The notes under the pieces were generated by a model. It had not been told where the DNA came from. It was given only the letters and a program-made list of their open reading frames with translations, and searched no databases. A stretch of 56,020 bases of DNA from Clostridia bacterium (lineage in GTDB: Bacteria; Bacillota; Clostridia; Oscillospirales; Acutalibacteraceae), in assembly GCA_017550625.1 (NCBI GenBank), contig JAFZOL010000067.1:1-56020 (forward strand), written 5' to 3'. Numbering within the stretch: position 1 is the stretch's first letter; each line of letters begins with the position of its first letter. The position numbers and the translations under genes were made by a program. Shown piece by piece: positions 1-56,020 of the stretch.

Positions 1-37
1 CACCGCAGGGGATGCAATTTTTGCGAAAGACAAGGCG

Positions 38-74
38 CAGGGGACGGATAAACCTGACGGTTATCCGTCCCCTG
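38..74. repeat. Near-perfect inverted repeat (hairpin)
   Basis: Two arms of about 16 bases (CAGGGGACGGATAAACC and its complement, with one bulged base) enclose a TGAC loop. It lies downstream of the phosphatase gene that is read leftwards. No T-run follows on either strand, so a simple intrinsic terminator is not obvious. The rest of bases 1-193 holds only an AT-rich stretch and a weak second palindrome with AAATAAG/CTTATTT arms. Confidence 0.6.
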
Positions 75-193
75 CAACGCAGTATTTCACAAATAAGTGC
101 GCCGCTGCGGCTATATTATCCCTTATTTGCACCGCCCTTAGTCGGCCGTTTTTTTGTATTTTTTGAAGCATTCGAAAAAAACGATTAACGGGA

Positions 194-652
194 TTATCGC
201 CCTTCTTTTTCAAAAACACTCAAAAGCGTTGTATAAATATGCGCGTTCGGGACGCCGGTGGAGAAGCAGCGGGCATTGTCCGCGCCGAGCATTTTGACGG
301 CGAAGGCCGCCACCGCGCGCGAGCGCGACTGCCCGGCGTAGCAGTGGATGAGCAGGGCGTCGGCGCTGATATTCCGGCGGATGAAGTCGATCACCTGCCG
401 CGCGTGGTCTTCTGAAAACAGGACCGCGCCGTCCACCGGGCGCTCGACGTCGTCCACATACAGGGTGAGGGCCTCGCGGCAGAACTTCGTTTCGGTAAAA
501 CGGAAGCCGAAGCCGCCCCCGGCGGAATCCTGGATCGAGATCACGGCGTAGGAGTCGGTCTGTTCGGCCATCTCCTCGAGCCCCGCGGGGGCGTAATGCG
601 CCATTACGTAGTCGAACGCGTCGAAAACGGACTTTAAGAGCACGCGTTTCAT
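194..652 (-). CDS. Protein tyrosine/dual-specificity phosphatase-like protein
   Basis: A 152-residue protein with the cysteine phosphatase P-loop HCYAGQSRSR (Cys at about residue 104, Arg closing the loop), as in tyrosine and dual-specificity phosphatases. The upstream part has a possible general-acid Asp in the Tyr-Val-Asp-Asp segment near residue 67. There is no signal peptide, so it is probably cytoplasmic. The ATG at 652 was chosen because it overlaps the stop of the aldo/keto reductase gene (ATGA), a typical translational coupling. A longer frame exists but would run into the reductase. Substrate is unknown; related small Firmicutes proteins are often only named 'protein tyrosine phosphatase'. 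The family call is fairly secure, the function is inferred. Confidence 0.7.
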   Translation of the reverse strand: MKRVLLKSVFDAFDYVMAHYAPAGLEEMAEQTDSYAVISIQDSAGGGFGFRFTETKFCREALTLYVDDVERPVDGAVLFSEDHARQVIDFIRRNISADALLIHCYAGQSRSRAVAAFAVKMLGADNARCFSTGVPNAHIYTTLLSVFEKEGR

Positions 653-1758
653 GCGTTTTTTTCTCCGTAGAGCGCGTCGGCCTGTTTGAGGAAGTCCGTG
701 ATCGCGATGCGCTGCGGGCAGGTCTTTTCGCAGTTTCTGCACCCGACGCAGTCGGCGGCGGACCCCTTTCCGGCGGTGGCGGCTGCGTAGGCGGCTTTGC
801 CGGCTCCGGTCTGGCCGCTGACGAGGTGGAGGTTCAAAGCCTCCATGATATCCGGGATCGGGACGTTCGCGGGGCAGCCGTCGACGCAGTAGCGGCAGCC
901 CGTGCAGGGCACGGCGGCGGATTTCGCCAAAATCACCTGCGCCTTGCGGATGATCTCAAGCTCGTCCTTGTCAAGGGGTTTGAAATCCTTCATGTACGAG
1001 AGGTTATCCTTCATCTGTTCGACGTTCGACATGCCCGAAAGCACCGTGAGCACGCCGGGCAGGGAAGCCGCGAAGCGGATCGCCCACGAGGCGTAGGAGA
1101 CGCCGGGCGCGGCGGCGTCCATCAGGGCGCGGACCTCCTTCGGGGGGTTGGCGAGCTTGCCGCCCTTCACGGGCTCCATGATCACGATCTGCTTGCCGTG
1201 GGCGCGCGCGACCTCGTAGTTGCGGCGCGACGCCACCTTTTTGTCCTCCCAGTCCATGTAGTTGATCTGCAATTGCACGAAGTCGACGTCGGGGTGGTCG
1301 GTGAGGAGCTTGTCGAGCACGTCGGGCTCGTCGTGGAACGAAAAGCCATAGTGTTTGATGAGCCCCTGCGCCTTTTTCTCTTTGGCGAAGCCCCAGATAT
1401 CGAACTTGTCGTAGCGCTTGAGGTTGTTTTTCATCAACGCATGCAGCAGGTAATAGTCGAAATACCCGGCGCCCGTGCGTTTGAGGCTCGTTTCGAACTC
1501 GTTTTTCACCATTTTCTCGGTCATGCCCGGGATCGCCGCGTTCATCTTGGTGGCGAGGGTGTATTGTTCGCGCGGGTAGCGGTCCACCAGCGCCTCTTTC
1601 GTGGCGGCCTCGCTGCCGGGATACAGGAACGCCGTGTCGAAATAGGTAAAGCCCGCCTCTAAAAACAGGTCCACCATCGTTTTGGTCTGCTCCACGTCGA
1701 TCGACGTGAACTTTTTCGGCAGGCGCATCAGCCCGAAGCCGAGTTTTTTGGTTTCCAT
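649..1758 (-). CDS. Aldo/keto reductase with C-terminal 4Fe-4S clusters
   Basis: A 369-residue protein of the bacterial aldo/keto reductase group that carries a ferredoxin-like tail. The N-terminal barrel shows the catalytic Asp-Tyr pair (DTAFLYPG, Tyr about 46), the Lys in TLATKMN and the His in LLHAL. The tail has two cysteine clusters, CTGCRYCVDGCP (about residue 287) and CVGCRNCEKTCPQ (about residue 338), expected to bind two 4Fe-4S clusters. It is probably an NAD(P)H-linked oxidoreductase wired to ferredoxin; substrate unknown. The start at 1758 follows an AGGAGGG ribosome binding site. It is the first gene of a two-gene operon with the phosphatase. Confidence 0.88.
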   Translation of the reverse strand: METKKLGFGLMRLPKKFTSIDVEQTKTMVDLFLEAGFTYFDTAFLYPGSEAATKEALVDRYPREQYTLATKMNAAIPGMTEKMVKNEFETSLKRTGAGYFDYYLLHALMKNNLKRYDKFDIWGFAKEKKAQGLIKHYGFSFHDEPDVLDKLLTDHPDVDFVQLQINYMDWEDKKVASRRNYEVARAHGKQIVIMEPVKGGKLANPPKEVRALMDAAAPGVSYASWAIRFAASLPGVLTVLSGMSNVEQMKDNLSYMKDFKPLDKDELEIIRKAQVILAKSAAVPCTGCRYCVDGCPANVPIPDIMEALNLHLVSGQTGAGKAAYAAATAGKGSAADCVGCRNCEKTCPQRIAITDFLKQADALYGEKNA

Positions 1759-1784
1759 CGTCGTCCCTCCTGTATGTTTATCCT

Positions 1785-1813
1785 ATTATATTAATACCAC
1801 AAATCGGGAGAAA
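1785..1813 (-). promoter_or_regulatory. Possible promoter of the aldo/keto reductase operon
   Basis: A perfect TATAAT lies on the minus strand 27 bases before the ATG. The hexamer 17 bases upstream (TTTCTC) is a poor -35, so only the -10 is convincing. Confidence 0.4.
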
Positions 1814-1852
1814 AATAAACAGGGATTTTTTAAACATTCGCAAATTCGCTCC

Positions 1853-1881
1853 TTGTTTTTTCGCGCGGAACGTATTATTAT
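1853..1881 (+). promoter_or_regulatory. Promoter of the GH43 gene
   Basis: TTGTTT, 17 bases, TATTAT, placed 36 bases before the start codon. It is divergent from the reductase promoter in the same AT-rich gap. Confidence 0.5.
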
Positions 1882-1916
1882 GAATCCGGATGAAAAAATA
1901 AACGGAGGAACCGGCC

Positions 1917-2909
1917 ATGTACGCAGTGTTCTCGTTTTTCCTGAGTATCCATATGCTGTTCGTCACGCTCGCGGGGCAGCTGCTGCCCGCAAAGCAGGTT
2001 CCGGCGGGCGAAAAGGCCGAGCTGCCGCTCTACGGCGGCTGCGACCCGTGGGTGATCGCGCGCGACGGGGCGTTTTACGACTGCCGGTCCGTCGGCAACG
2101 GCGTGATCGTGCGGAAAGCAGACTCCCTTGCGGGGCTCGCCTCGGCCGAGGGCAGGGTCGTGTACCGCGCGCCCGCGGGGACGGCGTATTCGGCAAACTA
2201 CTGGGCGCCGGAGCTCCATTACCTCGACGGGGCGTGGTATATCTACGTGGCGGCGGACGACGGCGAAAACGCGAACCACCGCATGTACGTGCTGCGGGGC
2301 GACGACCCGCTCGGCGCGTTCGAGATGGTGGGCAAAATTACCGACGACACGGACCGCTGGGCCATCGACGGCACGGTGCTGACGTGGGAAAACGAGCATT
2401 ATTTCGTCTGGTCCGGCTGGGAGGGCGACGAGGACGGCGAGCAGAACCTCTATATCGCGCATATGGCTTCGCCCGTTTCGATCGACTCGCCGCGCGTGAA
2501 GATCAGCACCCCGACTTATAAATGGGAAAAGCGCGGCATGGGCGTCAACGAAGGCCCTGTTGCCCTCGAAAAGGACGGCGCGCTCTATATCGTCTATTCG
2601 GCGTCGGGCAGCTGGACCGACGACTATTGCCTCGGTATGCTGCGCTTTGCGGGCGGCGACGTGCTGAACGCGAAAAGCTGGGCCAAATGCCCGGTCGCGG
2701 TGTTCACGGGGCGCGAGACCGCCTGGGCGCCGGGTCACTGCTCGTTCGTGCGCGTGGAGGGCGTGGACTACATCGTGTACCACGCGAACGTCGATAAGGG
2801 CACGGGCTGGAACGCCCGCAGCGTGCGCGCGCAGCCGATCAAGTGGTCCGGCAAGACGCCGGTATTCGGCAAACCCCTGCCCGCCGGGAGCGAAGTCGAA
2901 CTGCCGTAA
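1917..2909 (+). CDS. Glycoside hydrolase family 43-like protein
   Basis: A 330-residue five-bladed beta-propeller glycosidase of the GH43 type (arabinan/xylan-related side-chain enzymes). The three expected acidic residues are in typical contexts: the base Asp in GGCDPW (about 43), the second Asp in WAIDGTVL (about 151) and the acid Glu in VNEGPVAL (about 212). YWAPELHY is also typical of the family. The first 20 residues are hydrophobic (FSFFLSIHMLFVTLAG) but lack basic residues, so a signal peptide or anchor is possible though not classic. The start is fixed by GGAGGAA eight bases upstream. It is monocistronic with its own promoter and a terminator just after the stop. Substrate specificity cannot be told by eye. 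Confidence 0.82.
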   Translation: MYAVFSFFLSIHMLFVTLAGQLLPAKQVPAGEKAELPLYGGCDPWVIARDGAFYDCRSVGNGVIVRKADSLAGLASAEGRVVYRAPAGTAYSANYWAPELHYLDGAWYIYVAADDGENANHRMYVLRGDDPLGAFEMVGKITDDTDRWAIDGTVLTWENEHYFVWSGWEGDEDGEQNLYIAHMASPVSIDSPRVKISTPTYKWEKRGMGVNEGPVALEKDGALYIVYSASGSWTDDYCLGMLRFAGGDVLNAKSWAKCPVAVFTGRETAWAPGHCSFVRVEGVDYIVYHANVDKGTGWNARSVRAQPIKWSGKTPVFGKPLPAGSEVELP

Positions 2910-2914
2910 CAGGA

Positions 2915-2945
2915 ATAAAAAAACGCCCTGCGGGGCGTTTTTTCT
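2915..2945. terminator. Bidirectional intrinsic terminator
   Basis: AAAAAACGCCC, TGC, GGGGCGTTTTTT: a GC stem with A-run and T-run on opposite sides, between the convergent GH43 and amino-sugar kinase genes. Confidence 0.85.
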
Positions 2946-3853
2946 TATCCGAATTTCTCCCGTGCCAGCTCCGCCGCGCCGAAGGCGGCGCTGTGCCGCG
3001 GGGCGATGATCCTGGCGCGCGGGAGCTCCCGCCGCAATATGGCTGTCGTGAGCGCGCGCACGCCGTCGAAATGCGTGAGCACCCCGCCCGCGAGGGCGAG
3101 TTCGCCCGCGTCGAGCCCGCCTTTGCGCCACGCCGCGACCGCGAGGTCCGAAAGGTCAGCGGCCGTTTGTTTTTCGATCGCGAGGGCGAGGGCGTCGTTC
3201 TGCCCCAGCGCCGGGATCAGCAGGGGCGCGAGGGCGGCGACCTTCGCCTTGTCGGCGGCGGGGGCGTAGATCCAAGATATGAGTTTTTCGCGGGTGTCCG
3301 CGCCGGTCTCGGTGAGCACCGCTTCGGTCAGAACGGTCGAGGGGCCGCGCCCGTCGAGGGACCGCGCGGCCGCGGACAAAAGCGCCCTGCCGATCGCCCA
3401 GGCGCTGCCGGCGTCGTCAATGAGATAGCCGAAGCCGCCGCAGCGAAACGTGCTGCCCTCGGCGTCGCGCCCGCAGCACACCGAGCCGGTGCCCGAAATC
3501 AGCACCGCGCCGGGGCCTTCGATCGCGCCGGCGAGGGCGATATCGCAATCACCCGTGATGAAAATGCCGCCCGTAAAGCCCTGTTTTCGCGCGCCGCGTT
3601 CGAGCACGGCGGCCGCGGTGGCGCTGCTTGCCCCCGCGAGGCCCGCCGCAAGCCCGCGGCAGGCGGCAAGCCCGCCGGGACGGGCGTCCAGATAAGCAAG
3701 GCAGTCGTTCACGGCTGCCGTGACGGCCGCGAGGGGCGCGCCGTTCGGGTTGAGCGGGCCGAACGTGGCTTCACCCGTCACGATGCCGTTTTCGTCGGTC
3801 ACGCACACCTTCGTGGCGGTGCCGCCGCCGTCAAATCCGCAAAAATACGTCAT
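2945..3853 (-). CDS. murK: N-acetylglucosamine/N-acetylmuramate kinase (BadF/BadG ATPase family)
   Basis: A 302-residue ASKHA-fold kinase starting MTYFCGFDGGGTATK, the phosphate-1 loop of the BadF/BadG/BcrA/BcrD and GlcNAc-kinase family. Further family marks are VLISGTGSVC (phosphate 2) and LAGGVL with a downstream acidic segment (adenosine site). Its start overlaps the stop of murQ by four bases (ATGA), so the pair is translationally coupled. In Clostridium the MurK kinase phosphorylates MurNAc and GlcNAc and MurQ then removes the lactyl ether, giving GlcNAc-6-phosphate; the context points to this role rather than a plain glucosamine kinase. The symbol rests on context as much as on sequence. 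Confidence 0.78.
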   Translation of the reverse strand: MTYFCGFDGGGTATKVCVTDENGIVTGEATFGPLNPNGAPLAAVTAAVNDCLAYLDARPGGLAACRGLAAGLAGASSATAAAVLERGARKQGFTGGIFITGDCDIALAGAIEGPGAVLISGTGSVCCGRDAEGSTFRCGGFGYLIDDAGSAWAIGRALLSAAARSLDGRGPSTVLTEAVLTETGADTREKLISWIYAPAADKAKVAALAPLLIPALGQNDALALAIEKQTAADLSDLAVAAWRKGGLDAGELALAGGVLTHFDGVRALTTAILRRELPRARIIAPRHSAAFGAAELAREKFG

Positions 3854-4719
3854 GCTTCGTCCCTCCCGTGAAATGCGGGCGTCCGTTCGTTTCGCCCCGC
3901 AAGCAGCGTTTCGATCGCCGGGGCGCACCGCCAGCCGTTTGCTTCGAGGGCGGCCCGGGCGGTATTTTCGTCCGCCCCCGTCTCTTCGCGCACGATCGCC
4001 TCGGCGCGGCGGCGGAGCTTTTCGTTGGTGGCGGCAAGGTCCGTCATCAGGTCGCCCCGGACCTTGCCGAGGCGCGCCATCACGCAGGTCGAAAGCATGT
4101 TGAGCACCATCTTCTGGCACGTGCCGCTTTTCAGGCGCGTCGACCCCGCGATCACCTCGGGCCCGGGCACTGGCGCGATCGTAACGTCCGCGTGCTTCGA
4201 GAGCTCGCTGCCGCGGCAGCACACCAGCGCGATCACCTTCGCGCCGCGGGACCGGGCGTAGTCCGCCGCCCCGAGCACGTAGGGCGTCCTGCCCCCGGCG
4301 GCGATGCCCACCAGCACGTCGGAAGAAGAGAATCCGTGCGCCCTGAGGTCCGTTTCACCCGCTTCGCGGTCGTCCTCCGCGCCCTCGACGGCACGTATCA
4401 AGGCCTCACGCCCGCCGGCGATCAGCCCGATCACCGTGCCGGGATCCGTGCCGAAGGTGGGCGGGCACTCGGCCGCGTCGAGCACGCCGAGCCTGCCCGA
4501 GGTGCCCGCGCCGCAATAAAAGAGCCTGCCGCCCGTGCGCATCGCTTTTTCGATCAATTCCGCGCCCGCGGCAATCTCGGGCAGCACGTCGCCGACGGCC
4601 CCGGCGCAGCGGCGGTCCTCGTCGTTCATGAGCTTTGCCATCTCGTACACGGAGAGCCCGCTGAAGCCAGCCGCCCGCGGATTGCGCTTTTCGGTGTCGA
4701 TCCTATCTATATCGGCCAA
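3850..4719 (-). CDS. murQ: N-acetylmuramic acid 6-phosphate etherase MurQ
   Basis: A 289-residue SIS-domain protein. It opens DIDRIDTEKRNP, the usual MurQ start, and has the sugar-isomerase segments FYCGAGTSGRLGVLDAAECPPTF and SDVLVGIAAGGRTPYV plus the MurQ-typical GSTRLKSGTCQKMVLNM. MurQ cleaves the D-lactyl ether of MurNAc-6-phosphate in cell-wall recycling. No ATG fits; the start is a TTG at 4719 with an AAGGGGG ribosome binding site seven bases upstream. This is supported by the promoter at 4741-4769, which leaves a leader of only about 15 bases and rules out any longer protein. First gene of the murQ-murK operon. Confidence 0.9.
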   Translation of the reverse strand: MADIDRIDTEKRNPRAAGFSGLSVYEMAKLMNDEDRRCAGAVGDVLPEIAAGAELIEKAMRTGGRLFYCGAGTSGRLGVLDAAECPPTFGTDPGTVIGLIAGGREALIRAVEGAEDDREAGETDLRAHGFSSSDVLVGIAAGGRTPYVLGAADYARSRGAKVIALVCCRGSELSKHADVTIAPVPGPEVIAGSTRLKSGTCQKMVLNMLSTCVMARLGKVRGDLMTDLAATNEKLRRRAEAIVREETGADENTARAALEANGWRCAPAIETLLAGRNERTPAFHGRDEA

Positions 4720-4740
4720 ACCGGTCGCCCCCTTTTCTTC

Positions 4741-4769
4741 TTTATAGCATCCCGCGCCGGCAAATGCAA
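4741..4769 (-). promoter_or_regulatory. Promoter of murQ-murK
   Basis: TTGCAT, 17 bases, TATAAA on the minus strand. The predicted transcript starts near 4734, just before the ribosome binding site. It stands back to back with the ABC operon promoter at 4809-4837. Confidence 0.7.
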
Positions 4770-4808
4770 TCCTTTTATCGCGCCCCGGCGATATTTCGCG
4801 CCCCGCGC

Positions 4809-4837
4809 TTGCGTTTTTTGCATAAAAGATGTATACT
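4809..4837 (+). promoter_or_regulatory. Promoter of the ABC transporter operon
   Basis: TTGCGT, 17 bases, TATACT, about 46 bases before the start codon. Confidence 0.72.
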
Positions 4838-4882
4838 GGATGCAGGTCACGCGAAAAAACAAGGAAAAGAGGCCGCACGCTG

Positions 4883-5617
4883 ATGGATACCGCTCCGAAT
4901 ACCGGGTCGTTCGCGCCCGAAGGGGACGTCGTTGCGTCGCTTTCGCACGTCACGAAGCAATACGCCGCCGCGGGCGTCGGCAATTTCTACGCCCTCAACA
5001 ACGTCTCGCTCGAGCTCAGGCGCGGCGAGTTCACGGCGGTGACGGGCCCGAGCGGGTCCGGCAAGTCCACGCTCATCCACGTCCTCGGCGGCGTGGACGC
5101 GCCCACGGCGGGCGAGGTGAAGATCGGCGGGCGCGACATCTACGGGATGGACGACGAGGCCCTCGCGGCGTTCCGCAGAAAAGAGATCGGCATGGTGTAT
5201 CAGTTTTTCAACCTGATCCCGGTGCTCAACGTGGAAGAAAACGTGGCCTTTCCGTTTCTCGCGTCTGAAAAGCAGCCCGACTGGGCGGCGACCCACACGC
5301 TGCTCAAGCGCCTCGGCATCTTTCAGAACCGCTCAAGTCTGCCGAACCGCCTTTCGGGCGGGCAGCAGCAGCGCGTGGCCATCGGCAGGGCGGTGATCGT
5401 GAAGCCGTCTCTGATCCTGGCGGACGAGCCCACCGGCAACCTCGACTCCGCAAACGGCGAAGAGGTGATGCGCATCTTCGAAACGCTGTGCCGCGAGAAT
5501 AACGTAACGCTATTGCTCGTCACGCACGACATGGCGCTCGCGCGGCGGGCGGACCGGGTGATCCGGATCGAGGACGGCAAAATCGTTTCGGACGGGAGGA
5601 GCGTGACCGGGGCGTGA
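4883..5617 (+). CDS. ABC transporter ATP-binding protein (MacB/LolD/BceA type)
   Basis: A 244-residue ATPase. Walker A is GPSGSGKST, the Q-loop [13 protein letters not shown] is the form typical of the MacB/LolD/Bce group, the signature is [14 protein letters not shown], Walker B is [13 protein letters not shown] and the H-loop is LVTHD. This group works with FtsX-type permeases, often exporting or sensing antimicrobial peptides or extracting lipoproteins by a mechanotransmission mechanism. The ATG at 4883 was chosen over an upstream ATG because an AAGGAAAAGAGG site lies just before it and the upstream one falls in the promoter region. The stop overlaps the GTG start of the permease, so the two make one unit. 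Confidence 0.9.
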
Positions 5618-6990
5618 ACGTGACGAACCTGCTCGCCCGGCGAATGCTGACGAAAAGCAAAGGCGGCTTCGTGCTCTCGGTGCTGGTCACGGCGGCCGCG
5701 GTTTCGTCCTCGGTCACGGTGTTTTCGGTCTGCGAGGCGGGCGTGCGATCGTTTTTGGAACAGACCTCCGCGTGGGGCGTTTCTCCCTTCGCCGCGGCTC
5801 GGCGCGGCTTCGAGGCCGTGCTGGCCGTGGGGGCGCAGTTTTTCTTATACACGTTCTACGGCGCGGGCTATACCGTGTCGCTCGACCGCCTGTTTTCGGA
5901 AAAGGGCGCGGTCGAGACCCTGCCGGCGCTCTTGCTGCTCGTGGCACTCGCGGCGCTGGCCGTGGTGTTTTTCTGCGTCAAAATCTTGTTTGCTGTGCGC
6001 AGAAAAGAGCGCATGCACTTTTATTCCTCGCTCCTCTCGGCGGGGGCGGGGCCGTCGTTCGCCCTTGCCTGCGCCAAAGCGGAGGCGCGCGTTCTGTGCG
6101 CCCGGGGCCTGCCGGTCGGGGTGGCCGCGGGCTATCTCGGGGTGCTGGCGGTCAACCTCGGCGAAACTTTATTCTTCCGCGCGGCCGCGCCGGGGATCGG
6201 GCACGAGCGGATCGGTTTTTCGCCGCTCGCGGGCGTGCTCGCGGCGGGGATCTGCTTTTTGTTTCTTCTGTCCGCCGCGAAAAGCGACGTAAAAAAGCTC
6301 TCGGTGCGCTGTGCCGCCGCCGAAACGCGCACGCGCCTCGGCGCGAATATCGGCGTGAGCACCTTCACGCCCGAAGACCAGCCGCTCAAGCTCTTCGGCC
6401 TGCCGCACCGCGTGGCGCTGCGCAGCATGGGCGACCACATCGGCAAATATCTGGCGGTGTTTTTCGCGAACGCCGTGTATATGTCGGTGTGCGGCATGGC
6501 GATCATGTCGTTTTTCATCGTGAAGAATTACGGCGGCATGTCGTCCGGCGCGGACGGGGCGGCGTATCTTCTCGGGCCGACCGTGCGCATCGTGTCCGCC
6601 GCCGCGGCGATGCAGGGGCTGGCGATCGTGGGGTCGTTCTGCGCGATGCTCTCGAATTTCGAAGAGAACACGGGTATGTACGTGCTGATGCGCGCCCTCG
6701 GCGCGTCGGGATCGATGATCGGCCGCGCGGTGCGGCGCGAGGGCGCGTTCTGCGTGCTGCTGAGCGGCGTTTGCAGCACGGCGGTCCTCGTGTTCGTGTT
6801 CTGCGTGCTCTATAACATGTACGGCGGCGGCGCGGGGCTCGACACGAGAGCCCTGGTTTTCGCCCTCGCCGGGATCGCCGCGATGCTCGCCCTCTTCGCC
6901 GTGAGCGTGGGGGCGGCCGTGCACACGGCGCGCCGTAGGCTCGATAAGCTCGACCTCATCGCCGAGCTCAAAGAAATCGCTTACAGTTGA
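5614..6990 (+). CDS. ABC transporter permease, FtsX-like
   Basis: A 458-residue integral membrane protein with about nine hydrophobic segments (for example near residues 14-36, 68-92, 108-132, 190-225, 288-312, 325-350, 378-402 and 420-445). Two FtsX-type loops are visible: RKERMHFYSSLLSAGAG and GMYVLMRALGASGSMIGRAV, each before a hydrophobic pair. The start is GTG at 5614, overlapping the ATPase stop; a second in-frame GTG at 5620 is an alternative. It is shorter than BceB (about 650 residues) and lacks an evident large extracellular sensing domain. Exported or sensed substrate unknown; no two-component system is adjacent. Confidence 0.82.
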   Translation: MNVTNLLARRMLTKSKGGFVLSVLVTAAAVSSSVTVFSVCEAGVRSFLEQTSAWGVSPFAAARRGFEAVLAVGAQFFLYTFYGAGYTVSLDRLFSEKGAVETLPALLLLVALAALAVVFFCVKILFAVRRKERMHFYSSLLSAGAGPSFALACAKAEARVLCARGLPVGVAAGYLGVLAVNLGETLFFRAAAPGIGHERIGFSPLAGVLAAGICFLFLLSAAKSDVKKLSVRCAAAETRTRLGANIGVSTFTPEDQPLKLFGLPHRVALRSMGDHIGKYLAVFFANAVYMSVCGMAIMSFFIVKNYGGMSSGADGAAYLLGPTVRIVSAAAAMQGLAIVGSFCAMLSNFEENTGMYVLMRALGASGSMIGRAVRREGAFCVLLSGVCSTAVLVFVFCVLYNMYGGGAGLDTRALVFALAGIAAMLALFAVSVGAAVHTARRRLDKLDLIAELKEIAYS

Positions 6991-7000
6991 GTCATAATGC

Positions 7001-7029
7001 TTGCTTTTCCTCCCGTTTTGTGCTATGCT
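7001..7029 (+). promoter_or_regulatory. Promoter of the small basic protein gene
   Basis: TTGCTT, 17 bases, TATGCT, ending 33 bases before the ATG at 7063. Confidence 0.65.
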
Positions 7030-7062
7030 GTGCGTCGGCAGAAACGAAAGGAGGGGATACGA

Positions 7063-7323
7063 ATGGAAAAATTCGTTCCGTATGAAAAGCTGTCGAAAAA
7101 GAAAAAGCGCGAGCTCGACTTAAAACGCCGCGTCACGTGGGATCGAAACCCCGTCACGCGCCGCCCGGCGAACCCGAAGGCCTATACCCGCAAAAAACGC
7201 GTCCGAGACGATTACGACGATCCGGGACGCGTTTTTTATGTCCTCGACGCGCGCGAGGGCGCGTTTTTTCATATCCCGCGCTTGCGTTTTCGGCGCGATG
7301 GGGGTATACTGGAGGCAGTGTGA
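7063..7323 (+). CDS. Small basic protein, uncharacterised; 3' end overlaps terminator and next promoter
   Basis: An 86-residue frame beginning MEKFVPYEKLSKKKKRELD after an AAAGGAGGGG site. The first 55 residues are very rich in Lys and Arg and resemble short conserved Firmicutes proteins of unknown role (possible nucleic-acid binding; inference). The frame has no stop where such a protein would be expected to end, near KKRVRDDYDD. It then runs through a perfect terminator hairpin (7192-7237) and through the promoter of the epimerase gene (7282-7310), stopping only at 7323. The C-terminal 30 residues are therefore probably not conserved. A lost stop codon, or normal termination of most transcripts inside the frame, are possible readings. 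Confidence 0.6.
   Translation: MEKFVPYEKLSKKKKRELDLKRRVTWDRNPVTRRPANPKAYTRKKRVRDDYDDPGRVFYVLDAREGAFFHIPRLRFRRDGGILEAV
7192..7237 (+). terminator. Intrinsic terminator inside the small frame
   Basis: AAAAAACGCGTCC and GGACGCGTTTTTT form a perfect 13-base-pair stem with a 20-base loop and a T-run. Confidence 0.85.
7282..7310 (+). promoter_or_regulatory. Promoter of the epimerase-kinase operon
   Basis: TTGCGT, 17 bases, TATACT, 32 bases before the start at 7343. Both hexamers equal those at 4809-4837. Confidence 0.75.
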
Positions 7324-7342
7324 ACGAAAGGAGGCGCGGCGT

Positions 7343-8023
7343 ATGCCGAAAGCGATGCTCAGTCCCTCGGTCATGTGCGCGGACCCGTTCCGGCTCGGAG
7401 AGACGCTTCGCGTTTTCGAAGACCGCGGCGTGGAATATCTGCACATGGACGTGATGGACGGCGTCTTCGTGCCCAATTTATGCCTCGGCACCGACTTCAT
7501 CCGCCGGGTGAAGGAAAAAAGCGCCGTCCCGCTCGATATCCATCTGATGATCACCGAGCCCGAAAAGAAGCTATCGTGGTTTTCGTTCGGCGCCGGCGAT
7601 ATCGTGAGCGTGCATATCGAGAGCGGTGAACATATTGACGAGGCGCTCGGGCGCATCCGTGAAAAAGGGGCGAAGGCGTTTCTCGCGCTGAGCCCCGACA
7701 CGCCGCCCGAGAGCCTGCTGCCGTATCTCGGCCGGATCGACGGCGTTGTGGTGATGACGGTGTACCCCGGCTTCGCGGGGCAGAAGATGGCGCCCGGCAG
7801 CCTTGAAAAGATCGCGGCTGTCAGACGGCTTTTGGACGAAAACGGGCTCGAGACCCTGCCGGTCGAGGTCGACGGGAACGTCAGCTTCATTAACGCCCCG
7901 CTGATGCGAAAAGCGGGGGCGGACGTTTTCGTTTCCGGGTCGTCGGGCGTGTTCCGCCCGGGGGAGCTCGGGGACAATATCGACGCGCTGCGGGCGCTTT
8001 TAGAAGGGGAGGAGACCGCATGA
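7343..8023 (+). CDS. Ribulose-phosphate 3-epimerase family protein
   Basis: A 226-residue TIM-barrel epimerase. Recognisable are LSPSVMCAD, the metal-binding LHMDVMDGVFVPN, DIHLMI, VVVMTVYPGFAGQ and the catalytic-Asp segment EVDGNVS, matching Rpe and the related allulose-6-phosphate epimerase. Rpe interconverts ribulose-5-phosphate and xylulose-5-phosphate. Differences from canonical Rpe (GNVS for GGI, VYPGFAGQ for VNPGFGGQ) and coupling to a sugar kinase make a catabolic role, such as allulose-6-phosphate or another ketose phosphate, equally possible. Start at 7343 with GAAAGGAGG upstream. The stop overlaps the kinase start by four bases. Confidence 0.82.
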   Translation: MPKAMLSPSVMCADPFRLGETLRVFEDRGVEYLHMDVMDGVFVPNLCLGTDFIRRVKEKSAVPLDIHLMITEPEKKLSWFSFGAGDIVSVHIESGEHIDEALGRIREKGAKAFLALSPDTPPESLLPYLGRIDGVVVMTVYPGFAGQKMAPGSLEKIAAVRRLLDENGLETLPVEVDGNVSFINAPLMRKAGADVFVSGSSGVFRPGELGDNIDALRALLEGEETA

Positions 8024-8910
8024 AGGTTTTGGTGTTCGGTTCATTCAATATCGACAAGGTGTATCTGCTCGAGCGGCTGCCCGAACGCGGCGAGTCGCTC
8101 TATTGCAAAACCTATGAGGTGCACGTGGGCGGCAAGGGGCTCAACCAGGCGCTGGCGTTCAAAAAAGCGGGCGCGGACGTTTTTGCCGCCGGCAAGGTGG
8201 GCGCCGAGGACGGGGCGTATCTCACGGACTACCTGAAAGCGGGCGGCGTGGATATTTCGGCCGTGTACGCCACCGGGGCCCACACCGGGCACACAATCAT
8301 CGAGGTGGACCCCGACGGCCAGAACCAGATGATCCTGTTCGGCGGCGCGAACCGCGAACTGACGCCCGAGGAGTGCGACCGCATCCTCGAAAAGCACAGC
8401 GACGCGGACCTGATCCTGACCCAGTATGAGACCTCGTGCGTGGAATACATGCTCGAAAAGGCGCACGCGATCGGCATGCGCACCGCGCTCAACCCCTCGC
8501 CCTACGTCCCCGCGGTGAAAAATTTGCCGTACGGGTGCGTGGACATATTGATCCTTAACGAGTCCGAGGGGCAGAATATCACGGGCGAAGCGGACCCCGC
8601 CGCCGTCGTGCGCGCGCTCAAAAAGCTCGGCGCGGGCACGGTCATCCTCACCCTCGGGGCCGACGGCGCGGTGTATTTCGACGGCGAAAACGAAACGCGC
8701 GTTCCGGCGTTTCACGTGCGGGCCGCCGACACCACCGGCGCGGGGGATACGTTCACGGGGTATTGCCTCTGCGCCCTGCTGGACGGCAAGTCCCCGGCGG
8801 AAGCCCTGCGCCTCGGCGCGGGGGCTGCGGCGATCGAGGTCACGCGTCCCGGCGCCGCCGAGACCATCCCGGACCTCGACGAGGTTTTGCGGTTTTTGGA
8901 AGAAAGATAA
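8020..8910 (+). CDS. PfkB-family carbohydrate kinase (ribokinase-like)
   Basis: A 296-residue ribokinase-fold kinase: FGSFNIDKVY near the start, the substrate loop GGKGLNQALAFKKAG, the NPSPYVP segment, LILNESEG, and the C-terminal signature AADTTGAGDTFTGY with the catalytic Asp and the anion hole. It probably phosphorylates ribose or a similar ketose or pentose, feeding the coupled epimerase. ATGA overlap with the epimerase shows co-translation. No dedicated transporter or regulator is adjacent. Family certain, sugar unknown. Confidence 0.85.
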   Translation: MKVLVFGSFNIDKVYLLERLPERGESLYCKTYEVHVGGKGLNQALAFKKAGADVFAAGKVGAEDGAYLTDYLKAGGVDISAVYATGAHTGHTIIEVDPDGQNQMILFGGANRELTPEECDRILEKHSDADLILTQYETSCVEYMLEKAHAIGMRTALNPSPYVPAVKNLPYGCVDILILNESEGQNITGEADPAAVVRALKKLGAGTVILTLGADGAVYFDGENETRVPAFHVRAADTTGAGDTFTGYCLCALLDGKSPAEALRLGAGAAAIEVTRPGAAETIPDLDEVLRFLEER

Positions 8911-8924
8911 GAATCCGGATTTGC

Positions 8925-9383
8925 CGCGCGAATGGATTTGCGGCATCCGGATTGTCCGGTCGGCGAGCCCGCCTGTCGGTAGTACGGCTGCCCACAGCCG
9001 TTATTTCCCTGCGGAGCGGGGGTTGAGCCGAACGGCGAGACCCCCCGACGCGGGGAAAAACGACGGAAAGACGATCGGTTTGGAATTTGCTTCGGCGACG
9101 AACAGACTTCTTCTCATATTTCAATCATTCATAAAACATCAAAGTCACGATACCGCCAACCCCGCCGACCGCGTTTATCTAATAAGGCAAGCAGGCACCG
9201 CCGCGACTTCCCCACGTCGGGGATGGGATCGATTTGAATCCGGTTTTATTTATTCCACCGTCTTTTTCCGTCAAATCGACCCACCCCACTCCGTAGGGAA
9301 CAAACGGCTGTGGGCAGCCGTACTACCGACAGGCGGGCTCGCCGACCAAACGGGAAAGAACCAATTAATCCATTCGCGCAGCG
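8925..9383. repeat. MITE-like palindromic element, copy 1
   Basis: The core (8958-9347) has 64-base terminal inverted repeats with about five mismatches: 8958-9021 against 9284-9347, both holding GGTAGTACGGCTGCCCACAG or its complement. Outside these, GCGCGAATGGATT recurs inverted on both flanks. The centre contains two smaller palindromes (CCCCGACGCGGGG and CCCCACGTCGGGG). It holds no believable transposase gene. A related copy lies at 20012-20407. It fills most of the gene-free gap 8911-9563. Confidence 0.8.
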
Positions 9384-9474
9384 GCAGAGGCAGACTCCCC
9401 CGCGGGGCGGGGGAGATGTCCGCGAAGCGGACAGAGGGGGACGGCCTCGGTTGAGGTGCCGCGCTACCGGGGGA
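9381..9474 (+). repeat. Double-hairpin repeat (family B), copy 1
   Basis: About 95 bases with two stems, CTCCCCCGC/GCGGGGGAG and TCCGC/GCGGA, ending in CGCGCTACCGGG. Related copies are at 19891-19982 (opposite strand) and 42836-42931. It abuts the MITE-like element here. Confidence 0.75.
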
Positions 9475-9512
9475 ATCCGGGCGGGATCCGCGCCCGGTGG
9501 TAATATATGAAC

Positions 9513-9547
9513 GAAAAAAGAGAGGGCGTCCCGCGAGGGGCGCCCTT
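9513..9547 (-). terminator. Intrinsic terminator of the alpha/beta hydrolase gene
   Basis: A nine-base-pair stem (GGGCGTCCC with GGGGCGCCC, loop GCGA) followed on the minus strand by CTCTCTTTTTT. Confidence 0.8.
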
Positions 9548-9563
9548 AAGTTATATCCTTTTG

Positions 9564-10400
9564 TCAGTCCCACATGCCCTTTTCCTGCAGCCAGTTTCGT
9601 GCGAGGACGTAGGCTTTTTTGCCGTTCTGCGACATATAGGAGCTGTGGTCCTCGTTTCTGAGCACCGTGAAGTCGCTGCCCGGGATGTTTTTCGCGATAT
9701 ACAGCGTGTCGGAGTTCCACATAATGTCGAACTGGCCGCTCACGATATAGGCGGGGCAGGTCACCTGCGAGAGATATTCCTCGGTGAAGTCCGGCAGCGT
9801 GAGCATCATGTCGTTGAGCTTGTCGGGCTGGACGGCGTTTTTCGCCTGCACGCCCGCCGGGAAATAGGGCTTGAACGTGCGGGGGTTCGAGTTCGCGCCG
9901 CAGGCGATGATCGCGCCGGGCAGGTCGGGATAGTCCGCCGCAAGCTGGATGGCGTTGATCGCGCCGTCGCTGTGGCCCATCACGATGGGCTTATATAGCC
10001 CCAGCGCCTCGCAGAACTCCATAAGGTCCTTCGCCATCAGCTCATACGAGATCACGCCGGGGTCGCTGCTCTGCCCGTGGCAGCGGCTCTCGGGCACGTA
10101 GACCGTGAAGTCGTTCGCGAGGTACCGCGCGGCCTCCTTGAGGGAGTTGGCGGTGCCGCCGTTGCCGTGCACGAGGATCAGCGGCGTTCTGCCGGGCTCG
10201 CCCCACACGACGTAGTGCATATTGACTTCCGAAAGCTCTATAAACGTGTCCTCGGTCGGCTCTTCGGCGGGCGCGGGAAGGTCCGCCACGATGAGGGTTT
10301 TGGCGTTATACTTGTCCGGTTTCACGATATACTCCGCCTGCGAGCGGACGCCGCCGAGCAGGACGGTGATCGAGAGCAGCAGATTGACGATCGCGGTCAT
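9564..10400 (-). CDS. Alpha/beta hydrolase, probably membrane-anchored or secreted
   Basis: A 278-residue alpha/beta-hydrolase. The oxyanion region is LVHGNGGTANS, the nucleophile elbow is MGHSDGAIN (Ser), the acid is probably the Asp of VSGQFDIMWN and the catalytic His lies in NEDHSSYM. The first 20 residues (MTAIVNLLLSITVLLGGVRS) are hydrophobic and could export or anchor the protein. Substrate unknown; the core resembles esterases and prolyl aminopeptidase-like proteins. It has its own promoter and terminator, so it is monocistronic. Confidence 0.8.
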   Translation of the reverse strand: MTAIVNLLLSITVLLGGVRSQAEYIVKPDKYNAKTLIVADLPAPAEEPTEDTFIELSEVNMHYVVWGEPGRTPLILVHGNGGTANSLKEAARYLANDFTVYVPESRCHGQSSDPGVISYELMAKDLMEFCEALGLYKPIVMGHSDGAINAIQLAADYPDLPGAIIACGANSNPRTFKPYFPAGVQAKNAVQPDKLNDMMLTLPDFTEEYLSQVTCPAYIVSGQFDIMWNSDTLYIAKNIPGSDFTVLRNEDHSSYMSQNGKKAYVLARNWLQEKGMWD

Positions 10401-10430
10401 ACATATCCCCCGTTTTTCTTCGTTTTTTCC

Positions 10431-10459
10431 ATCATATCACAGTTTGCCGGGCGAATCAA
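10431..10459 (-). promoter_or_regulatory. Promoter of the alpha/beta hydrolase gene
   Basis: TTGATT, 17 bases, TATGAT on the minus strand, 30 bases before the start codon. Confidence 0.6.
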
Positions 10460-10464
10460 GAGGA

Positions 10465-10502
10465 GCGGCGCACTTCCGAAAGGAGGCGCGCCGCGTTTTT
10501 TT
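10465..10502. terminator. Terminator-like hairpin after the lipase-like gene
   Basis: GCGGCGC and GCGCCGC arms with an inner CTTCC-GAAA-GGAGG stem. The T-run lies on the plus-strand side, although the gene it should end is read on the minus strand; its use as a terminator in that direction is uncertain. Confidence 0.5.
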
Positions 10503-12066
10503 ATTTCATTTTAATTGTTTCTTTGAGCAGGGCGAACAGCTTTTCGAACACGGTCTTCCAGTCGCGCAGGATGAATCTGAAGCGCTCGAACGCGTTTTTC
10601 CCGCGCACGGGGTTCACGGTCACGGATTCGTCCGTATCGGGAGTCAGGGGCACGAGGTCGTCGGCCTTCGTGCAGATCAGAAACTGCGGATAGGCGGCAA
10701 AGCTCGTCACGTCCGGCTGCCCCTCGAACGCGAACAGGGCGTCGATGAACGCCATCTGCGAGGCGGGGTGCACGGTGTGCTTCACGTTTTTGAGGAACCA
10801 CGTATAGTCCGGGAACGCGGCGGTGGAGGCGTCGATATACCCGTCGCACGACAGACGGTTTTTGCCGTCGTCCACGGCCTGGCGGTAGTCGCCGCCGAAG
10901 GGGCGGTTGATCGGCGCGGTCACGGCGCCCACCGACGAATACATGGTGTCCACCACCATGTCGGTCAGGTTCGTCTGGCTCTCCACGGCAGGGATGCCCG
11001 AGGTGCAGTATTTCGATAAGATCGAGATCCCGACGCCGCTGTCGATCCCGGTTTGGATGAGCCCCGGCACGCGGCCCTGCACGCCGTGGAAATAGTCGAT
11101 CTTCTCATAAAATTCGTCGGTCACGCGGCCCGCGATGAAGTTTTCTTTCGCCTCGTCGTAGCGGTCATAGGGGATCAGCGCCCAGAACCCCGGGATGCGC
11201 CCGAAGATCGTCGACAGCGCCCCGGCGTAGACCGGGCCCATGGCCTTGGCGTTGATCTCGGCGGCGAGCTCCACCACGTCGCCCACCACGCCCTGCTGAT
11301 AGAGGATGTCGATCAGGGCGTCGAGCACTTCGCCCTTGAGGTCGCGCCCCGTTGCCGCCGACAGAAAGGCCACCAGCGTTTCGCCGTCGAACGAAAAGCG
11401 CCCGGCGAAGGCGTCGCCCGCCACGCTCGCGCCCTGAAACGCCCCGCTCAGGAACACGCATTTGTTGAGGCGGGCGTAGCCGAACCCGTCGATATACGCC
11501 GAGAGCACGCACGCCCCCATGGACGACGCGATCACGTTGAGCTTTTCGGCGCCCGTCACCGAACAGACGTAGTCGGCGAAGTCCGCGAACTGGGCGGCCA
11601 GCGTTCTGAGGTCGAGCCGCCAGTCGAAGCTGTAATAGATGTTGTTTTCGGACGTATACCCGCGCTCGGGGTCGTATTTCGCCAGAATTTCGTCCGCCGT
11701 TGGCCAGACGTAAGAGGTGTCGGTGGCGGAGTTATAGGGCACGCCGTTCTCGTCGCAGCGGATGGGGTCGAACATGCCGTAGAGCGCGCGCGAAAGCGGC
11801 TCGTCGAGCGACGCCCAGTCGCGCTTTAATGCGCTTTTCGCGATATCGCCCGCGGCGTCCTTGAGGGCGTTCACGATCGTGTCGCGGTCGGGCGGGAACA
11901 GGCGGTCGCCGGTCTCCTTGTCCACCGTGGGGGTCGAAACGAAGCCCGCGATGAAGATCACAGGCGTTTCGTTCTTTTTCGCGGCGGACGAAAATGCGGG
12001 CAGCGCGCCGAACAGCAGGCACACGGCAAGCAGAGCCGCCGTCGCGCGCGAAAGCGTTTTTTTCAT
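10501..12066 (-). CDS. Secreted lipase/esterase-like alpha/beta hydrolase
   Basis: A 521-residue secreted protein with a clear signal peptide (KKTLSRATAALLAVCLLFGALPAFSSA). The core resembles LCAT/PGAP1-type lipases: strand VIFIAGFVSTP, a segment that makes a long substrate loop (YSFDWRLDLRTLAAQFADF), and the nucleophile elbow LNVIASSMGACVLSAY, where the usual first Gly of G-x-S-x-G is Ala. NKCVFLSGAFQGAS follows as in lipases. A late His (KHTVHPASQ) and an Asp (TKADDLVPL) could complete the triad. The C-terminus is a short amphipathic segment ending KETIKMK. The ATG at 12066 follows GGAGGCGATAGT; the longer frame upstream would overlap the divergent promoter. Confidence 0.7.
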   Translation of the reverse strand: MKKTLSRATAALLAVCLLFGALPAFSSAAKKNETPVIFIAGFVSTPTVDKETGDRLFPPDRDTIVNALKDAAGDIAKSALKRDWASLDEPLSRALYGMFDPIRCDENGVPYNSATDTSYVWPTADEILAKYDPERGYTSENNIYYSFDWRLDLRTLAAQFADFADYVCSVTGAEKLNVIASSMGACVLSAYIDGFGYARLNKCVFLSGAFQGASVAGDAFAGRFSFDGETLVAFLSAATGRDLKGEVLDALIDILYQQGVVGDVVELAAEINAKAMGPVYAGALSTIFGRIPGFWALIPYDRYDEAKENFIAGRVTDEFYEKIDYFHGVQGRVPGLIQTGIDSGVGISILSKYCTSGIPAVESQTNLTDMVVDTMYSSVGAVTAPINRPFGGDYRQAVDDGKNRLSCDGYIDASTAAFPDYTWFLKNVKHTVHPASQMAFIDALFAFEGQPDVTSFAAYPQFLICTKADDLVPLTPDTDESVTVNPVRGKNAFERFRFILRDWKTVFEKLFALLKETIKMK

Positions 12067-12156
12067 ACTATCGCCTCCGGGATGGGTTCTGAACGTAGCA
12101 TAGCAGACAAATGCGACCGTTTTTTGCACTTTGTTTTGCAATTGTGTGAATTCCCT

Positions 12157-12185
12157 TTGCAAACGGGCGACGGGCGTGGTATAAT
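12157..12185 (+). promoter_or_regulatory. Promoter of the PPC-dockerin gene
   Basis: TTGCAA, 17 bases, TATAAT, 29 bases before the start. It divides the divergent gap with the lipase gene. Confidence 0.75.
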
Positions 12186-12214
12186 GGAGGCATCCTGAAA
12201 CCGGGGGGACGTTT

Positions 12215-14002
12215 ATGAACCTGAAACTGAAAAAAAGCCTTGCTCTGATCCTCTCTTTCCTGCTTGTCGCGGTGCTGCCCGTATTCGGGCAGGCGGCGAA
12301 CGTGACCGAAAAAGAGCCCAACGACACTTATCAGACCGCCAACGCAGCAGCGTTCGGCGACGTGATCAGGGGCACGTGCGGGTCGTCCGACTCCGCGGAC
12401 TATTATCGGTTCGTGCCGGACGCGAACGGCTATGTGACCGTGCGCTTCAGCCACGCGTTTCTTGAGGATACCTCGGCGCGATGGCAGGTGCGGGTATACC
12501 GCTTCACGTCGGAGCTGACGGAGATCTACGAGACGGCCGTTCCGGGCACCGACGCCGAGACCGTTCTGCCGAAGATCGGCCTTGAAAAGGGCAGCCCCTA
12601 TTACATCGCGGTGCGCTCGCTCTCTCACGCGGCGGACGGCGTGGCCTATACCATCGTCGCGAGCTTCACCGCGACCGACTGCTTCGAGAGCGAGCCGAAC
12701 GATTCGTATAAAGAGGCGGACGCGTTCACGCTCGGCAGCACCTACGGCGGCTTTTCTGCGGGCGGCTACGACTACTATAAGCTCACGCCCGATAAAAACG
12801 GCTATCTCTCAATAACGTTTGAGCACGAATACCTTGAGGACGCCTCTGCGCGCTGGGATCTGCGGCTCTACCGCTTCACGTCGGAGCTTCAGGAGATCTA
12901 CGAGACGCACGCTTCGGGCACCGAGGCCGTGACGGCCCTGCCGCATATCGGCGTGGAAAAGGGGAGCGTCTACTATCTCAGGGTCGACGCGGTCTCGTCG
13001 GCGGCCTGCGACGTGGAATATGCGCTCTCGGTCAGCCTGACCCCGACCGACTGCTGGGAGAGCGAGCCGAACGACTCGTATAAAGAGGCGGACGCGTTCA
13101 CGCTCGGCAAGACCTACGGCGGCTTTTCCGCCGGCGGCTACGACTATTATAAGATCACGCCCGACCAAAACGGGTATCTCTCGGTCTCGTTCGCGCACGA
13201 ATACCTCGAGGACGCCTCTGTGCGCTGGGACGTGCGCGTGTACCGCTTCACGTCGGAGCTCAGAGAGATCTACGATACCCACGTCTCGGGCACCGACGCG
13301 CTCACCGAGCTGCCCGGGATCGGCGTGGAGAAGGGCAGCGCCTATTACATCCGGGTCGACGCGGTCTCGTCGGGGGCCTGCGACGTGGAATATCAGCTTA
13401 CGGTGAGCCTGACCCCGACCGAATACTGGGAGAGCGAGCCGAACGATTCGTATAAAGAGGCGGACGCCGCCGCCTTCGGCAAGACCTACGGCGGATTCTC
13501 GTCCGGCGGCTACGACTATTATAAGCTCACGCCCACAGAATCGGGGTCGCTGACGATCAAATTCGGGCACCCGTATATCGAGGACGCCTCCGCCAGGTGG
13601 GGGATCACGACGTTCGCGTTCACGGACTCGCTTAAGGAGGTCGCGCGCGGCTACGCCGCCGGCACGGATGAAATCACGCTCCTGCCCGCCGTGGGTGTGG
13701 AGAAGGGCGTGACCTATTACGTGCGCATCGACGCGATCTCGTCTGAAGCCTGCGACGTGGAATACACGGTCACCTTCTCGTTCACGAACAAGGCGTTCAA
13801 GCTCGGCGACCTCGATTTTGATGGGGCGATCACCGCGTCCGACGCGCGTTTGGCGCTGCGCGCGGCCGTGGGGCTCGAAGACTTCGACGAGCTGCTCATT
13901 TCGATCGGCGACGTGAACTTCGACGGCAAAATCACCGCCGCCGACGCGAGAAAGATCCTGCGCGCGGCCGTGCAGCTCGAGGTGCTCGGCGAGGAAGAAT
14001 AA
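12215..14002 (+). CDS. Secreted protein with four PPC repeats and a C-terminal dockerin
   Basis: A 595-residue protein: signal peptide (about 1-28), four repeats of about 125 residues, then a type I dockerin-like pair (about 533-593). Each repeat begins E-P-N-D-(S/T)-Y and contains YDYY(K/R), the pattern of pre-peptidase C-terminal (PPC) beta-sandwich domains. Repeats 2, 3 and 4 are nearly identical in places (ESEPNDSYKEAD, TYGGFSAGGYDYYK). The dockerin halves read LGDLDFDGAITASDARLALR and IGDVNFDGKITAADARKILR, each a calcium-binding loop plus helix. No catalytic domain is present, so it is probably structural or binding. It sits 10 bases before the dockerin carboxypeptidase gene. Confidence 0.85.
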   Translation: MNLKLKKSLALILSFLLVAVLPVFGQAANVTEKEPNDTYQTANAAAFGDVIRGTCGSSDSADYYRFVPDANGYVTVRFSHAFLEDTSARWQVRVYRFTSELTEIYETAVPGTDAETVLPKIGLEKGSPYYIAVRSLSHAADGVAYTIVASFTATDCFESEPNDSYKEADAFTLGSTYGGFSAGGYDYYKLTPDKNGYLSITFEHEYLEDASARWDLRLYRFTSELQEIYETHASGTEAVTALPHIGVEKGSVYYLRVDAVSSAACDVEYALSVSLTPTDCWESEPNDSYKEADAFTLGKTYGGFSAGGYDYYKITPDQNGYLSVSFAHEYLEDASVRWDVRVYRFTSELREIYDTHVSGTDALTELPGIGVEKGSAYYIRVDAVSSGACDVEYQLTVSLTPTEYWESEPNDSYKEADAAAFGKTYGGFSSGGYDYYKLTPTESGSLTIKFGHPYIEDASARWGITTFAFTDSLKEVARGYAAGTDEITLLPAVGVEKGVTYYVRIDAISSEACDVEYTVTFSFTNKAFKLGDLDFDGAITASDARLALRAAVGLEDFDELLISIGDVNFDGKITAADARKILRAAVQLEVLGEEE

Positions 14003-14012
14003 CCGCACGTAT

Positions 14013-15143
14013 ATGAAAAACGGACGCACGCAAAACAAAAACCGCCGGGTCCTCCGGCGGACGGCGGCAGTCATATTGTCGCTGGTCCTGGGGCTTTCGC
14101 GCTTCGGCGCGCCGGGCCCCGGTTTTGCCGCGCCCGGTGATAATCTCCCCGGCGACGTAGATTGCGATGGGGTGCTGACGGCAGCCGACGCCCGCCTTGC
14201 GGCACGGTACGCCGCCGGGCTCGAAACGCCGGGGTTCGACCTGTCCGTCGCCGACGCGGACCTTGACGCGCGCGTGACCGAAAAGGACGCCATGCTGCTG
14301 CTCAAAGCGGGCGTGGGGCTCGTGACGCCTGAAGCGCCGCCCCTGTCGGGCGAAGACGCCCCGGACGTTCCCTCGAAGGCCGCCGCCCTGTTCGACGTGA
14401 CGGCAAACAAACTCCTTTGGGCGAAGGGGCTCGACGAGCCGTGCGCGCCCGCGAGCCTGACAAAGCTCCTCACGGCTGTCACGGCCCTGACCCTCGTGCC
14501 GGCGGATGAAGCGATCACCGTGGGCGACGAGATCGGCCTCATCGGCTACAATTCGTCGGTCTGCTATCTGCAAAAGGGGTGGATGCTGCCGCTGAGGACG
14601 CTTCTCACGGGGCTGTTGTGCCCCAGCGGCAACGACGCGGCTTATACGATCGCCGTGAACGCCGCGCGGTACGCCGGGCTTTCGGACGGGACGGATGAGG
14701 AATGCGTGGCGGCCTTCGTTGAGAAGATGAACGATACGGCGGCGGAGCTCGGCATGAGAAACAGCGTCTTCTGCAACCCCGACGGCTACGACGCCGAGGG
14801 GCAGCATACCACGGCGCGGGACCTGATCGTTCTGGCGCTCGCGGCGATCCGCTTCGAGGCGGTCACGGCCGCCTGCGACGAGCACGTGGAGGTGGCTTTC
14901 TTTTCAAACGGCGAACCCGTTTCGTGGACCGGCACCGACCGGCTTTTGGACCCTGACGACGAATACTACGAGCCGTGCGCCCGCGGGCTCAAGACCGGCT
15001 CCACGCCGGAGGCGGGCTGCTGCCTGATCTCTCTATTCGAGAAGGACGGCAGGACCCTGCTCACGGTCACGCTCGGGAATGAGACCGACGAAGACCGCTA
15101 CGAAAGCGCCCTGGCGCTTCTCGCCGCGGCGGAAAACGCGTAA
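14013..15143 (+). CDS. D-alanyl-D-alanine carboxypeptidase with N-terminal dockerin
   Basis: A 376-residue secreted S11-family (DacA/PBP5-like) enzyme. After a signal segment (about 15-40) comes a dockerin-like pair (GDVDCDGVLTAADARLAARY and ADADLDARVTEKDAMLLLK; the second loop is degenerate). The serine penicillin-binding motifs follow in order: SLTK (SxxK, about 150), SGN (about 209) and KTG (GLKTGSTPEAG, about 330). It should trim the terminal D-Ala of peptidoglycan stems. Canonical DacA carries a C-terminal beta domain and amphipathic anchor; here these are absent and the dockerin could provide attachment. Follows the PPC-dockerin gene by 10 bases with no promoter between. Confidence 0.88.
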   Translation: MKNGRTQNKNRRVLRRTAAVILSLVLGLSRFGAPGPGFAAPGDNLPGDVDCDGVLTAADARLAARYAAGLETPGFDLSVADADLDARVTEKDAMLLLKAGVGLVTPEAPPLSGEDAPDVPSKAAALFDVTANKLLWAKGLDEPCAPASLTKLLTAVTALTLVPADEAITVGDEIGLIGYNSSVCYLQKGWMLPLRTLLTGLLCPSGNDAAYTIAVNAARYAGLSDGTDEECVAAFVEKMNDTAAELGMRNSVFCNPDGYDAEGQHTTARDLIVLALAAIRFEAVTAACDEHVEVAFFSNGEPVSWTGTDRLLDPDDEYYEPCARGLKTGSTPEAGCCLISLFEKDGRTLLTVTLGNETDEDRYESALALLAAAENA

Positions 15144-15158
15144 GAAAGGACTGAGGGG

Positions 15159-16190
15159 ATGGGCATTCTGAAGGCCGGCGCGGGGGCGCTGGGCGGCGCG
15201 ATGGCGGAGCAGTGGCTCGAGCACTTTTCGTGCGGGGCCATGCACGAGGGGCTTTTGCTCACGCGCGGCGTGAAGCAAACGGGCGAAAACAGCGCCAACG
15301 TCAAGGGGGAAGAAAATTTCATCACCGACGGCTCCGTCGTCCTCGTGGCGGACGGCCAGTGCGCCTTCGCCGTGGAGCAGGGCAAGGTGATCGGCACGTT
15401 CCTGACGCCCGGCGAGCACCGTTTCACGAGCGAACTGTCGAAGGGCCTGTTCTCGAAGGGCCCCGGCAAGCTATCGAGCCTCGGCAAGCAGATGTGGGAG
15501 CGCGTCGGCTACGGCGGCGACTCGCACGTGAGCCAGTACGTGATCTACATGAACCTGCTCGAGCAGACGGGCGTGCCGTTCGCGTGCGTGGCGCCCATCC
15601 GCGTGGGCGCGCGGACCCTCGACATGGATTCTTACGCGCGCGTGACGGGGGTGTTCTCGTTCCGCATCACCGACCCGCTCACGTTTTATCAGCGCGTGTG
15701 CGGAGTGAGAACGCACACCGTGACCGTGGACGACGTGAAAAATCAGCTCAGCGAGGAGCTCAAAAGCGCCTTTATTTCCGCCCTCGGCGCGATGTGCGAG
15801 CGGGGCGTGAGGCCCGCGGAGCTCCCGGGCATGACAGAGGAGCTCGGCGAGGAAGTGAAACGCGCCATGACCGACAAATGGGTCTCGCTCAGGGGCTTTT
15901 CGGCGGTCAGCGTGGCAATATCTTCGATCGTGTGCGGCGACATGCGCGCCGTGCAGCGGGTCGAAAAAGCCGCGGCGCTTACGAATCCGCGTCTCGCCGC
16001 AGCCACCCTTGTGGGCGCGACGGCCGAAGCCATGGCGGCGGCCGCGTCGAACAGCGCGACGCGCGTCAGCCCCTTGGTCGCCGCGGTGACGGGACCCGGG
16101 GACAGCCCGCCTCCCGCCCGCTGGCGCTGCGCCTGCGGAAGGGTCAACGACACGCCGTTCTGCCCCGATTGCGGAGCGAAAAGGGAATGA
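15159..16190 (+). CDS. SPFH/Band 7 domain protein with C-terminal zinc ribbon (YdjI-like)
   Basis: A 343-residue protein of the SPFH/'virion core protein-like' family to which Bacillus YdjI belongs. Typical features are the N-terminal FITDGSVVLVADGQCAFAVEQGKVIG strand region, the central YARVTGVFSFRITDPLTFY and DVKNQLSEELKSAF, and the late helix region SVAISSI. The C-terminus is a zinc ribbon, CxC with CPDCG (CACGRVNDTPFCPDCGAK). Members are membrane-associated scaffolds linked to envelope stress; this is inferred here. The start at 15159 follows a GAAAGGACTGAGGGG site 15 bases after the carboxypeptidase stop, so it is likely the last gene of the operon that starts at 12215. Confidence 0.8.
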   Translation: MGILKAGAGALGGAMAEQWLEHFSCGAMHEGLLLTRGVKQTGENSANVKGEENFITDGSVVLVADGQCAFAVEQGKVIGTFLTPGEHRFTSELSKGLFSKGPGKLSSLGKQMWERVGYGGDSHVSQYVIYMNLLEQTGVPFACVAPIRVGARTLDMDSYARVTGVFSFRITDPLTFYQRVCGVRTHTVTVDDVKNQLSEELKSAFISALGAMCERGVRPAELPGMTEELGEEVKRAMTDKWVSLRGFSAVSVAISSIVCGDMRAVQRVEKAAALTNPRLAAATLVGATAEAMAAAASNSATRVSPLVAAVTGPGDSPPPARWRCACGRVNDTPFCPDCGAKRE

Positions 16191-16191
16191 G

Positions 16192-16222
16192 AAAAAAGCA
16201 GACTGTTCCAGTCTGCTTTTTT
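16192..16222 (+). terminator. Intrinsic terminator
   Basis: AAAAAAGCAGACTG, TTC, CAGTCTGCTTTTTT directly after the SPFH gene stop. Confidence 0.85.
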
Positions 16223-16592
16223 AATGAAGTCGTTCGCTTCGCTCACTAATGAAGTCGGGCGCTGCGCGCCCTAATGAAGATACTTGCTGCGCTCGTTAAT
16301 GAAGTCGGGCTTCGCCCTAATGAAGTCGGGCGCTGCGCGCCCTGATGAAGACACTCGCTGAGCTCGTTAATGAAGACGGGCTTCGCCCTAATGAAGACGG
16401 TCGCTGCGCGCCCTGATGAAGACACTCGCTGTGCTCGTTAATGAAGACGGGCTTCGCCCTAATGAAGACGGGCGCGATGCGCCCTAATGAAAAAACGCCC
16501 GCCGACGGAAACTCCATCAGCGAAGCGGCATCATTTCTTCATTAGCGAAGCGACTTCATTCCTTCATTAGCCCGCACCGCGGGCGTCTTCAT
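16223..16592. repeat. Tandem array of small palindromic units (ATGAAG-hairpin repeats)
   Basis: Eleven consecutive units of 21-27 bases each begin ATGAAG and end in TA or TG. Most hold a palindrome such as GGGCGCTGCGCGCCC or GGGCTTCGCCC. Units fall into a higher-order period of three (25, 25 and 21 bases, 71 in total) that repeats three times. The right end is in the opposite sense (CTTCATTAGCGAAGCGACTTCATT). The array fills the gap between two convergent genes, and its last TTCATT supplies the stop codon of the hydrolase gene at 16589. Confidence 0.9.
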
Positions 16593-17113
16593 TCCACATC
16601 GATCTGGCAGCTTCTCATCACGGCGAGCGCCGCCTCGTGCAGGGCCGGGGTCACGCCCGCGCAGCAATTCTTGTCCACAGCGACATGCTCTTCCGGGAAC
16701 TCCGCCTTGAGCAACAGGGCGTTCGAGATCACGCAGATGTCGGTGCACAGGCCGATGAGCTCCACCGAAAACGGCTCCTTGCCCGCGGCGTTCGCGATCA
16801 GGGCGGGCAGGTTCACAGCGCCGAAGGTGTATTTTTCGACGCCGGTCCATTCTTTTTCCGCGAGGGCGGCGGCGACCTCTTCGTCGAGGGCGTGGCCGGG
16901 CGTGCCTTTGACGCAGTGCGGCACGGGCAGCTTTTTGCCCTCGGGCGTGTCCAAATAATCCTCAAAATGCGTGTCGAAGGTCACGAAGATATCTCCGTCG
17001 AACGAACGGATCTTTTCGGCGGCGGCGGGCACGATGGCCACGGCCTCTTTCGAGCCGAGCGACCCGTCCACAAAGTCCTTCTGCATGTCCACAACGACCA
17101 GAAACCGTTTCAT
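16589..17113 (-). CDS. Isochorismatase-family hydrolase (nicotinamidase-like)
   Basis: A 174-residue cysteine hydrolase. The triad is visible: Asp in VVDMQKDFVDG (about 9), Lys in VEKYTFGA (about 94) and Cys in ELIGLCTDICVISNA (about 125). The length and the DTHFEDY metal-site-like segment fit nicotinamidase (nicotinamide to nicotinate in NAD salvage), but the family also holds other amidases, so no symbol is given. It lies 9 bases after the aminotransferase stop and is the last gene of a three-gene operon. Its TGA stop overlaps the edge of the palindrome array. Confidence 0.8.
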   Translation of the reverse strand: MKRFLVVVDMQKDFVDGSLGSKEAVAIVPAAAEKIRSFDGDIFVTFDTHFEDYLDTPEGKKLPVPHCVKGTPGHALDEEVAAALAEKEWTGVEKYTFGAVNLPALIANAAGKEPFSVELIGLCTDICVISNALLLKAEFPEEHVAVDKNCCAGVTPALHEAALAVMRSCQIDVE

Positions 17114-17122
17114 GGCGTCTCC

Positions 17123-18337
17123 TTACTGCCTGTAATGGCTCAAAAAGTCCGCGAGCTTGTCCGAGGCTTCCCTGAGCACCTCGGGGCGCGGCAAAAACAC
17201 GATGCGCATGTGGTCCGGGGTGGGGTAGTTGAAGCCCGAGCCCGGCACCAGCAGCACCTTTTTCTCGCGTAAAAAGTCGAGCGCGAATTTGACGTCGTCG
17301 TTGAGGTTGAACTTCTCGCGGTCGAACCGCGGGAAGCAATAGAACGCCGCCTTCGGCTTCACCACCGACACGCCGGGGATCGCGTTCAGGGCGTCGCAGA
17401 TCACGGCGCGCTGCTCATAGATGCGCCCGCCCGGCACCGTGTATTCGTTCACGCTCTGGTAGCCGCCGAGGGCGGTCTGGATGATGGACTGCCCGGGCAC
17501 GTTCGAGCAAAGGCGCATGTTCGAGAGCAGGTTGAGGCCCTCGATGTAGTCCTTCGCGGCGGCCTTGTTGCCGCTTAAGATCATCCATCCGACCCTGAAG
17601 CCGCAGATCATGTGCGACTTCGACAGGCCGCTGTAGGTGATGCAGAACACGTCGTCGGCCAGCGACGCGGCGGAAATGTGCTGTTCGCCGTCCATGAGCA
17701 GCCGGTCGTAGATCTCGTCTGAGAAGAGGATGAGTTCGTGGCGGCGGCACACGTCCACGATCTGCTCGAGCAGCTCCTTGCTGTAATTCGCGCCCGTGGG
17801 GTTGTTGGGGTTGATGATCACGAGCCCCTTGGTGCGCGGGGTAATCTTTTTTTCGATGTCGGCGATATCCGGGAACCAGTCGCTCTTTTCGTCGCACATG
17901 TAGTGCACGGCCTTGCCGCCCGAAAGGTGGGTGCAGGCGGTCCACATGGGGTAGTCGGGCGCCGGGATCAGGATCTCGTCGCCGGTGTCGAGCAGGGCGT
18001 TGAGCGAGAACTGGATGAGCTCGCTCACGCCGTTGCCGGTGTAGATATCCTTCATCGTCACGCCCCTGATGCCCTTGAGCTGGGCGTACTGCATGATGGC
18101 CTTGCGGGCCGAGAAGATGCCGCGCGAGTCGGAATAGCCCTCGGCGTGGATCAGCGACGCCTGCATGTCGATCACGACCTCGTCCGGCGCGCTGAAGCCG
18201 AAGGGCGCGGGGTTGCCGATGTTGAGGCGCAGCACCTTGATGCCGGCCTCTTCCATGCGCATGGCCTCGTCCACAACGGGGCCGCGCACGTCGTAGCGCA
18301 CGTTCTGCAGTTTATCGGATTTCGTAAAGCTTCTCAT
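17123..18337 (-). CDS. alaA: PLP-dependent aminotransferase, AlaA type
   Basis: A 404-residue class I aminotransferase. Family marks are LNIGNPAPFGF, YTGNGVSELI, IINPNNPTGANYS, FSDEIYDRLL and the PLP-lysine segment YSGLSKSHMICGFRVGWM, with the substrate Arg in HMRIVFLP. The pattern FxxSDKLQNVRYDVRGPVVDEA is the start typical of AlaA, the glutamate-pyruvate aminotransferase that makes alanine. The ATG at 18337 was chosen because the protein start matches the family and a GGAAAAGGAAGA site precedes it. It follows the zinc-ribbon gene by 20 bases without a promoter. Confidence 0.85.
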   Translation of the reverse strand: MRSFTKSDKLQNVRYDVRGPVVDEAMRMEEAGIKVLRLNIGNPAPFGFSAPDEVVIDMQASLIHAEGYSDSRGIFSARKAIMQYAQLKGIRGVTMKDIYTGNGVSELIQFSLNALLDTGDEILIPAPDYPMWTACTHLSGGKAVHYMCDEKSDWFPDIADIEKKITPRTKGLVIINPNNPTGANYSKELLEQIVDVCRRHELILFSDEIYDRLLMDGEQHISAASLADDVFCITYSGLSKSHMICGFRVGWMILSGNKAAAKDYIEGLNLLSNMRLCSNVPGQSIIQTALGGYQSVNEYTVPGGRIYEQRAVICDALNAIPGVSVVKPKAAFYCFPRFDREKFNLNDDVKFALDFLREKKVLLVPGSGFNYPTPDHMRIVFLPRPEVLREASDKLADFLSHYRQ

Positions 18338-18357
18338 AATCGTCTTCCTTTTCCGGC

Positions 18358-19434
18358 TCAATAGCCGTAGTCGGTCCACGTGCCGTCCGCCCAGCGGATG
18401 ACCACGCGGTCGTTATAGCCCTCGGTCATATCGACGAGGATCGTCTGGTTCCTGCCGTTCACGAGCACCGGCATTTCGAACACGCCGTCGATATTGCCGG
18501 TGACGTGGCCGTTCAATGTGCCCGTGAAGGTCGCGGTTTTGCCGGCGGGGCCGGCGGAGAGCACGGGCGTGCCGCCCGAGAACGAGAACCTGAGGGTCTG
18601 CGCCTTGTTTTCGCTGTAGAGCGTCTTGCCGTCGAGGCGCTGCCACAGGGCGTTTACGTAGCTGTCGTCTTCGTAGGTATAGGGCTCCGGTTCGGTGGGG
18701 CTCGCATAATAGAGCGAGATCCAGCCCGTGTAGCCGTTGTAGGAGGTCTTGCCCCACCAGTGCTGGTCCTTCGCGGGGGCGGCGGTGTTCTCCCACACCT
18801 CGGTGATGTACACGGTGGCGTTCTGCGCGATCTTCGTCAGGGCGTTTTGGCTCGTGTTATGGTTCGGGCGGAGCCTCAGGTCGTAGGTCGGGATGAAATA
18901 ATAGCCGGGGGTATAGGCGTCCATGACCGGCGGGGGCGCGAGGGTCGCAGGCTCCTCGGTGGAAGGCTCTTCGGTCGCTTCTTCGCTCGCGGGCGAGTCG
19001 GCCGAGGCGGGCTCGGTGACGGCTTCGGCCTCTCCGTGCGTCTCTTTGGGTTTGCCGAAGCTGCCGATCACGCCGGTGAAATAGAGGACCGCGATCACGG
19101 CGGCGGTGACGGCGATGAGGCTCCCGACCGCGATCAGCGCGATCTTCAGCCCCTTGCCGGAGTTTTCTTCGGACTCAGCGGGCGCGGGCTGCGCGGGATA
19201 GGCCGCGGGCTGATAAACGGGGCGCGGCTGCGCGCCTCCGTTCGCCGGGTAGCCCGGCGCGGCTTGGTAGGGGGGACGCGCCGCCGGGGCGTTCCGGTAC
19301 GCGCGCGGGTCGGGGGTCGGCCCGGGATTCACGGGCGGGGCGGGCTCAGCCGGGGGGCGCGGCGCGGGCGCGCCGCAATTGGGGCAAAAAGCGCCGTCGT
19401 CCTTGATCGGGGCGCCGCAGATCTTGCAAAACAT
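18358..19434 (-). CDS. Zinc-ribbon membrane protein with extracellular SH3-like domain
   Basis: A 358-residue protein. Residues 3-20 are a zinc ribbon (CKICGAPIKDDGAFCPNCG), followed by a Pro/Ala-rich linker, one transmembrane helix (about 98-122), an acidic Glu/Ser/Ala-rich stretch, then an SH3b-like domain (YDLRLRPNHNTSQNAL through GKTSYNGYTGWISLYY) and a C-terminal beta domain of unknown type. The topology suggests a cytoplasmic zinc ribbon and an outside domain that may bind cell wall. The ATG at 19434 is preceded by AAAAGAGG; an upstream in-frame ATG lacks a site. First gene of the operon with alaA and the hydrolase. Confidence 0.75.
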   Translation of the reverse strand: MFCKICGAPIKDDGAFCPNCGAPAPRPPAEPAPPVNPGPTPDPRAYRNAPAARPPYQAAPGYPANGGAQPRPVYQPAAYPAQPAPAESEENSGKGLKIALIAVGSLIAVTAAVIAVLYFTGVIGSFGKPKETHGEAEAVTEPASADSPASEEATEEPSTEEPATLAPPPVMDAYTPGYYFIPTYDLRLRPNHNTSQNALTKIAQNATVYITEVWENTAAPAKDQHWWGKTSYNGYTGWISLYYASPTEPEPYTYEDDSYVNALWQRLDGKTLYSENKAQTLRFSFSGGTPVLSAGPAGKTATFTGTLNGHVTGNIDGVFEMPVLVNGRNQTILVDMTEGYNDRVVIRWADGTWTDYGY

Positions 19435-19502
19435 AGGATAGCCTCTTTTCCTGCCGGACATCCGGCCGCAAAGACGGTTCCGTCTTCTTTCGTTGTTCCC
19501 TT

Positions 19503-19531
19503 ATTATAGTGTTTTTTTTCGCCACGGTCAA
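19503..19531 (-). promoter_or_regulatory. Promoter of the zinc-ribbon/alaA operon
   Basis: TTGACC, 17 bases, TATAAT on the minus strand. Confidence 0.75.
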
Positions 19532-19614
19532 GGGTTTGGCGCGATTCGCGGGACATAAATTTACAGTTTTTAATGGATTTTCAAAAATTTTTCAAAAAAT
19601 AAAGCGATTTTGGG

Positions 19615-19643
19615 TTGCATTTTGCGTTCAGATGTGCGATAAT
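19615..19643 (+). promoter_or_regulatory. Promoter of the small RNA candidate
   Basis: TTGCAT, 17 bases, GATAAT. No coding frame with a ribosome binding site follows before the terminator at 19784-19804. Confidence 0.6.
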
Positions 19644-19649
19644 ACCCCA

Positions 19650-19804
19650 CAGAAGACGGCGATCCCCAAGCCGTCTCGCGGGAGGACCCCCTTAATCCTT
19701 CCGGACTGCAAAAAGGAAAGAGGCCGGGAACGCGGTCTCTTTTCTCCCTTTTAAAGCACGTTTTTGCAAGAAAATGTGACCCGAAGCCCGAGAGGGCTTT
19801 TTTT
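19650..19804 (+). ncRNA. Candidate structured small RNA of about 155 bases
   Basis: A promoter (19615-19643) and a tight intrinsic terminator bracket about 155 bases without a credible protein. The transcript would form a 5' hairpin AGACGGC/GCCGTCT with a nine-base loop, a mid hairpin AAGAGGCC/GGTCTCTT, possible long-range GGGAG/CTCCC pairing around the middle, and the terminator hairpin. Length and a large enclosed bubble would suit a 6S-like RNA, but I recognise no diagnostic sequence of 6S, SRP, RNase P or tmRNA. Identity open. Confidence 0.5.
19784..19804 (+). terminator. Intrinsic terminator of the small RNA candidate
   Basis: AAGCCC, GAGA, GGGCTT followed by a run of seven T. Confidence 0.8.
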
Positions 19805-19890
19805 ATGAGGGGTGAGAGGTGAGGAGTTGCGGACGTGGCTTTGCCCCGTACTCCATTATAAAAGACCGATTACGAGCGCGGGATGCTTTC

Positions 19891-19982
19891 AGCGGTAGCG
19901 CGGCAGCCGTACCCGACCCGTCCCCCTCTGTCCGCTTCGCGGACATCTCCCCCGCCCCGCAGGGGAGTCTGCCTCTGCCGCT
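19891..19982 (-). repeat. Double-hairpin repeat (family B), copy 2
   Basis: Inverted relative to the copies at 9381 and 42836; it has the same CTCCCCC and TCCGC stems. Confidence 0.7.
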
Positions 19983-20011
19983 CGACAGAAAAACGATCGG
20001 GTTCTATGTCC

Positions 20012-20407
20012 GGTCGGGCGACGGGGTGCTTGACGGTAGTACGGCTGCCTACAGCCGTTATTTCCCTGCGGAGAGGGGGTTGAGCCGAACGGCGAGACTC
20101 CCCGACGCGGGGAAAAGCGTTGGGAAAACTATCGGTTCAAGATTTGCTTGGGCGACGAACAAACTACTTTGCGTTTCACAAACATACATTAAAGAATCAA
20201 AGCTGCGAATCCAACAACCCCGCCGACCGCGTTAATCCAAAAAGGCAAGCGGGCACCGCCGCGACTTCCCCACGTCGGGGATGGGATCGATTTGAATCGG
20301 GTTATATTCATATCCCTTTTCTTTTCGTCAAATCGACCCACCCCACTCCGTAGGGAACAAACGGCTGTGGGCAGCCGTACTACCGGCAGACGGGCAACAC
20401 CGACCGG
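20012..20407. repeat. MITE-like palindromic element, copy 2
   Basis: Terminal inverted repeats (20012-20078 against about 20340-20407) hold GGTAGTACGGCTGCCTACAG and its complement. The interior shares long stretches with copy 1, including GCCGCGACTTCCCCACGTCG and AACCCCGCCGACCGCGTT (as CAACCCCGCCGACCGCGTTAA here). The copies are clearly related but diverged. Confidence 0.78.
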
Positions 20408-20599
20408 GCAAAACGAAAGCCGCAAATCCATACGCGCTGCGGCAGAGGTCTGCCGCGCTACCGAAAAAATCTGCGCGGCTGCGCCGCGCTCTATAAATGC
20501 GAGCCGCAGGCTCCTTAACTCCTCACCCCTCACTCCTCACCTCACACTTTTCACAAACCTTCTTTTTTTGTATTTTCTATGGAAAAATACGGCCGGATA

Positions 20600-20608
20600 T
20601 GCTATACT
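20600..20608 (+). promoter_or_regulatory. Extended -10 promoter of the XRE/dehydratase operon
   Basis: TGC-TATACT (extended -10), 28 bases before the start, with no good -35 at the right distance. Confidence 0.5.
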
Positions 20609-20636
20609 TTAAAAAAACGGATGAGAGGCGAATCAA

Positions 20637-21068
20637 ATGGCAAACGCGAAAAAGGTGGGGCAGCTGATCCGCGAGGCGCGCACGAACGCGGGCCTTACGC
20701 AGGAGCAGCTCGCCCGCAAGGTCAAAAACTGTTCCGCCGCCGACGTGAGCAAGGCGGAGCGCGGCGAAAAGGAGCTCACGACCGACCAATTAAAACAGAT
20801 CGCCAAGGCGACCGGCGTGACGCAGAAATCGCTGCTTGACGCCGCGAAGGGCACGTCGTCTTCGTCTTCGTCGGCGAAGCCCTCGTCGGGAGCGCTGACC
20901 GTGTCGATGAAGGTCACCGCCACCGAGAAAAAGCTCGTGGAGGCCTACCGCAAGGCGGACAGCCAGACGAAGAAGGACGCGATGAAGGTCCTGAAAGGCG
21001 AGGGCGCCGAGGCGCTGGCGCAGAACGTGATCGGCAACGTGATCGACGCGATCACCGGCAAGAAATGA
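20637..21068 (+). CDS. XRE-family DNA-binding regulator
   Basis: A 143-residue protein. The first 65 residues form a Cro/C1-type helix-turn-helix (VGQLIREARTNAGLTQEQLARKV, then ADVSKAERGEKELTTDQLKQIAKATGV). A Ser-rich linker (about 74-88) leads to a short Lys-rich helical C-terminus of unknown role. It lies 19 bases before the dehydratase large-subunit gene with no promoter between, so it may regulate that operon; this is inference from position. Confidence 0.85.
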   Translation: MANAKKVGQLIREARTNAGLTQEQLARKVKNCSAADVSKAERGEKELTTDQLKQIAKATGVTQKSLLDAAKGTSSSSSSAKPSSGALTVSMKVTATEKKLVEAYRKADSQTKKDAMKVLKGEGAEALAQNVIGNVIDAITGKK

Positions 21069-21087
21069 GCCGGAGAAGGGAGAAACC

Positions 21088-22359
21088 ATGGAACTGACGA
21101 AGGAACAACAGGCATTGCTCGACGGCGAGCGCGGCGAGACCATGGCCAAGGTGATGGAAACGCTGGTGCGCTACGGCGAGATCTTCGGCGCCGAAAAGAT
21201 GGCGCCGGTCACGAACGAATACGGCCACCTGGTGCTGTCGTTCGGGCTATCGTTTCTCGGCCCTGTGTTCGACCTCTATCAGAAGCTGATCGACGACGGG
21301 TGCGTGGCGGGGCAGAAATTCACCTGCGACCCGCGGCCCTACGACCCCGCCGTGCCGCAGAACCCGCTGCAGAAGCTCGTGGCGAAGGCTGTGTTCGGCA
21401 AGCAGAAGCGCTACGAGGGGCAGCTAAAGGAGCTCGGCATCCTCAACGACGATTCCTACACCTGCACCTGTTATCTCGACGAGCTCGGCAACACGCCGAA
21501 GCAGGGCGACGTGCTCTCGTGGGCCGAATCCTCGGCCGTGGTGTACGCCAACTCCGTGCTCGGCGCGCGGTGCAACCGCAATTCGGGCATCATCGAGCTG
21601 TTCGGTTCGGTGGCGGGCTACGTGCCGGTGTTCGGCCTGCTCACCGACGAAGGCAGAAAAGCGGACTGGATCGTGGAGCTCAGAACCGAGACCCTGCCCG
21701 ACGCCCAGCTTCTCGGCTCGGCGGTGGGCATGAAGGCGATGGAGGACGTTCCCTATATCCGCGGGCTCGACAGATTCCTCGGCACGGAGCTCAACGACGA
21801 CGCGAAGACCTACCTCAAGGACTTCGGCGCCGCCACCGCCTCGAACGGCGCGGTGGGGCTCTATCACATCGAGAACCTCACGCCCGAGGCCAAAGAGCAG
21901 GGTGAGGGCCTCATCCGCGAGAACGCGAAGGTCTACGTCATCGACGAGGCGGAGCTCCAACGCGTGAAGGATTCTTATCCCTGCATCTGGAAGAACCCGA
22001 ACGCCAAGCCGCAGCTCTGCTTCCTCGGCTGCCCGCACATGACGTTAAGGCAGCTCGAGGACTGGACCGACAAGGTCGAACAGGGCCTCAAAGAAGCCGG
22101 CAACGAGAAGGTGCTCATTCCCACCGTGTTCACGGCCTCGATGCCCGTGATCAAGGCCTTCAACGCCACGCCCTACGCCGGGCGGCTCAGAAAGACCGGC
22201 GTGGTGCTGAGCTTCATCTGCCCGCTCATGTATATGGATAACCCGCTTTGCAAGACCATGAACGTTATAACCTCGTCGAACAAGCTCAGGACCTATACCT
22301 CCGCGCGCTATTACTCGAACGAGGAGATCCTCGAAAAGATCACGAAGGAGGGCAAATAA
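21088..22359 (+). CDS. Aconitase X-family dehydratase, large subunit
   Basis: A 423-residue protein of the AcnX catalytic family (formerly DUF521). It opens LTKEQQALLDGERGETMAKVMETLVRYGEI as AcnX proteins do and has WAESSAVVYANSVLGARCNRNSG, LCFLGCPHMTLRQLEDW and ICPLMYM; Cys residues in the last two and in YTCTCYL are candidate iron-sulfur ligands. Characterised AcnX enzymes dehydrate cis-3-hydroxy-L-proline in bacteria or mevalonate 5-phosphate in archaea. Here the two subunits are separate genes. The substrate is not shown by context: no proline racemase or reductase is adjacent. The family call is firm, the reaction open. Confidence 0.85.
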   Translation: MELTKEQQALLDGERGETMAKVMETLVRYGEIFGAEKMAPVTNEYGHLVLSFGLSFLGPVFDLYQKLIDDGCVAGQKFTCDPRPYDPAVPQNPLQKLVAKAVFGKQKRYEGQLKELGILNDDSYTCTCYLDELGNTPKQGDVLSWAESSAVVYANSVLGARCNRNSGIIELFGSVAGYVPVFGLLTDEGRKADWIVELRTETLPDAQLLGSAVGMKAMEDVPYIRGLDRFLGTELNDDAKTYLKDFGAATASNGAVGLYHIENLTPEAKEQGEGLIRENAKVYVIDEAELQRVKDSYPCIWKNPNAKPQLCFLGCPHMTLRQLEDWTDKVEQGLKEAGNEKVLIPTVFTASMPVIKAFNATPYAGRLRKTGVVLSFICPLMYMDNPLCKTMNVITSSNKLRTYTSARYYSNEEILEKITKEGK

Positions 22360-22360
22360 G

Positions 22361-22801
22361 ATGCTTAAAACCTTTCAGGGCCGCGTGATCGCCGCGGGCG
22401 ACGTGACCGCCGAGGCGGTCGTGACCAGAAACGGCTTCAATACGCTGGCGTCGATGCAGATGATGTTCATCCAGCCGAAGACCAAGTGCGTGGACCAGTC
22501 GAACCCCGACCTCTACAACAAGATCCTCGGCGGGCGGGCGCTGTGCCTGCCCCAGACCATCGGCTCCACCACCGGCGGCATGTTTTTGTTTTCGGCGGTC
22601 GAGAGCGGCAAGGCCCCCGCGTGCCTGCTGTTTTCGAAGGATATCGACTCCCTTGCCGCCGCGGGCGCGGTGCTCTCGGACGTGTTCAGCAAAAACAAGA
22701 TGCCGGTCGTCGACCGGCTCGGCGACGAGTTCCTCGACTTCGTGAAGGACGGCGACCGGATCACGGTCAAGTCCGACGGCACGGTGCAGGTGCTGCGCTG
22801 A
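22361..22801 (+). CDS. Aconitase X-family dehydratase, small (swivel) subunit
   Basis: A 146-residue protein matching the AcnX small/swivel domain (formerly DUF126). It starts FQGRVIAAGDVTAEAVVTRNGFN and contains GGRALCLPQTIGSTTGGMFLFSAV, where the Ser of GST corresponds to the conserved active-site Ser of the GSSSGS region in homologues. SVESGKAPACLLF-like and SDGTVQVL segments complete the barrel. It begins one base after the large-subunit stop. It forms the active enzyme with the large subunit. Confidence 0.85.
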   Translation: MLKTFQGRVIAAGDVTAEAVVTRNGFNTLASMQMMFIQPKTKCVDQSNPDLYNKILGGRALCLPQTIGSTTGGMFLFSAVESGKAPACLLFSKDIDSLAAAGAVLSDVFSKNKMPVVDRLGDEFLDFVKDGDRITVKSDGTVQVLR

Positions 22802-22810
22802 CGCAGATCA

Positions 22811-22843
22811 AAAAAAAGGGTTGCCCGCGGGCAGCCCTTTTTT
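22811..22843. terminator. Bidirectional intrinsic terminator
   Basis: AAGGGTTGCCC, GC, GGGCAGCCCTT with an A-run before and a T-run after, between convergent genes. Confidence 0.85.
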
Positions 22844-22859
22844 GATATTGCGGATTGGA

Positions 22860-25163
22860 TCAGAACACGCCGAGCAGGCTCGTCATGTAGCCGGTGGGCA
22901 TGAAGATCCCGAGGTAGGTATAGGGGTCGCCGTAGTCGGCGCCCCAGCCGCTGCCCCAGCACACGTCGCAGTTCTTTTCAGCGCCGGAGCCGATCCTGTA
23001 AAAGCAGGCGTAATAGTCGTTCGGGTCGTCCAGACCGATCAGGTTCACGACGACGTTCTCTTTGCCGAGCACCCCTTCGATGATCTTCTTATACTGCGCG
23101 GCCTGGTTCGTGTTGGATTGGCTGCCCGCGTAATACGTCACGTCGAGCTGCACGGGCCAGGCGACCGCCGTGCCGAGCTCGGCCTTCGCGGCTTCGAGAT
23201 AGGTCTTGGCGTTTTCGGGGTTATACCAGCCGTTCACGCCGTCGCGCACGTCGATGTCGAGGTTCATGCGCTCGCAGTAATGCGCCACGAGCTCGCCGTA
23301 GGACGTGCCCGCCGGGAAGGTGTAGCCGTGGACGTCGGTGGTGTCTTCGGACAGGAAGAACAGATCCGGGTCGCAGAGCATGTTGCGCAGGTTGTTGGCC
23401 GCGACGTCCTCGCCGACGGCCACGGCGTTGAACGAGAGCTTGTCGAAGGCGAACACGAGCGCCTTGCGGAAGTTTTTGTTGTTGATCGCGGCGGCGTAGC
23501 TGAGCTTGCCGACCTCGCTCTTATTGCTGGCGCCGGCGCCGTTTTCGAGGGCGAAGGTGCCGCGGTTGAGCGTGAGGGCGTTCATGTAGGTCACCGAGCT
23601 CGTTTCGCCGATGTAGACGCAGTTCTGCACGACCTGGTCCTTGTCAAGGAACTCCTGCAGCGTCCAGTTGATCGCAGCGCCCGAAAGCCTGCCGTCTTTC
23701 AGCATGGCCCAGATCTCCTCGGGGGAGAGGAAGGCGGTCTGCACGTATTGCACCTTCGTGACCCGCACCGAGGCGCGGTCGTAATAATCCGGGTTCTGCC
23801 GGAGCGTCACGCCGTTTTCGTCGAGCTCCACGGGCAGATACGCCCCGCAGTAGACCTGGCTCTGAAGGTCGTCGGCAAAGCCGTAGGCGTAGCGCCCGGT
23901 GTCGATCGCTTCGTTCAGGGCTTCCAAGCCGTAGGCGCCGCCCTTCGCCTTATAAAAGCTGTCGCAGATCGGCAAAAAGATGTTGTAGCTGAACATGGTG
24001 AGGAAATAGGGCGCGGGACGCTCGAGGGTGTAAACGACGGTGTAGTCGTCCGCCGCCTTCACGCCGACGCCCGCGAAATCCGTGATATGGCCGGAGAGAT
24101 AGCTTTCCACGCCCGCCACGACGCCGGCGGTGAGCCACTCAAGGCCGCCCTCGACGTCGAGCATGTGTCTGAAGCCCGCCACGAAATCGTTCGCGGTGAG
24201 GTTCGCGTAGTACCTGCCGTCCGCGGTGACCCACTTCACGTCCTTGCGGAGATGGAAGGTATAGGTCAGGCCGTCTTCGGACACTTCCCAGCTCTCGGCG
24301 AGGGCGGGCACGATCTGGCCGAAGTTGTCGTAGCGCACGAGGCCGTCCACGAGGTTCACGAGCACGTCGGAGTTGGAAGAGCGCGCGCTGCCGAGCCAGT
24401 CGAGGGTGTCGGGCGCTTTGGTCATGCCGACGGAATAGGTCGTGGCGAGGCCGTAGCCCCTGTCGACCAGATACTTCGCGGGGTCGTAGGCGCCTTCGCC
24501 GACGCGCGCCTTTTCCCACTGTTCGGTCAGCGCCTCGCGGTCGGCGGAGCTGATGAGGTCGCGCGTGACCACGAGGGACGCCACACGGCTGCCGTCGCAG
24601 CCCCAATGGCACAGGGCCGCGGTCTTGGGCGCGACGCGGCTCACGGACTTGGCGCCGCCGGAGGTAGTTGTGGGCTGCATGACGGCGGAATCGAGCAGAT
24701 ACGCCTCGGCCTCGGCGAACAGGGTGTAACGCTTGCCGGGGTCAAGCTCGTTGTTTGCCTGCTCGGTGAGCTTCACGTAGCGGCTCAGCGCCGCCTCGTA
24801 GACCTTGTTGTCGCTCTCGGGGCCGTAGCCGTCGCCGGTGGAATCCGCGGCGGAGAAATCAAGGTCGTTTTTCGGGCTGGGCAGGATTTCGGGCAGGGTG
24901 TCGAGGGCCACGGCGGCGCGCAGGGCGCTGCGGGCGTCCTCGGCGGTGAGAAAGCCGTCGCCGTTGGTGTCGGCGGCGATGAATTCCACCGAGTCGGGGT
25001 CAAAGGTCTCAAGGCCCACGGCCGCGCGCAGCGTCAGGCGGGCGTCGGCGGCGGTACGCTGGCCGTCGCGGTCCACGTCGCCGAGCCCCAGGGCTGCGAC
25101 GGACGCCGTCGCCGTGAGCGCGAGCGCGAGGGCGAGGCAGACGCATAACAGTTTTTTGAACAT
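22860..25163 (-). CDS. Dockerin-tagged peptide-binding protein with circularly permuted SBP domain
   Basis: A 767-residue secreted protein. Signal peptide about 1-24 without a lipobox Cys; dockerin pair about 26-90 (LGDVDRDGQRTAADARLTLR, AADTNGDGFLTAEDARSALR). The rest matches AliA/OppA-type peptide-binding proteins (SBP family 5) in the wrong order. Residues about 112-220 (YEAALSRYVKLTEQA, RYTLFAEAEAYLLDSAVM, SVSRVAP, ALTEQWEKAR) are what normally forms the extreme C-terminus. Residues about 238-767 begin with the normal N-terminus (YSVGMTKAPDTLDWLGSA, LTYTFHLRKDVKW) and stop at GADYGDPYTYLGIFMPTGYM, where the C-terminal part should start. Together they make up one whole domain, circularly permuted, with a linker near 221-237. 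It should bind peptides at the surface. Confidence 0.85.
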   Translation of the reverse strand: MFKKLLCVCLALALALTATASVAALGLGDVDRDGQRTAADARLTLRAAVGLETFDPDSVEFIAADTNGDGFLTAEDARSALRAAVALDTLPEILPSPKNDLDFSAADSTGDGYGPESDNKVYEAALSRYVKLTEQANNELDPGKRYTLFAEAEAYLLDSAVMQPTTTSGGAKSVSRVAPKTAALCHWGCDGSRVASLVVTRDLISSADREALTEQWEKARVGEGAYDPAKYLVDRGYGLATTYSVGMTKAPDTLDWLGSARSSNSDVLVNLVDGLVRYDNFGQIVPALAESWEVSEDGLTYTFHLRKDVKWVTADGRYYANLTANDFVAGFRHMLDVEGGLEWLTAGVVAGVESYLSGHITDFAGVGVKAADDYTVVYTLERPAPYFLTMFSYNIFLPICDSFYKAKGGAYGLEALNEAIDTGRYAYGFADDLQSQVYCGAYLPVELDENGVTLRQNPDYYDRASVRVTKVQYVQTAFLSPEEIWAMLKDGRLSGAAINWTLQEFLDKDQVVQNCVYIGETSSVTYMNALTLNRGTFALENGAGASNKSEVGKLSYAAAINNKNFRKALVFAFDKLSFNAVAVGEDVAANNLRNMLCDPDLFFLSEDTTDVHGYTFPAGTSYGELVAHYCERMNLDIDVRDGVNGWYNPENAKTYLEAAKAELGTAVAWPVQLDVTYYAGSQSNTNQAAQYKKIIEGVLGKENVVVNLIGLDDPNDYYACFYRIGSGAEKNCDVCWGSGWGADYGDPYTYLGIFMPTGYMTSLLGVF

Positions 25164-25200
25164 ATTGCGGTCCTCCCGTATAAGATTATTTACGAATCCA

Positions 25201-25230
25201 AATATAACACAGCCGCCCGAAGACTGTCAA
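25201..25230 (-). promoter_or_regulatory. Promoter of the dockerin peptide-binding protein gene
   Basis: TTGACA, 18 bases, TATATT on the minus strand, 38 bases before the start. Confidence 0.7.
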
Positions 25231-25285
25231 TAGAAACGCGTTTATATCACAAAACGAAAAAAACGTGCAACCGCGTTTTCGGCGC

Positions 25286-25314
25286 TTGCATTTGACGGCG
25301 GGGCGTGCTATAAT
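25286..25314 (+). promoter_or_regulatory. Promoter of the ABC exporter operon
   Basis: TTGCAT, 17 bases, TATAAT, 43 bases before the start. Confidence 0.78.
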
Positions 25315-25356
25315 CGCCGTAAACGACTTATTTTTATACATTAACGAGGCGTTCCC

Positions 25357-27135
25357 ATGGTCTTAGGCAAGCACATCAACCGGTATTATCTGCGCTTCTC
25401 GTGGCGGCTGCTCATCGGCATCGCCACGCTGTTCGCCGTGGACTATCTGCAGCTCGTGATCCCGAACCTCTATCAGATGCTCATCAACGGCGTCAACGAC
25501 GGCTTCGTGGAGACGGGCGGCGAACGCGTGCCCTTCACCGCCGACTTTCTGCTCGACAAGATCTGCCTGCCGATGGTGGCGGTGATCCTTTCGATCGTGG
25601 TCGGGCGGTTTTTGTGGCGCGTGATGTTCTTCGGCACCGGCATCGCGGTGGAAAAGGACCTTCGCGACCGCATGTTCGACAACGCGCGCTTTCTGTCGCG
25701 CGAATATTATCAGGTGCACAAGGTCGGGGACCTCATGAGCCTGTTCACGAACGACCTCGACACGGTGCAGGAATGCTTCGCGTGGGGGTTCATGATGTTC
25801 TTCGACGCCCTGCTGCTCGGCGGGCTGTCGATCGGCAAGATGTTCCGCATGAACGCGGGGCTCACGCTCCTGTCGCTGATCCCGATGGGGCTATTGCTGT
25901 GCTGCGCCACGGTGCTCGGCAAATACATGATGAAGAAATGGGACGTCCGCCAGGCGGCGTTCTCGAAGCTCTCGGACTTCGCGCAGGAGTCGTTTTCGGG
26001 CGTGGCGGTGATCAAGGCCTTCGTGAAAGAGAGCCGCGAGCTCATGGCGTTCGGCAAATTAAACCGCGAGAACGAAAAGGCCAACGTCGCCCACACGCGG
26101 GCAAGCGTTTTGATGCGCGTGTTCGTCACCCTGTTCGTCGAAAGCGTGATCTGCATCATCCTCGGCTACGGCGGCTACCTCGTGTATAAAAAGGTGTTCA
26201 ACGCCGGCCTTCTTATGGAGTTCATCGGCTATTTCAGCGCCACGGTGTGGCCGATCATGGCCGTATCGGAGCTCATCGACATGACCTCGCGCGGCAAGGC
26301 CTCGCTCAACCGCATCGGCAAGCTCCTCGACGCCGAAACCGCGGTGAAGGACCGCGACGGCGCCGCGCCCATCGAACAGGCGAAGGGCGAGATCGAGTTC
26401 AGGAACCTCACGTTCACCTATCCCGACGGCGAGCTGCCCGCCCTGACGGACGTCTCGTTTAAGATCGAGGCCGGGCAGAGCGTGGGGGTCGTGGGCAGAA
26501 CGGGCTGCGGCAAAACGACCCTCGCCCAGCTCATTTTACGCTGCTACAACGTGCCCGACGGCACGCTGTTCGTCGACGGGAAAGACGTGAACGGCGTCAC
26601 GATCAAATCCTTACGCGACAACTGCGCCTACGTGCCGCAGGATAACTTTTTGTTCTCCGACACCATCGAGAATAATATCGCCTTCGGGGTGGAGGAGTTC
26701 ACGCGCGAGGACGTGGAAAAAGCCGCCGCCCTTTCGGACGTGGACAAGAACATCAGTGAGTTCACGAAGACCTACGACACCGTGCTCGGCGAGCGCGGCG
26801 TGACCGTTTCGGGCGGGCAGAAGCAGCGCATCTCGATCGCCCGCGCGCTCATGAAGGACGCGCCCATCCTCATCCTCGACGACGCGGTCTCGGCCGTGGA
26901 CACCGACACCGAGAAGCGCATCCTCGAAAACCTTGAAAAAACGCGCGAAGGGCGCACCACCGTTCTCATCGCGCACCGCATCTCCACGGTGCGGCGCCTC
27001 GACCGCATCCTCTATCTCGACGACGGGCGCGTGGCCGGCTTCGGCGACTACGATACCCTCTACGCCGAAAACGACGGCTTCCGCCGCATGGTGGACCTGC
27101 AGAAGCTTGAGGAAGGGGGCGAGATGAATGCGTGA
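25357..27135 (+). CDS. ABC exporter half-transporter, degenerate-site subunit
   Basis: A 592-residue fused permease-ATPase. Six membrane helices occupy about residues 15-310. The ATPase part has Walker A GRTGCGKTT, Q-loop YVPQDNFLFSDT, signature VSGGQKQRISIARAL, Walker B ILILDDAVSAVD and H-loop IAHRIS. The residue after the Walker B Asp is Asp instead of the catalytic Glu, the usual sign of the degenerate site in heterodimeric exporters such as TM287/288, BmrCD and LmrCD. The partner follows with an 8-base overlap. The cargo (drug, lipid or peptide) is unknown. Confidence 0.88.
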   Translation: MVLGKHINRYYLRFSWRLLIGIATLFAVDYLQLVIPNLYQMLINGVNDGFVETGGERVPFTADFLLDKICLPMVAVILSIVVGRFLWRVMFFGTGIAVEKDLRDRMFDNARFLSREYYQVHKVGDLMSLFTNDLDTVQECFAWGFMMFFDALLLGGLSIGKMFRMNAGLTLLSLIPMGLLLCCATVLGKYMMKKWDVRQAAFSKLSDFAQESFSGVAVIKAFVKESRELMAFGKLNRENEKANVAHTRASVLMRVFVTLFVESVICIILGYGGYLVYKKVFNAGLLMEFIGYFSATVWPIMAVSELIDMTSRGKASLNRIGKLLDAETAVKDRDGAAPIEQAKGEIEFRNLTFTYPDGELPALTDVSFKIEAGQSVGVVGRTGCGKTTLAQLILRCYNVPDGTLFVDGKDVNGVTIKSLRDNCAYVPQDNFLFSDTIENNIAFGVEEFTREDVEKAAALSDVDKNISEFTKTYDTVLGERGVTVSGGQKQRISIARALMKDAPILILDDAVSAVDTDTEKRILENLEKTREGRTTVLIAHRISTVRRLDRILYLDDGRVAGFGDYDTLYAENDGFRRMVDLQKLEEGGEMNA

Positions 27136-29020
27136 TTACCTTCCCATCCTGATCGTCGGCGCGATCATCGGCGTGTTCACCGTCGCGTTCCTCACGCTCT
27201 ATATCGTGGAAAAGCGCAGAAAGCGTCTCGACGCCAAAGAGCGGCAGATGACCGACCGGGAGCTGATGCGCCGCCTGCTCGCCTACGCCAAGCCCTATAA
27301 AGGGCGGTTCGTGCTCGCGTTTCTCGTGATGCTCGCCTCGGTCGCCTACGACGTGGTGTCGCCGCTGATGGTGGGCAAAATCGAAGACATGGTCAAGGAA
27401 GAGAATTTTGAACTCAGGCGCCTCTTCGCGTCGGTCGCCGTGTACGCCGGCATCCTCGTCGTGAGCATGGCGTGCACCTATCTGCAGGCGATCATCCTGC
27501 AGAAGACGGGGCAGAAGATCCTGACCGCGCTCAGAAAAGACGTGTTCACGCACATCGAGTCCCTGAGCCACGAGCAGCTCAACTCCTTCCCGGTCGGCAA
27601 GCTCGTGACGCGCGTGTCGAACGACCCGAACGCCATCTCGTTTTTGTTCACGAACATCCTCGTCACGATGCTCAAAAACATCATGGTCATCTTCGGCGTG
27701 CTCGGCATGATGCTCACGCTCAACTACGAGCTGACGCTCATGGTCCTGTGCTTCGTGCCGTTCGTGGCGTTCTTCACCGTGGTGTTCCGCAAATTTTCGC
27801 GCAAGGCCAACGACCGCGTCAACGACGCGACCACCGACCTCAACACCTATCTGTCCGAAAACCTCTCGGGCATCGGCGTGACGCAGATCTTCAACCGCGA
27901 GGACCGCAAGATGCGCGACTTCGTCACCCGCAGCACCGCGATCAAAAAGGCCAAAAACGCCCGCATGATGGTGTTCGGCGTGTTCCGCCCGATGGTGTAT
28001 ATGCTCTATATCTCGTCGGTGATGGTGCTGTTCTGGCTCGGCGGCAAGGGCCACCTCGACGGGGCGACCGTGTTCGGCCAGCAGATCGGCAGCGCCGTGA
28101 TCGTGTCGTTCTATCTCTATATCAGCAAGTTCTTCAACCCCATCCAGAACATGGCCGAGCAGTTCGACCAGCTCCAGCGCTCGTTCACCGCCGCCGAAAA
28201 GATCTTCCGCGTGATGGATATCGAGCCCGGCATCGTCGACGACCCCGACGCGATCGAGCTTGAAACCGTGCGCGGCGAGATCGAATTCAAGGACGTGTGG
28301 TTCGCCTACAAGCCCGGCGAATGGGTGCTCAAAGGGGTATCTTTCCACATCGAGCCCGGCCAGAGCGTGGCGTTCGTGGGACCGACCGGCAGCGGCAAAA
28401 CGACGATCCTCTCGCTCATCGTGCGCAACTACGACATCCAGAAGGGGCAGATCCTCGTGGACGGCGTCGACGTGCGCAAGATCAAGCTCTCGTCGCTTCG
28501 CCGCCACTTCGGCCAGATGCTGCAGGACGTGTTCCTGTTCTCGGGCGACATCCGCTCGAACATCGTGCTGCGCGACGAGGAGCTGACCGACGACGAGGTC
28601 AACGCCGCGTGCAAATACGTGAACGCCGACGCCTTCATCGGCCGCCTCGAAAAGGGGCTCGACGAGACCGTGCGCGAGCGCGGCAACAACTTCAGCGCCG
28701 GGCAGCGGCAGCTGTTGTCGTTCGCCCGCACCATCGTGCACAAGCCCTCGGTCATCATCCTCGACGAAGCCACCGCCAACATCGACACCGAAACCGAGCT
28801 TCTCATTCAGGAGTCGCTCACGCGCATCAAGAACATCGGCACCATGCTCGTGGTGGCGCACAGGCTCTCGACCATCCAGCACAGCGACCTCATCATCGTG
28901 CTCTCGCACGGCGAGATCGCCGAGCAGGGCACGCATCAGGAGCTTCTCGCCCTCGGCGGGCGGTACCACAAGCTCTATATGCTGCAATACGAAAAGCAGC
29001 GCCTGACGCAGAAAGACTAA
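27128..29020 (+). CDS. ABC exporter half-transporter, catalytic-site subunit
   Basis: A 630-residue fused permease-ATPase with an N-terminal extra helix (about 5-30) before the six-helix bundle. The ATPase has Walker A GPTGSGKTT, Q-loop QMLQDVFLFSGD, signature FSAGQRQLLSFART (Ala for Gly at the second position), Walker B VIILDEATANID with the catalytic Glu, and H-loop VAHRLS. Together with the preceding subunit it should form a heterodimer with one active and one degenerate site. Start ATG at 27128 lies inside the end of the upstream gene behind GAGGAAGGGGGCG. A strong hairpin follows the stop. Confidence 0.88.
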   Translation: MRDYLPILIVGAIIGVFTVAFLTLYIVEKRRKRLDAKERQMTDRELMRRLLAYAKPYKGRFVLAFLVMLASVAYDVVSPLMVGKIEDMVKEENFELRRLFASVAVYAGILVVSMACTYLQAIILQKTGQKILTALRKDVFTHIESLSHEQLNSFPVGKLVTRVSNDPNAISFLFTNILVTMLKNIMVIFGVLGMMLTLNYELTLMVLCFVPFVAFFTVVFRKFSRKANDRVNDATTDLNTYLSENLSGIGVTQIFNREDRKMRDFVTRSTAIKKAKNARMMVFGVFRPMVYMLYISSVMVLFWLGGKGHLDGATVFGQQIGSAVIVSFYLYISKFFNPIQNMAEQFDQLQRSFTAAEKIFRVMDIEPGIVDDPDAIELETVRGEIEFKDVWFAYKPGEWVLKGVSFHIEPGQSVAFVGPTGSGKTTILSLIVRNYDIQKGQILVDGVDVRKIKLSSLRRHFGQMLQDVFLFSGDIRSNIVLRDEELTDDEVNAACKYVNADAFIGRLEKGLDETVRERGNNFSAGQRQLLSFARTIVHKPSVIILDEATANIDTETELLIQESLTRIKNIGTMLVVAHRLSTIQHSDLIIVLSHGEIAEQGTHQELLALGGRYHKLYMLQYEKQRLTQKD

Positions 29021-29031
29021 ACGCAAGAAAG

Positions 29032-29066
29032 AACGAAGGCCGTCTCCGGGGGAGGCGGCCTTCGTT
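29032..29066 (+). terminator. Strong hairpin after the ABC exporter operon
   Basis: A 16-base-pair stem (AACGAAGGCCGTCTCC with one G-U pair). The T-run is missing, so termination may be weak. The remaining 29067-29265 is A-rich with no gene seen. Confidence 0.6.
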
Positions 29067-29265
29067 ACGGTGGGAAAGGAAAAATAGGGGTAAAAAGCAG
29101 AAAGGAGCAAAAAACCACAAAGAGAGGAAAAAAAGAAAGAACCACCGTCGGGAGAGGGGAGAGGTAAGCCCCTTTCCCGTTTGCGTCTTCATCATAGCGC
29201 GTTCAGCGTCCCATGAACCGGACTTTGCCCCGAAAATGCATAAAAAACCATTTTCATTTCAGCAG

Positions 29266-29294
29266 TTGCATTCCGCGGCGGAATCTGTTAAAAT
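29266..29294 (+). promoter_or_regulatory. Promoter of the dockerin beta-domain gene
   Basis: TTGCAT, 17 bases, TAAAAT, 32 bases before the start. Confidence 0.65.
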
Positions 29295-29326
29295 AAGTCT
29301 AATCTGAATAAACGGAGGAAGAGAAG

Positions 29327-30214
29327 ATGAAAAAGACCTTACGTTCCCTGCTCGCGCTCGCGCTCGCGTCGCTCATGGCGCTCACGTTCCTTTCGGCCGT
29401 GCTCGCCGCCGCCGGCGACGTGGATCTCGACGGCAAGGTCACCGCGTCCGACGCGCGCCTCGCGTTGCGCAGGGCCGTGAACCTCGAGACCTACGAGGCC
29501 GGCAGCGCCGAATTCGTCGCCGCCGACGTCGACTACGACGGCAAGGTCACCGCGTCCGACGCCCGCCTCATCCTGCGCGCCGCCGTGGGGCTTGAGACGC
29601 TTTCGGAGCCGACGGGCGAGACCGAATACGACATCCTGCGCACCGGCACGTTCAACCTCGTTGCCACGATGGAAGACGAAACGGGCACCCGTCCCATGAA
29701 CATGGCCGTGGGCAAGAACGGCGAAGTGTATATGGAGACCGAGATGGACGGCGTGAGCATCGGCATCCTGATCCGCAAAGAGACCGTGCTGTTCATTTCG
29801 AGCACCAAGATGTATATGCTCAACATCGGTAAAAAGACCTACGCCGACGCGTCGCTCATCACCACCGTCGTGCCCGATCTCGATCTGGAATCCATCACCG
29901 ACGAGGTCAAAAACAACGGCTTCACGCAGATGCCGCCGCTCAGCGCGGCCTCGTCGCACGGCGCGGCCGAATTCGAGGGCACGGCCTGTGAAGTGTATAC
30001 ATTCGAAAGCGAAGAGACCGGCAAAAAGACCAACGTGTATCTCGCCGGGAGCAAGCTCATCGCCATCGAGCAGTTCGACGGCACGGGCGCGCTCGTCTCG
30101 CGCATGCGCGTCGAATCCGTGACAGCCGGCTTCCCGGCCTTCCCGCCCGAGGGCTATACGAAGCAGGATCTGCTGTCCTTCATCACCGACATCGAAGGCA
30201 CCGTTGAACCGTAA
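29327..30214 (+). CDS. Secreted dockerin protein with uncharacterised lipoprotein-like domain
   Basis: A 295-residue protein: signal peptide (about 1-28, ending SAVLAAA), a dockerin pair (GDVDLDGKVTASDARLALRR and ADVDYDGKVTASDARLILRA, about 29-90), then about 190 residues rich in beta strand. The tail (TFNLVATMEDETGTRPMNMAVGKNGEVY, YMLNIGKKTY, ACEVYTFESEETGKKTNVYL, LIAIEQFDGTG) resembles in pattern the LolA/LppX-like beta-half-barrel found in Firmicutes lipoproteins, but I cannot assign it firmly. No catalytic motif is seen. Start follows CGGAGGAAGAGAAG. Monocistronic with its own promoter and terminator. Confidence 0.8.
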   Translation: MKKTLRSLLALALASLMALTFLSAVLAAAGDVDLDGKVTASDARLALRRAVNLETYEAGSAEFVAADVDYDGKVTASDARLILRAAVGLETLSEPTGETEYDILRTGTFNLVATMEDETGTRPMNMAVGKNGEVYMETEMDGVSIGILIRKETVLFISSTKMYMLNIGKKTYADASLITTVVPDLDLESITDEVKNNGFTQMPPLSAASSHGAAEFEGTACEVYTFESEETGKKTNVYLAGSKLIAIEQFDGTGALVSRMRVESVTAGFPAFPPEGYTKQDLLSFITDIEGTVEP

Positions 30215-30226
30215 CCGTAAAACCCG

Positions 30227-30257
30227 AAAAAGCCGGAGCGCCGCTCCGGCTTTTTTT
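30227..30257 (+). terminator. Intrinsic terminator
   Basis: AAAAAGCCGGAGCG with CCGCTCCGGCTTTTTTT. Confidence 0.88.
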
Positions 30258-30292
30258 ATGCGGCGGGGGACGTGCCGCTTCATATAAAAAAC

Positions 30293-30321
30293 TTGCATTT
30301 CCTTTTCCGCTATGATATACT
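30293..30321 (+). promoter_or_regulatory. Promoter of recJ
   Basis: TTGCAT, 17 bases, TATACT, 52 bases before the start. It lies inside a longer in-frame extension, which argues against using that extension. Confidence 0.75.
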
Positions 30322-30373
30322 GATATATTATAGTGGAAAATTATGCGGTAAAATCGCGGAAAGGAGGGGCATT

Positions 30374-32392
30374 ATGGGCAGAAAGAAATGGGACGTGGTG
30401 GCCTACGACAAGCAGCGGGCCATCGCCTTGGCCGAAGAGACGGGCGCGGACGCGTTCGCGGCGCTGTTGCTGCTCACGCGCGGGTGCGACACGCCCGAAA
30501 AGCTCCTCTCCTTTCTGAACGCCAAGAACAAACCGCTGTCGGATCCTTTCTTGCTCAAGGACATGGACAAGGGCGTCGCGCGCGTGCGAAAGGCTCTCGA
30601 GGAGGGCGAAAAGATCCTCGTTTACGGCGACTACGACTGCGACGGCGTGACCGCCACGGCGCTGCTTTATTCATATCTGCTCACGCTGACGGACAACGTC
30701 GATTACTACATCCCCTCGCGCCTGACCGACGGCTACGGCCTGTCGGACCGCACCGCGAAAATGGTCGCGGAGGGCGGCTTCGACCTCGTGATCACCGTGG
30801 ACAACGGCGTGGCGAGCGTGGAAGAGGCGCGGTATTTCAAAGAGAACGGCGTGGACCTCGTGGTGACGGACCACCACCAGCCCGGCGATACGCTGCCGGA
30901 CTGCTGCGCCGTGATCGACCCGCACCGGAAGGACGATAATTCGCCCTGCAAGGAGCTCGCGGGCGTGGGCGTGGCGATGAAGCTCTGCGCCGCCCTTGAG
31001 GACGGCAATTACGACGCCGTGCTCGGGGATTTCCTGGATCTCGTGACGATCGGCACCATCGCGGACATCGTGCCGCTGACGGGCGAGAACCGCACGATCG
31101 TGGCGATGGGGCTTGAGGCGCTCGAAAACACCGACCGCCCGGGGCTTGTGTCACTCCGCAAGCTCGTGGGCCTTGAAAACAAAAAGCTCAGCTCCACCTC
31201 GGTGGCCTTCGGCGTGGCGCCGAAGATCAACGCCGCGGGGCGCATGGGCACGGCGGACACAGCGCTCCGGCTGTTGGTCGAGGAAGATTTTCTCACCGCG
31301 CAGGACGAGGTGTTCCGGGTGCTCGACGCGAACGCCCGCCGGCAGGAGAACGAAGCCCGCATTTTAGAACTTGCCGAGGGCTACATCAAATCGTTCGGCG
31401 TGGGCAACGACCGCGTGCTCGTGGTGGTGGGCCACCAATGGCACCCGGGCGTGATCGGCATCGTGGCCGCGCGCCTCGCGGACCGCTATCAGCGCCCCGC
31501 CGCCGTGATTTCGCTCGGGCCCGACGGCATCGGAAGAGGGTCCGCGCGCAGCGTGGAGGGCTTTTCGCTCTACGACGCGCTTTCGGCCGTCGGCGACACG
31601 CTGGTGCAGTTCGGCGGGCACACGGGCGCCGCAGGCTTCGCGGTGGAGGACCGCCGCATCGACGAGTTCCGCCGCCGGATCAACGAATACGCCGCCGGCT
31701 TCCCCGAGATCTTCCCGACGCTGCGCATCGACTGCCGCCTCGTACCGCGCAACATCCATCTGGGCGTGCTCGACTCGCTGGCGCTTCTGGAGCCCTTCGG
31801 CGCCGAGAACCCCGCGCCGCTGTTCGGCCTGTTCGGCATGCACATCGACGTGTTCACGCCCCTGTCGCAGAACAAGCACATCCGCCTGCAGCTGTCGAAG
31901 GACGGGGCGACCGTGAACGCGGTGTATTTCAATATGCCGCCGGAGCAGTTCCCCTTCCGCATCGGCGAGACCGTGGACCTCGCGGTGTCGCTCGAGCGCA
32001 CCGAGTATAAGGGCACCGAGGGCGTGGGCGTGTACGTGCGCGACGTGCGCCCCGCCGGCACCGACGACGACAAGCTGTTCGAGAGCGTCGCGATCTTCCA
32101 CAAGCTCATGCGCGAAGAGCCGCTCACCGACGACGAAATTTCGCGCCTGAAGCCCGACCGCGCGCTGTTCGAGCGCCTGTTCACGCAGATCAGGACCGAC
32201 CCCGGCGCCGCCACGCCCGAAACGCTGGCGTGGCGCCTCGGCGTGCCCGAAGAACAGTTCGGCGCCGTGCTCACCGCCATCGAGGCCCTCACCGAGGTGG
32301 GCGTGATCGATTATTACCGCGGCGCGTATCTGCCCACCGACAGCGGGAAGAAGAATCTGGGGGACAGTAAGGTTTTGCAGAGGCTTTCTTGA
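30374..32392 (+). CDS. recJ: Single-stranded-DNA-specific exonuclease RecJ
   Basis: A 672-residue DHH-family nuclease acting 5' to 3' on single-stranded DNA in recombination and repair. Motifs: VYGDYDCDGVTATALLYSYL (metal-binding Asp cluster, about 78-97), DLVITVDNGV, the DHH motif VTDHHQPGD (about 165), then DHHA1-type RGSARSVEGFSLYDAL and GGHTGAAGFAV, and an OB-like region (about 450-550). About 100 extra C-terminal residues (FERLFTQIRTDPGAATPETLAWRLG) look like a winged-helix tail seen in some Firmicutes RecJ. The ATG at 30374 follows AAAGGAGGGGC. Confidence 0.92.
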   Translation: MGRKKWDVVAYDKQRAIALAEETGADAFAALLLLTRGCDTPEKLLSFLNAKNKPLSDPFLLKDMDKGVARVRKALEEGEKILVYGDYDCDGVTATALLYSYLLTLTDNVDYYIPSRLTDGYGLSDRTAKMVAEGGFDLVITVDNGVASVEEARYFKENGVDLVVTDHHQPGDTLPDCCAVIDPHRKDDNSPCKELAGVGVAMKLCAALEDGNYDAVLGDFLDLVTIGTIADIVPLTGENRTIVAMGLEALENTDRPGLVSLRKLVGLENKKLSSTSVAFGVAPKINAAGRMGTADTALRLLVEEDFLTAQDEVFRVLDANARRQENEARILELAEGYIKSFGVGNDRVLVVVGHQWHPGVIGIVAARLADRYQRPAAVISLGPDGIGRGSARSVEGFSLYDALSAVGDTLVQFGGHTGAAGFAVEDRRIDEFRRRINEYAAGFPEIFPTLRIDCRLVPRNIHLGVLDSLALLEPFGAENPAPLFGLFGMHIDVFTPLSQNKHIRLQLSKDGATVNAVYFNMPPEQFPFRIGETVDLAVSLERTEYKGTEGVGVYVRDVRPAGTDDDKLFESVAIFHKLMREEPLTDDEISRLKPDRALFERLFTQIRTDPGAATPETLAWRLGVPEEQFGAVLTAIEALTEVGVIDYYRGAYLPTDSGKKNLGDSKVLQRLS

Positions 32393-32659
32393 AAGAGGCC
32401 AGAGGCCAGAGGCCAGGGGCCAGGGGCCGCCTGCGGCGGCGGGTGCACGGGAAAAAAATAGTTAGGAGTTAGCAGTGAGCGGTGAGAAGTTAAGGAGCCT
32501 GCGGCTCGCATTTTAAAATGGGCAAGGGCGAAGCCCTTCCTTAACTCCTCACTCCTCACTCCTCACTCCTCACCCCTCACTTTGTTTTCCATAATTTTGT
32601 ATTTTGTATTTTGCATTTTGCATTTTTCATAACCTATTTCCCAGCATTAAGGTGATCAT
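32393..32659 (+). repeat. Spacer made of short tandem repeats (recJ-rel)
   Basis: In order: GGCCAGA-type heptamers (32395-32428), a GCCGCCTGCGGCGGC hairpin with one TGCACGGG unit, a GAGTTAG/GTGAG-rich arm (32461-32492), a short hairpin filler (GGGCGAAGCCC), CTCACTC heptamers (32544-32580), then TTTTGTA/TTTTGCA heptamers (32594-32630). The last 29 bases carry the rel ribosome binding site. No promoter recognised. Confidence 0.85.
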
Positions 32660-34852
32660 ATGCCCGAAGGATACGAATATTATCAGGAAATCGAATCGCT
32701 CGTGAACGAGCAGTTCCCGCCGGCGGAGGCCGCCGCGGTGGAGCGCGCCTATTATTTCGCGTGGAACGCCCACAACGGCCAGAAGCGCAAGAGCGGCGAG
32801 CCCTATATCATCCACCCGGTCGCCGTGGCGAAGATATTGCTCGGCTTCGGCATGGACATGCAGTCCGTGATCGCGGCCCTGCTGCACGACGTGGTGGAGG
32901 ATACCCCCGTCACGGCCGAGGAGGTCCGCAGGAATTTCGGCGCGGACGTGGCGTTCCTCGTGGACGGCGTCACAAAGCTCGGCAAGATCCCGCTCGCGTC
33001 GCGCGAGGAGCAGCAGGCCGAGAACCTCCGGAAGCTGCTGCTCGCGATGAGCGAGGATATCCGCGTGATCATCATCAAGCTCGCCGACCGCCTGCACAAC
33101 ATGCGCACGCTCAAGTTCGTGGCGGAGCAGAAACGCCGCGACACCGCGAAAGAGACGCTTTCGATCTACGCCCCGATCGCGCACCGCCTCGGTATCCGAC
33201 CCGTCAAGGAGGAGCTCGAGGACCTCGCGATCAGCTTTTTGGACCCCGTCGCCTACGCCGAGATCGGCAGGGCGCTCGAGGAGCAGGAGCCCCAGCGCAA
33301 GGAGTTTCTCACCAGCATCAAGCAGAAGATCGGCGACCGCGTGCGCGAATACGTGTCGAACGCCACCATCGAGGGGCGCATCAAATCCGTCCACGGCATT
33401 TACCGCAAGATGTATATCGCCGGCAAGAGCTTTGAGGAGATCTACGACATCTACGCCGTGCGCATCATCGTGGACACGGTGTCGGACTGCTATACCTGCC
33501 TCGGCCTGATGCACGATATGTATAAGCCCATCCAGGGCCGCTTCAAGGACTACATCTCCACCCCGAAGCCCAACATGTACCAGTCGCTGCACACCACGCT
33601 TCTCGGCAAGGAGGGCATCCCGTTCGAGGTGCAGATCAGGACCTACGAGATGCACAAGACGGCTGAATACGGTATCGCCGCGCACTGGAAGTATAAGCTC
33701 GGCGTGAAGGACGCCGACTCGAACAAGCGCATCGAAAAGGGCATCGGCTGGGTCAAGAACCTCTTGGAAGCCCAGAGCGAGTCGGGCGAGGTCTCGGATA
33801 TCTTCAACACCATCAAAAACGACTTCGTGTCGGACGAGGTGTTCGTGTTCACGCCGCGCGGCGACGTGATCTGTCTGCCCGTGGGCGCAACGGTGATCGA
33901 CTTTGCCTATTCCATCCACTCGGCGGTCGGCAACCGCATGACCGGCGCCAAGGTGGATAAGCGCATCGTGCCGCTCGATTATCAGGTGAAAAACGGCGAG
34001 ATCGTTGAGATCATGACCACCTCGCAGCCCGGCAAGGGCCCGTCGCGCGACTGGCTGAAGATCGTGAAGACGAACGAGGCGCGCACGAAGATCCGCACCT
34101 GGTTCAAAAAAGAGCGCCGCGACGAGAACATCGTGGAGGGCAAAAACGAGTTCGAGCGCGAGCTTCGCCGCAATAATATGTCCCCCACCGACGAGCAGAT
34201 GGAACAGCTCGTGAAGGTGCTGGCCGAGCGGCAGAAAATGCCCTCCGCCGACGACTTTTTCGCCGCCCTCGGCTACGGCGGTATCATATTATCCAAGATC
34301 TTTCCGATGGTCAAGGACGAGTATAATAAGCTCACCGCCGCCCCGGAGGACAAGCAGCCCAAGATCTTAAAGCAGACCAAGACCGTGTCGAGCGAAGGCG
34401 TGGTCGTGGAGGGCGTGGACAACGTGCTCGTCAAGCTCTCGCGTTGCTGCAACCCGATCCCGGGAGACGAGATCATCGGCTTCATCACGCGCGGCCACGG
34501 CATCTCCGTGCACAAGCGCGACTGCACTAACGTGCCCAAGATCATCGCCGAGGCCGACGAGCCCGAGCGCTGGATGCCCGTCTACTGGGCCGAAAGCGAA
34601 AAGCGCGACTTCATGGCGTCGCTGCTGCTCACGTGCCTGACGGGCACGAACGCGATGAACGAGATCTTCAACACCCTCAACGCCATGCACGTGGCGGTGG
34701 GCAGCATCAACACCCGCTCCACCAAGGACGGGCGCATGCTCGTGAACCTCTCGATCTCCGCCAATTCCGTGGAGCACCTGCGCTCGATCATGGCCAAGCT
34801 CCAGAAGACCCGCGGCGTGACGAACGTGGAACGCTCCGGCGCGGATATATAA
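32660..34852 (+). CDS. rel: Bifunctional (p)ppGpp synthetase/hydrolase Rel
   Basis: A 730-residue RelA/SpoT homologue of the long, ribosome-associated type. The HD hydrolase domain is intact (GEPYIIHPVAVA, LLHDVVEDTP, IKLADRLHNMRTL). The synthetase domain follows (GRIKSVHGIYRKM, YDIYAVRIIV, YISTPKPNMYQSLHTT, VQIRTYEMHKTAEYGIAAHW). The TGS domain is about 395-460 (VFTPRGDVICLPVGATVIDFAYSIH), then the zinc-finger-like Cys segment LSRCCNPIPGDEI and a C-terminal ACT domain (about 655-730). It makes and degrades the stringent-response alarmone. Start ATG follows AAGGTGATC. Confidence 0.94.
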   Translation: MPEGYEYYQEIESLVNEQFPPAEAAAVERAYYFAWNAHNGQKRKSGEPYIIHPVAVAKILLGFGMDMQSVIAALLHDVVEDTPVTAEEVRRNFGADVAFLVDGVTKLGKIPLASREEQQAENLRKLLLAMSEDIRVIIIKLADRLHNMRTLKFVAEQKRRDTAKETLSIYAPIAHRLGIRPVKEELEDLAISFLDPVAYAEIGRALEEQEPQRKEFLTSIKQKIGDRVREYVSNATIEGRIKSVHGIYRKMYIAGKSFEEIYDIYAVRIIVDTVSDCYTCLGLMHDMYKPIQGRFKDYISTPKPNMYQSLHTTLLGKEGIPFEVQIRTYEMHKTAEYGIAAHWKYKLGVKDADSNKRIEKGIGWVKNLLEAQSESGEVSDIFNTIKNDFVSDEVFVFTPRGDVICLPVGATVIDFAYSIHSAVGNRMTGAKVDKRIVPLDYQVKNGEIVEIMTTSQPGKGPSRDWLKIVKTNEARTKIRTWFKKERRDENIVEGKNEFERELRRNNMSPTDEQMEQLVKVLAERQKMPSADDFFAALGYGGIILSKIFPMVKDEYNKLTAAPEDKQPKILKQTKTVSSEGVVVEGVDNVLVKLSRCCNPIPGDEIIGFITRGHGISVHKRDCTNVPKIIAEADEPERWMPVYWAESEKRDFMASLLLTCLTGTNAMNEIFNTLNAMHVAVGSINTRSTKDGRMLVNLSISANSVEHLRSIMAKLQKTRGVTNVERSGADI

Positions 34853-35141
34853 GCCGCCTGCGGCGGCGGGTGCACGGTCCACGGGTGCACGGGTGCACGG
34901 GAAAAACAGTTAGGAGTTAGGAGTGAGCGGTGAGGAGTTTCGGAAGGGGCGCGGGTGTCCGGTGAACACCTCTGCGAAGCAGAAGCGCCGACCGAGCCGG
35001 CAGGCGAGACCATTCGCCCTTACCCATTATTATAATGCCGGCCGCAGGCCCCTTCATCTCACATCTCACACCTCACATCCCACATCATTTTGTATTTTGT
35101 ATTTTGTATTCTGCATTTTTCATTTCAAAGGAGTTTTTCTC
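34853..35141 (+). repeat. Spacer made of short tandem repeats (rel-dtd)
   Basis: Directly after the rel stop comes GCCGCCTGCGGCGGC, then CACGGGTG octamers, a GTTAGGA/GTGAGGAG arm (34908-34940), about 100 bases of filler with CCCATTATTATAATGCCG (35025-35043), a CATCTCA/CACATCC heptamer arm (35056-35090) and TTTTGTA heptamers (35091-35128). AAAGGAG for dtd follows. Confidence 0.85.
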
Positions 35142-35600
35142 ATGCGCGCTGTGATCCAAAGAGTATCCGAGGCCGCCGTCCGCGTGGACGGGCAGGTGGT
35201 CGGGCAGATCGGCAAGGGCTTTCTCGTGCTGCTCGGCGTGATGGAATCCGACTCCCTGCGCGAAGCCGACGTGCTCGCCGGCAAGATCGCGCGCCTCAGG
35301 GTCTTTCTCGACGACGCGGGCAAGATGAACCTCTCTCCCCTCGATATCGGCGGCGAGGTGCTCGTGGTGTCGCAGTTTACGCTGTGCGCCGACATCAAAA
35401 AGGGCAACCGCCCGTCGTTCACGCCGTCCGCCGCCCCCGAAAAGGCCGACCGGCTCTACGAATACTTCATGACAAAGCTCAAAGACGAAGGCGTCAAAAC
35501 CGTGGAGCACGGCGTGTTCGGCGCGGACATGAAGGTCAGCCTCCTCAACGACGGCCCCGTGACGATCTGCATGGATACGGATACGTGGCTCAAGAAGTAA
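35142..35600 (+). CDS. dtd: D-aminoacyl-tRNA deacylase
   Basis: A 152-residue DTD protein that hydrolyses D-aminoacyl-tRNAs (and mischarged Gly-tRNA-Ala) as quality control. Family marks: the start [17 protein letters not shown], the catalytic SQFTLCAD (about 79-86), GNRPSF, and the late LLNDGPVTI with the Gly-Pro that gives chiral proofreading. Length is normal for the family. The ATG at 35142 follows AAAGGAG by eight bases. The usual neighbours rel (upstream) and a metallo-beta-lactamase-fold gene (downstream) support the call. Confidence 0.94.
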
Positions 35601-35813
35601 TGCAGAATACAAAATACAAAATACAAGATTAAGGGGCCGCCTGCGGCGGCGGGTGCACGGGTGCACGGTCCACGGGTGCACGGGAGTATTGAAAGGTTGC
35701 GCGGCATACATCTTTTCCCCATATCCCCACATTTCATACAATTTTGTATTTTGTATTTTGCATTTTGTATTCGCAATAAACCCCATGTTATTCTGAACGA
35801 CCTGATTTGAACA
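35601..35813 (+). repeat. Spacer made of short tandem repeats (dtd-hydrolase)
   Basis: Inverted TTTTGTA heptamers (as TACAAAA, 35604-35628) come first, then GCCGCCTGCGGCGGC, CACGGGTG octamers (35652-35683), about 50 bases of filler, and direct TTTTGTA heptamers (35739-35771). No clear ribosome binding site precedes the following ATG. Confidence 0.85.
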
Positions 35814-36434
35814 ATGCTTGACGTTTCTCTCATCGAACCCTGTTTTGACGCCGCGAACAGCTATCTGCTGCAAAGCGGCACCGACTTCGCGGTCGTCGAC
35901 TGCGGGGTGTTCGATCCCGCGTTCGACGCGTTCCTGAAAGCGCGCGGCGTGACGCAGCTTCGCTACATCCTGCTCACGCACGGCCACTACGACCATATCC
36001 TCGGCGCCAATGCCCTCAAAGAAAAATACGGCGGCGAGCTCGTCATCTCCGCCGGGGACGCCGACTGCCTGACGGACGAGCGGCGCTCGCTCAATGCCTA
36101 CGCCCGCTTCGGCACCCAGACTCCGGTCGAAGCGGACCGCGCGGTGTCGGACGGCGACGCCCTGCCCTTCGGCGACGGCAATATTACTGTCCTTTCCACC
36201 CCCGGGCACACGCCCGGCGGGGTGTGTTATCTGATTGAAGACTGCCTCTTTTCCGGCGACACCCTTTTCTGCCGGTCCATCGGCCGCTCGGACCTGCCCG
36301 GCGGCAACACCCTGACGCTTTTACGCTCCCTTGAGACCCTCAAAGCCCTGCCCGGGAACTACCGCGTCTTCCCCGGCCACGGCGAAGAGACCACGCTCGA
36401 CGCCGAGCGGAGGTGGAACCCGTTTCTGAGGTAA
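35814..36434 (+). CDS. Metallo-beta-lactamase-fold hydrolase (glyoxalase II-like)
   Basis: A 206-residue MBL-fold protein. The zinc motif is THGHYDHILGA (HxHxDH, about 58-64), later ligands are the His of STPGHTPGGV (about 131), the Asp of FSGDTLF (about 150) and the His of FPGHGEETTL (about 192). The layout equals the short YcbL/glyoxalase II-like group that commonly follows dtd and precedes hemZ in Clostridia. The thioester substrate is assumed, not shown. The ATG at 35814 has no visible Shine-Dalgarno sequence. Confidence 0.86.
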   Translation: MLDVSLIEPCFDAANSYLLQSGTDFAVVDCGVFDPAFDAFLKARGVTQLRYILLTHGHYDHILGANALKEKYGGELVISAGDADCLTDERRSLNAYARFGTQTPVEADRAVSDGDALPFGDGNITVLSTPGHTPGGVCYLIEDCLFSGDTLFCRSIGRSDLPGGNTLTLLRSLETLKALPGNYRVFPGHGEETTLDAERRWNPFLR

Positions 36435-36622
36435 GCCGCCTGCGGCGGCGGGTGCACGGTCCACGGGTGCACGGGTGCACGGGGACGAGGCCGCGGCCAC
36501 AACCGCAGGGGTCTGCGCCCCTACCGTGTGTTCCCGGTCTTCGGTCACATAATTTTGTATTTTTTATTTTGTATTTTGCATTTCCTCCCTCGGACCTGTG
36601 CGCCCTCAGCCCTTTCGTGCCT
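36435..36622 (+). repeat. Spacer made of short tandem repeats (hydrolase-hemZ)
   Basis: Starts at the stop codon with GCCGCCTGCGGCGGC and CACGGGTG octamers, then about 60 bases of filler and TTTTGTA heptamers (36551-36582). The 40 bases before hemZ (CTCGGACCTGTGCGCCCTCA and following) have no Shine-Dalgarno sequence; the similar CTCGGCCCTGTGCGCCCTAT occurs at 41595-41614. Confidence 0.82.
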
Positions 36623-38083
36623 ATGCTGATTATCTGTCCCGCCGACACATATAAATATGAATGCGAAAAGATCTGCCGGGTGTTCTTTCCGACGGCGAAG
36701 TTTGACGTGACCGTCGGGGCCGACCCCGGGGGCGAGGGCATGCGCACGTTCGCGGATGAGACGGAAAAGGACGTCACGTTCTCGTGCAGGCTGACCCTCG
36801 GCGGGAAAGAGATCGCTCGCGAAGAATCTTTTTCAAAAAACACGTTTTCGATGCCGCGCGAGATGGCGCTGGCGCGCGTGATGTTCGACGCCCTGTCGGA
36901 ATATACCGGCGTCACGCCGCCCTGGGGCGTGCTGACGGGGGTGCGCCCCTCGAAGCTCATGCGCGCGCTGATCAGAGAGCGGGGAGAATCTGCCGCCAAA
37001 GAGATCTTTTTGCGCGACTACAAGGTGCGCGCGGACAAAACCGACCTCGCGTTTTCGGTGGCAAAGGCCGAAGACGCGGGCGTGGCGCTCTCGCGGCCCG
37101 AATCGTTTTCGCTCTACGTGTCGATCCCGTTCTGCCCCACGCGCTGCGCCTACTGCTCGTTCGTGTCGCACTCGATCGCCTCGGCCAAAAAGCTGATCCC
37201 GGACTACGTGAAGCTCCTGTCGGAAGAGCTCCGCGCCGCGGCGGTCCTCGCGAAGGAGCTCGGCCTGCGGCTCGAGACCGTGTATTTCGGCGGCGGCACG
37301 CCCACGAGCCTGTCGGCCGAAGACCTCACCGCGATCACCGATACGATCCGCGCGTCCTTTGATCTGTCGGATCTTCGCGAATACACCGTCGAGGCCGGGC
37401 GGCCCGACACCGTGGACCGCGAAAAACTCACGGCCCTCAAAAACGCCGGCGTGACGCGCATTTCGATCAATCCCCAGACGTTCGAAAACGGTGTGCTCGA
37501 GGCCGTGGGGCGCAGGCACACCGCCGAAGAGACGATCGAAAAATATAAGCTTGCCCGAAATCTCGGCTTTGACGATATCAACATGGATTTCATCGCGGGC
37601 CTCCCGACCGACACGCCGGCGGGCTTTCGCCGCAGCATCGAAACGGCGATCGCCCTCGCGCCCGAAAACATCACGGTGCACACCCTCGCGCTCAAAACCG
37701 CGGCGCGCCTCGTGACCGAAAAGGCCGACACCGACAACGGCGGCGTCACCGCCGACATGGTGGAGTGCGCGAACGCCCTGCTGCCGGCGGCGGGCTACCG
37801 GCCCTATTACATGTACCGGCAGTCGAAGACCCTCGGCAACCTCGAAAACGTGGGCTGGACCAAGCCCGGCGCCGACTGCCTATACAACATCTATATGATG
37901 GAAGAGGTCCACACCGTCCTCGCCGCGGGCGCGGGCGCGGTGACGAAGCTCAAAGACCCGTATTCCGACCTGCTCACGCGCGTGTATAATTTCAAATACC
38001 CCTACGAATACGTCTCCCGCTTCGGCGAAATGCTGGAAAGGAAGGACGAAGTCCGCAGGTTTTACGAAAGCGTGAAGAGATAA
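36623..38083 (+). CDS. hemZ: HemZ-like radical SAM protein (coproporphyrinogen dehydrogenase family)
   Basis: A 486-residue protein. After an N-terminal domain of about 150 residues typical of HemZ (VTPPWGVLTGVRPSKL) comes a radical SAM domain with the CxxxCxxC motif in SIPFCPTRCAYCSF (about 169-176) and the SAM-binding VYFGGGTPTSL. HemN-like features DFIAGLPTDTPAGF and a C-terminal YYMYRQSKTLGNLENVGW follow, the HemZ hallmark. Members are called oxygen-independent coproporphyrinogen III oxidase-like, although the real reaction in many Clostridia is unproven. No Shine-Dalgarno sequence is seen before the ATG at 36623. Confidence 0.88.
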   Translation: MLIICPADTYKYECEKICRVFFPTAKFDVTVGADPGGEGMRTFADETEKDVTFSCRLTLGGKEIAREESFSKNTFSMPREMALARVMFDALSEYTGVTPPWGVLTGVRPSKLMRALIRERGESAAKEIFLRDYKVRADKTDLAFSVAKAEDAGVALSRPESFSLYVSIPFCPTRCAYCSFVSHSIASAKKLIPDYVKLLSEELRAAAVLAKELGLRLETVYFGGGTPTSLSAEDLTAITDTIRASFDLSDLREYTVEAGRPDTVDREKLTALKNAGVTRISINPQTFENGVLEAVGRRHTAEETIEKYKLARNLGFDDINMDFIAGLPTDTPAGFRRSIETAIALAPENITVHTLALKTAARLVTEKADTDNGGVTADMVECANALLPAAGYRPYYMYRQSKTLGNLENVGWTKPGADCLYNIYMMEEVHTVLAAGAGAVTKLKDPYSDLLTRVYNFKYPYEYVSRFGEMLERKDEVRRFYESVKR

Positions 38084-38353
38084 TCAAGGGGCCGGAGGCC
38101 AGAGGCCAGGGGCCAGGGGCGCGGCAAAGCCGCGCAGATTCTTGCCCGGTACCTTTCATTCTTTCTATGGCCGACGGTTAGGAACCGTTTTCCGGATGAC
38201 GCCGGTAATCATTCACAAAAAACAACGGGTTTCAAATATCCATTCTTCGAACGGCACTGAGGTGCCGTGCTGCGGAGACTCTGCATCTTTTCCCTGGCCT
38301 CTGGCCTCTGGCCCCTAAATATGTATTTTCCATTCTGCGTCAGGTGGTTTGTC
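38084..38353. repeat. Spacer with inverted GGCCAGA heptamer arms (hemZ-flippase)
   Basis: GGCCAGA/GGCCAGG heptamers (38091-38121) and their complement GGCCTCTGGCCTCTGGCCCC (38298-38317) face each other across about 180 bases that contain GCGCGGCAAAGCCGCGC and GGCACTGAGGTGCC hairpins. No gene or promoter recognised. Confidence 0.8.
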
Positions 38354-40135
38354 ATGTCCAAGACCAAAAAGCAATCCCTGCTGTCCGGCGCCGCGATTTT
38401 ATCCGCGGCGATCGTGCTGGTGAAGATCATATCGGTCCTGTTCAAGCTCTACGTCGCCAACCGCATCGGCTACGACGGCACGGGGCTTTACGCGACCGCG
38501 TATAACATCTACACCCCGATCTATTCCATCGCGCTGGCGGGCCTGCCGGTGGCGGTGTCGAAGATGGTCGCGTCGCTCGCCGCGCAGGGCAAATACAAGG
38601 ACGTCAAAAAGCTGTTCAAAGTCTCGAACCTCATCTTCACGCTCGCGGGCGCCGTGGGCACGGCGGTGATTTTGCTCGCCGCCTACCCCTACGCGAAGAT
38701 CGTGTCGGCCGTCGACGCGCTTCCTTCGATCATCGCGATCGCCCCGTCGCTGTTTTTCTGCTGCGTGATGTCGGGCTACCGCGGGTACTATCAGGGGCTT
38801 CGCAACATGAACCCCACCTCGGTGTCGCAGGTGCTCGAGGCCGCGGGCAAGCTCATCTTCGGCTATCTCTTCATCAACCTCGTGGCGGGCTCCACCCTTG
38901 AGTTCGCCGACAGGATCCCGATCCTCAGAAACATGATCAGCGACAGGGCCTCGGCCTACGCCTCCGCCGCGGCGATCCTCGGCGTGACGGTGGGGTCGCT
39001 CATGGGTCTGTTGTATCTTATTCTGCGCGCGAAGCTCAGCCGTTCGAACGGGATCACGAAAGAGCTGCTCGAGCAGTCCCCGGCCGCGGAGTCCGGCCGC
39101 CGCCTCGCCAAACGCCTCGTGCTGCTGTCGATCCCGATCGCGGTGTCGGCGCTCATCTTTAACCTGACTACCTTCATCGATAACATCACGGTGCAGAACC
39201 GCCTTGCCTACGTGCTGAAAACCGATTTCGACACCGTGGCGGCCATGTACCCCGGCATCGTTTCGGCGCGCGGCTACACCGCCGCGGACGTGGCGCAGTT
39301 CAAGAACTATCTCTTCGGCTCCTACGACATGGTGCTCGAGATCAAGAACATGGTGCCCACATTCACGATCACCTTGGGGCTCGCGGGCATCCCGATCCTG
39401 AGCGAAGCGTGGACGAACAAAAACCTCGCCACGGTGCGCCGCAGCGTGGAATCGGTGATCCGCCTGTCGATGCTCATCGCCCTGCCGGCGGGCATCGGCA
39501 TGATCGCCCTGTCGGACGATCTCTTGTTCCTGCTCTTCGGCGGCTCGGCGGCGAACGCCCCGGCCATCCCCTACATCGCGCCGATCATGGCGTATTACGG
39601 CGTGTCGGTGATCTTTCTGGCGCTTGACCAGCCGCTCGTGTCGGTGCTGCAGGCGATCGACCGCGAGGACGTGCCCATCAAGGCCATGGCGATCGGCGCG
39701 GCCGCCAAGATCGTGGCGAACTTCGTGTTCGTGAGCATGCCGAACGTCAACATCCAGGGCGCGGTGATCGGCTCGGCGCTGTGCAACATCATCATGGTGA
39801 CCTACGCCCTGATCGTGCTCAAAAAAGAGACCGACCTTCACTACCGCTGGGGCTCGCTGTTCTTCCGTCCCCTCGCGGCGGCGCTGGTGTCGGGCGCGGG
39901 GGCGTACCTCACGAACGCGATCTTCGAGAAATTTTTGCCCGCGGGGGGCCTCACGCATATCTACTGGCGGCTCACGAGCGACAACATCGCGTGCGTCACG
40001 GGCGTGCTCGCGGCGGTGCTGTTTTACGCCGTGGCCCTGTTTGCCTTCGGCGCGATCACAAAAGAAGACATAATTATGCTTCCGAAGGGAAGAAAAATTG
40101 CAAAAAGACTTGAAAAATGGGGACTGATAGGGTAA
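38354..40135 (+). CDS. MOP-superfamily flippase (SpoVB/MurJ-like)
   Basis: A 593-residue membrane protein with about 14 hydrophobic helices, of the polysaccharide-export/SpoVB branch of the MOP superfamily. Typical are the N-terminal ILSAAIVLVKIISVLFKLYVANRIG, GLYATAYNIYTPIYSIALAGLPVAVSKMVA and SGYRGYYQGLRNMNPTSVSQVLE. It probably flips lipid-linked oligosaccharide, such as lipid II, in vegetative growth or sporulation. Which of the two is not evident. Start ATG at 38354 with CAGGTGG upstream. A loop of about 70 residues before helix nine (YPGIVSARGYTAADVAQFKNYL) is long for the family. Confidence 0.88.
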   Translation: MSKTKKQSLLSGAAILSAAIVLVKIISVLFKLYVANRIGYDGTGLYATAYNIYTPIYSIALAGLPVAVSKMVASLAAQGKYKDVKKLFKVSNLIFTLAGAVGTAVILLAAYPYAKIVSAVDALPSIIAIAPSLFFCCVMSGYRGYYQGLRNMNPTSVSQVLEAAGKLIFGYLFINLVAGSTLEFADRIPILRNMISDRASAYASAAAILGVTVGSLMGLLYLILRAKLSRSNGITKELLEQSPAAESGRRLAKRLVLLSIPIAVSALIFNLTTFIDNITVQNRLAYVLKTDFDTVAAMYPGIVSARGYTAADVAQFKNYLFGSYDMVLEIKNMVPTFTITLGLAGIPILSEAWTNKNLATVRRSVESVIRLSMLIALPAGIGMIALSDDLLFLLFGGSAANAPAIPYIAPIMAYYGVSVIFLALDQPLVSVLQAIDREDVPIKAMAIGAAAKIVANFVFVSMPNVNIQGAVIGSALCNIIMVTYALIVLKKETDLHYRWGSLFFRPLAAALVSGAGAYLTNAIFEKFLPAGGLTHIYWRLTSDNIACVTGVLAAVLFYAVALFAFGAITKEDIIMLPKGRKIAKRLEKWGLIG

Positions 40136-40251
40136 AATACCTATAGCCAGTAAGGAAAACCGCGTTTTTGTCCGCTTTTTATATCCCGTGCGCCCGTGCA
40201 CCCGTGCACCCGTGCACCCGCCGCGCTTTGCGCGGCTTGTCCGGAGCAGCC
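40136..40251 (-). repeat. CACGGGTG octamer spacer, reversed orientation
   Basis: Octamers appear as their complement (CACCCGTG, 40190-40220), followed by a GCCGCGCTTTGCGCGGC hairpin. This is the one copy whose orientation does not follow the gene upstream. GGAG for mazG lies at its end. Confidence 0.8.
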
Positions 40252-41052
40252 ATGATCGAGAACTTCACCTTCAAAGACCGCTATACGATCGCCGACCTCG
40301 TTGAGATCGTGGCGATCCTGCGCGCCCCGGGCGGCTGCCCGTGGGATATCGAGCAGACGCACGAGAGCATTCGCCGCGACTTCATCGAAGAGACGTATGA
40401 GGCGATCGAGGCGATCGACAAGGGCAGCCGCGAGATGCTGCTTGAGGAGCTCGGCGACGTGCTGATGCAGGTGGTGTTCCACGCGCAGATCGAAAAGGAG
40501 AAAAACAGCTTCGATTTCGACGACGTGGCCGACGGCATCTGCAAAAAGCTGATCGTGCGCCATCCGCACGTGTTCGGCGACGTGAAGGCCGAAACGAGCG
40601 CCGAGGTGCTCAAGAACTGGGACGCCATCAAGATGGACGAAAAAAAGCAGAAGTCCGTCACCGAGAGCATCCTGAGCGTACCGCGCCAGTTCCCCGCCCT
40701 GATGCGGGCCGAGAAGATCCAGAAAAAGGCGGCGAAGGTCGGCTTCGACTGGCCCGACGTTTCGGGCGCGCTTGACAAGATCGGCGAAGAGACCGAAGAG
40801 GTCCGCGCCGCGATCGCGTCCGGCGACGAAAAAAAAGCGCTGGACGAGCTCGGCGACCTGCTGTTTTCGGTGGTCAACGTGTGCCGCTTCGCGCACGTGG
40901 ATGCCGAAGAGGCGCTCACCCACACGTCCGATAAATTCACCGACCGGTTCTCTTACGTGGAACAAAAGGCCGCCGAAAGCGGAACGCCGATGGCGGAGCT
41001 CCCGCTCGAAACGCTCGACGGCTACTGGAACGAAGCAAAAACGCGGGAATGA
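40252..41052 (+). CDS. mazG: Nucleoside triphosphate pyrophosphohydrolase MazG
   Basis: A 266-residue tandem MazG protein. The first MazG domain shows LRAPGGCPWDIEQTHES, then EETYEAIEAID and EELGDVLMQVVFHA (metal-binding EExxE...ExxD). The linker KVGFDWPDVSGALDKIGEETEE leads to a second copy with ALDELGDLLFSVVNVCRF. It hydrolyses NTPs to NMPs and pyrophosphate, cleaning the nucleotide pool and in some bacteria tempering ppGpp. The ATG at 40252 has CCGGAG upstream; the longer frame would start within the octamer repeats and is rejected. Confidence 0.93.
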   Translation: MIENFTFKDRYTIADLVEIVAILRAPGGCPWDIEQTHESIRRDFIEETYEAIEAIDKGSREMLLEELGDVLMQVVFHAQIEKEKNSFDFDDVADGICKKLIVRHPHVFGDVKAETSAEVLKNWDAIKMDEKKQKSVTESILSVPRQFPALMRAEKIQKKAAKVGFDWPDVSGALDKIGEETEEVRAAIASGDEKKALDELGDLLFSVVNVCRFAHVDAEEALTHTSDKFTDRFSYVEQKAAESGTPMAELPLETLDGYWNEAKTRE

Positions 41053-41117
41053 CCCCGCGAAAAAAGCACTTAAGCGATAACGCTTTTGAATAAACGAACA
41101 GAAAAGGAGGGAAAATG

Positions 41118-41390
41118 ATGAATAAAGCTGAACTCGTGAAGGCTGTCTCCGAAAAGGCGGGCCTGAGCCAGAAGGCCGCTGACGCCGCTGTGAAAGCCGC
41201 GACCGAAACGATCGTTGCCGCGCTCAAGAAGGGCGAGAAGGTCCAGCTGACCGGCTTCGGCACCTTCGAGGTGCGCAAAAGAGCTGCCAGAGAGGCGCGC
41301 AATCCCAGAACGGGTGAGACCCTGAAGCTGAAGGCCGCGAAGGTCCCCGCGTTCAAGGCGGGCGCCACGCTGAAAAATGCCGTGAAATAA
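41118..41390 (+). CDS. hup: DNA-binding protein HU
   Basis: A 90-residue HU protein: MNKAELVKAVSEKAGLSQKA, GEKVQLTGFGTFEVRKRAAR, and the beta-arm RNPRTGETLKLKAAKVPAFKAG are the family pattern. It bends and compacts DNA as a dimer. Two ATG codons are adjacent (41115 and 41118); the second is seven bases from AAGGAGG and gives the usual MNK start, so it is preferred. mazG followed by hup is a conserved Clostridia order. A terminator follows. Confidence 0.95.
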   Translation: MNKAELVKAVSEKAGLSQKAADAAVKAATETIVAALKKGEKVQLTGFGTFEVRKRAAREARNPRTGETLKLKAAKVPAFKAGATLKNAVK

Positions 41391-41403
41391 GCAACCCCAT
41401 AGC

Positions 41404-41433
41404 AAAAAAGTCCGCGAAAGCGGACTTTTTTTT
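41404..41433 (+). terminator. Intrinsic terminator of hup
   Basis: AAAAAAGTCCGC, GAAA, GCGGACTTTTTTTT. Confidence 0.9.
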
Positions 41434-41618
41434 GCAGAAGCCAGAGACCAGAGGCCAGAGACCGGGGATTCGAAACCAACGATTTAAAAAGCGCCGGAAA
41501 CTTGATCCAAGCCTCCGGCGTTATTTCGTGTTGTGATTCTTTGGTAGCGCGGCTCCGCCGCGCCCCTGGCCCCTGGCCTCTGGCCTCTGGCCCCTCGGCC
41601 CTGTGCGCCCTATCTATC
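41434..41618. repeat. Spacer with inverted GGCCAGA heptamer arms (hup-phosphoesterase)
   Basis: Degenerate GCCAGAGACCAGAGGCCAGA (41440-41460) faces GGCCCCTGGCCTCTGGCCTC (about 41571-41590). Between them lie the phosphoesterase terminator and GGCGCGGC-type palindromes. No gene seen. Confidence 0.75.
41486..41523 (-). terminator. Intrinsic terminator of the phosphoesterase gene
   Basis: CGCCGGA and TCCGGCG arms with a T-run on the minus strand, within the heptamer spacer. Confidence 0.65.
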
Positions 41619-42713
41619 TTATTTCCCGAACAATGCAAGCAGCTTGCGCACCATCTCCATGAACCGGAGGATGAGCTTGCGCTGGGCGTTCCAGAGCTTC
41701 TCTCTCAGGCGCGAGGGCGTCCCCGCCTCGCCCGTGTCGGTCCCGGCGTTTTTGCGTTCGACCGTGTCGGCGCGCAGAAGGCCGTTTTCGCCGTATTTGA
41801 CGAAGGTGAACGTTTCGTCCCCGAACAGGATGGCGCCGAGGGTGAGGGCGTTGGTGGAGCCGTCGCCCTCATTGTTGTCGGAATAACCGATATACCCGCA
41901 GTTGGCGTAGGTGAAGGTCAGCGTGCGCTCGGTGTAGGCGTTTTCGCCGGGCAGGGTCGGATTCGGCACGCGGATGACGTCGCCGGGGCGCATGAAGTTG
42001 ACCGACCCGCCGATGTAGTCGTCGTAGTCGCCCGAGTGCTGGTGGCCGAACAGAAAGATCACGTCGAGGGTGTTTCCGGCGTCCTCAAGCACGTCGAAAA
42101 TGTAAGAGGCGAATCGGTTGTCTCCGTACAGCGCGCGGGACGTGTGGTGCAGCGGCAGGTGCGTGAGCACGATCACGGGGCGGCGGTCGCCGCTCTCGAT
42201 CATCGAATCGAGGTTCGATTTGATGTCCGCGGCGATCTTCTGCACCCGAAGGCCGAGGCGCACGGTCTGCAGCCACGGAAAATCGTCCTCGTTGATGCAG
42301 TAAAGCGCGTAGGCGCCCATGTCGTAAAAGCCGGTCTTCGTAAAGCCGGGCGACGGGTTGTCGTGGTTGCCCTGAATGCACACGACCTTGTCGAGGTCGG
42401 CATCCGGATAGACGGCCACGAGATTCTGCCGGATGAGCTCGATGCCGGGCGCGGCGTCGTCAAACAAAATTTTCGTATAGTCGCCGCCCACGAGCATCGA
42501 ATGGGGCGTCGCCATCCCGTCGGCCTTCATGCCGGACAGCACCGACGCAAAGCGGTCGTAGGCCTTGACCCACGTATCCTGAAAATCGGACCCCGTGAGC
42601 ACGGTCACGCGCTCGCCCTGCCCGAAGGGCGAAGCGGCAAGGGCGGGCAGACAGACGGCAACCGCCAGCACGGCGGCCAAAAGGACGGACAAAAAAACTT
42701 TCGGCTTTTTCAT
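41619..42713 (-). CDS. Secreted calcineurin-like metallophosphoesterase
   Basis: A 364-residue exported protein with a signal peptide (about 1-27, ending LPALAA). Metal ligands of the calcineurin-like fold are visible: GSDFQD (first motif, Gln in place of the usual His), MLVGGDYTK, CIQGNHDNP, LTHLPLHH and FGHQHSGDY. The substrate is unknown. The C-terminus (RKLILRFMEMVRKLLALFGK) is a basic amphipathic helix rather than an LPxTG signal. Preceded by AAAAAAAGGAG. The space upstream (42714-42994) is repeat-filled and no convincing promoter was found; the CCCATTATTATAATGCCG motif there contains a TATAAT on the minus strand. Confidence 0.82.
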   Translation of the reverse strand: MKKPKVFLSVLLAAVLAVAVCLPALAASPFGQGERVTVLTGSDFQDTWVKAYDRFASVLSGMKADGMATPHSMLVGGDYTKILFDDAAPGIELIRQNLVAVYPDADLDKVVCIQGNHDNPSPGFTKTGFYDMGAYALYCINEDDFPWLQTVRLGLRVQKIAADIKSNLDSMIESGDRRPVIVLTHLPLHHTSRALYGDNRFASYIFDVLEDAGNTLDVIFLFGHQHSGDYDDYIGGSVNFMRPGDVIRVPNPTLPGENAYTERTLTFTYANCGYIGYSDNNEGDGSTNALTLGAILFGDETFTFVKYGENGLLRADTVERKNAGTDTGEAGTPSRLREKLWNAQRKLILRFMEMVRKLLALFGK

Positions 42714-42994
42714 AACTATCTCCTTTTTTTGAAAATGTGAGATGTGGGATGTGAGATGAAGGACGGAGCTCCGCCCCGTACCCCATTATTATAATGCCGA
42801 CCGAACGGGTAAATGGTTGCCGCGAATCCCTCCCCCGCTGCGGCAGAGGCAGACTCCCCCGCGGGGCGGGGGAGATGTCCGCGAAGCGGACAGAGGGGGA
42901 CGGGCTGCGTACGGCTGCCGCGCTACCGGGAAGATGCTACGCGGCTGCGCCGCGTGCCCGTGCACCCGTGCACCCGCCGCCGCAGGCGGCTATT
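42714..42994. repeat. Repeat-filled spacer between the two minus-strand enzymes
   Basis: Contains a GTGAGAT heptamer arm (42737-42762), the CCCATTATTATAATGCCG motif (42782-42799), a family B double hairpin (42836-42931) and, next to the hydrolase stop, reversed CACGGGTG octamers with GCCGCCGCAGGCGGC (42955-42990). Confidence 0.8.
42836..42931 (+). repeat. Double-hairpin repeat (family B), copy 3
   Basis: Same orientation as the copy at 9381 and almost identical over AGGCAGACTCCCCCGCGGGG. Confidence 0.75.
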
Positions 42995-44041
42995 TTACCA
43001 ATGCTGTTTCCCGCACGCGCAGGTGCGCTTCGCCGTGTTGCCGGTGACGCGCCAGATGAGCGTCTTGATGAACCACACGATCTTCGTGAACGTGTTCGAC
43101 GAATGGCAGTCGCAAGCGCAGGCGGCGGGTCCGGGGTCGGACGGCGTCGTGCCCGAAGCGGCGCGCGAAAAGCGCGTGAACCAAGAGATAAACGTCGGGT
43201 CCTCCACAACGTTCCCCGCCCCGTCCACGGTCTTGAGCCCGCCGTAATAGGACGTCGCGTCCGTATAGTCCCGCTCGCCGAGCAGCCACAGGTGGTGGTT
43301 GTAGAGAAGCCCCGCGTCGGGCGCGGACGTGCAGGATGTGAAGCGGACCTTCGACTTGTCCGCGGCCGCGGCCTTCACGCTGCTCCACGCGGGCGAGGCG
43401 TAGAGAGAATAGATCGAATACGAGTCGTTGGTGCAGCCGAGGATCCACACCGCGGTGTTTTTGAGCTTCGCGGCCTCACCCTCCGAGATCGAGCGGCGCA
43501 TCGAAAACGCCGCGACGCCCGCGTAAAAATCGGTGTGCTCAAGCACGAGGCGCACCGCGCCGTTGCCGCCCACGCACCAGCCGAACACGTAGACGCGGGT
43601 CTCGTCCACGTTATGGTTCGCCGCGAAATCGGCCACGGCCGCGTGCACGCTGTCGGTGGGGCAGGTGTCGAAATACACGGGCTCGGGCGCGCGCAGGATC
43701 AGCAGATACGCCCCCGGCGCGTTCGTGACGCGGCTCTGGTATTCGTCGCTCGACCAGCGGCAGAACGAGTTCGCGGTGAGCTCTTCGCCGGGAGACGTCC
43801 CTTCGCCCACGCCCGCCATGAACACGAACAGCGGCAGCTTGGCGTTCGCCGCCGCGGCGGGCTCAAAGTAACTGTAGTCGATGCTGTAGCCCGAGACCGT
43901 GGGCCCGGCGCCGCGCTTCCACTGGGCGCGCAGCGCCCCCTCGCCCTCGTCGATCGACACCGCCCCCGCCTGAATCGCGGCCAGGCACAGAAGACAGAGG
44001 GTCATCAGAATGCTCAAAAATCGGATCGTGCGTCGTTTCAT
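42995..44041 (-). CDS. Secreted alpha/beta hydrolase with Cys at the nucleophile elbow and a C-terminal Cys/His tail
   Basis: A 348-residue exported protein (signal peptide about 1-27, ending AIQAGA). The core resembles the PHB-depolymerase/esterase branch of alpha/beta hydrolases. Its nucleophile elbow is VFGWCVGGNG (Cys about 157), the G-x-C-x-G form seen in dienelactone hydrolase, not G-x-S-x-G. A late His (YNHHLWLLG) may be catalytic. The C-terminal 40 residues, CDCHSSN, a hydrophobic aromatic helix, then CACGKQHW, look like a separate tail, perhaps for surface retention. Start ATG after GGAGAAAGAACC; promoter at 44085-44113. Confidence 0.75.
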   Translation of the reverse strand: MKRRTIRFLSILMTLCLLCLAAIQAGAVSIDEGEGALRAQWKRGAGPTVSGYSIDYSYFEPAAAANAKLPLFVFMAGVGEGTSPGEELTANSFCRWSSDEYQSRVTNAPGAYLLILRAPEPVYFDTCPTDSVHAAVADFAANHNVDETRVYVFGWCVGGNGAVRLVLEHTDFYAGVAAFSMRRSISEGEAAKLKNTAVWILGCTNDSYSIYSLYASPAWSSVKAAAADKSKVRFTSCTSAPDAGLLYNHHLWLLGERDYTDATSYYGGLKTVDGAGNVVEDPTFISWFTRFSRAASGTTPSDPGPAACACDCHSSNTFTKIVWFIKTLIWRVTGNTAKRTCACGKQHW

Positions 44042-44084
44042 GGTTCTTTCTCCTTGCGTGACAGGTTGCGTGATTGTCAACGCC

Positions 44085-44113
44085 ATTATACCGCCCCGGC
44101 AAAAAAAGGTCAA
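44085..44113 (-). promoter_or_regulatory. Promoter of the secreted hydrolase gene
   Basis: TTGACC, 17 bases, TATAAT on the minus strand. Confidence 0.78.
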
Positions 44114-44147
44114 GCCCGAAGTTATCTTGCTCCCACCACAGGATTTT

Positions 44148-44217
44148 GGGGTGGGATGGCGGGGGAGGGGGACGAAGGCGCAAGGGGCGGGGGATGGGGG
44201 CAACAAAACCGCGGGGG
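44148..44217 (+). other. G-rich tract with quadruplex-type motifs
   Basis: Runs GGGG-T-GGG-ATGGC-GGGGG-A-GGGGG (44148-44171), then GGGG-C-GGGGG-AT-GGGGG (44184-44200) and a further GGGGG at 44213. It lies between the divergent promoters of the hydrolase and the giant protein. No gene present. Confidence 0.65.
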
Positions 44218-44311
44218 AAATGTGCGGCAGAGGGGGTGGGGCTGTTGAAAATGTACAATTACAGTGTGAATTTTTTGTGAATTTTGAAGGGCGTTTTGCT
44301 TTATTTTTTTC

Positions 44312-44340
44312 TTGAAAAGATATTATTATTTTGTTATATT
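44312..44340 (+). promoter_or_regulatory. Promoter of the giant surface protein gene
   Basis: TTGAAA, 17 bases, TATATT in AT-rich DNA, leaving a leader of about 148 bases. Confidence 0.7.
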
Positions 44341-44369
44341 ATAAGATGAATTAAAATCGAATCTTGCGC

Positions 44370-44460
44370 CCAAACGAAAACGGCGCCGCGAAACCGGGTC
44401 CGAAGGGGTCAGACGGACGATCCGGCGGGTGCGGAAGGCCGGGTTCGGGCGGGTAAAAGA
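44370..44460 (+). promoter_or_regulatory. Structured leader, possibly a GEMM-like (c-di-GMP) riboswitch
   Basis: The leader of the giant gene is GC-rich between AT-rich flanks. CCGCGAAACCGGGTCCGAAGG (44386-44406) and GGCCGGGTTCGGGC (44437-44450) resemble, in the same order, the conserved CGCAAAGCC-GGGTCTAAGG and AGCCGGGTTGCC blocks of GEMM-I riboswitches. CAAACGAAAA precedes them. Several conserved positions differ, so this is only a candidate. Confidence 0.3.
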
Positions 44461-44494
44461 CGCGATTTGGTGTATCACGAAAGGAGAACGATAC

Positions 44495-47400
44495 ATGGAA
44501 CACACGAAAACATACAAACACTCCGTCGGCAAACGGATGCTGAGCATCTTCCTGTCCCTTCTCATGGTGGCGGGCCTGTTTGCGATGGACTGGAGCGGGC
44601 TGATCAAGCTGTCTCCGACGGCAGAAGCAGCAACGGCAGGTAGTTACTATGTCAAAGTTACTGGCGAGAACACGCATTCATATGCATTGATCAAACCGTC
44701 CAATCTGAATAATACTTTCACGGCGGGGTGGGACAGTACAACAAATGACAGTGCAGGTATGGTAATTCGATACAAAGGGAATAACGGTACCGATTCAAAT
44801 ACTTCTGATAAAATTGTGGACATGCATGATTGGGGTCAACCTGTTGATAAAAGTACGCATGCGCATGAATTGTCAACATGGGTATCTGGGTTCCCAACAG
44901 GTTTTTATTTCTGCTTAGACCAAAACGATGCTCCTGGACGATCCACGATAATAAGAATTAAGAAAATTGAAATCGGTCCGGATGCCAATCATTTGACTAC
45001 TATTTTTAATGGTACAATAGAACTTAACTGTACTAACCAAACAAAGAAAGCTTTTATTTATCAAAATAATACCTCTAGCCATTCCAATGACGTTTCAATT
45101 TCCGGTTTGACCGGCTGGTGCATGCCCTACGCAAAAACAATTACGTGGAATAATTCCGATAAGGAAGTGCAGCTCAGTTATTCCGATAATGTAACCAGCA
45201 GTACGGAAACGGCGACGATCAAGGATCAGTATGGTGTAAACTGGTATCAAGATCCGTATTATGCGCTTTCATCGGGAACAACTTATACCGAGAATACCGT
45301 TACGCTGAACGATATAACGATTGGCAATAAGAATCAAGCTGCAACGAAAACCCTGACGGCGCAAAAAGGTATTACTTATGTTTCTAATTCCTATTCGACC
45401 GATACAAACGGGAATTATTACCGTGATGCGTATGTCCACGCGTATTTAAAATCACCCGCCACATATAACAATGCGGGAACAAACACAACAAACACAACGA
45501 CCGTTCACGGATATACAAAATTCAAGCTCATCCTGCCCACGTATGCCATTACTTTTCAGGGTAATGGCCATACGAGCGGGAGCATGAACGCGCAGACGAT
45601 CCCTTACGGGATCGCGACGAACCTGACCGCGAATGCTTTCACGCGGGAATATACGGTTTCTTATAATTATCATGAAGCGACGAGCGGCAATTCCACACCT
45701 TCCGCGAAGGCAACATATACCTTTAAGCATTGGAATTCCGCTGCCGACGGCAACGGGACTTACACCTATGCAAATCAGGCCAGTGTTACCAGCATCGGCA
45801 ACATGACGCTCTACGCGCAGTGGAATTCCGCCAGTGTAACGCTGCCGAATCCCGAAAAAACCGGGTATACTCTGGAGGGATGGTATACGGCAGCCTCCGG
45901 TGGAACGAAGGTTGGAGATGGCAATGGGAGCTATACGCCCACCGCGAATATTCAGCTCCACGCCCAGTGGACTCCCATCACCTATACGATCCAATACAAC
46001 GGCAACGGCGGCACGGGTTCGGTGGCTTCTCAAACGAAGACCTATGATACCAACCTGACGCTGAGAACAAACTCGTTCACGAGAGAAGGCTGGCACTTCC
46101 TCGGCTGGAGTCAGAGCAGCACTGCCACCACCGAAACGTGGGGCGGCGGCGCGACTCTGTCGAGCGACCTTTCCACCACGCCCGACGCCACAGTCACGCT
46201 CTACGCGGTGTGGGCGCGCAACACGTCCAAGGTCACCGTATGGCAGTATAAAGACGGCACGACCCTCACGAACAAACTTGTGGACGCGCGTCAGGGAGAC
46301 TCCGGCACGACCTACGTGCTCACTCCCGGCACGCGCAACGGCTACACGCTCGACCATTGGGCGTTTGAGACTGCTTCGCCGAACGGCTCGATCAGCGGCA
46401 ATACCTACACCTACGGCCCGGCGGCTTCCACCACGCCCGACGTGGTTTACGGTGTGTGGACGGCGAACAATATCAAGATCACGTTGAACCATCAGAGCGG
46501 CACTTCCAATCGGGATGAGTTCTATTACACCTACAATACGAACGCGTATTTCTCCGATTCGGCGCACAACACGGCAATCTCGTCCGTGCCCGTGCCGACC
46601 AGAGCCGGTTACACCTTCGGCGGCTATTATACCGGCACGAACGGTTCCGACACGCAGTATGTGAACGCTTCCGGCGACTTCGTGAACAATCTTTACAGTG
46701 ACGTGTATGCGGACACCACGCTCTATGCCAAGTGGACCGAGAACGTGATTGACGTCACTCTCGACAATCAGTCCGCCACGACTGCCGGCACCGGGCACGT
46801 GTATTATAAGTACACGATTTCCGGTTATTATTCCAACTCGACTGCGACGACTTCGATCACGAGCATCACGGTCCCGACGAAGACCGGCTACACCTTCGGC
46901 GGCTATTACAGCGAAGAAAACGGCGGCGGCACGCAGTATATCAACGCGGACGGCAGCTTCAGTACCACGCACAACCTGTATTCGGCTTATTCCGCGAACG
47001 TAACGCTGTACGCCAAGTGGACCGCGAACACCTATACGGTCAAATTCAACGGCAACGGCCACACCTCCGTCGCAGATGGCTACACGAATACGCAGGGCTT
47101 CACCTATGACGTTGCGCAGGCGCTCAGGGGCAACGGCTACGGCCGCTCCTACGTGATCACGCTTGATCCGAACAGCGGCGCGGTGACGCCCACCGAAATC
47201 ACCGCCAGCTACACGTTCGACGGCTGGGCGACCAGTGAGAACGGCAGCGTTGCTTATGCGAATGGGGCGACTGTTTCGAACCTCGCCACGTCCGGAACCT
47301 ATACGCTCTATGCGCATTGGGATGCTTCCTCCGCCGCGAAGACCCTGCCCACGCCTACGCGCGACGGCTATGAGTTCGAGGGCTGGCACGTCGGTTCCGT

Positions 47401-50400
47401 TTCGGGCACGAAGGTGACTTCGCCCTATACCCCCACGGCCGACGTGACGCTGGTGGCAAACTGGACGCCCATCCCCTACACCGTCAGCTATGATACCGAC
47501 GGCGGCAATCCGCTTACGGGCACCAGCTACAATATCACCCAGTCCGTGACCCTGGCCACGCCCACGAAGACCGGCTACACCTTTGTCCGGTGGGACGTGA
47601 AAACGCCGGCCGGCAACTGGCTTTCCTCCGAGAGCTTCGATACCGCGCACCTGAACGTGGCGGCGGGCAAGTGGGGCAACGTGGAACTCAAGGCTGTTTG
47701 GACCCCCATCACCTATTCCATCCACTTCAACGGCAACGGCAGCACCTCGGGCAACACCTCGAACCAGACCGGCGTGGTCTACGATCAGGATACCGAGGTC
47801 AACACCAACGGCTTCACGAGGACCTATAAGATCGACTACGTCGACAACTCGTACGGCCACAGCCTTGCGAACCAGTATACGCCCCGCACCTTCCTCGGCT
47901 GGGGCACGAGCGCGGGCGGCAGCGCCGTCTACCGCACGGGCACGGACAACGAAACGAACAAGACGGTCCGCAACCTTGCAAGCACGCAGGGCGCCACGGC
48001 AGAGCTCTACGCGATCTGGGACGAAGACCTGACCACGCTTTACGCGCCCACCGAGACCGGTTACACGCTCGAAGGCTGGTATACCGATCCCGGCTTTGAT
48101 GCGTCGACCCGCGTGGGCAGCCCGAACGATACGATCGTTCTGACCGAAGACATCACCGTTTACGCCCGCTGGGTCGCGCAGGTCTACCGCGTGGTCTATA
48201 ACGGCAACGGCGGCACCGGCACGGCGCCGGCCGCGAACGATCCCGTCAACTTCGGCACGTCGTTCACGCTGGCAGCCAACACCTTCACAAAGACCGGCTA
48301 TACCTTCAAGGGCTGGACCCGCGAAGGCGGCGAGGGCGGCCCCTGGATGCCCGGCAGCATCGCCATCAGCACGATCGTTACGAATGCCGACAGCACCCAG
48401 TACGGCGTTTGGGACGATACCCTCGGCCGCGTGGTGGTCAATCTCTACGCCAAGTGGGAAGCCAACACCTACACCGTTACATACCATTATAATTATGAGG
48501 GCGCCCCCGAGGACGCCACGAGAAATGCCACCTACGACAGCGCATGGCCCACGGCGCCCACCTATACGCGCGTGGGATACACCTTCGGCGGCTGGTATGA
48601 CGAGGCCACATGCACGAACGAGACTGACATGACCGACGATTACACGATCGCCGGCAACAAGGACGTTTACGCCAAGTGGAACCCCGTTCCTTACACCGCG
48701 CACTTTGACGGCAACGGCGGCTCGAACCCGAACGACGTTCCCTTTAACACCGACACGTCGCTCTCGCTGCCCGCCTCCACCCGCACGGGCTATACCTTCA
48801 AGGGCTGGAAGGTGACCGCAGTCGCCGACGTCAGCAACTGGACCTTAGACCTCGTTTACAACGAGACCGTGACGAGCGTACCCGCAGGCAAATACGGCAA
48901 CGTGACCTTCACCGCGCAGTGGACGCCGATCGAATACACGATCACCTTCGTCAACAACGGCGCCACCACGCAGCAGACCTATACGATCGTGAGCGAAGGC
49001 ACGCTCGGCACGCCCGAACGCGCGGGCTATACCTTCGGCGGCTGGAAAGCCTCCGACGCGACCGCGCCCACCGCGTGGAACAACGGCAGCACCTACGGCG
49101 GCAATACCTCGCTCACCGGCAAATACGGCAACGTGACGCTGACCGCCCAGTGGACGCCTGTTCCCTACACGATCACCTATACCGATTCCGTCGCCTCCGG
49201 CGAATCCGCCGCGGGCACGAAGGACTATACTCCCGATTCCACGGATACGCTCAAGACCCCTGCCAAGGTCGGCTATAACTTCCTGAACTGGAAGGCCACG
49301 GCGACCGATGCGACGTCCGCCTGGACCGTGGACACCACCTACGCCGGCGGCACCTCGCTCACCGGCAAATACGGCAACGTGACGCTCGAAGCCCAGTGGC
49401 AGGCGCACACCTACACCATCACCTTCGATAAGAACGCACCCGACGGCGTCACCGTGGGCGGAACGAATCCCGACCAGAACGTGACCTACGACGTCGCTTA
49501 TACCCTGAACACCAACAACTACACCGCGCTGGGTTACACCTTCCTCGGCTGGAGCAGAAACTCCGGCGCGACCGCCGCCGAATTCGGCGACGAGGCGCAC
49601 CTGACGAACGAGCTCTATACCGCTGTGGAGAACGTCGCGCAGAACGTCACCCTGTACGCGATCTGGCAGCGCAACGCCTCCGACCTGACGCTCGATCTCA
49701 ACGGCGGCACCTACACCGGCACGAACCCGATCCACGGGCTCTCCGGCGAAACGGTCAGCCTGCCCACGCCCACCGCGCCCACCGGCATGGTGTTCGTCAA
49801 GTGGGAAGCGGTCGGCACGCTCAACGGCACGCTCTCGTCTGACGGCATGAGCTACACCTTCGCGACCGCCAACGCGGCGAACGACACCGTGAAGGCGAAA
49901 TACAGCAACAAGACCTTCACCATCACCTATCAGTACGGCGAGAACCCGGATGCGACCAAGGATCAGACCGTCTCGGGCAACTACTTCAGCACGGGGCTCA
50001 GCCACCTGACCGCCGCGGCTTTCCCGACGAACCCCGGCTACACCCTCAAGGGCTGGGCTGCCACCGTCGGCGGCACCACGATCGCCTATACCCTCGGCGC
50101 GGCCATCAATCCCACCGCGTTCTGCGGCGAAAACGCGCACACCGATACCACCCTGTACGCGATCTGGGAAATCAACCGCTCCGAACTGACGGTCAATCCG
50201 AACGGCGGCACGTGGAACGGCAGCACGGCCGAGACCACCCTCGAGAACGAATACAATACCGAGATCACCGTCGCCGACCCGACCCGCACGGGCTATACCT
50301 TCGCGGGCTGGGATACGACCGGTATCCACAACGGCAGCTTCAACGCCTCCACCAGAAAATACGTGTACGGCACCGTCAGCATGGCGGACGCCGGCTACAC

Positions 50401-53400
50401 CGCCGACGAACTGGTCGCGCAGTGGAACGCCAACAGCTATAGCGTGGTTTATCACGGCGAAGGCACGGATATTTACACGCAGAACGGCGGCAAATACGAC
50501 ACCGAGCTTACGCTCTACGCCGGCACTGCCATCACGAAGACCGGCTGGACGCTCGTCGGCTGGTCCAAGACCGAGGGCGGCGCGAAGGACTACAACCTCT
50601 CCGCCGAACTGACGATCGCCCAGGCGAACGCCCTGTATGAGGCGCAGGTCGCCGACATGACCGCCGCCCAGCCGCACACCGTGGATCTGTACGCCGTGTG
50701 GCAGCAGAACGAGTCCACCGTGATCGTGAAGAACGAACCGGACGGCACCGTGATCTTCAACGAGACCGACAAGTCCGGCGAGACCCTCGACATCACCGTC
50801 GACACCAAGACTGGCCACAAGTTCGTCAAGTGGGTCTGGGAGAGCGCTTCGCACAACGGCTCGCTGGCCGATGATGAATCGCAGAGCACCACCTACACCT
50901 TCGGCAACGCCGCGAACGAAACCGATACCCTGTGGGCGACCTGGACCCCGATCCAGTACGGCATCCACTTCGACGGCAACGCGCCCGTCGCGGGCGGCAC
51001 CGTGAACAACGTGCCCGGCAGCATCACCAAGACCTGGGGCGTGGCCACCGCCGCCATCGGCAGCACGGTCCCGACCTTCACGGGCTGGACCTTCGCCGGC
51101 TGGTCCGACGGCACGAACGATCCCTACGCCTACAACGCCGTCATCGACACCGATTACTTCAACTTCGTCACCGACGCGAACTTCGACTCCGGCAAGACGC
51201 TGGTCGCCCAGTGGACGCGCAACACCTCCACCCTGCATCTCGACCTGAACGGCGGCAGCGGCATCACCACGACCGATATCACGCAGGATTCCGGCACGAC
51301 CTATGCGGTCCCGACGCCCACCGCGCCCACCGGCATGGTGTTCACGGGCTGGACGGCTGTCGGCACGCCGAACGGCAGCTTCGACGGCACGACCTATACC
51401 TTCCCGCAGGATAACGGCCTCGAGGATACCCTTCAGGCGCAGTACGAATACAAGACCTATACCATCACCTATCAGTACGGTTCCACCGCGGACGCGACCA
51501 AAGACAAGACCATCTCCGGCGCGTACAACGAGACCAAGAACCATTACGGCGCGGCCGACTTCACGAAGATCGGCTACACCCTCAAGGGCTGGGCTGCGAG
51601 CCTGACCGACGCAAACAACGGCACGGTTACCTACACGCTCGGCGCGACGATCGACGTCGACGTCTTCTGCGGCGCGAACGCGCACACCGACACAACCCTG
51701 TACGCGGTGTGGGAGATCAACCGCTCCGAACTGAAGGTCGATCCGAACGGCGGCACGTGGAACGGCAGCGCGAACGAGACCACCGTTGAGAACGAATACG
51801 GCTTCGAATACACCGTCGCCGATCCGACCCGCACGGGCTATACCTTCAACGGCTGGAATGACTCTGGCATCCATAACGGTACCTTCTCCGAATCCACCAG
51901 GAAGTACGTCTACGGCGCCGTCAGCAAGGAGGCCGAGGGCTATACCGCCGATACGCTGACCGCGAAGTGGAACGCCAACATCTTCACCGTCGTGTACCAC
52001 GGCGAGGGCACGGCGACCCACACGCAGACCGGCGGCGTCTACGACGCGGAGCTGACGCTCTATGACGGCGCGCTGCTCACGAAGACCGGTTACACGCTGG
52101 TCGGCTGGTCCAAGACCGAGGGCGGCGCGAAGGCCTACGACCTCTCCGCCGCGCTGACGGCTGCACAGGCGAACGCGCTGTATGAAGAAAAGGTTTCCGA
52201 CCAGAGCGCCGCGCAGCCTCACACGATCGACCTCTACGCCGTGTGGGAGCGCAACACCTCGAAGGTCCACGTCTTCCAGTATAAGCTGAACGGCGTGCTC
52301 ACGAACGAGCTGGTCGAAGTCACGCCCGGCAACTCCGGCGACACGATGGAGCTCGATCCCGAGACCCGCACCGGCTACACCTTCGACCACTGGGAGATCG
52401 ACACCGATCCCGCCACCGGCTCGATCAGCGGCAACATCTATACCTTCGGCAACGCGAGCTCCATCACGCCCGACGACGTGTACGGCGTGTGGAACGCGCA
52501 TCACTACAACATCAACTATAAGGCCAACGACGGCCAGTCCTCCGACAAGCTGTTCCCGAACTACGTTTACGACGAATATGTCACCCTCGCCGCGGAAGAC
52601 CTGTTCACCCGCACGGGCTACGAGATCGTCCGCTGGTGGACGGCCTACGACGAGACGAACGGCCTCAACGGCACGTCTTACACGCCCGGGCAGGACGTGA
52701 TGAACCTCACGAGCGTCGACGGCGCCACCGTGGACCTCTACGCCGAATGGCAGGTCAAGGACTTCACGGTCACCCTTGCGCCCGAGACCGGCTATGAGGA
52801 CGGCTACTCCGTCTCTCCCGCCGCGCTCGTCCAGACGATCTACTATCAGAATTCCGTGGCGTACGAGATCACGCTGGCTGACGGCTACACCGACACCACC
52901 GTGGCGGATCTGAATCCCACCGTGACCGCGGGCTCCGCCTCCGTGACCGGCGTGAAGAACGGCAACGTGATCACGCTCACCGTCACCTGCCTCAACGAGG
53001 GCGACATCACCGTCACGCTCGGCAAGGCGAAAAAGAACACCTACACCGTCACGCTGGTGCATGAGAACGGCAGCTTCAACTCCGCCGTCAACGGCTACGA
53101 CAGACCCGAGGTCCAGGCCACCGTCACCCACGGCGAAAACGTCGCGTTCAGCGTCGCGCTGGCGGCCGCCTATTCCGAATCCCCGTCCGTGCTCGTGGGC
53201 GTCACGCCCGCCGGCGCGTACGAGAGCGTGCAGTCGACCGAGCGCTGGAGCTACGTGGTCGAAAACGTGACCGGCAACATCACCATCACCCTGAAGGACG
53301 CCGTGATCAACCGCAACACCGTGGAGTTCAAGGTGAACCCGAACGAGGGCTCCTTCGGTGTGGACGGCGAAAACAATCCGATCCTGCAAGTAAGCGAAAC

Positions 53401-56020
53401 GGGCAACGCCGGCACGACCTACACCGTGACCGAGCCCACCCGCACGGGTTACGACTTCGCGGGCTGGCAGGCGGATGAAAACAACGCCGCCGCCAACGGC
53501 AGCCTTGCGGGCAACACCTACACCTTCGGCAACGGCACCGGCACGAACACCTACGTCGCGACGTGGACGCCGAAGACCTACACCGTGACCCTCACCAAGA
53601 CCGCGGGTCCCGAAGCCTGGGCCACCATCTCCGAGATCGGCACGCAGCAGGTGACCGCCACCTACGGCGAGAACCTCGCCTCGATCACCGCGCCCGTCAA
53701 GGTCGGCTACGACTTCCTCGGCTACACGCTCACCGAAGGCGGCACCGATTACCGCTATCAGAACGGCGCGTGGACTGCTGACTACACGCCCTTCACCGGG
53801 ATCGCCAACGTCGAGCTCTTCGCGAAGTGGCAGAAGCACGTCTACTCCGTAACCGGCACCGTCGCGGACCACTACACGCTCGGCGCGCTCAGCAGCAAGT
53901 ATTACGACGATACCTACACCTTCACCGTCACCGCCGACACGGGCTACGACATTAACGACGTGACCGTGGACGTGACCGGCAGCGTCTCCTTCTCCACCTC
54001 GATCTCCGGCAACGTGATGACCGTCACCGTGACCGGCGTGCGCGACGACAACGTGATCACCGTCACCGGCGGCGATCTGCTCGACGTGTATCTGAGCGTG
54101 GTCAAGGGCAATAACGCCTTCGTCGGCACCCCGGCGCCCACCGCCGCGAAATACGGCGACACGAACGTCGCGATCAGCGTGACCGTGGAAGAGGGCTATT
54201 ACCTCGACGCCTCCTGCGTCGCCGCCGATCCCGACTCCGCTACGTTCACCGTGGCCCAGGTCGGCGACACCGACGAATACACGCTCACCGTCACCTCCGC
54301 CATGGAGTCCGACGTCGCGCTCACCGTCACGCCTCAGCCGAAGACCTATCAGGCAATCCTGGTCGGCGCCGGCACCGGCCTCACGGTCGGCGACGGCACG
54401 GCTAAGGATATCGTGTATCTCACCACCGTGAACGGCGCGTTCACGCTCACGCTCGACGCGGGCTACACGCAGACCACGGTCGCGGATCTCGCCGTCACCG
54501 TTGAAAACGGCACAGCAACGCTTACGAAGAGCGGCGACACGATCACCGTCAACGTGACCTCCACCGCCCCCGGCGACGTGAAAGTCACCATCGGCGACGC
54601 GCGCGAGAACACCTACACCGTCACCCTCGTGAACAACGCGGGCGCCACCCTGACGCTCGATCCCGTGCCCGAGAGCCCGAAGACCGTCGCGTACTCCGGC
54701 TCCTACGCCGTCAGCTTCACGGTCAACGCGGGCTACCATCTGCCCGAAGGCAATCTGCTGACCGCCGACACCGGCGTCACGATCGTCAAGAGTGCCGATG
54801 GTCTGAGCTACACCGTGAGCGGCTTCACCGCCGACACCGTGCTCACCCTCGCCGCGGCTGAGCCCAACGCCAGCACCCTTATCCTGGTGCTCGGCGGCGG
54901 CACGCTTGCCGGCTACACCGACGGGCAGGAGATCCCCGGCGTCTACACCGACACGAAGACCTTCGGCAAGCCCGCCAAGGCCGGCTACACCTTCCTCGGC
55001 TGGGTCCTCTCCGACGGCGCGAACGGCTCCGTCACCGAGGGCGCGAACCAGTCCGTGACCTACGCCTACGGCACCGAGGCCGGCGCCAGGGATACCCTCA
55101 CCGCGACCTGGCAGGCCAACACCTATCACATCATCTATAAATACAACACCATGACGGATACCGACGACGTGGTATTCGGCGCCGAAAACGTCACGCTGCG
55201 CACCACCGCCTCGTTCGCGAACGCCAACGAAGGCTACACCCTGACCGGGTGGAAGGACGCCGCCAACGTCGTCCACGAGCTCGGCGACAACGTGGGCACC
55301 TACACGACGGTCGGCGACACGGTGTATGAGGCCGTGTGGACGATCAACACCTCCACGCTGCACGTCGATCTCAACGACGGCAGACTCTACGGCGACACCA
55401 CGTGGGACAACGGCGACGCCGAACATCCCAACGCGCGTGACTTCACGCAGGCTTACAACACGCCCAAGACCATCAACACGCCCGTCCATCCCGGCTACGA
55501 CTTCACCGGCTGGACCTTCGAGAAGGCCGAGGGCAACACCTCCACCTTCGTCGGCAGCACCTACACCTTCGGCCGCGTCAACGGCGCCGAGGATAAGCTG
55601 ACCGCCGGCTGGCAGCCGAAGAACTACAGCATCGTCTACCGCTACAACGTCGGCACAAGCACCGCCTCTTACACGCAGTCGGTGACCTTCAACGAGGCTG
55701 TCACGCTTGAGGGCGAGGTCTTCACGAGAGAAGGCTACACGCTGCTCGGCTGGGCCGACGCCGCCGACGCCGCCGCGCCGGACTACGCGCCTAACGCTGC
55801 GTACACCGACCACTACACTACCGTCGGCGACACCGTGCTCTACGCGGTGTGGCAGCCGATCGAGAGCACCGTTGAGATCTACGGCGACGTAACCGACACC
55901 ACGCCCGCCGCGACCGTGACCGGCAACGTTGACAGCGAGGCTGTCACGCTGAACCAGAGCTTCACGAAGACCGGCTACCACTTCACCGAGTGGACCATCG
56001 AGCATATCGACGGTGCAAAC
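44495..56020 (+). CDS. Giant InlB B-repeat surface protein (partial, runs off window)
   Basis: At least 3,842 residues with no stop before the window end. The ATG at 44495 follows AAAGGAG by ten bases. A long signal peptide (KRMLSIFLSLLMVAGLFA, cleavage probably after TAEA, about residue 45) leads to a unique AT-rich-coded domain (about 46-345). Then come roughly 25-30 Listeria-Bacteroides (InlB B) repeats of 65-90 residues, each with GYTFxGW and (V/T)TLYAxW strands (TGYTLEGWYTAASGG, LHAQW and so on). Between about 52756 and 54870 a different beta module recurs (YTVTL, then a long run to ITITL). InlB repeats resume to the end. It is expected to be a secreted or wall-bound adhesin; the anchor lies outside. 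Frame checked at the start, near 50000 and at 56020. Confidence 0.9.
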   Translation, partial: MEHTKTYKHSVGKRMLSIFLSLLMVAGLFAMDWSGLIKLSPTAEAATAGSYYVKVTGENTHSYALIKPSNLNNTFTAGWDSTTNDSAGMVIRYKGNNGTDSNTSDKIVDMHDWGQPVDKSTHAHELSTWVSGFPTGFYFCLDQNDAPGRSTIIRIKKIEIGPDANHLTTIFNGTIELNCTNQTKKAFIYQNNTSSHSNDVSISGLTGWCMPYAKTITWNNSDKEVQLSYSDNVTSSTETATIKDQYGVNWYQDPYYALSSGTTYTENTVTLNDITIGNKNQAATKTLTAQKGITYVSNSYSTDTNGNYYRDAYVHAYLKSPATYNNAGTNTTNTTTVHGYTKFKLILPTYAITFQGNGHTSGSMNAQTIPYGIATNLTANAFTREYTVSYNYHEATSGNSTPSAKATYTFKHWNSAADGNGTYTYANQASVTSIGNMTLYAQWNSASVTLPNPEKTGYTLEGWYTAASGGTKVGDGNGSYTPTANIQLHAQWTPITYTIQYNGNGGTGSVASQTKTYDTNLTLRTNSFTREGWHFLGWSQSSTATTETWGGGATLSSDLSTTPDATVTLYAVWARNTSKVTVWQYKDGTTLTNKLVDARQGDSGTTYVLTPGTRNGYTLDHWAFETASPNGSISGNTYTYGPAASTTPDVVYGVWTANNIKITLNHQSGTSNRDEFYYTYNTNAYFSDSAHNTAISSVPVPTRAGYTFGGYYTGTNGSDTQYVNASGDFVNNLYSDVYADTTLYAKWTENVIDVTLDNQSATTAGTGHVYYKYTISGYYSNSTATTSITSITVPTKTGYTFGGYYSEENGGGTQYINADGSFSTTHNLYSAYSANVTLYAKWTANTYTVKFNGNGHTSVADGYTNTQGFTYDVAQALRGNGYGRSYVITLDPNSGAVTPTEITASYTFDGWATSENGSVAYANGATVSNLATSGTYTLYAHWDASSAAKTLPTPTRDGYEFEGWHVGSVSGTKVTSPYTPTADVTLVANWTPIPYTVSYDTDGGNPLTGTSYNITQSVTLATPTKTGYTFVRWDVKTPAGNWLSSESFDTAHLNVAAGKWGNVELKAVWTPITYSIHFNGNGSTSGNTSNQTGVVYDQDTEVNTNGFTRTYKIDYVDNSYGHSLANQYTPRTFLGWGTSAGGSAVYRTGTDNETNKTVRNLASTQGATAELYAIWDEDLTTLYAPTETGYTLEGWYTDPGFDASTRVGSPNDTIVLTEDITVYARWVAQVYRVVYNGNGGTGTAPAANDPVNFGTSFTLAANTFTKTGYTFKGWTREGGEGGPWMPGSIAISTIVTNADSTQYGVWDDTLGRVVVNLYAKWEANTYTVTYHYNYEGAPEDATRNATYDSAWPTAPTYTRVGYTFGGWYDEATCTNETDMTDDYTIAGNKDVYAKWNPVPYTAHFDGNGGSNPNDVPFNTDTSLSLPASTRTGYTFKGWKVTAVADVSNWTLDLVYNETVTSVPAGKYGNVTFTAQWTPIEYTITFVNNGATTQQTYTIVSEGTLGTPERAGYTFGGWKASDATAPTAWNNGSTYGGNTSLTGKYGNVTLTAQWTPVPYTITYTDSVASGESAAGTKDYTPDSTDTLKTPAKVGYNFLNWKATATDATSAWTVDTTYAGGTSLTGKYGNVTLEAQWQAHTYTITFDKNAPDGVTVGGTNPDQNVTYDVAYTLNTNNYTALGYTFLGWSRNSGATAAEFGDEAHLTNELYTAVENVAQNVTLYAIWQRNASDLTLDLNGGTYTGTNPIHGLSGETVSLPTPTAPTGMVFVKWEAVGTLNGTLSSDGMSYTFATANAANDTVKAKYSNKTFTITYQYGENPDATKDQTVSGNYFSTGLSHLTAAAFPTNPGYTLKGWAATVGGTTIAYTLGAAINPTAFCGENAHTDTTLYAIWEINRSELTVNPNGGTWNGSTAETTLENEYNTEITVADPTRTGYTFAGWDTTGIHNGSFNASTRKYVYGTVSMADAGYTADELVAQWNANSYSVVYHGEGTDIYTQNGGKYDTELTLYAGTAITKTGWTLVGWSKTEGGAKDYNLSAELTIAQANALYEAQVADMTAAQPHTVDLYAVWQQNESTVIVKNEPDGTVIFNETDKSGETLDITVDTKTGHKFVKWVWESASHNGSLADDESQSTTYTFGNAANETDTLWATWTPIQYGIHFDGNAPVAGGTVNNVPGSITKTWGVATAAIGSTVPTFTGWTFAGWSDGTNDPYAYNAVIDTDYFNFVTDANFDSGKTLVAQWTRNTSTLHLDLNGGSGITTTDITQDSGTTYAVPTPTAPTGMVFTGWTAVGTPNGSFDGTTYTFPQDNGLEDTLQAQYEYKTYTITYQYGSTADATKDKTISGAYNETKNHYGAADFTKIGYTLKGWAASLTDANNGTVTYTLGATIDVDVFCGANAHTDTTLYAVWEINRSELKVDPNGGTWNGSANETTVENEYGFEYTVADPTRTGYTFNGWNDSGIHNGTFSESTRKYVYGAVSKEAEGYTADTLTAKWNANIFTVVYHGEGTATHTQTGGVYDAELTLYDGALLTKTGYTLVGWSKTEGGAKAYDLSAALTAAQANALYEEKVSDQSAAQPHTIDLYAVWERNTSKVHVFQYKLNGVLTNELVEVTPGNSGDTMELDPETRTGYTFDHWEIDTDPATGSISGNIYTFGNASSITPDDVYGVWNAHHYNINYKANDGQSSDKLFPNYVYDEYVTLAAEDLFTRTGYEIVRWWTAYDETNGLNGTSYTPGQDVMNLTSVDGATVDLYAEWQVKDFTVTLAPETGYEDGYSVSPAALVQTIYYQNSVAYEITLADGYTDTTVADLNPTVTAGSASVTGVKNGNVITLTVTCLNEGDITVTLGKAKKNTYTVTLVHENGSFNSAVNGYDRPEVQATVTHGENVAFSVALAAAYSESPSVLVGVTPAGAYESVQSTERWSYVVENVTGNITITLKDAVINRNTVEFKVNPNEGSFGVDGENNPILQVSETGNAGTTYTVTEPTRTGYDFAGWQADENNAAANGSLAGNTYTFGNGTGTNTYVATWTPKTYTVTLTKTAGPEAWATISEIGTQQVTATYGENLASITAPVKVGYDFLGYTLTEGGTDYRYQNGAWTADYTPFTGIANVELFAKWQKHVYSVTGTVADHYTLGALSSKYYDDTYTFTVTADTGYDINDVTVDVTGSVSFSTSISGNVMTVTVTGVRDDNVITVTGGDLLDVYLSVVKGNNAFVGTPAPTAAKYGDTNVAISVTVEEGYYLDASCVAADPDSATFTVAQVGDTDEYTLTVTSAMESDVALTVTPQPKTYQAILVGAGTGLTVGDGTAKDIVYLTTVNGAFTLTLDAGYTQTTVADLAVTVENGTATLTKSGDTITVNVTSTAPGDVKVTIGDARENTYTVTLVNNAGATLTLDPVPESPKTVAYSGSYAVSFTVNAGYHLPEGNLLTADTGVTIVKSADGLSYTVSGFTADTVLTLAAAEPNASTLILVLGGGTLAGYTDGQEIPGVYTDTKTFGKPAKAGYTFLGWVLSDGANGSVTEGANQSVTYAYGTEAGARDTLTATWQANTYHIIYKYNTMTDTDDVVFGAENVTLRTTASFANANEGYTLTGWKDAANVVHELGDNVGTYTTVGDTVYEAVWTINTSTLHVDLNDGRLYGDTTWDNGDAEHPNARDFTQAYNTPKTINTPVHPGYDFTGWTFEKAEGNTSTFVGSTYTFGRVNGAEDKLTAGWQPKNYSIVYRYNVGTSTASYTQSVTFNEAVTLEGEVFTREGYTLLGWADAADAAAPDYAPNAAYTDHYTTVGDTVLYAVWQPIESTVEIYGDVTDTTPAATVTGNVDSEAVTLNQSFTKTGYHFTEWTIEHIDGAN
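49647..52256 (+). repeat. Two copies of a ~1.06 kb block within the giant gene
   Basis: About 49647-50712 and 51193-52256 encode the same series of repeats: LDLNGG with PTAPTGMVF, then TITYQYG with ATKD, INRSEL with PNGGTWNGS, DPTRTGYTF, and VVYHGEGT with SKTEGGAK. About 480 bases of other repeats separate them. A further related pair is RNTSKV...DHW at 46222-46500 and 52249-52520. Confidence 0.75.

Follow-up and report, generated by a model that had tools for sequence, protein, structure and literature searches.

Sequence evidence for natural circular permutation in an Ami/Ali-type oligopeptide-binding protein with an N-terminal dockerin-like stretch

Among the genes of the window, by which we mean the whole 56,020-nucleotide stretch of Clostridia DNA analysed here, one encodes, on the strength of its sequence, a complete oligopeptide-binding protein of Ami/Ali type whose chain has undergone natural circular permutation; it is a solute-binding protein (SBP) of family 5. 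As the best explanation of the whole, we consider it probable that this protein belongs to a single-branch family of permuted SBPs, mostly lipid-anchored and encoded in opp operons, and that the window gene is an orphan member equipped with a dockerin, whose product would catch peptides at the surface. Dockerins act as plugs which hook proteins onto cellulose-degrading machinery. The gene and its parts are as follows:

25201..25230, minus strand: promoter-like site TTGACA-18-TATATT (11/12; consensus match only)
22860..25163, minus strand: whole open reading frame, 767 amino acids, comprising signal peptide, dockerin and circularly permuted family 5 SBP
25092..25163, minus strand: signal peptide, residues ~1-24, assigned by eye
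24876..25091, minus strand: dockerin-like stretch, residues ~25-96, two EF-hand-like repeats (Dockerin_1, PF00404, 19.9 bits, below the Pfam cut-off of 22.9)
24504..24818, minus strand: C-part of the SBP, placed first, residues 116-220, equivalent to AliB chain 505-610 (phmmer) and to profile positions 476-573
24444..24503, minus strand: linker between the former C-terminus and the former N-terminus, residues 221-240
22863..24443, minus strand: N-part of the SBP, placed last, residues 241-767, with the new C-terminus after GWGADYGDPYTYLGIFMPTGYMTSLLGVF
22935..22937, minus strand: Asp743, aligned to AliB D503

Evidence for a complete but permuted binding domain

The frame is open across all 767 codons without interruption. 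In searches with phmmer, residues 241-756 match chain positions 7-490 of AliB (8qlj) with 245 bits, and residues 116-220 match chain positions 505-610 with 43 bits; alignments to AliC and AmiA likewise fall into two pieces in inverted order. The single intact frame of the original prediction, running from signal peptide through dockerin and SBP C-part to SBP N-part, is thereby borne out, and aligning the two segments separately against SBP family 5 identifies the front one as the old C-part and the rear one as the old N-part. The chain nevertheless extends beyond the end point given there, to ...PTGYMTSLLGVF.

Against a canonical profile built from 21 of 24 canonical relatives, the protein in its native order aligns in two pieces, with profile positions 476-573 in front and 3-461 behind, whereas the same protein rotated to canonical order aligns in one piece, 3-573. 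The Pfam model PF00496 (SBP family 5) matches with 143.4 bits (cut-off 32.4) over profile positions 1-361 of 368, and the protein departs from the order of that family, in which the N-part precedes the C-part. Since the Pfam model spans only the middle of the protein, as one unbroken stretch, the rewiring is easily overlooked. AlphaFold2 predicts residues ~111-767 with high confidence (pTM 0.83) and has low confidence over the dockerin-like stretch. Together with the single profile match of the rotated protein, this confident single model agrees with the earlier claim that the whole binding domain is present in permuted form.

Two readings would remove the permutation altogether. A C-terminal scrap beside a truncated SBP, i.e., two incomplete fragments instead of one domain, might be suspected from the structural comparison with known SBPs, which aligned residues 227-767 only; however, the two pieces jointly cover the canonical profile from 3 to 573, the model is single and confident, and invariant residues occur in both the C-part and the N-part of 56 sequences. 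We regard this reading as very improbable and have rejected it; judged from model confidence and sequence, residues 112-225 would occupy the place of the missing C-part. Alternatively, the inverted order may be an assembly error, produced by a chimeric contig or by the wrong joining of tandem SBP genes. The genome is in 80 contigs, one of which (C59) looks head-to-head palindromic, so that assembly errors do occur there. Yet the same order, with a linker of 20-28 residues and the same C-terminal end, recurs in a second gene of the genome and in distinct cores from many separate assemblies, which makes misassembly so unlikely as to be practically negligible, and it was rejected on account of these independent copies.

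Break point, tether and peptide-binding residues

The structural frame for locating the break is provided by the Ami/Ali lipoproteins of Streptococcus pneumoniae (AliB 8qlj, AmiA 8a42, AliC 8qlh, AliD 8qlc). As described in the account of the Ami system in PMC11192437, lobe 1 of these proteins consists of domains I and II and lobe 2 of domain III; regions R1 (AmiA 523-530) and R2 (AmiA 532-538) form pocket P2; AliB D503 and W500 hold the peptide N-terminus; and the C-terminal, 30-residue helix a19 (AliD 622-652) packs on lobe 1. AliB chain numbering is offset from full-length numbering by 26.

In the structural comparison, the last residue of the window protein falls on AmiA 533/AliB 528, and its C-part begins near AliB 531; the break therefore lies in or next to R2. 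By sequence, the break is in the R1/R2 region of lobe 2, where it borders the specificity pocket, and as a consequence the tether is shifted from lobe 1 to lobe 2. Whichever anchor the N-terminus bears, a lipid or a dockerin, it is now attached to lobe 2, in keeping with the predicted change of face for the anchor. New termini in a surface loop had also been proposed; the break does open in lobe 2, though not in just any loop, as it lies in R1/R2 at the rim of the ligand pocket. At the other junction, AliB aligns with the window protein up to chain position 610 (full-length 636), inside helix a19, and the model places helices 206-220 and 228-234 at the position of a19, the remainder being linker. 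The first portion of a19 and a linker of about 20 residues would connect the old termini on lobe 1. Residues W740 and D743 of the window protein align with AliB W500 and D503, and of 109 permuted rows, 107 keep an Asp at the position of Asp743 and the other two have gaps.

A permuted family in peptide-transport operons

The genome contains a second permuted gene (G000:C25:22404-24401), whose product is 47% identical to the window protein and has the same order of parts, with a lipobox and without a dockerin. This gene heads an operon that continues with permeases of the OppB and OppC types and two ATPases of the Opp type. No permease gene adjoins the window gene, and comparison with 21 relatives finds its signal peptide without a lipobox at the position of their lipid-attachment Cys. 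The window gene thus reads as an orphan paralogue, in which a dockerin at the new N-terminus is predicted to replace the lipid anchor.

A first contig scan with the window protein alone gave 15 pattern matches and no relative among them. At the thresholds used, genome surveys (all counts are lower bounds and include the query genome, which is part of each list) found a permuted SBP in at least 3 of 26 genomes of the genus, 6 of 200 of the family, 24 of 394 of the order, 5 of 391 of the class and 2 of 398 of the phylum; three other genomes of the genus have a canonical lipoprotein instead. Among named genomes, the best 80 of 491 relatives comprised 78 permuted proteins and 2 cut at a contig end; by title these 80 belong to Clostridia (63), Erysipelotrichia (7), Spirochaetia (5) and Bacilli (2), with no class given for 3, and nearly all are metagenome-assembled, the named sources being mostly rumen, other gut and faeces. 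With profiles of both parts, 163 ORFs from 163 loci were divided into 114 permuted, 24 canonical and 25 without a recognisable C-part. The 114 represent 108 distinct cores besides that of the window; all have a linker of 20-28 residues, longer, like the ~20 residues in the window gene, than the ~15 originally estimated, and in 113 the chain terminates no more than 4 residues away from where the profile does. Such copies elsewhere, together with the second gene of the genome, answer the question of whether the same domain order exists in related genomes.

Downstream regions were surveyed at 85 loci (83 permuted and 2 cut, with one contig represented twice), of which 81 had at least 1.5 kb of downstream sequence. 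In 78 of these 81, oppB is the next gene; it is absent downstream of L154, L160 and L169. An OppB match was obtained at 78 of the 85 loci, with 289-523 residues preceding the OppB core. By eye, 17 permuted SBPs start with a signal peptide of the ordinary kind, which lacks a lipobox (L110, L111, L117, L119, L122, L127, L128, L132, L136, L138, L141, L144, L145, L152, L153, L163 and L165), and some members of the family seem to have lost the lipid anchor.

Origin of the permutation

Trees were built on sequences rotated to canonical order and are unrooted. One branch parts 45 permuted from 24 canonical rows (SH-aLRT 99), and in a second tree one branch parts 27 permuted from 18 canonical rows (support 100/99); as the trees are unrooted, such a branch alone is no proof of one gain, and the most simple reading of the sequences is that the permutation is a shared trait with one origin. 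Tandem duplication followed by trimming, the route put forward in the original prediction, may have produced it. The canonical rows nearest to the permuted group are L089, L190, L199, L185 and L186. OppB of the nearest-canonical operons has 498-518 residues in L200, L206, L208 and L209, no OppB being found in the operon of L201, and in this respect the long OppB of the permuted operons resembles it; in the other unpermuted loci tested, OppB has 313-347 residues and in one case 405. AmiC is given as 498 residues in PMC11192437, and by analogy the canonical operons with long OppB are taken as Ami/Ali type. Since the nearest canonical relatives share the long OppB, the permutation probably arose inside the Ami/Ali group, after the long OppB.

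Permuted SBPs also occur in metagenome-assembled genomes titled Spirochaetota (L133, L136, L138, L139, L145). Two of these, L136 and L139, sit among Clostridia rows in the trees, which suggests transfer of the permuted SBP between phyla, provided that the bins are right.

The dockerin-like stretch and other anchors

The dockerin-like stretch of the window protein contains two DxDxDG-type repeats recognised by eye, and its EF-hand matches are weak. The genome has 61 further dockerin-like stretches with 40-71% identity to it, or 57 when each mirror pair on contig C59 is taken as one, and three cohesin matches exceed the cut-off; cohesins lie on contigs C40 and C25. Contig C59 (144,220 bases) carries eight dockerin matches forming four mirror pairs, the coordinates of which sum to 144,221; the palindrome of this contig, which is not that of the window, is probably an assembly artefact. 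Within the window, a second dockerin protein is encoded at 29327-30214 on the plus strand (37.4 bits), and no Pfam family matched its C-terminal part. In having many dockerin-like stretches and some cohesins, the genome resembles those of cellulosome-making bacteria, and the two putative EF-hand-like repeats recall their type I dockerin proteins; the partner domain of the window protein, however, is a permuted transport SBP and not an enzyme.

None of the 114 other permuted ORFs contains a dockerin-loop motif, and the window dockerin matched none of their N-terminal stretches (best E 0.2), four members of the permuted set (L189, L026, L108 and L129) being truncated ahead of the N-terminus. Within the genus, the 25 remaining genomes, of which several are incomplete, showed no dockerin form, and the candidate L189 is cut at a contig end. 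The original prediction had tied the permutation to the dockerin fusion, a link that was discarded: with 0 of 114 other permuted ORFs bearing a dockerin, the order is common to a large and mostly lipid-anchored family of Opp SBPs. The exchange of the lipid anchor for a dockerin came later and is seen, among the surveyed permuted ORFs, in the window orphan only.

The three loci without oppB downstream are also those with extra parts. L160:3868-7980 (+) encodes a 1371-residue protein that combines a permuted SBP with three SLH domains and LRRs of the BspA type, and no oppB was found in the 6 kb downstream of it; L169:5932-8949 (+) has I-set Ig domains C-terminal to the permuted SBP; and L154:121-2691 (+) has an N-terminal part beyond the permuted SBP, to which no family was assigned. 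In a genus-mate, L212:7317-10946 (-) (G951, contig 93) encodes a 1209-residue protein with a TIR_2 domain and a permuted SBP behind a transmembrane helix; such a protein is also found at L188. The N-terminal zinc-ribbon-like Cys motifs and the transmembrane helix were recognised by eye. The protein has the look of a TIR receptor that senses peptides. In the trees, L154, L160 and L188 each stand beside a different lipoprotein (L063, L149 and L002, respectively), and copies freed from the operon therefore seem to have been re-anchored again and again. L169 and the window protein form their own separate branches, and in the tree of 45 and 24 rows the placement of L189 beside the window protein lacks resolution. 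Among the permuted orphans surveyed, the dockerin copy is the sole one of its sort.

Possible function of the dockerin copy

The permuted domain is expected to open and close on peptides like an ordinary OppA. Operon members would catch peptides and deliver them to the AmiC/AmiD-like permease, held by a tether on lobe 2. The dockerin copy, by comparison, would be exported and held by a cohesin of the cellulosome or the cell surface. From that position it may catch peptides in the role of a scavenger, sensor or local store, rather than acting as the SBP of the transporter itself.

Among 103 operon-type rows, 97 columns reach at least 95% conservation, and the window copy differs at 11 of them; in these rows the median is 0 of 97 changed columns, and some reach 7-36. 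Its branch is long (0.91-0.96), and by these measures the copy is fast evolving. As conserved columns are changed and the branch is long, peptide binding may be altered or lost. The dockerin copy could then be a drifting duplicate that has lost peptide binding and is at most an inert cellulosomal protein, a reading also favoured by the lack of a dockerin form in the other genomes of the genus noted above. It is nevertheless unlikely, given the intact frame with its promoter-like site, the kept W740 and D743 and the confident predicted fold. About as improbable in our estimate is that the copy, kept close to the surface by its dockerin, still supplies the opp system of contig C25 with peptides: a paralogous opp operon is present, and the Ami system is reported to have five SBPs (PMC11192437), yet the copy shares only 47% identity with the operon SBP, and attachment to a cohesin should keep the SBP away from the membrane.

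With peptide catching at the surface as the preferred reading, a further idea may be raised. A single ancient permutation may have given a new class of peptide SBPs ('cluster C, permuted'), whose anchor leaves at the specificity pocket of lobe 2. Because the tether lies next to the peptide in the pocket, any part attached to the new N-terminus could sense ligand binding mechanically, which would explain the repeated recruitment of the domain, after its release from the opp operon, as a surface module, with a dockerin (window), SLH/LRR parts, Ig-like repeats or a transmembrane TIR receptor. We put this forward tentatively, as a possibility that is still rather doubtful. The case further hints that transport proteins, once rewired, may turn into mobile components of the surface.

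Comparison with known systems

By sequence and fold, the window domain is the same as that of the Ami/Ali proteins, and the Trp and Asp for the peptide N-terminus are conserved. In the permuted family, however, the chain order is rotated, the later half of helix a19 is probably replaced by the linker, and the tether is on lobe 2, with the window copy carrying a dockerin and no lipid. The partner permease of the permuted operon members has a long OppB, like AmiC, whereas the window gene is without an adjoining permease with an OppB of this AmiC type.

A natural circular permutation is on record for another tethered SBP. TpMglB-2 (Tp0684) of Treponema pallidum is presented in PMC4990184 as a glucose-binding lipoprotein of "Type Ic / Cluster Bc", with relatives in treponemes and gut Gram-positives, and its topology is linked by those authors to the need of tethered proteins. 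The permuted family 5 SBPs resemble it, as far as that description goes, in being naturally permuted, tethered SBPs of ABC transporters from spirochaetes and gut Gram-positives. In contrast to TpMglB-2, which belongs to cluster B and binds sugars, they are of family 5 and have another break point, a moved part with clear sequence homology, and new termini situated at the ligand pocket rather than remote from it. The family 5 permutation is a separate event, in another SBP class. Titles and the starts of abstracts in the open-licence literature of PubMed Central, a collection mostly outside the subscription journals, yielded no report of a permuted peptide SBP. With a second, unrelated permuted class in the same sorts of host, the tethering idea put forward in PMC4990184 becomes testable.

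Further features of the window

A consensus scan found one promoter-like site near the gene, against a mean of 0.4 in shuffled sequence. A GC-rich inverted repeat at 22812-22846, lying between convergent genes and flanked by A and T runs, was noticed by eye and looks like a two-way terminator; it is absent from the output of the consensus promoter/terminator scan. At the far end of the window, a plus-strand reading frame of at least 3864 amino acids (44429-56020) runs off the sequence and contains 16 Flg_new (Listeria-Bacteroides) repeats.
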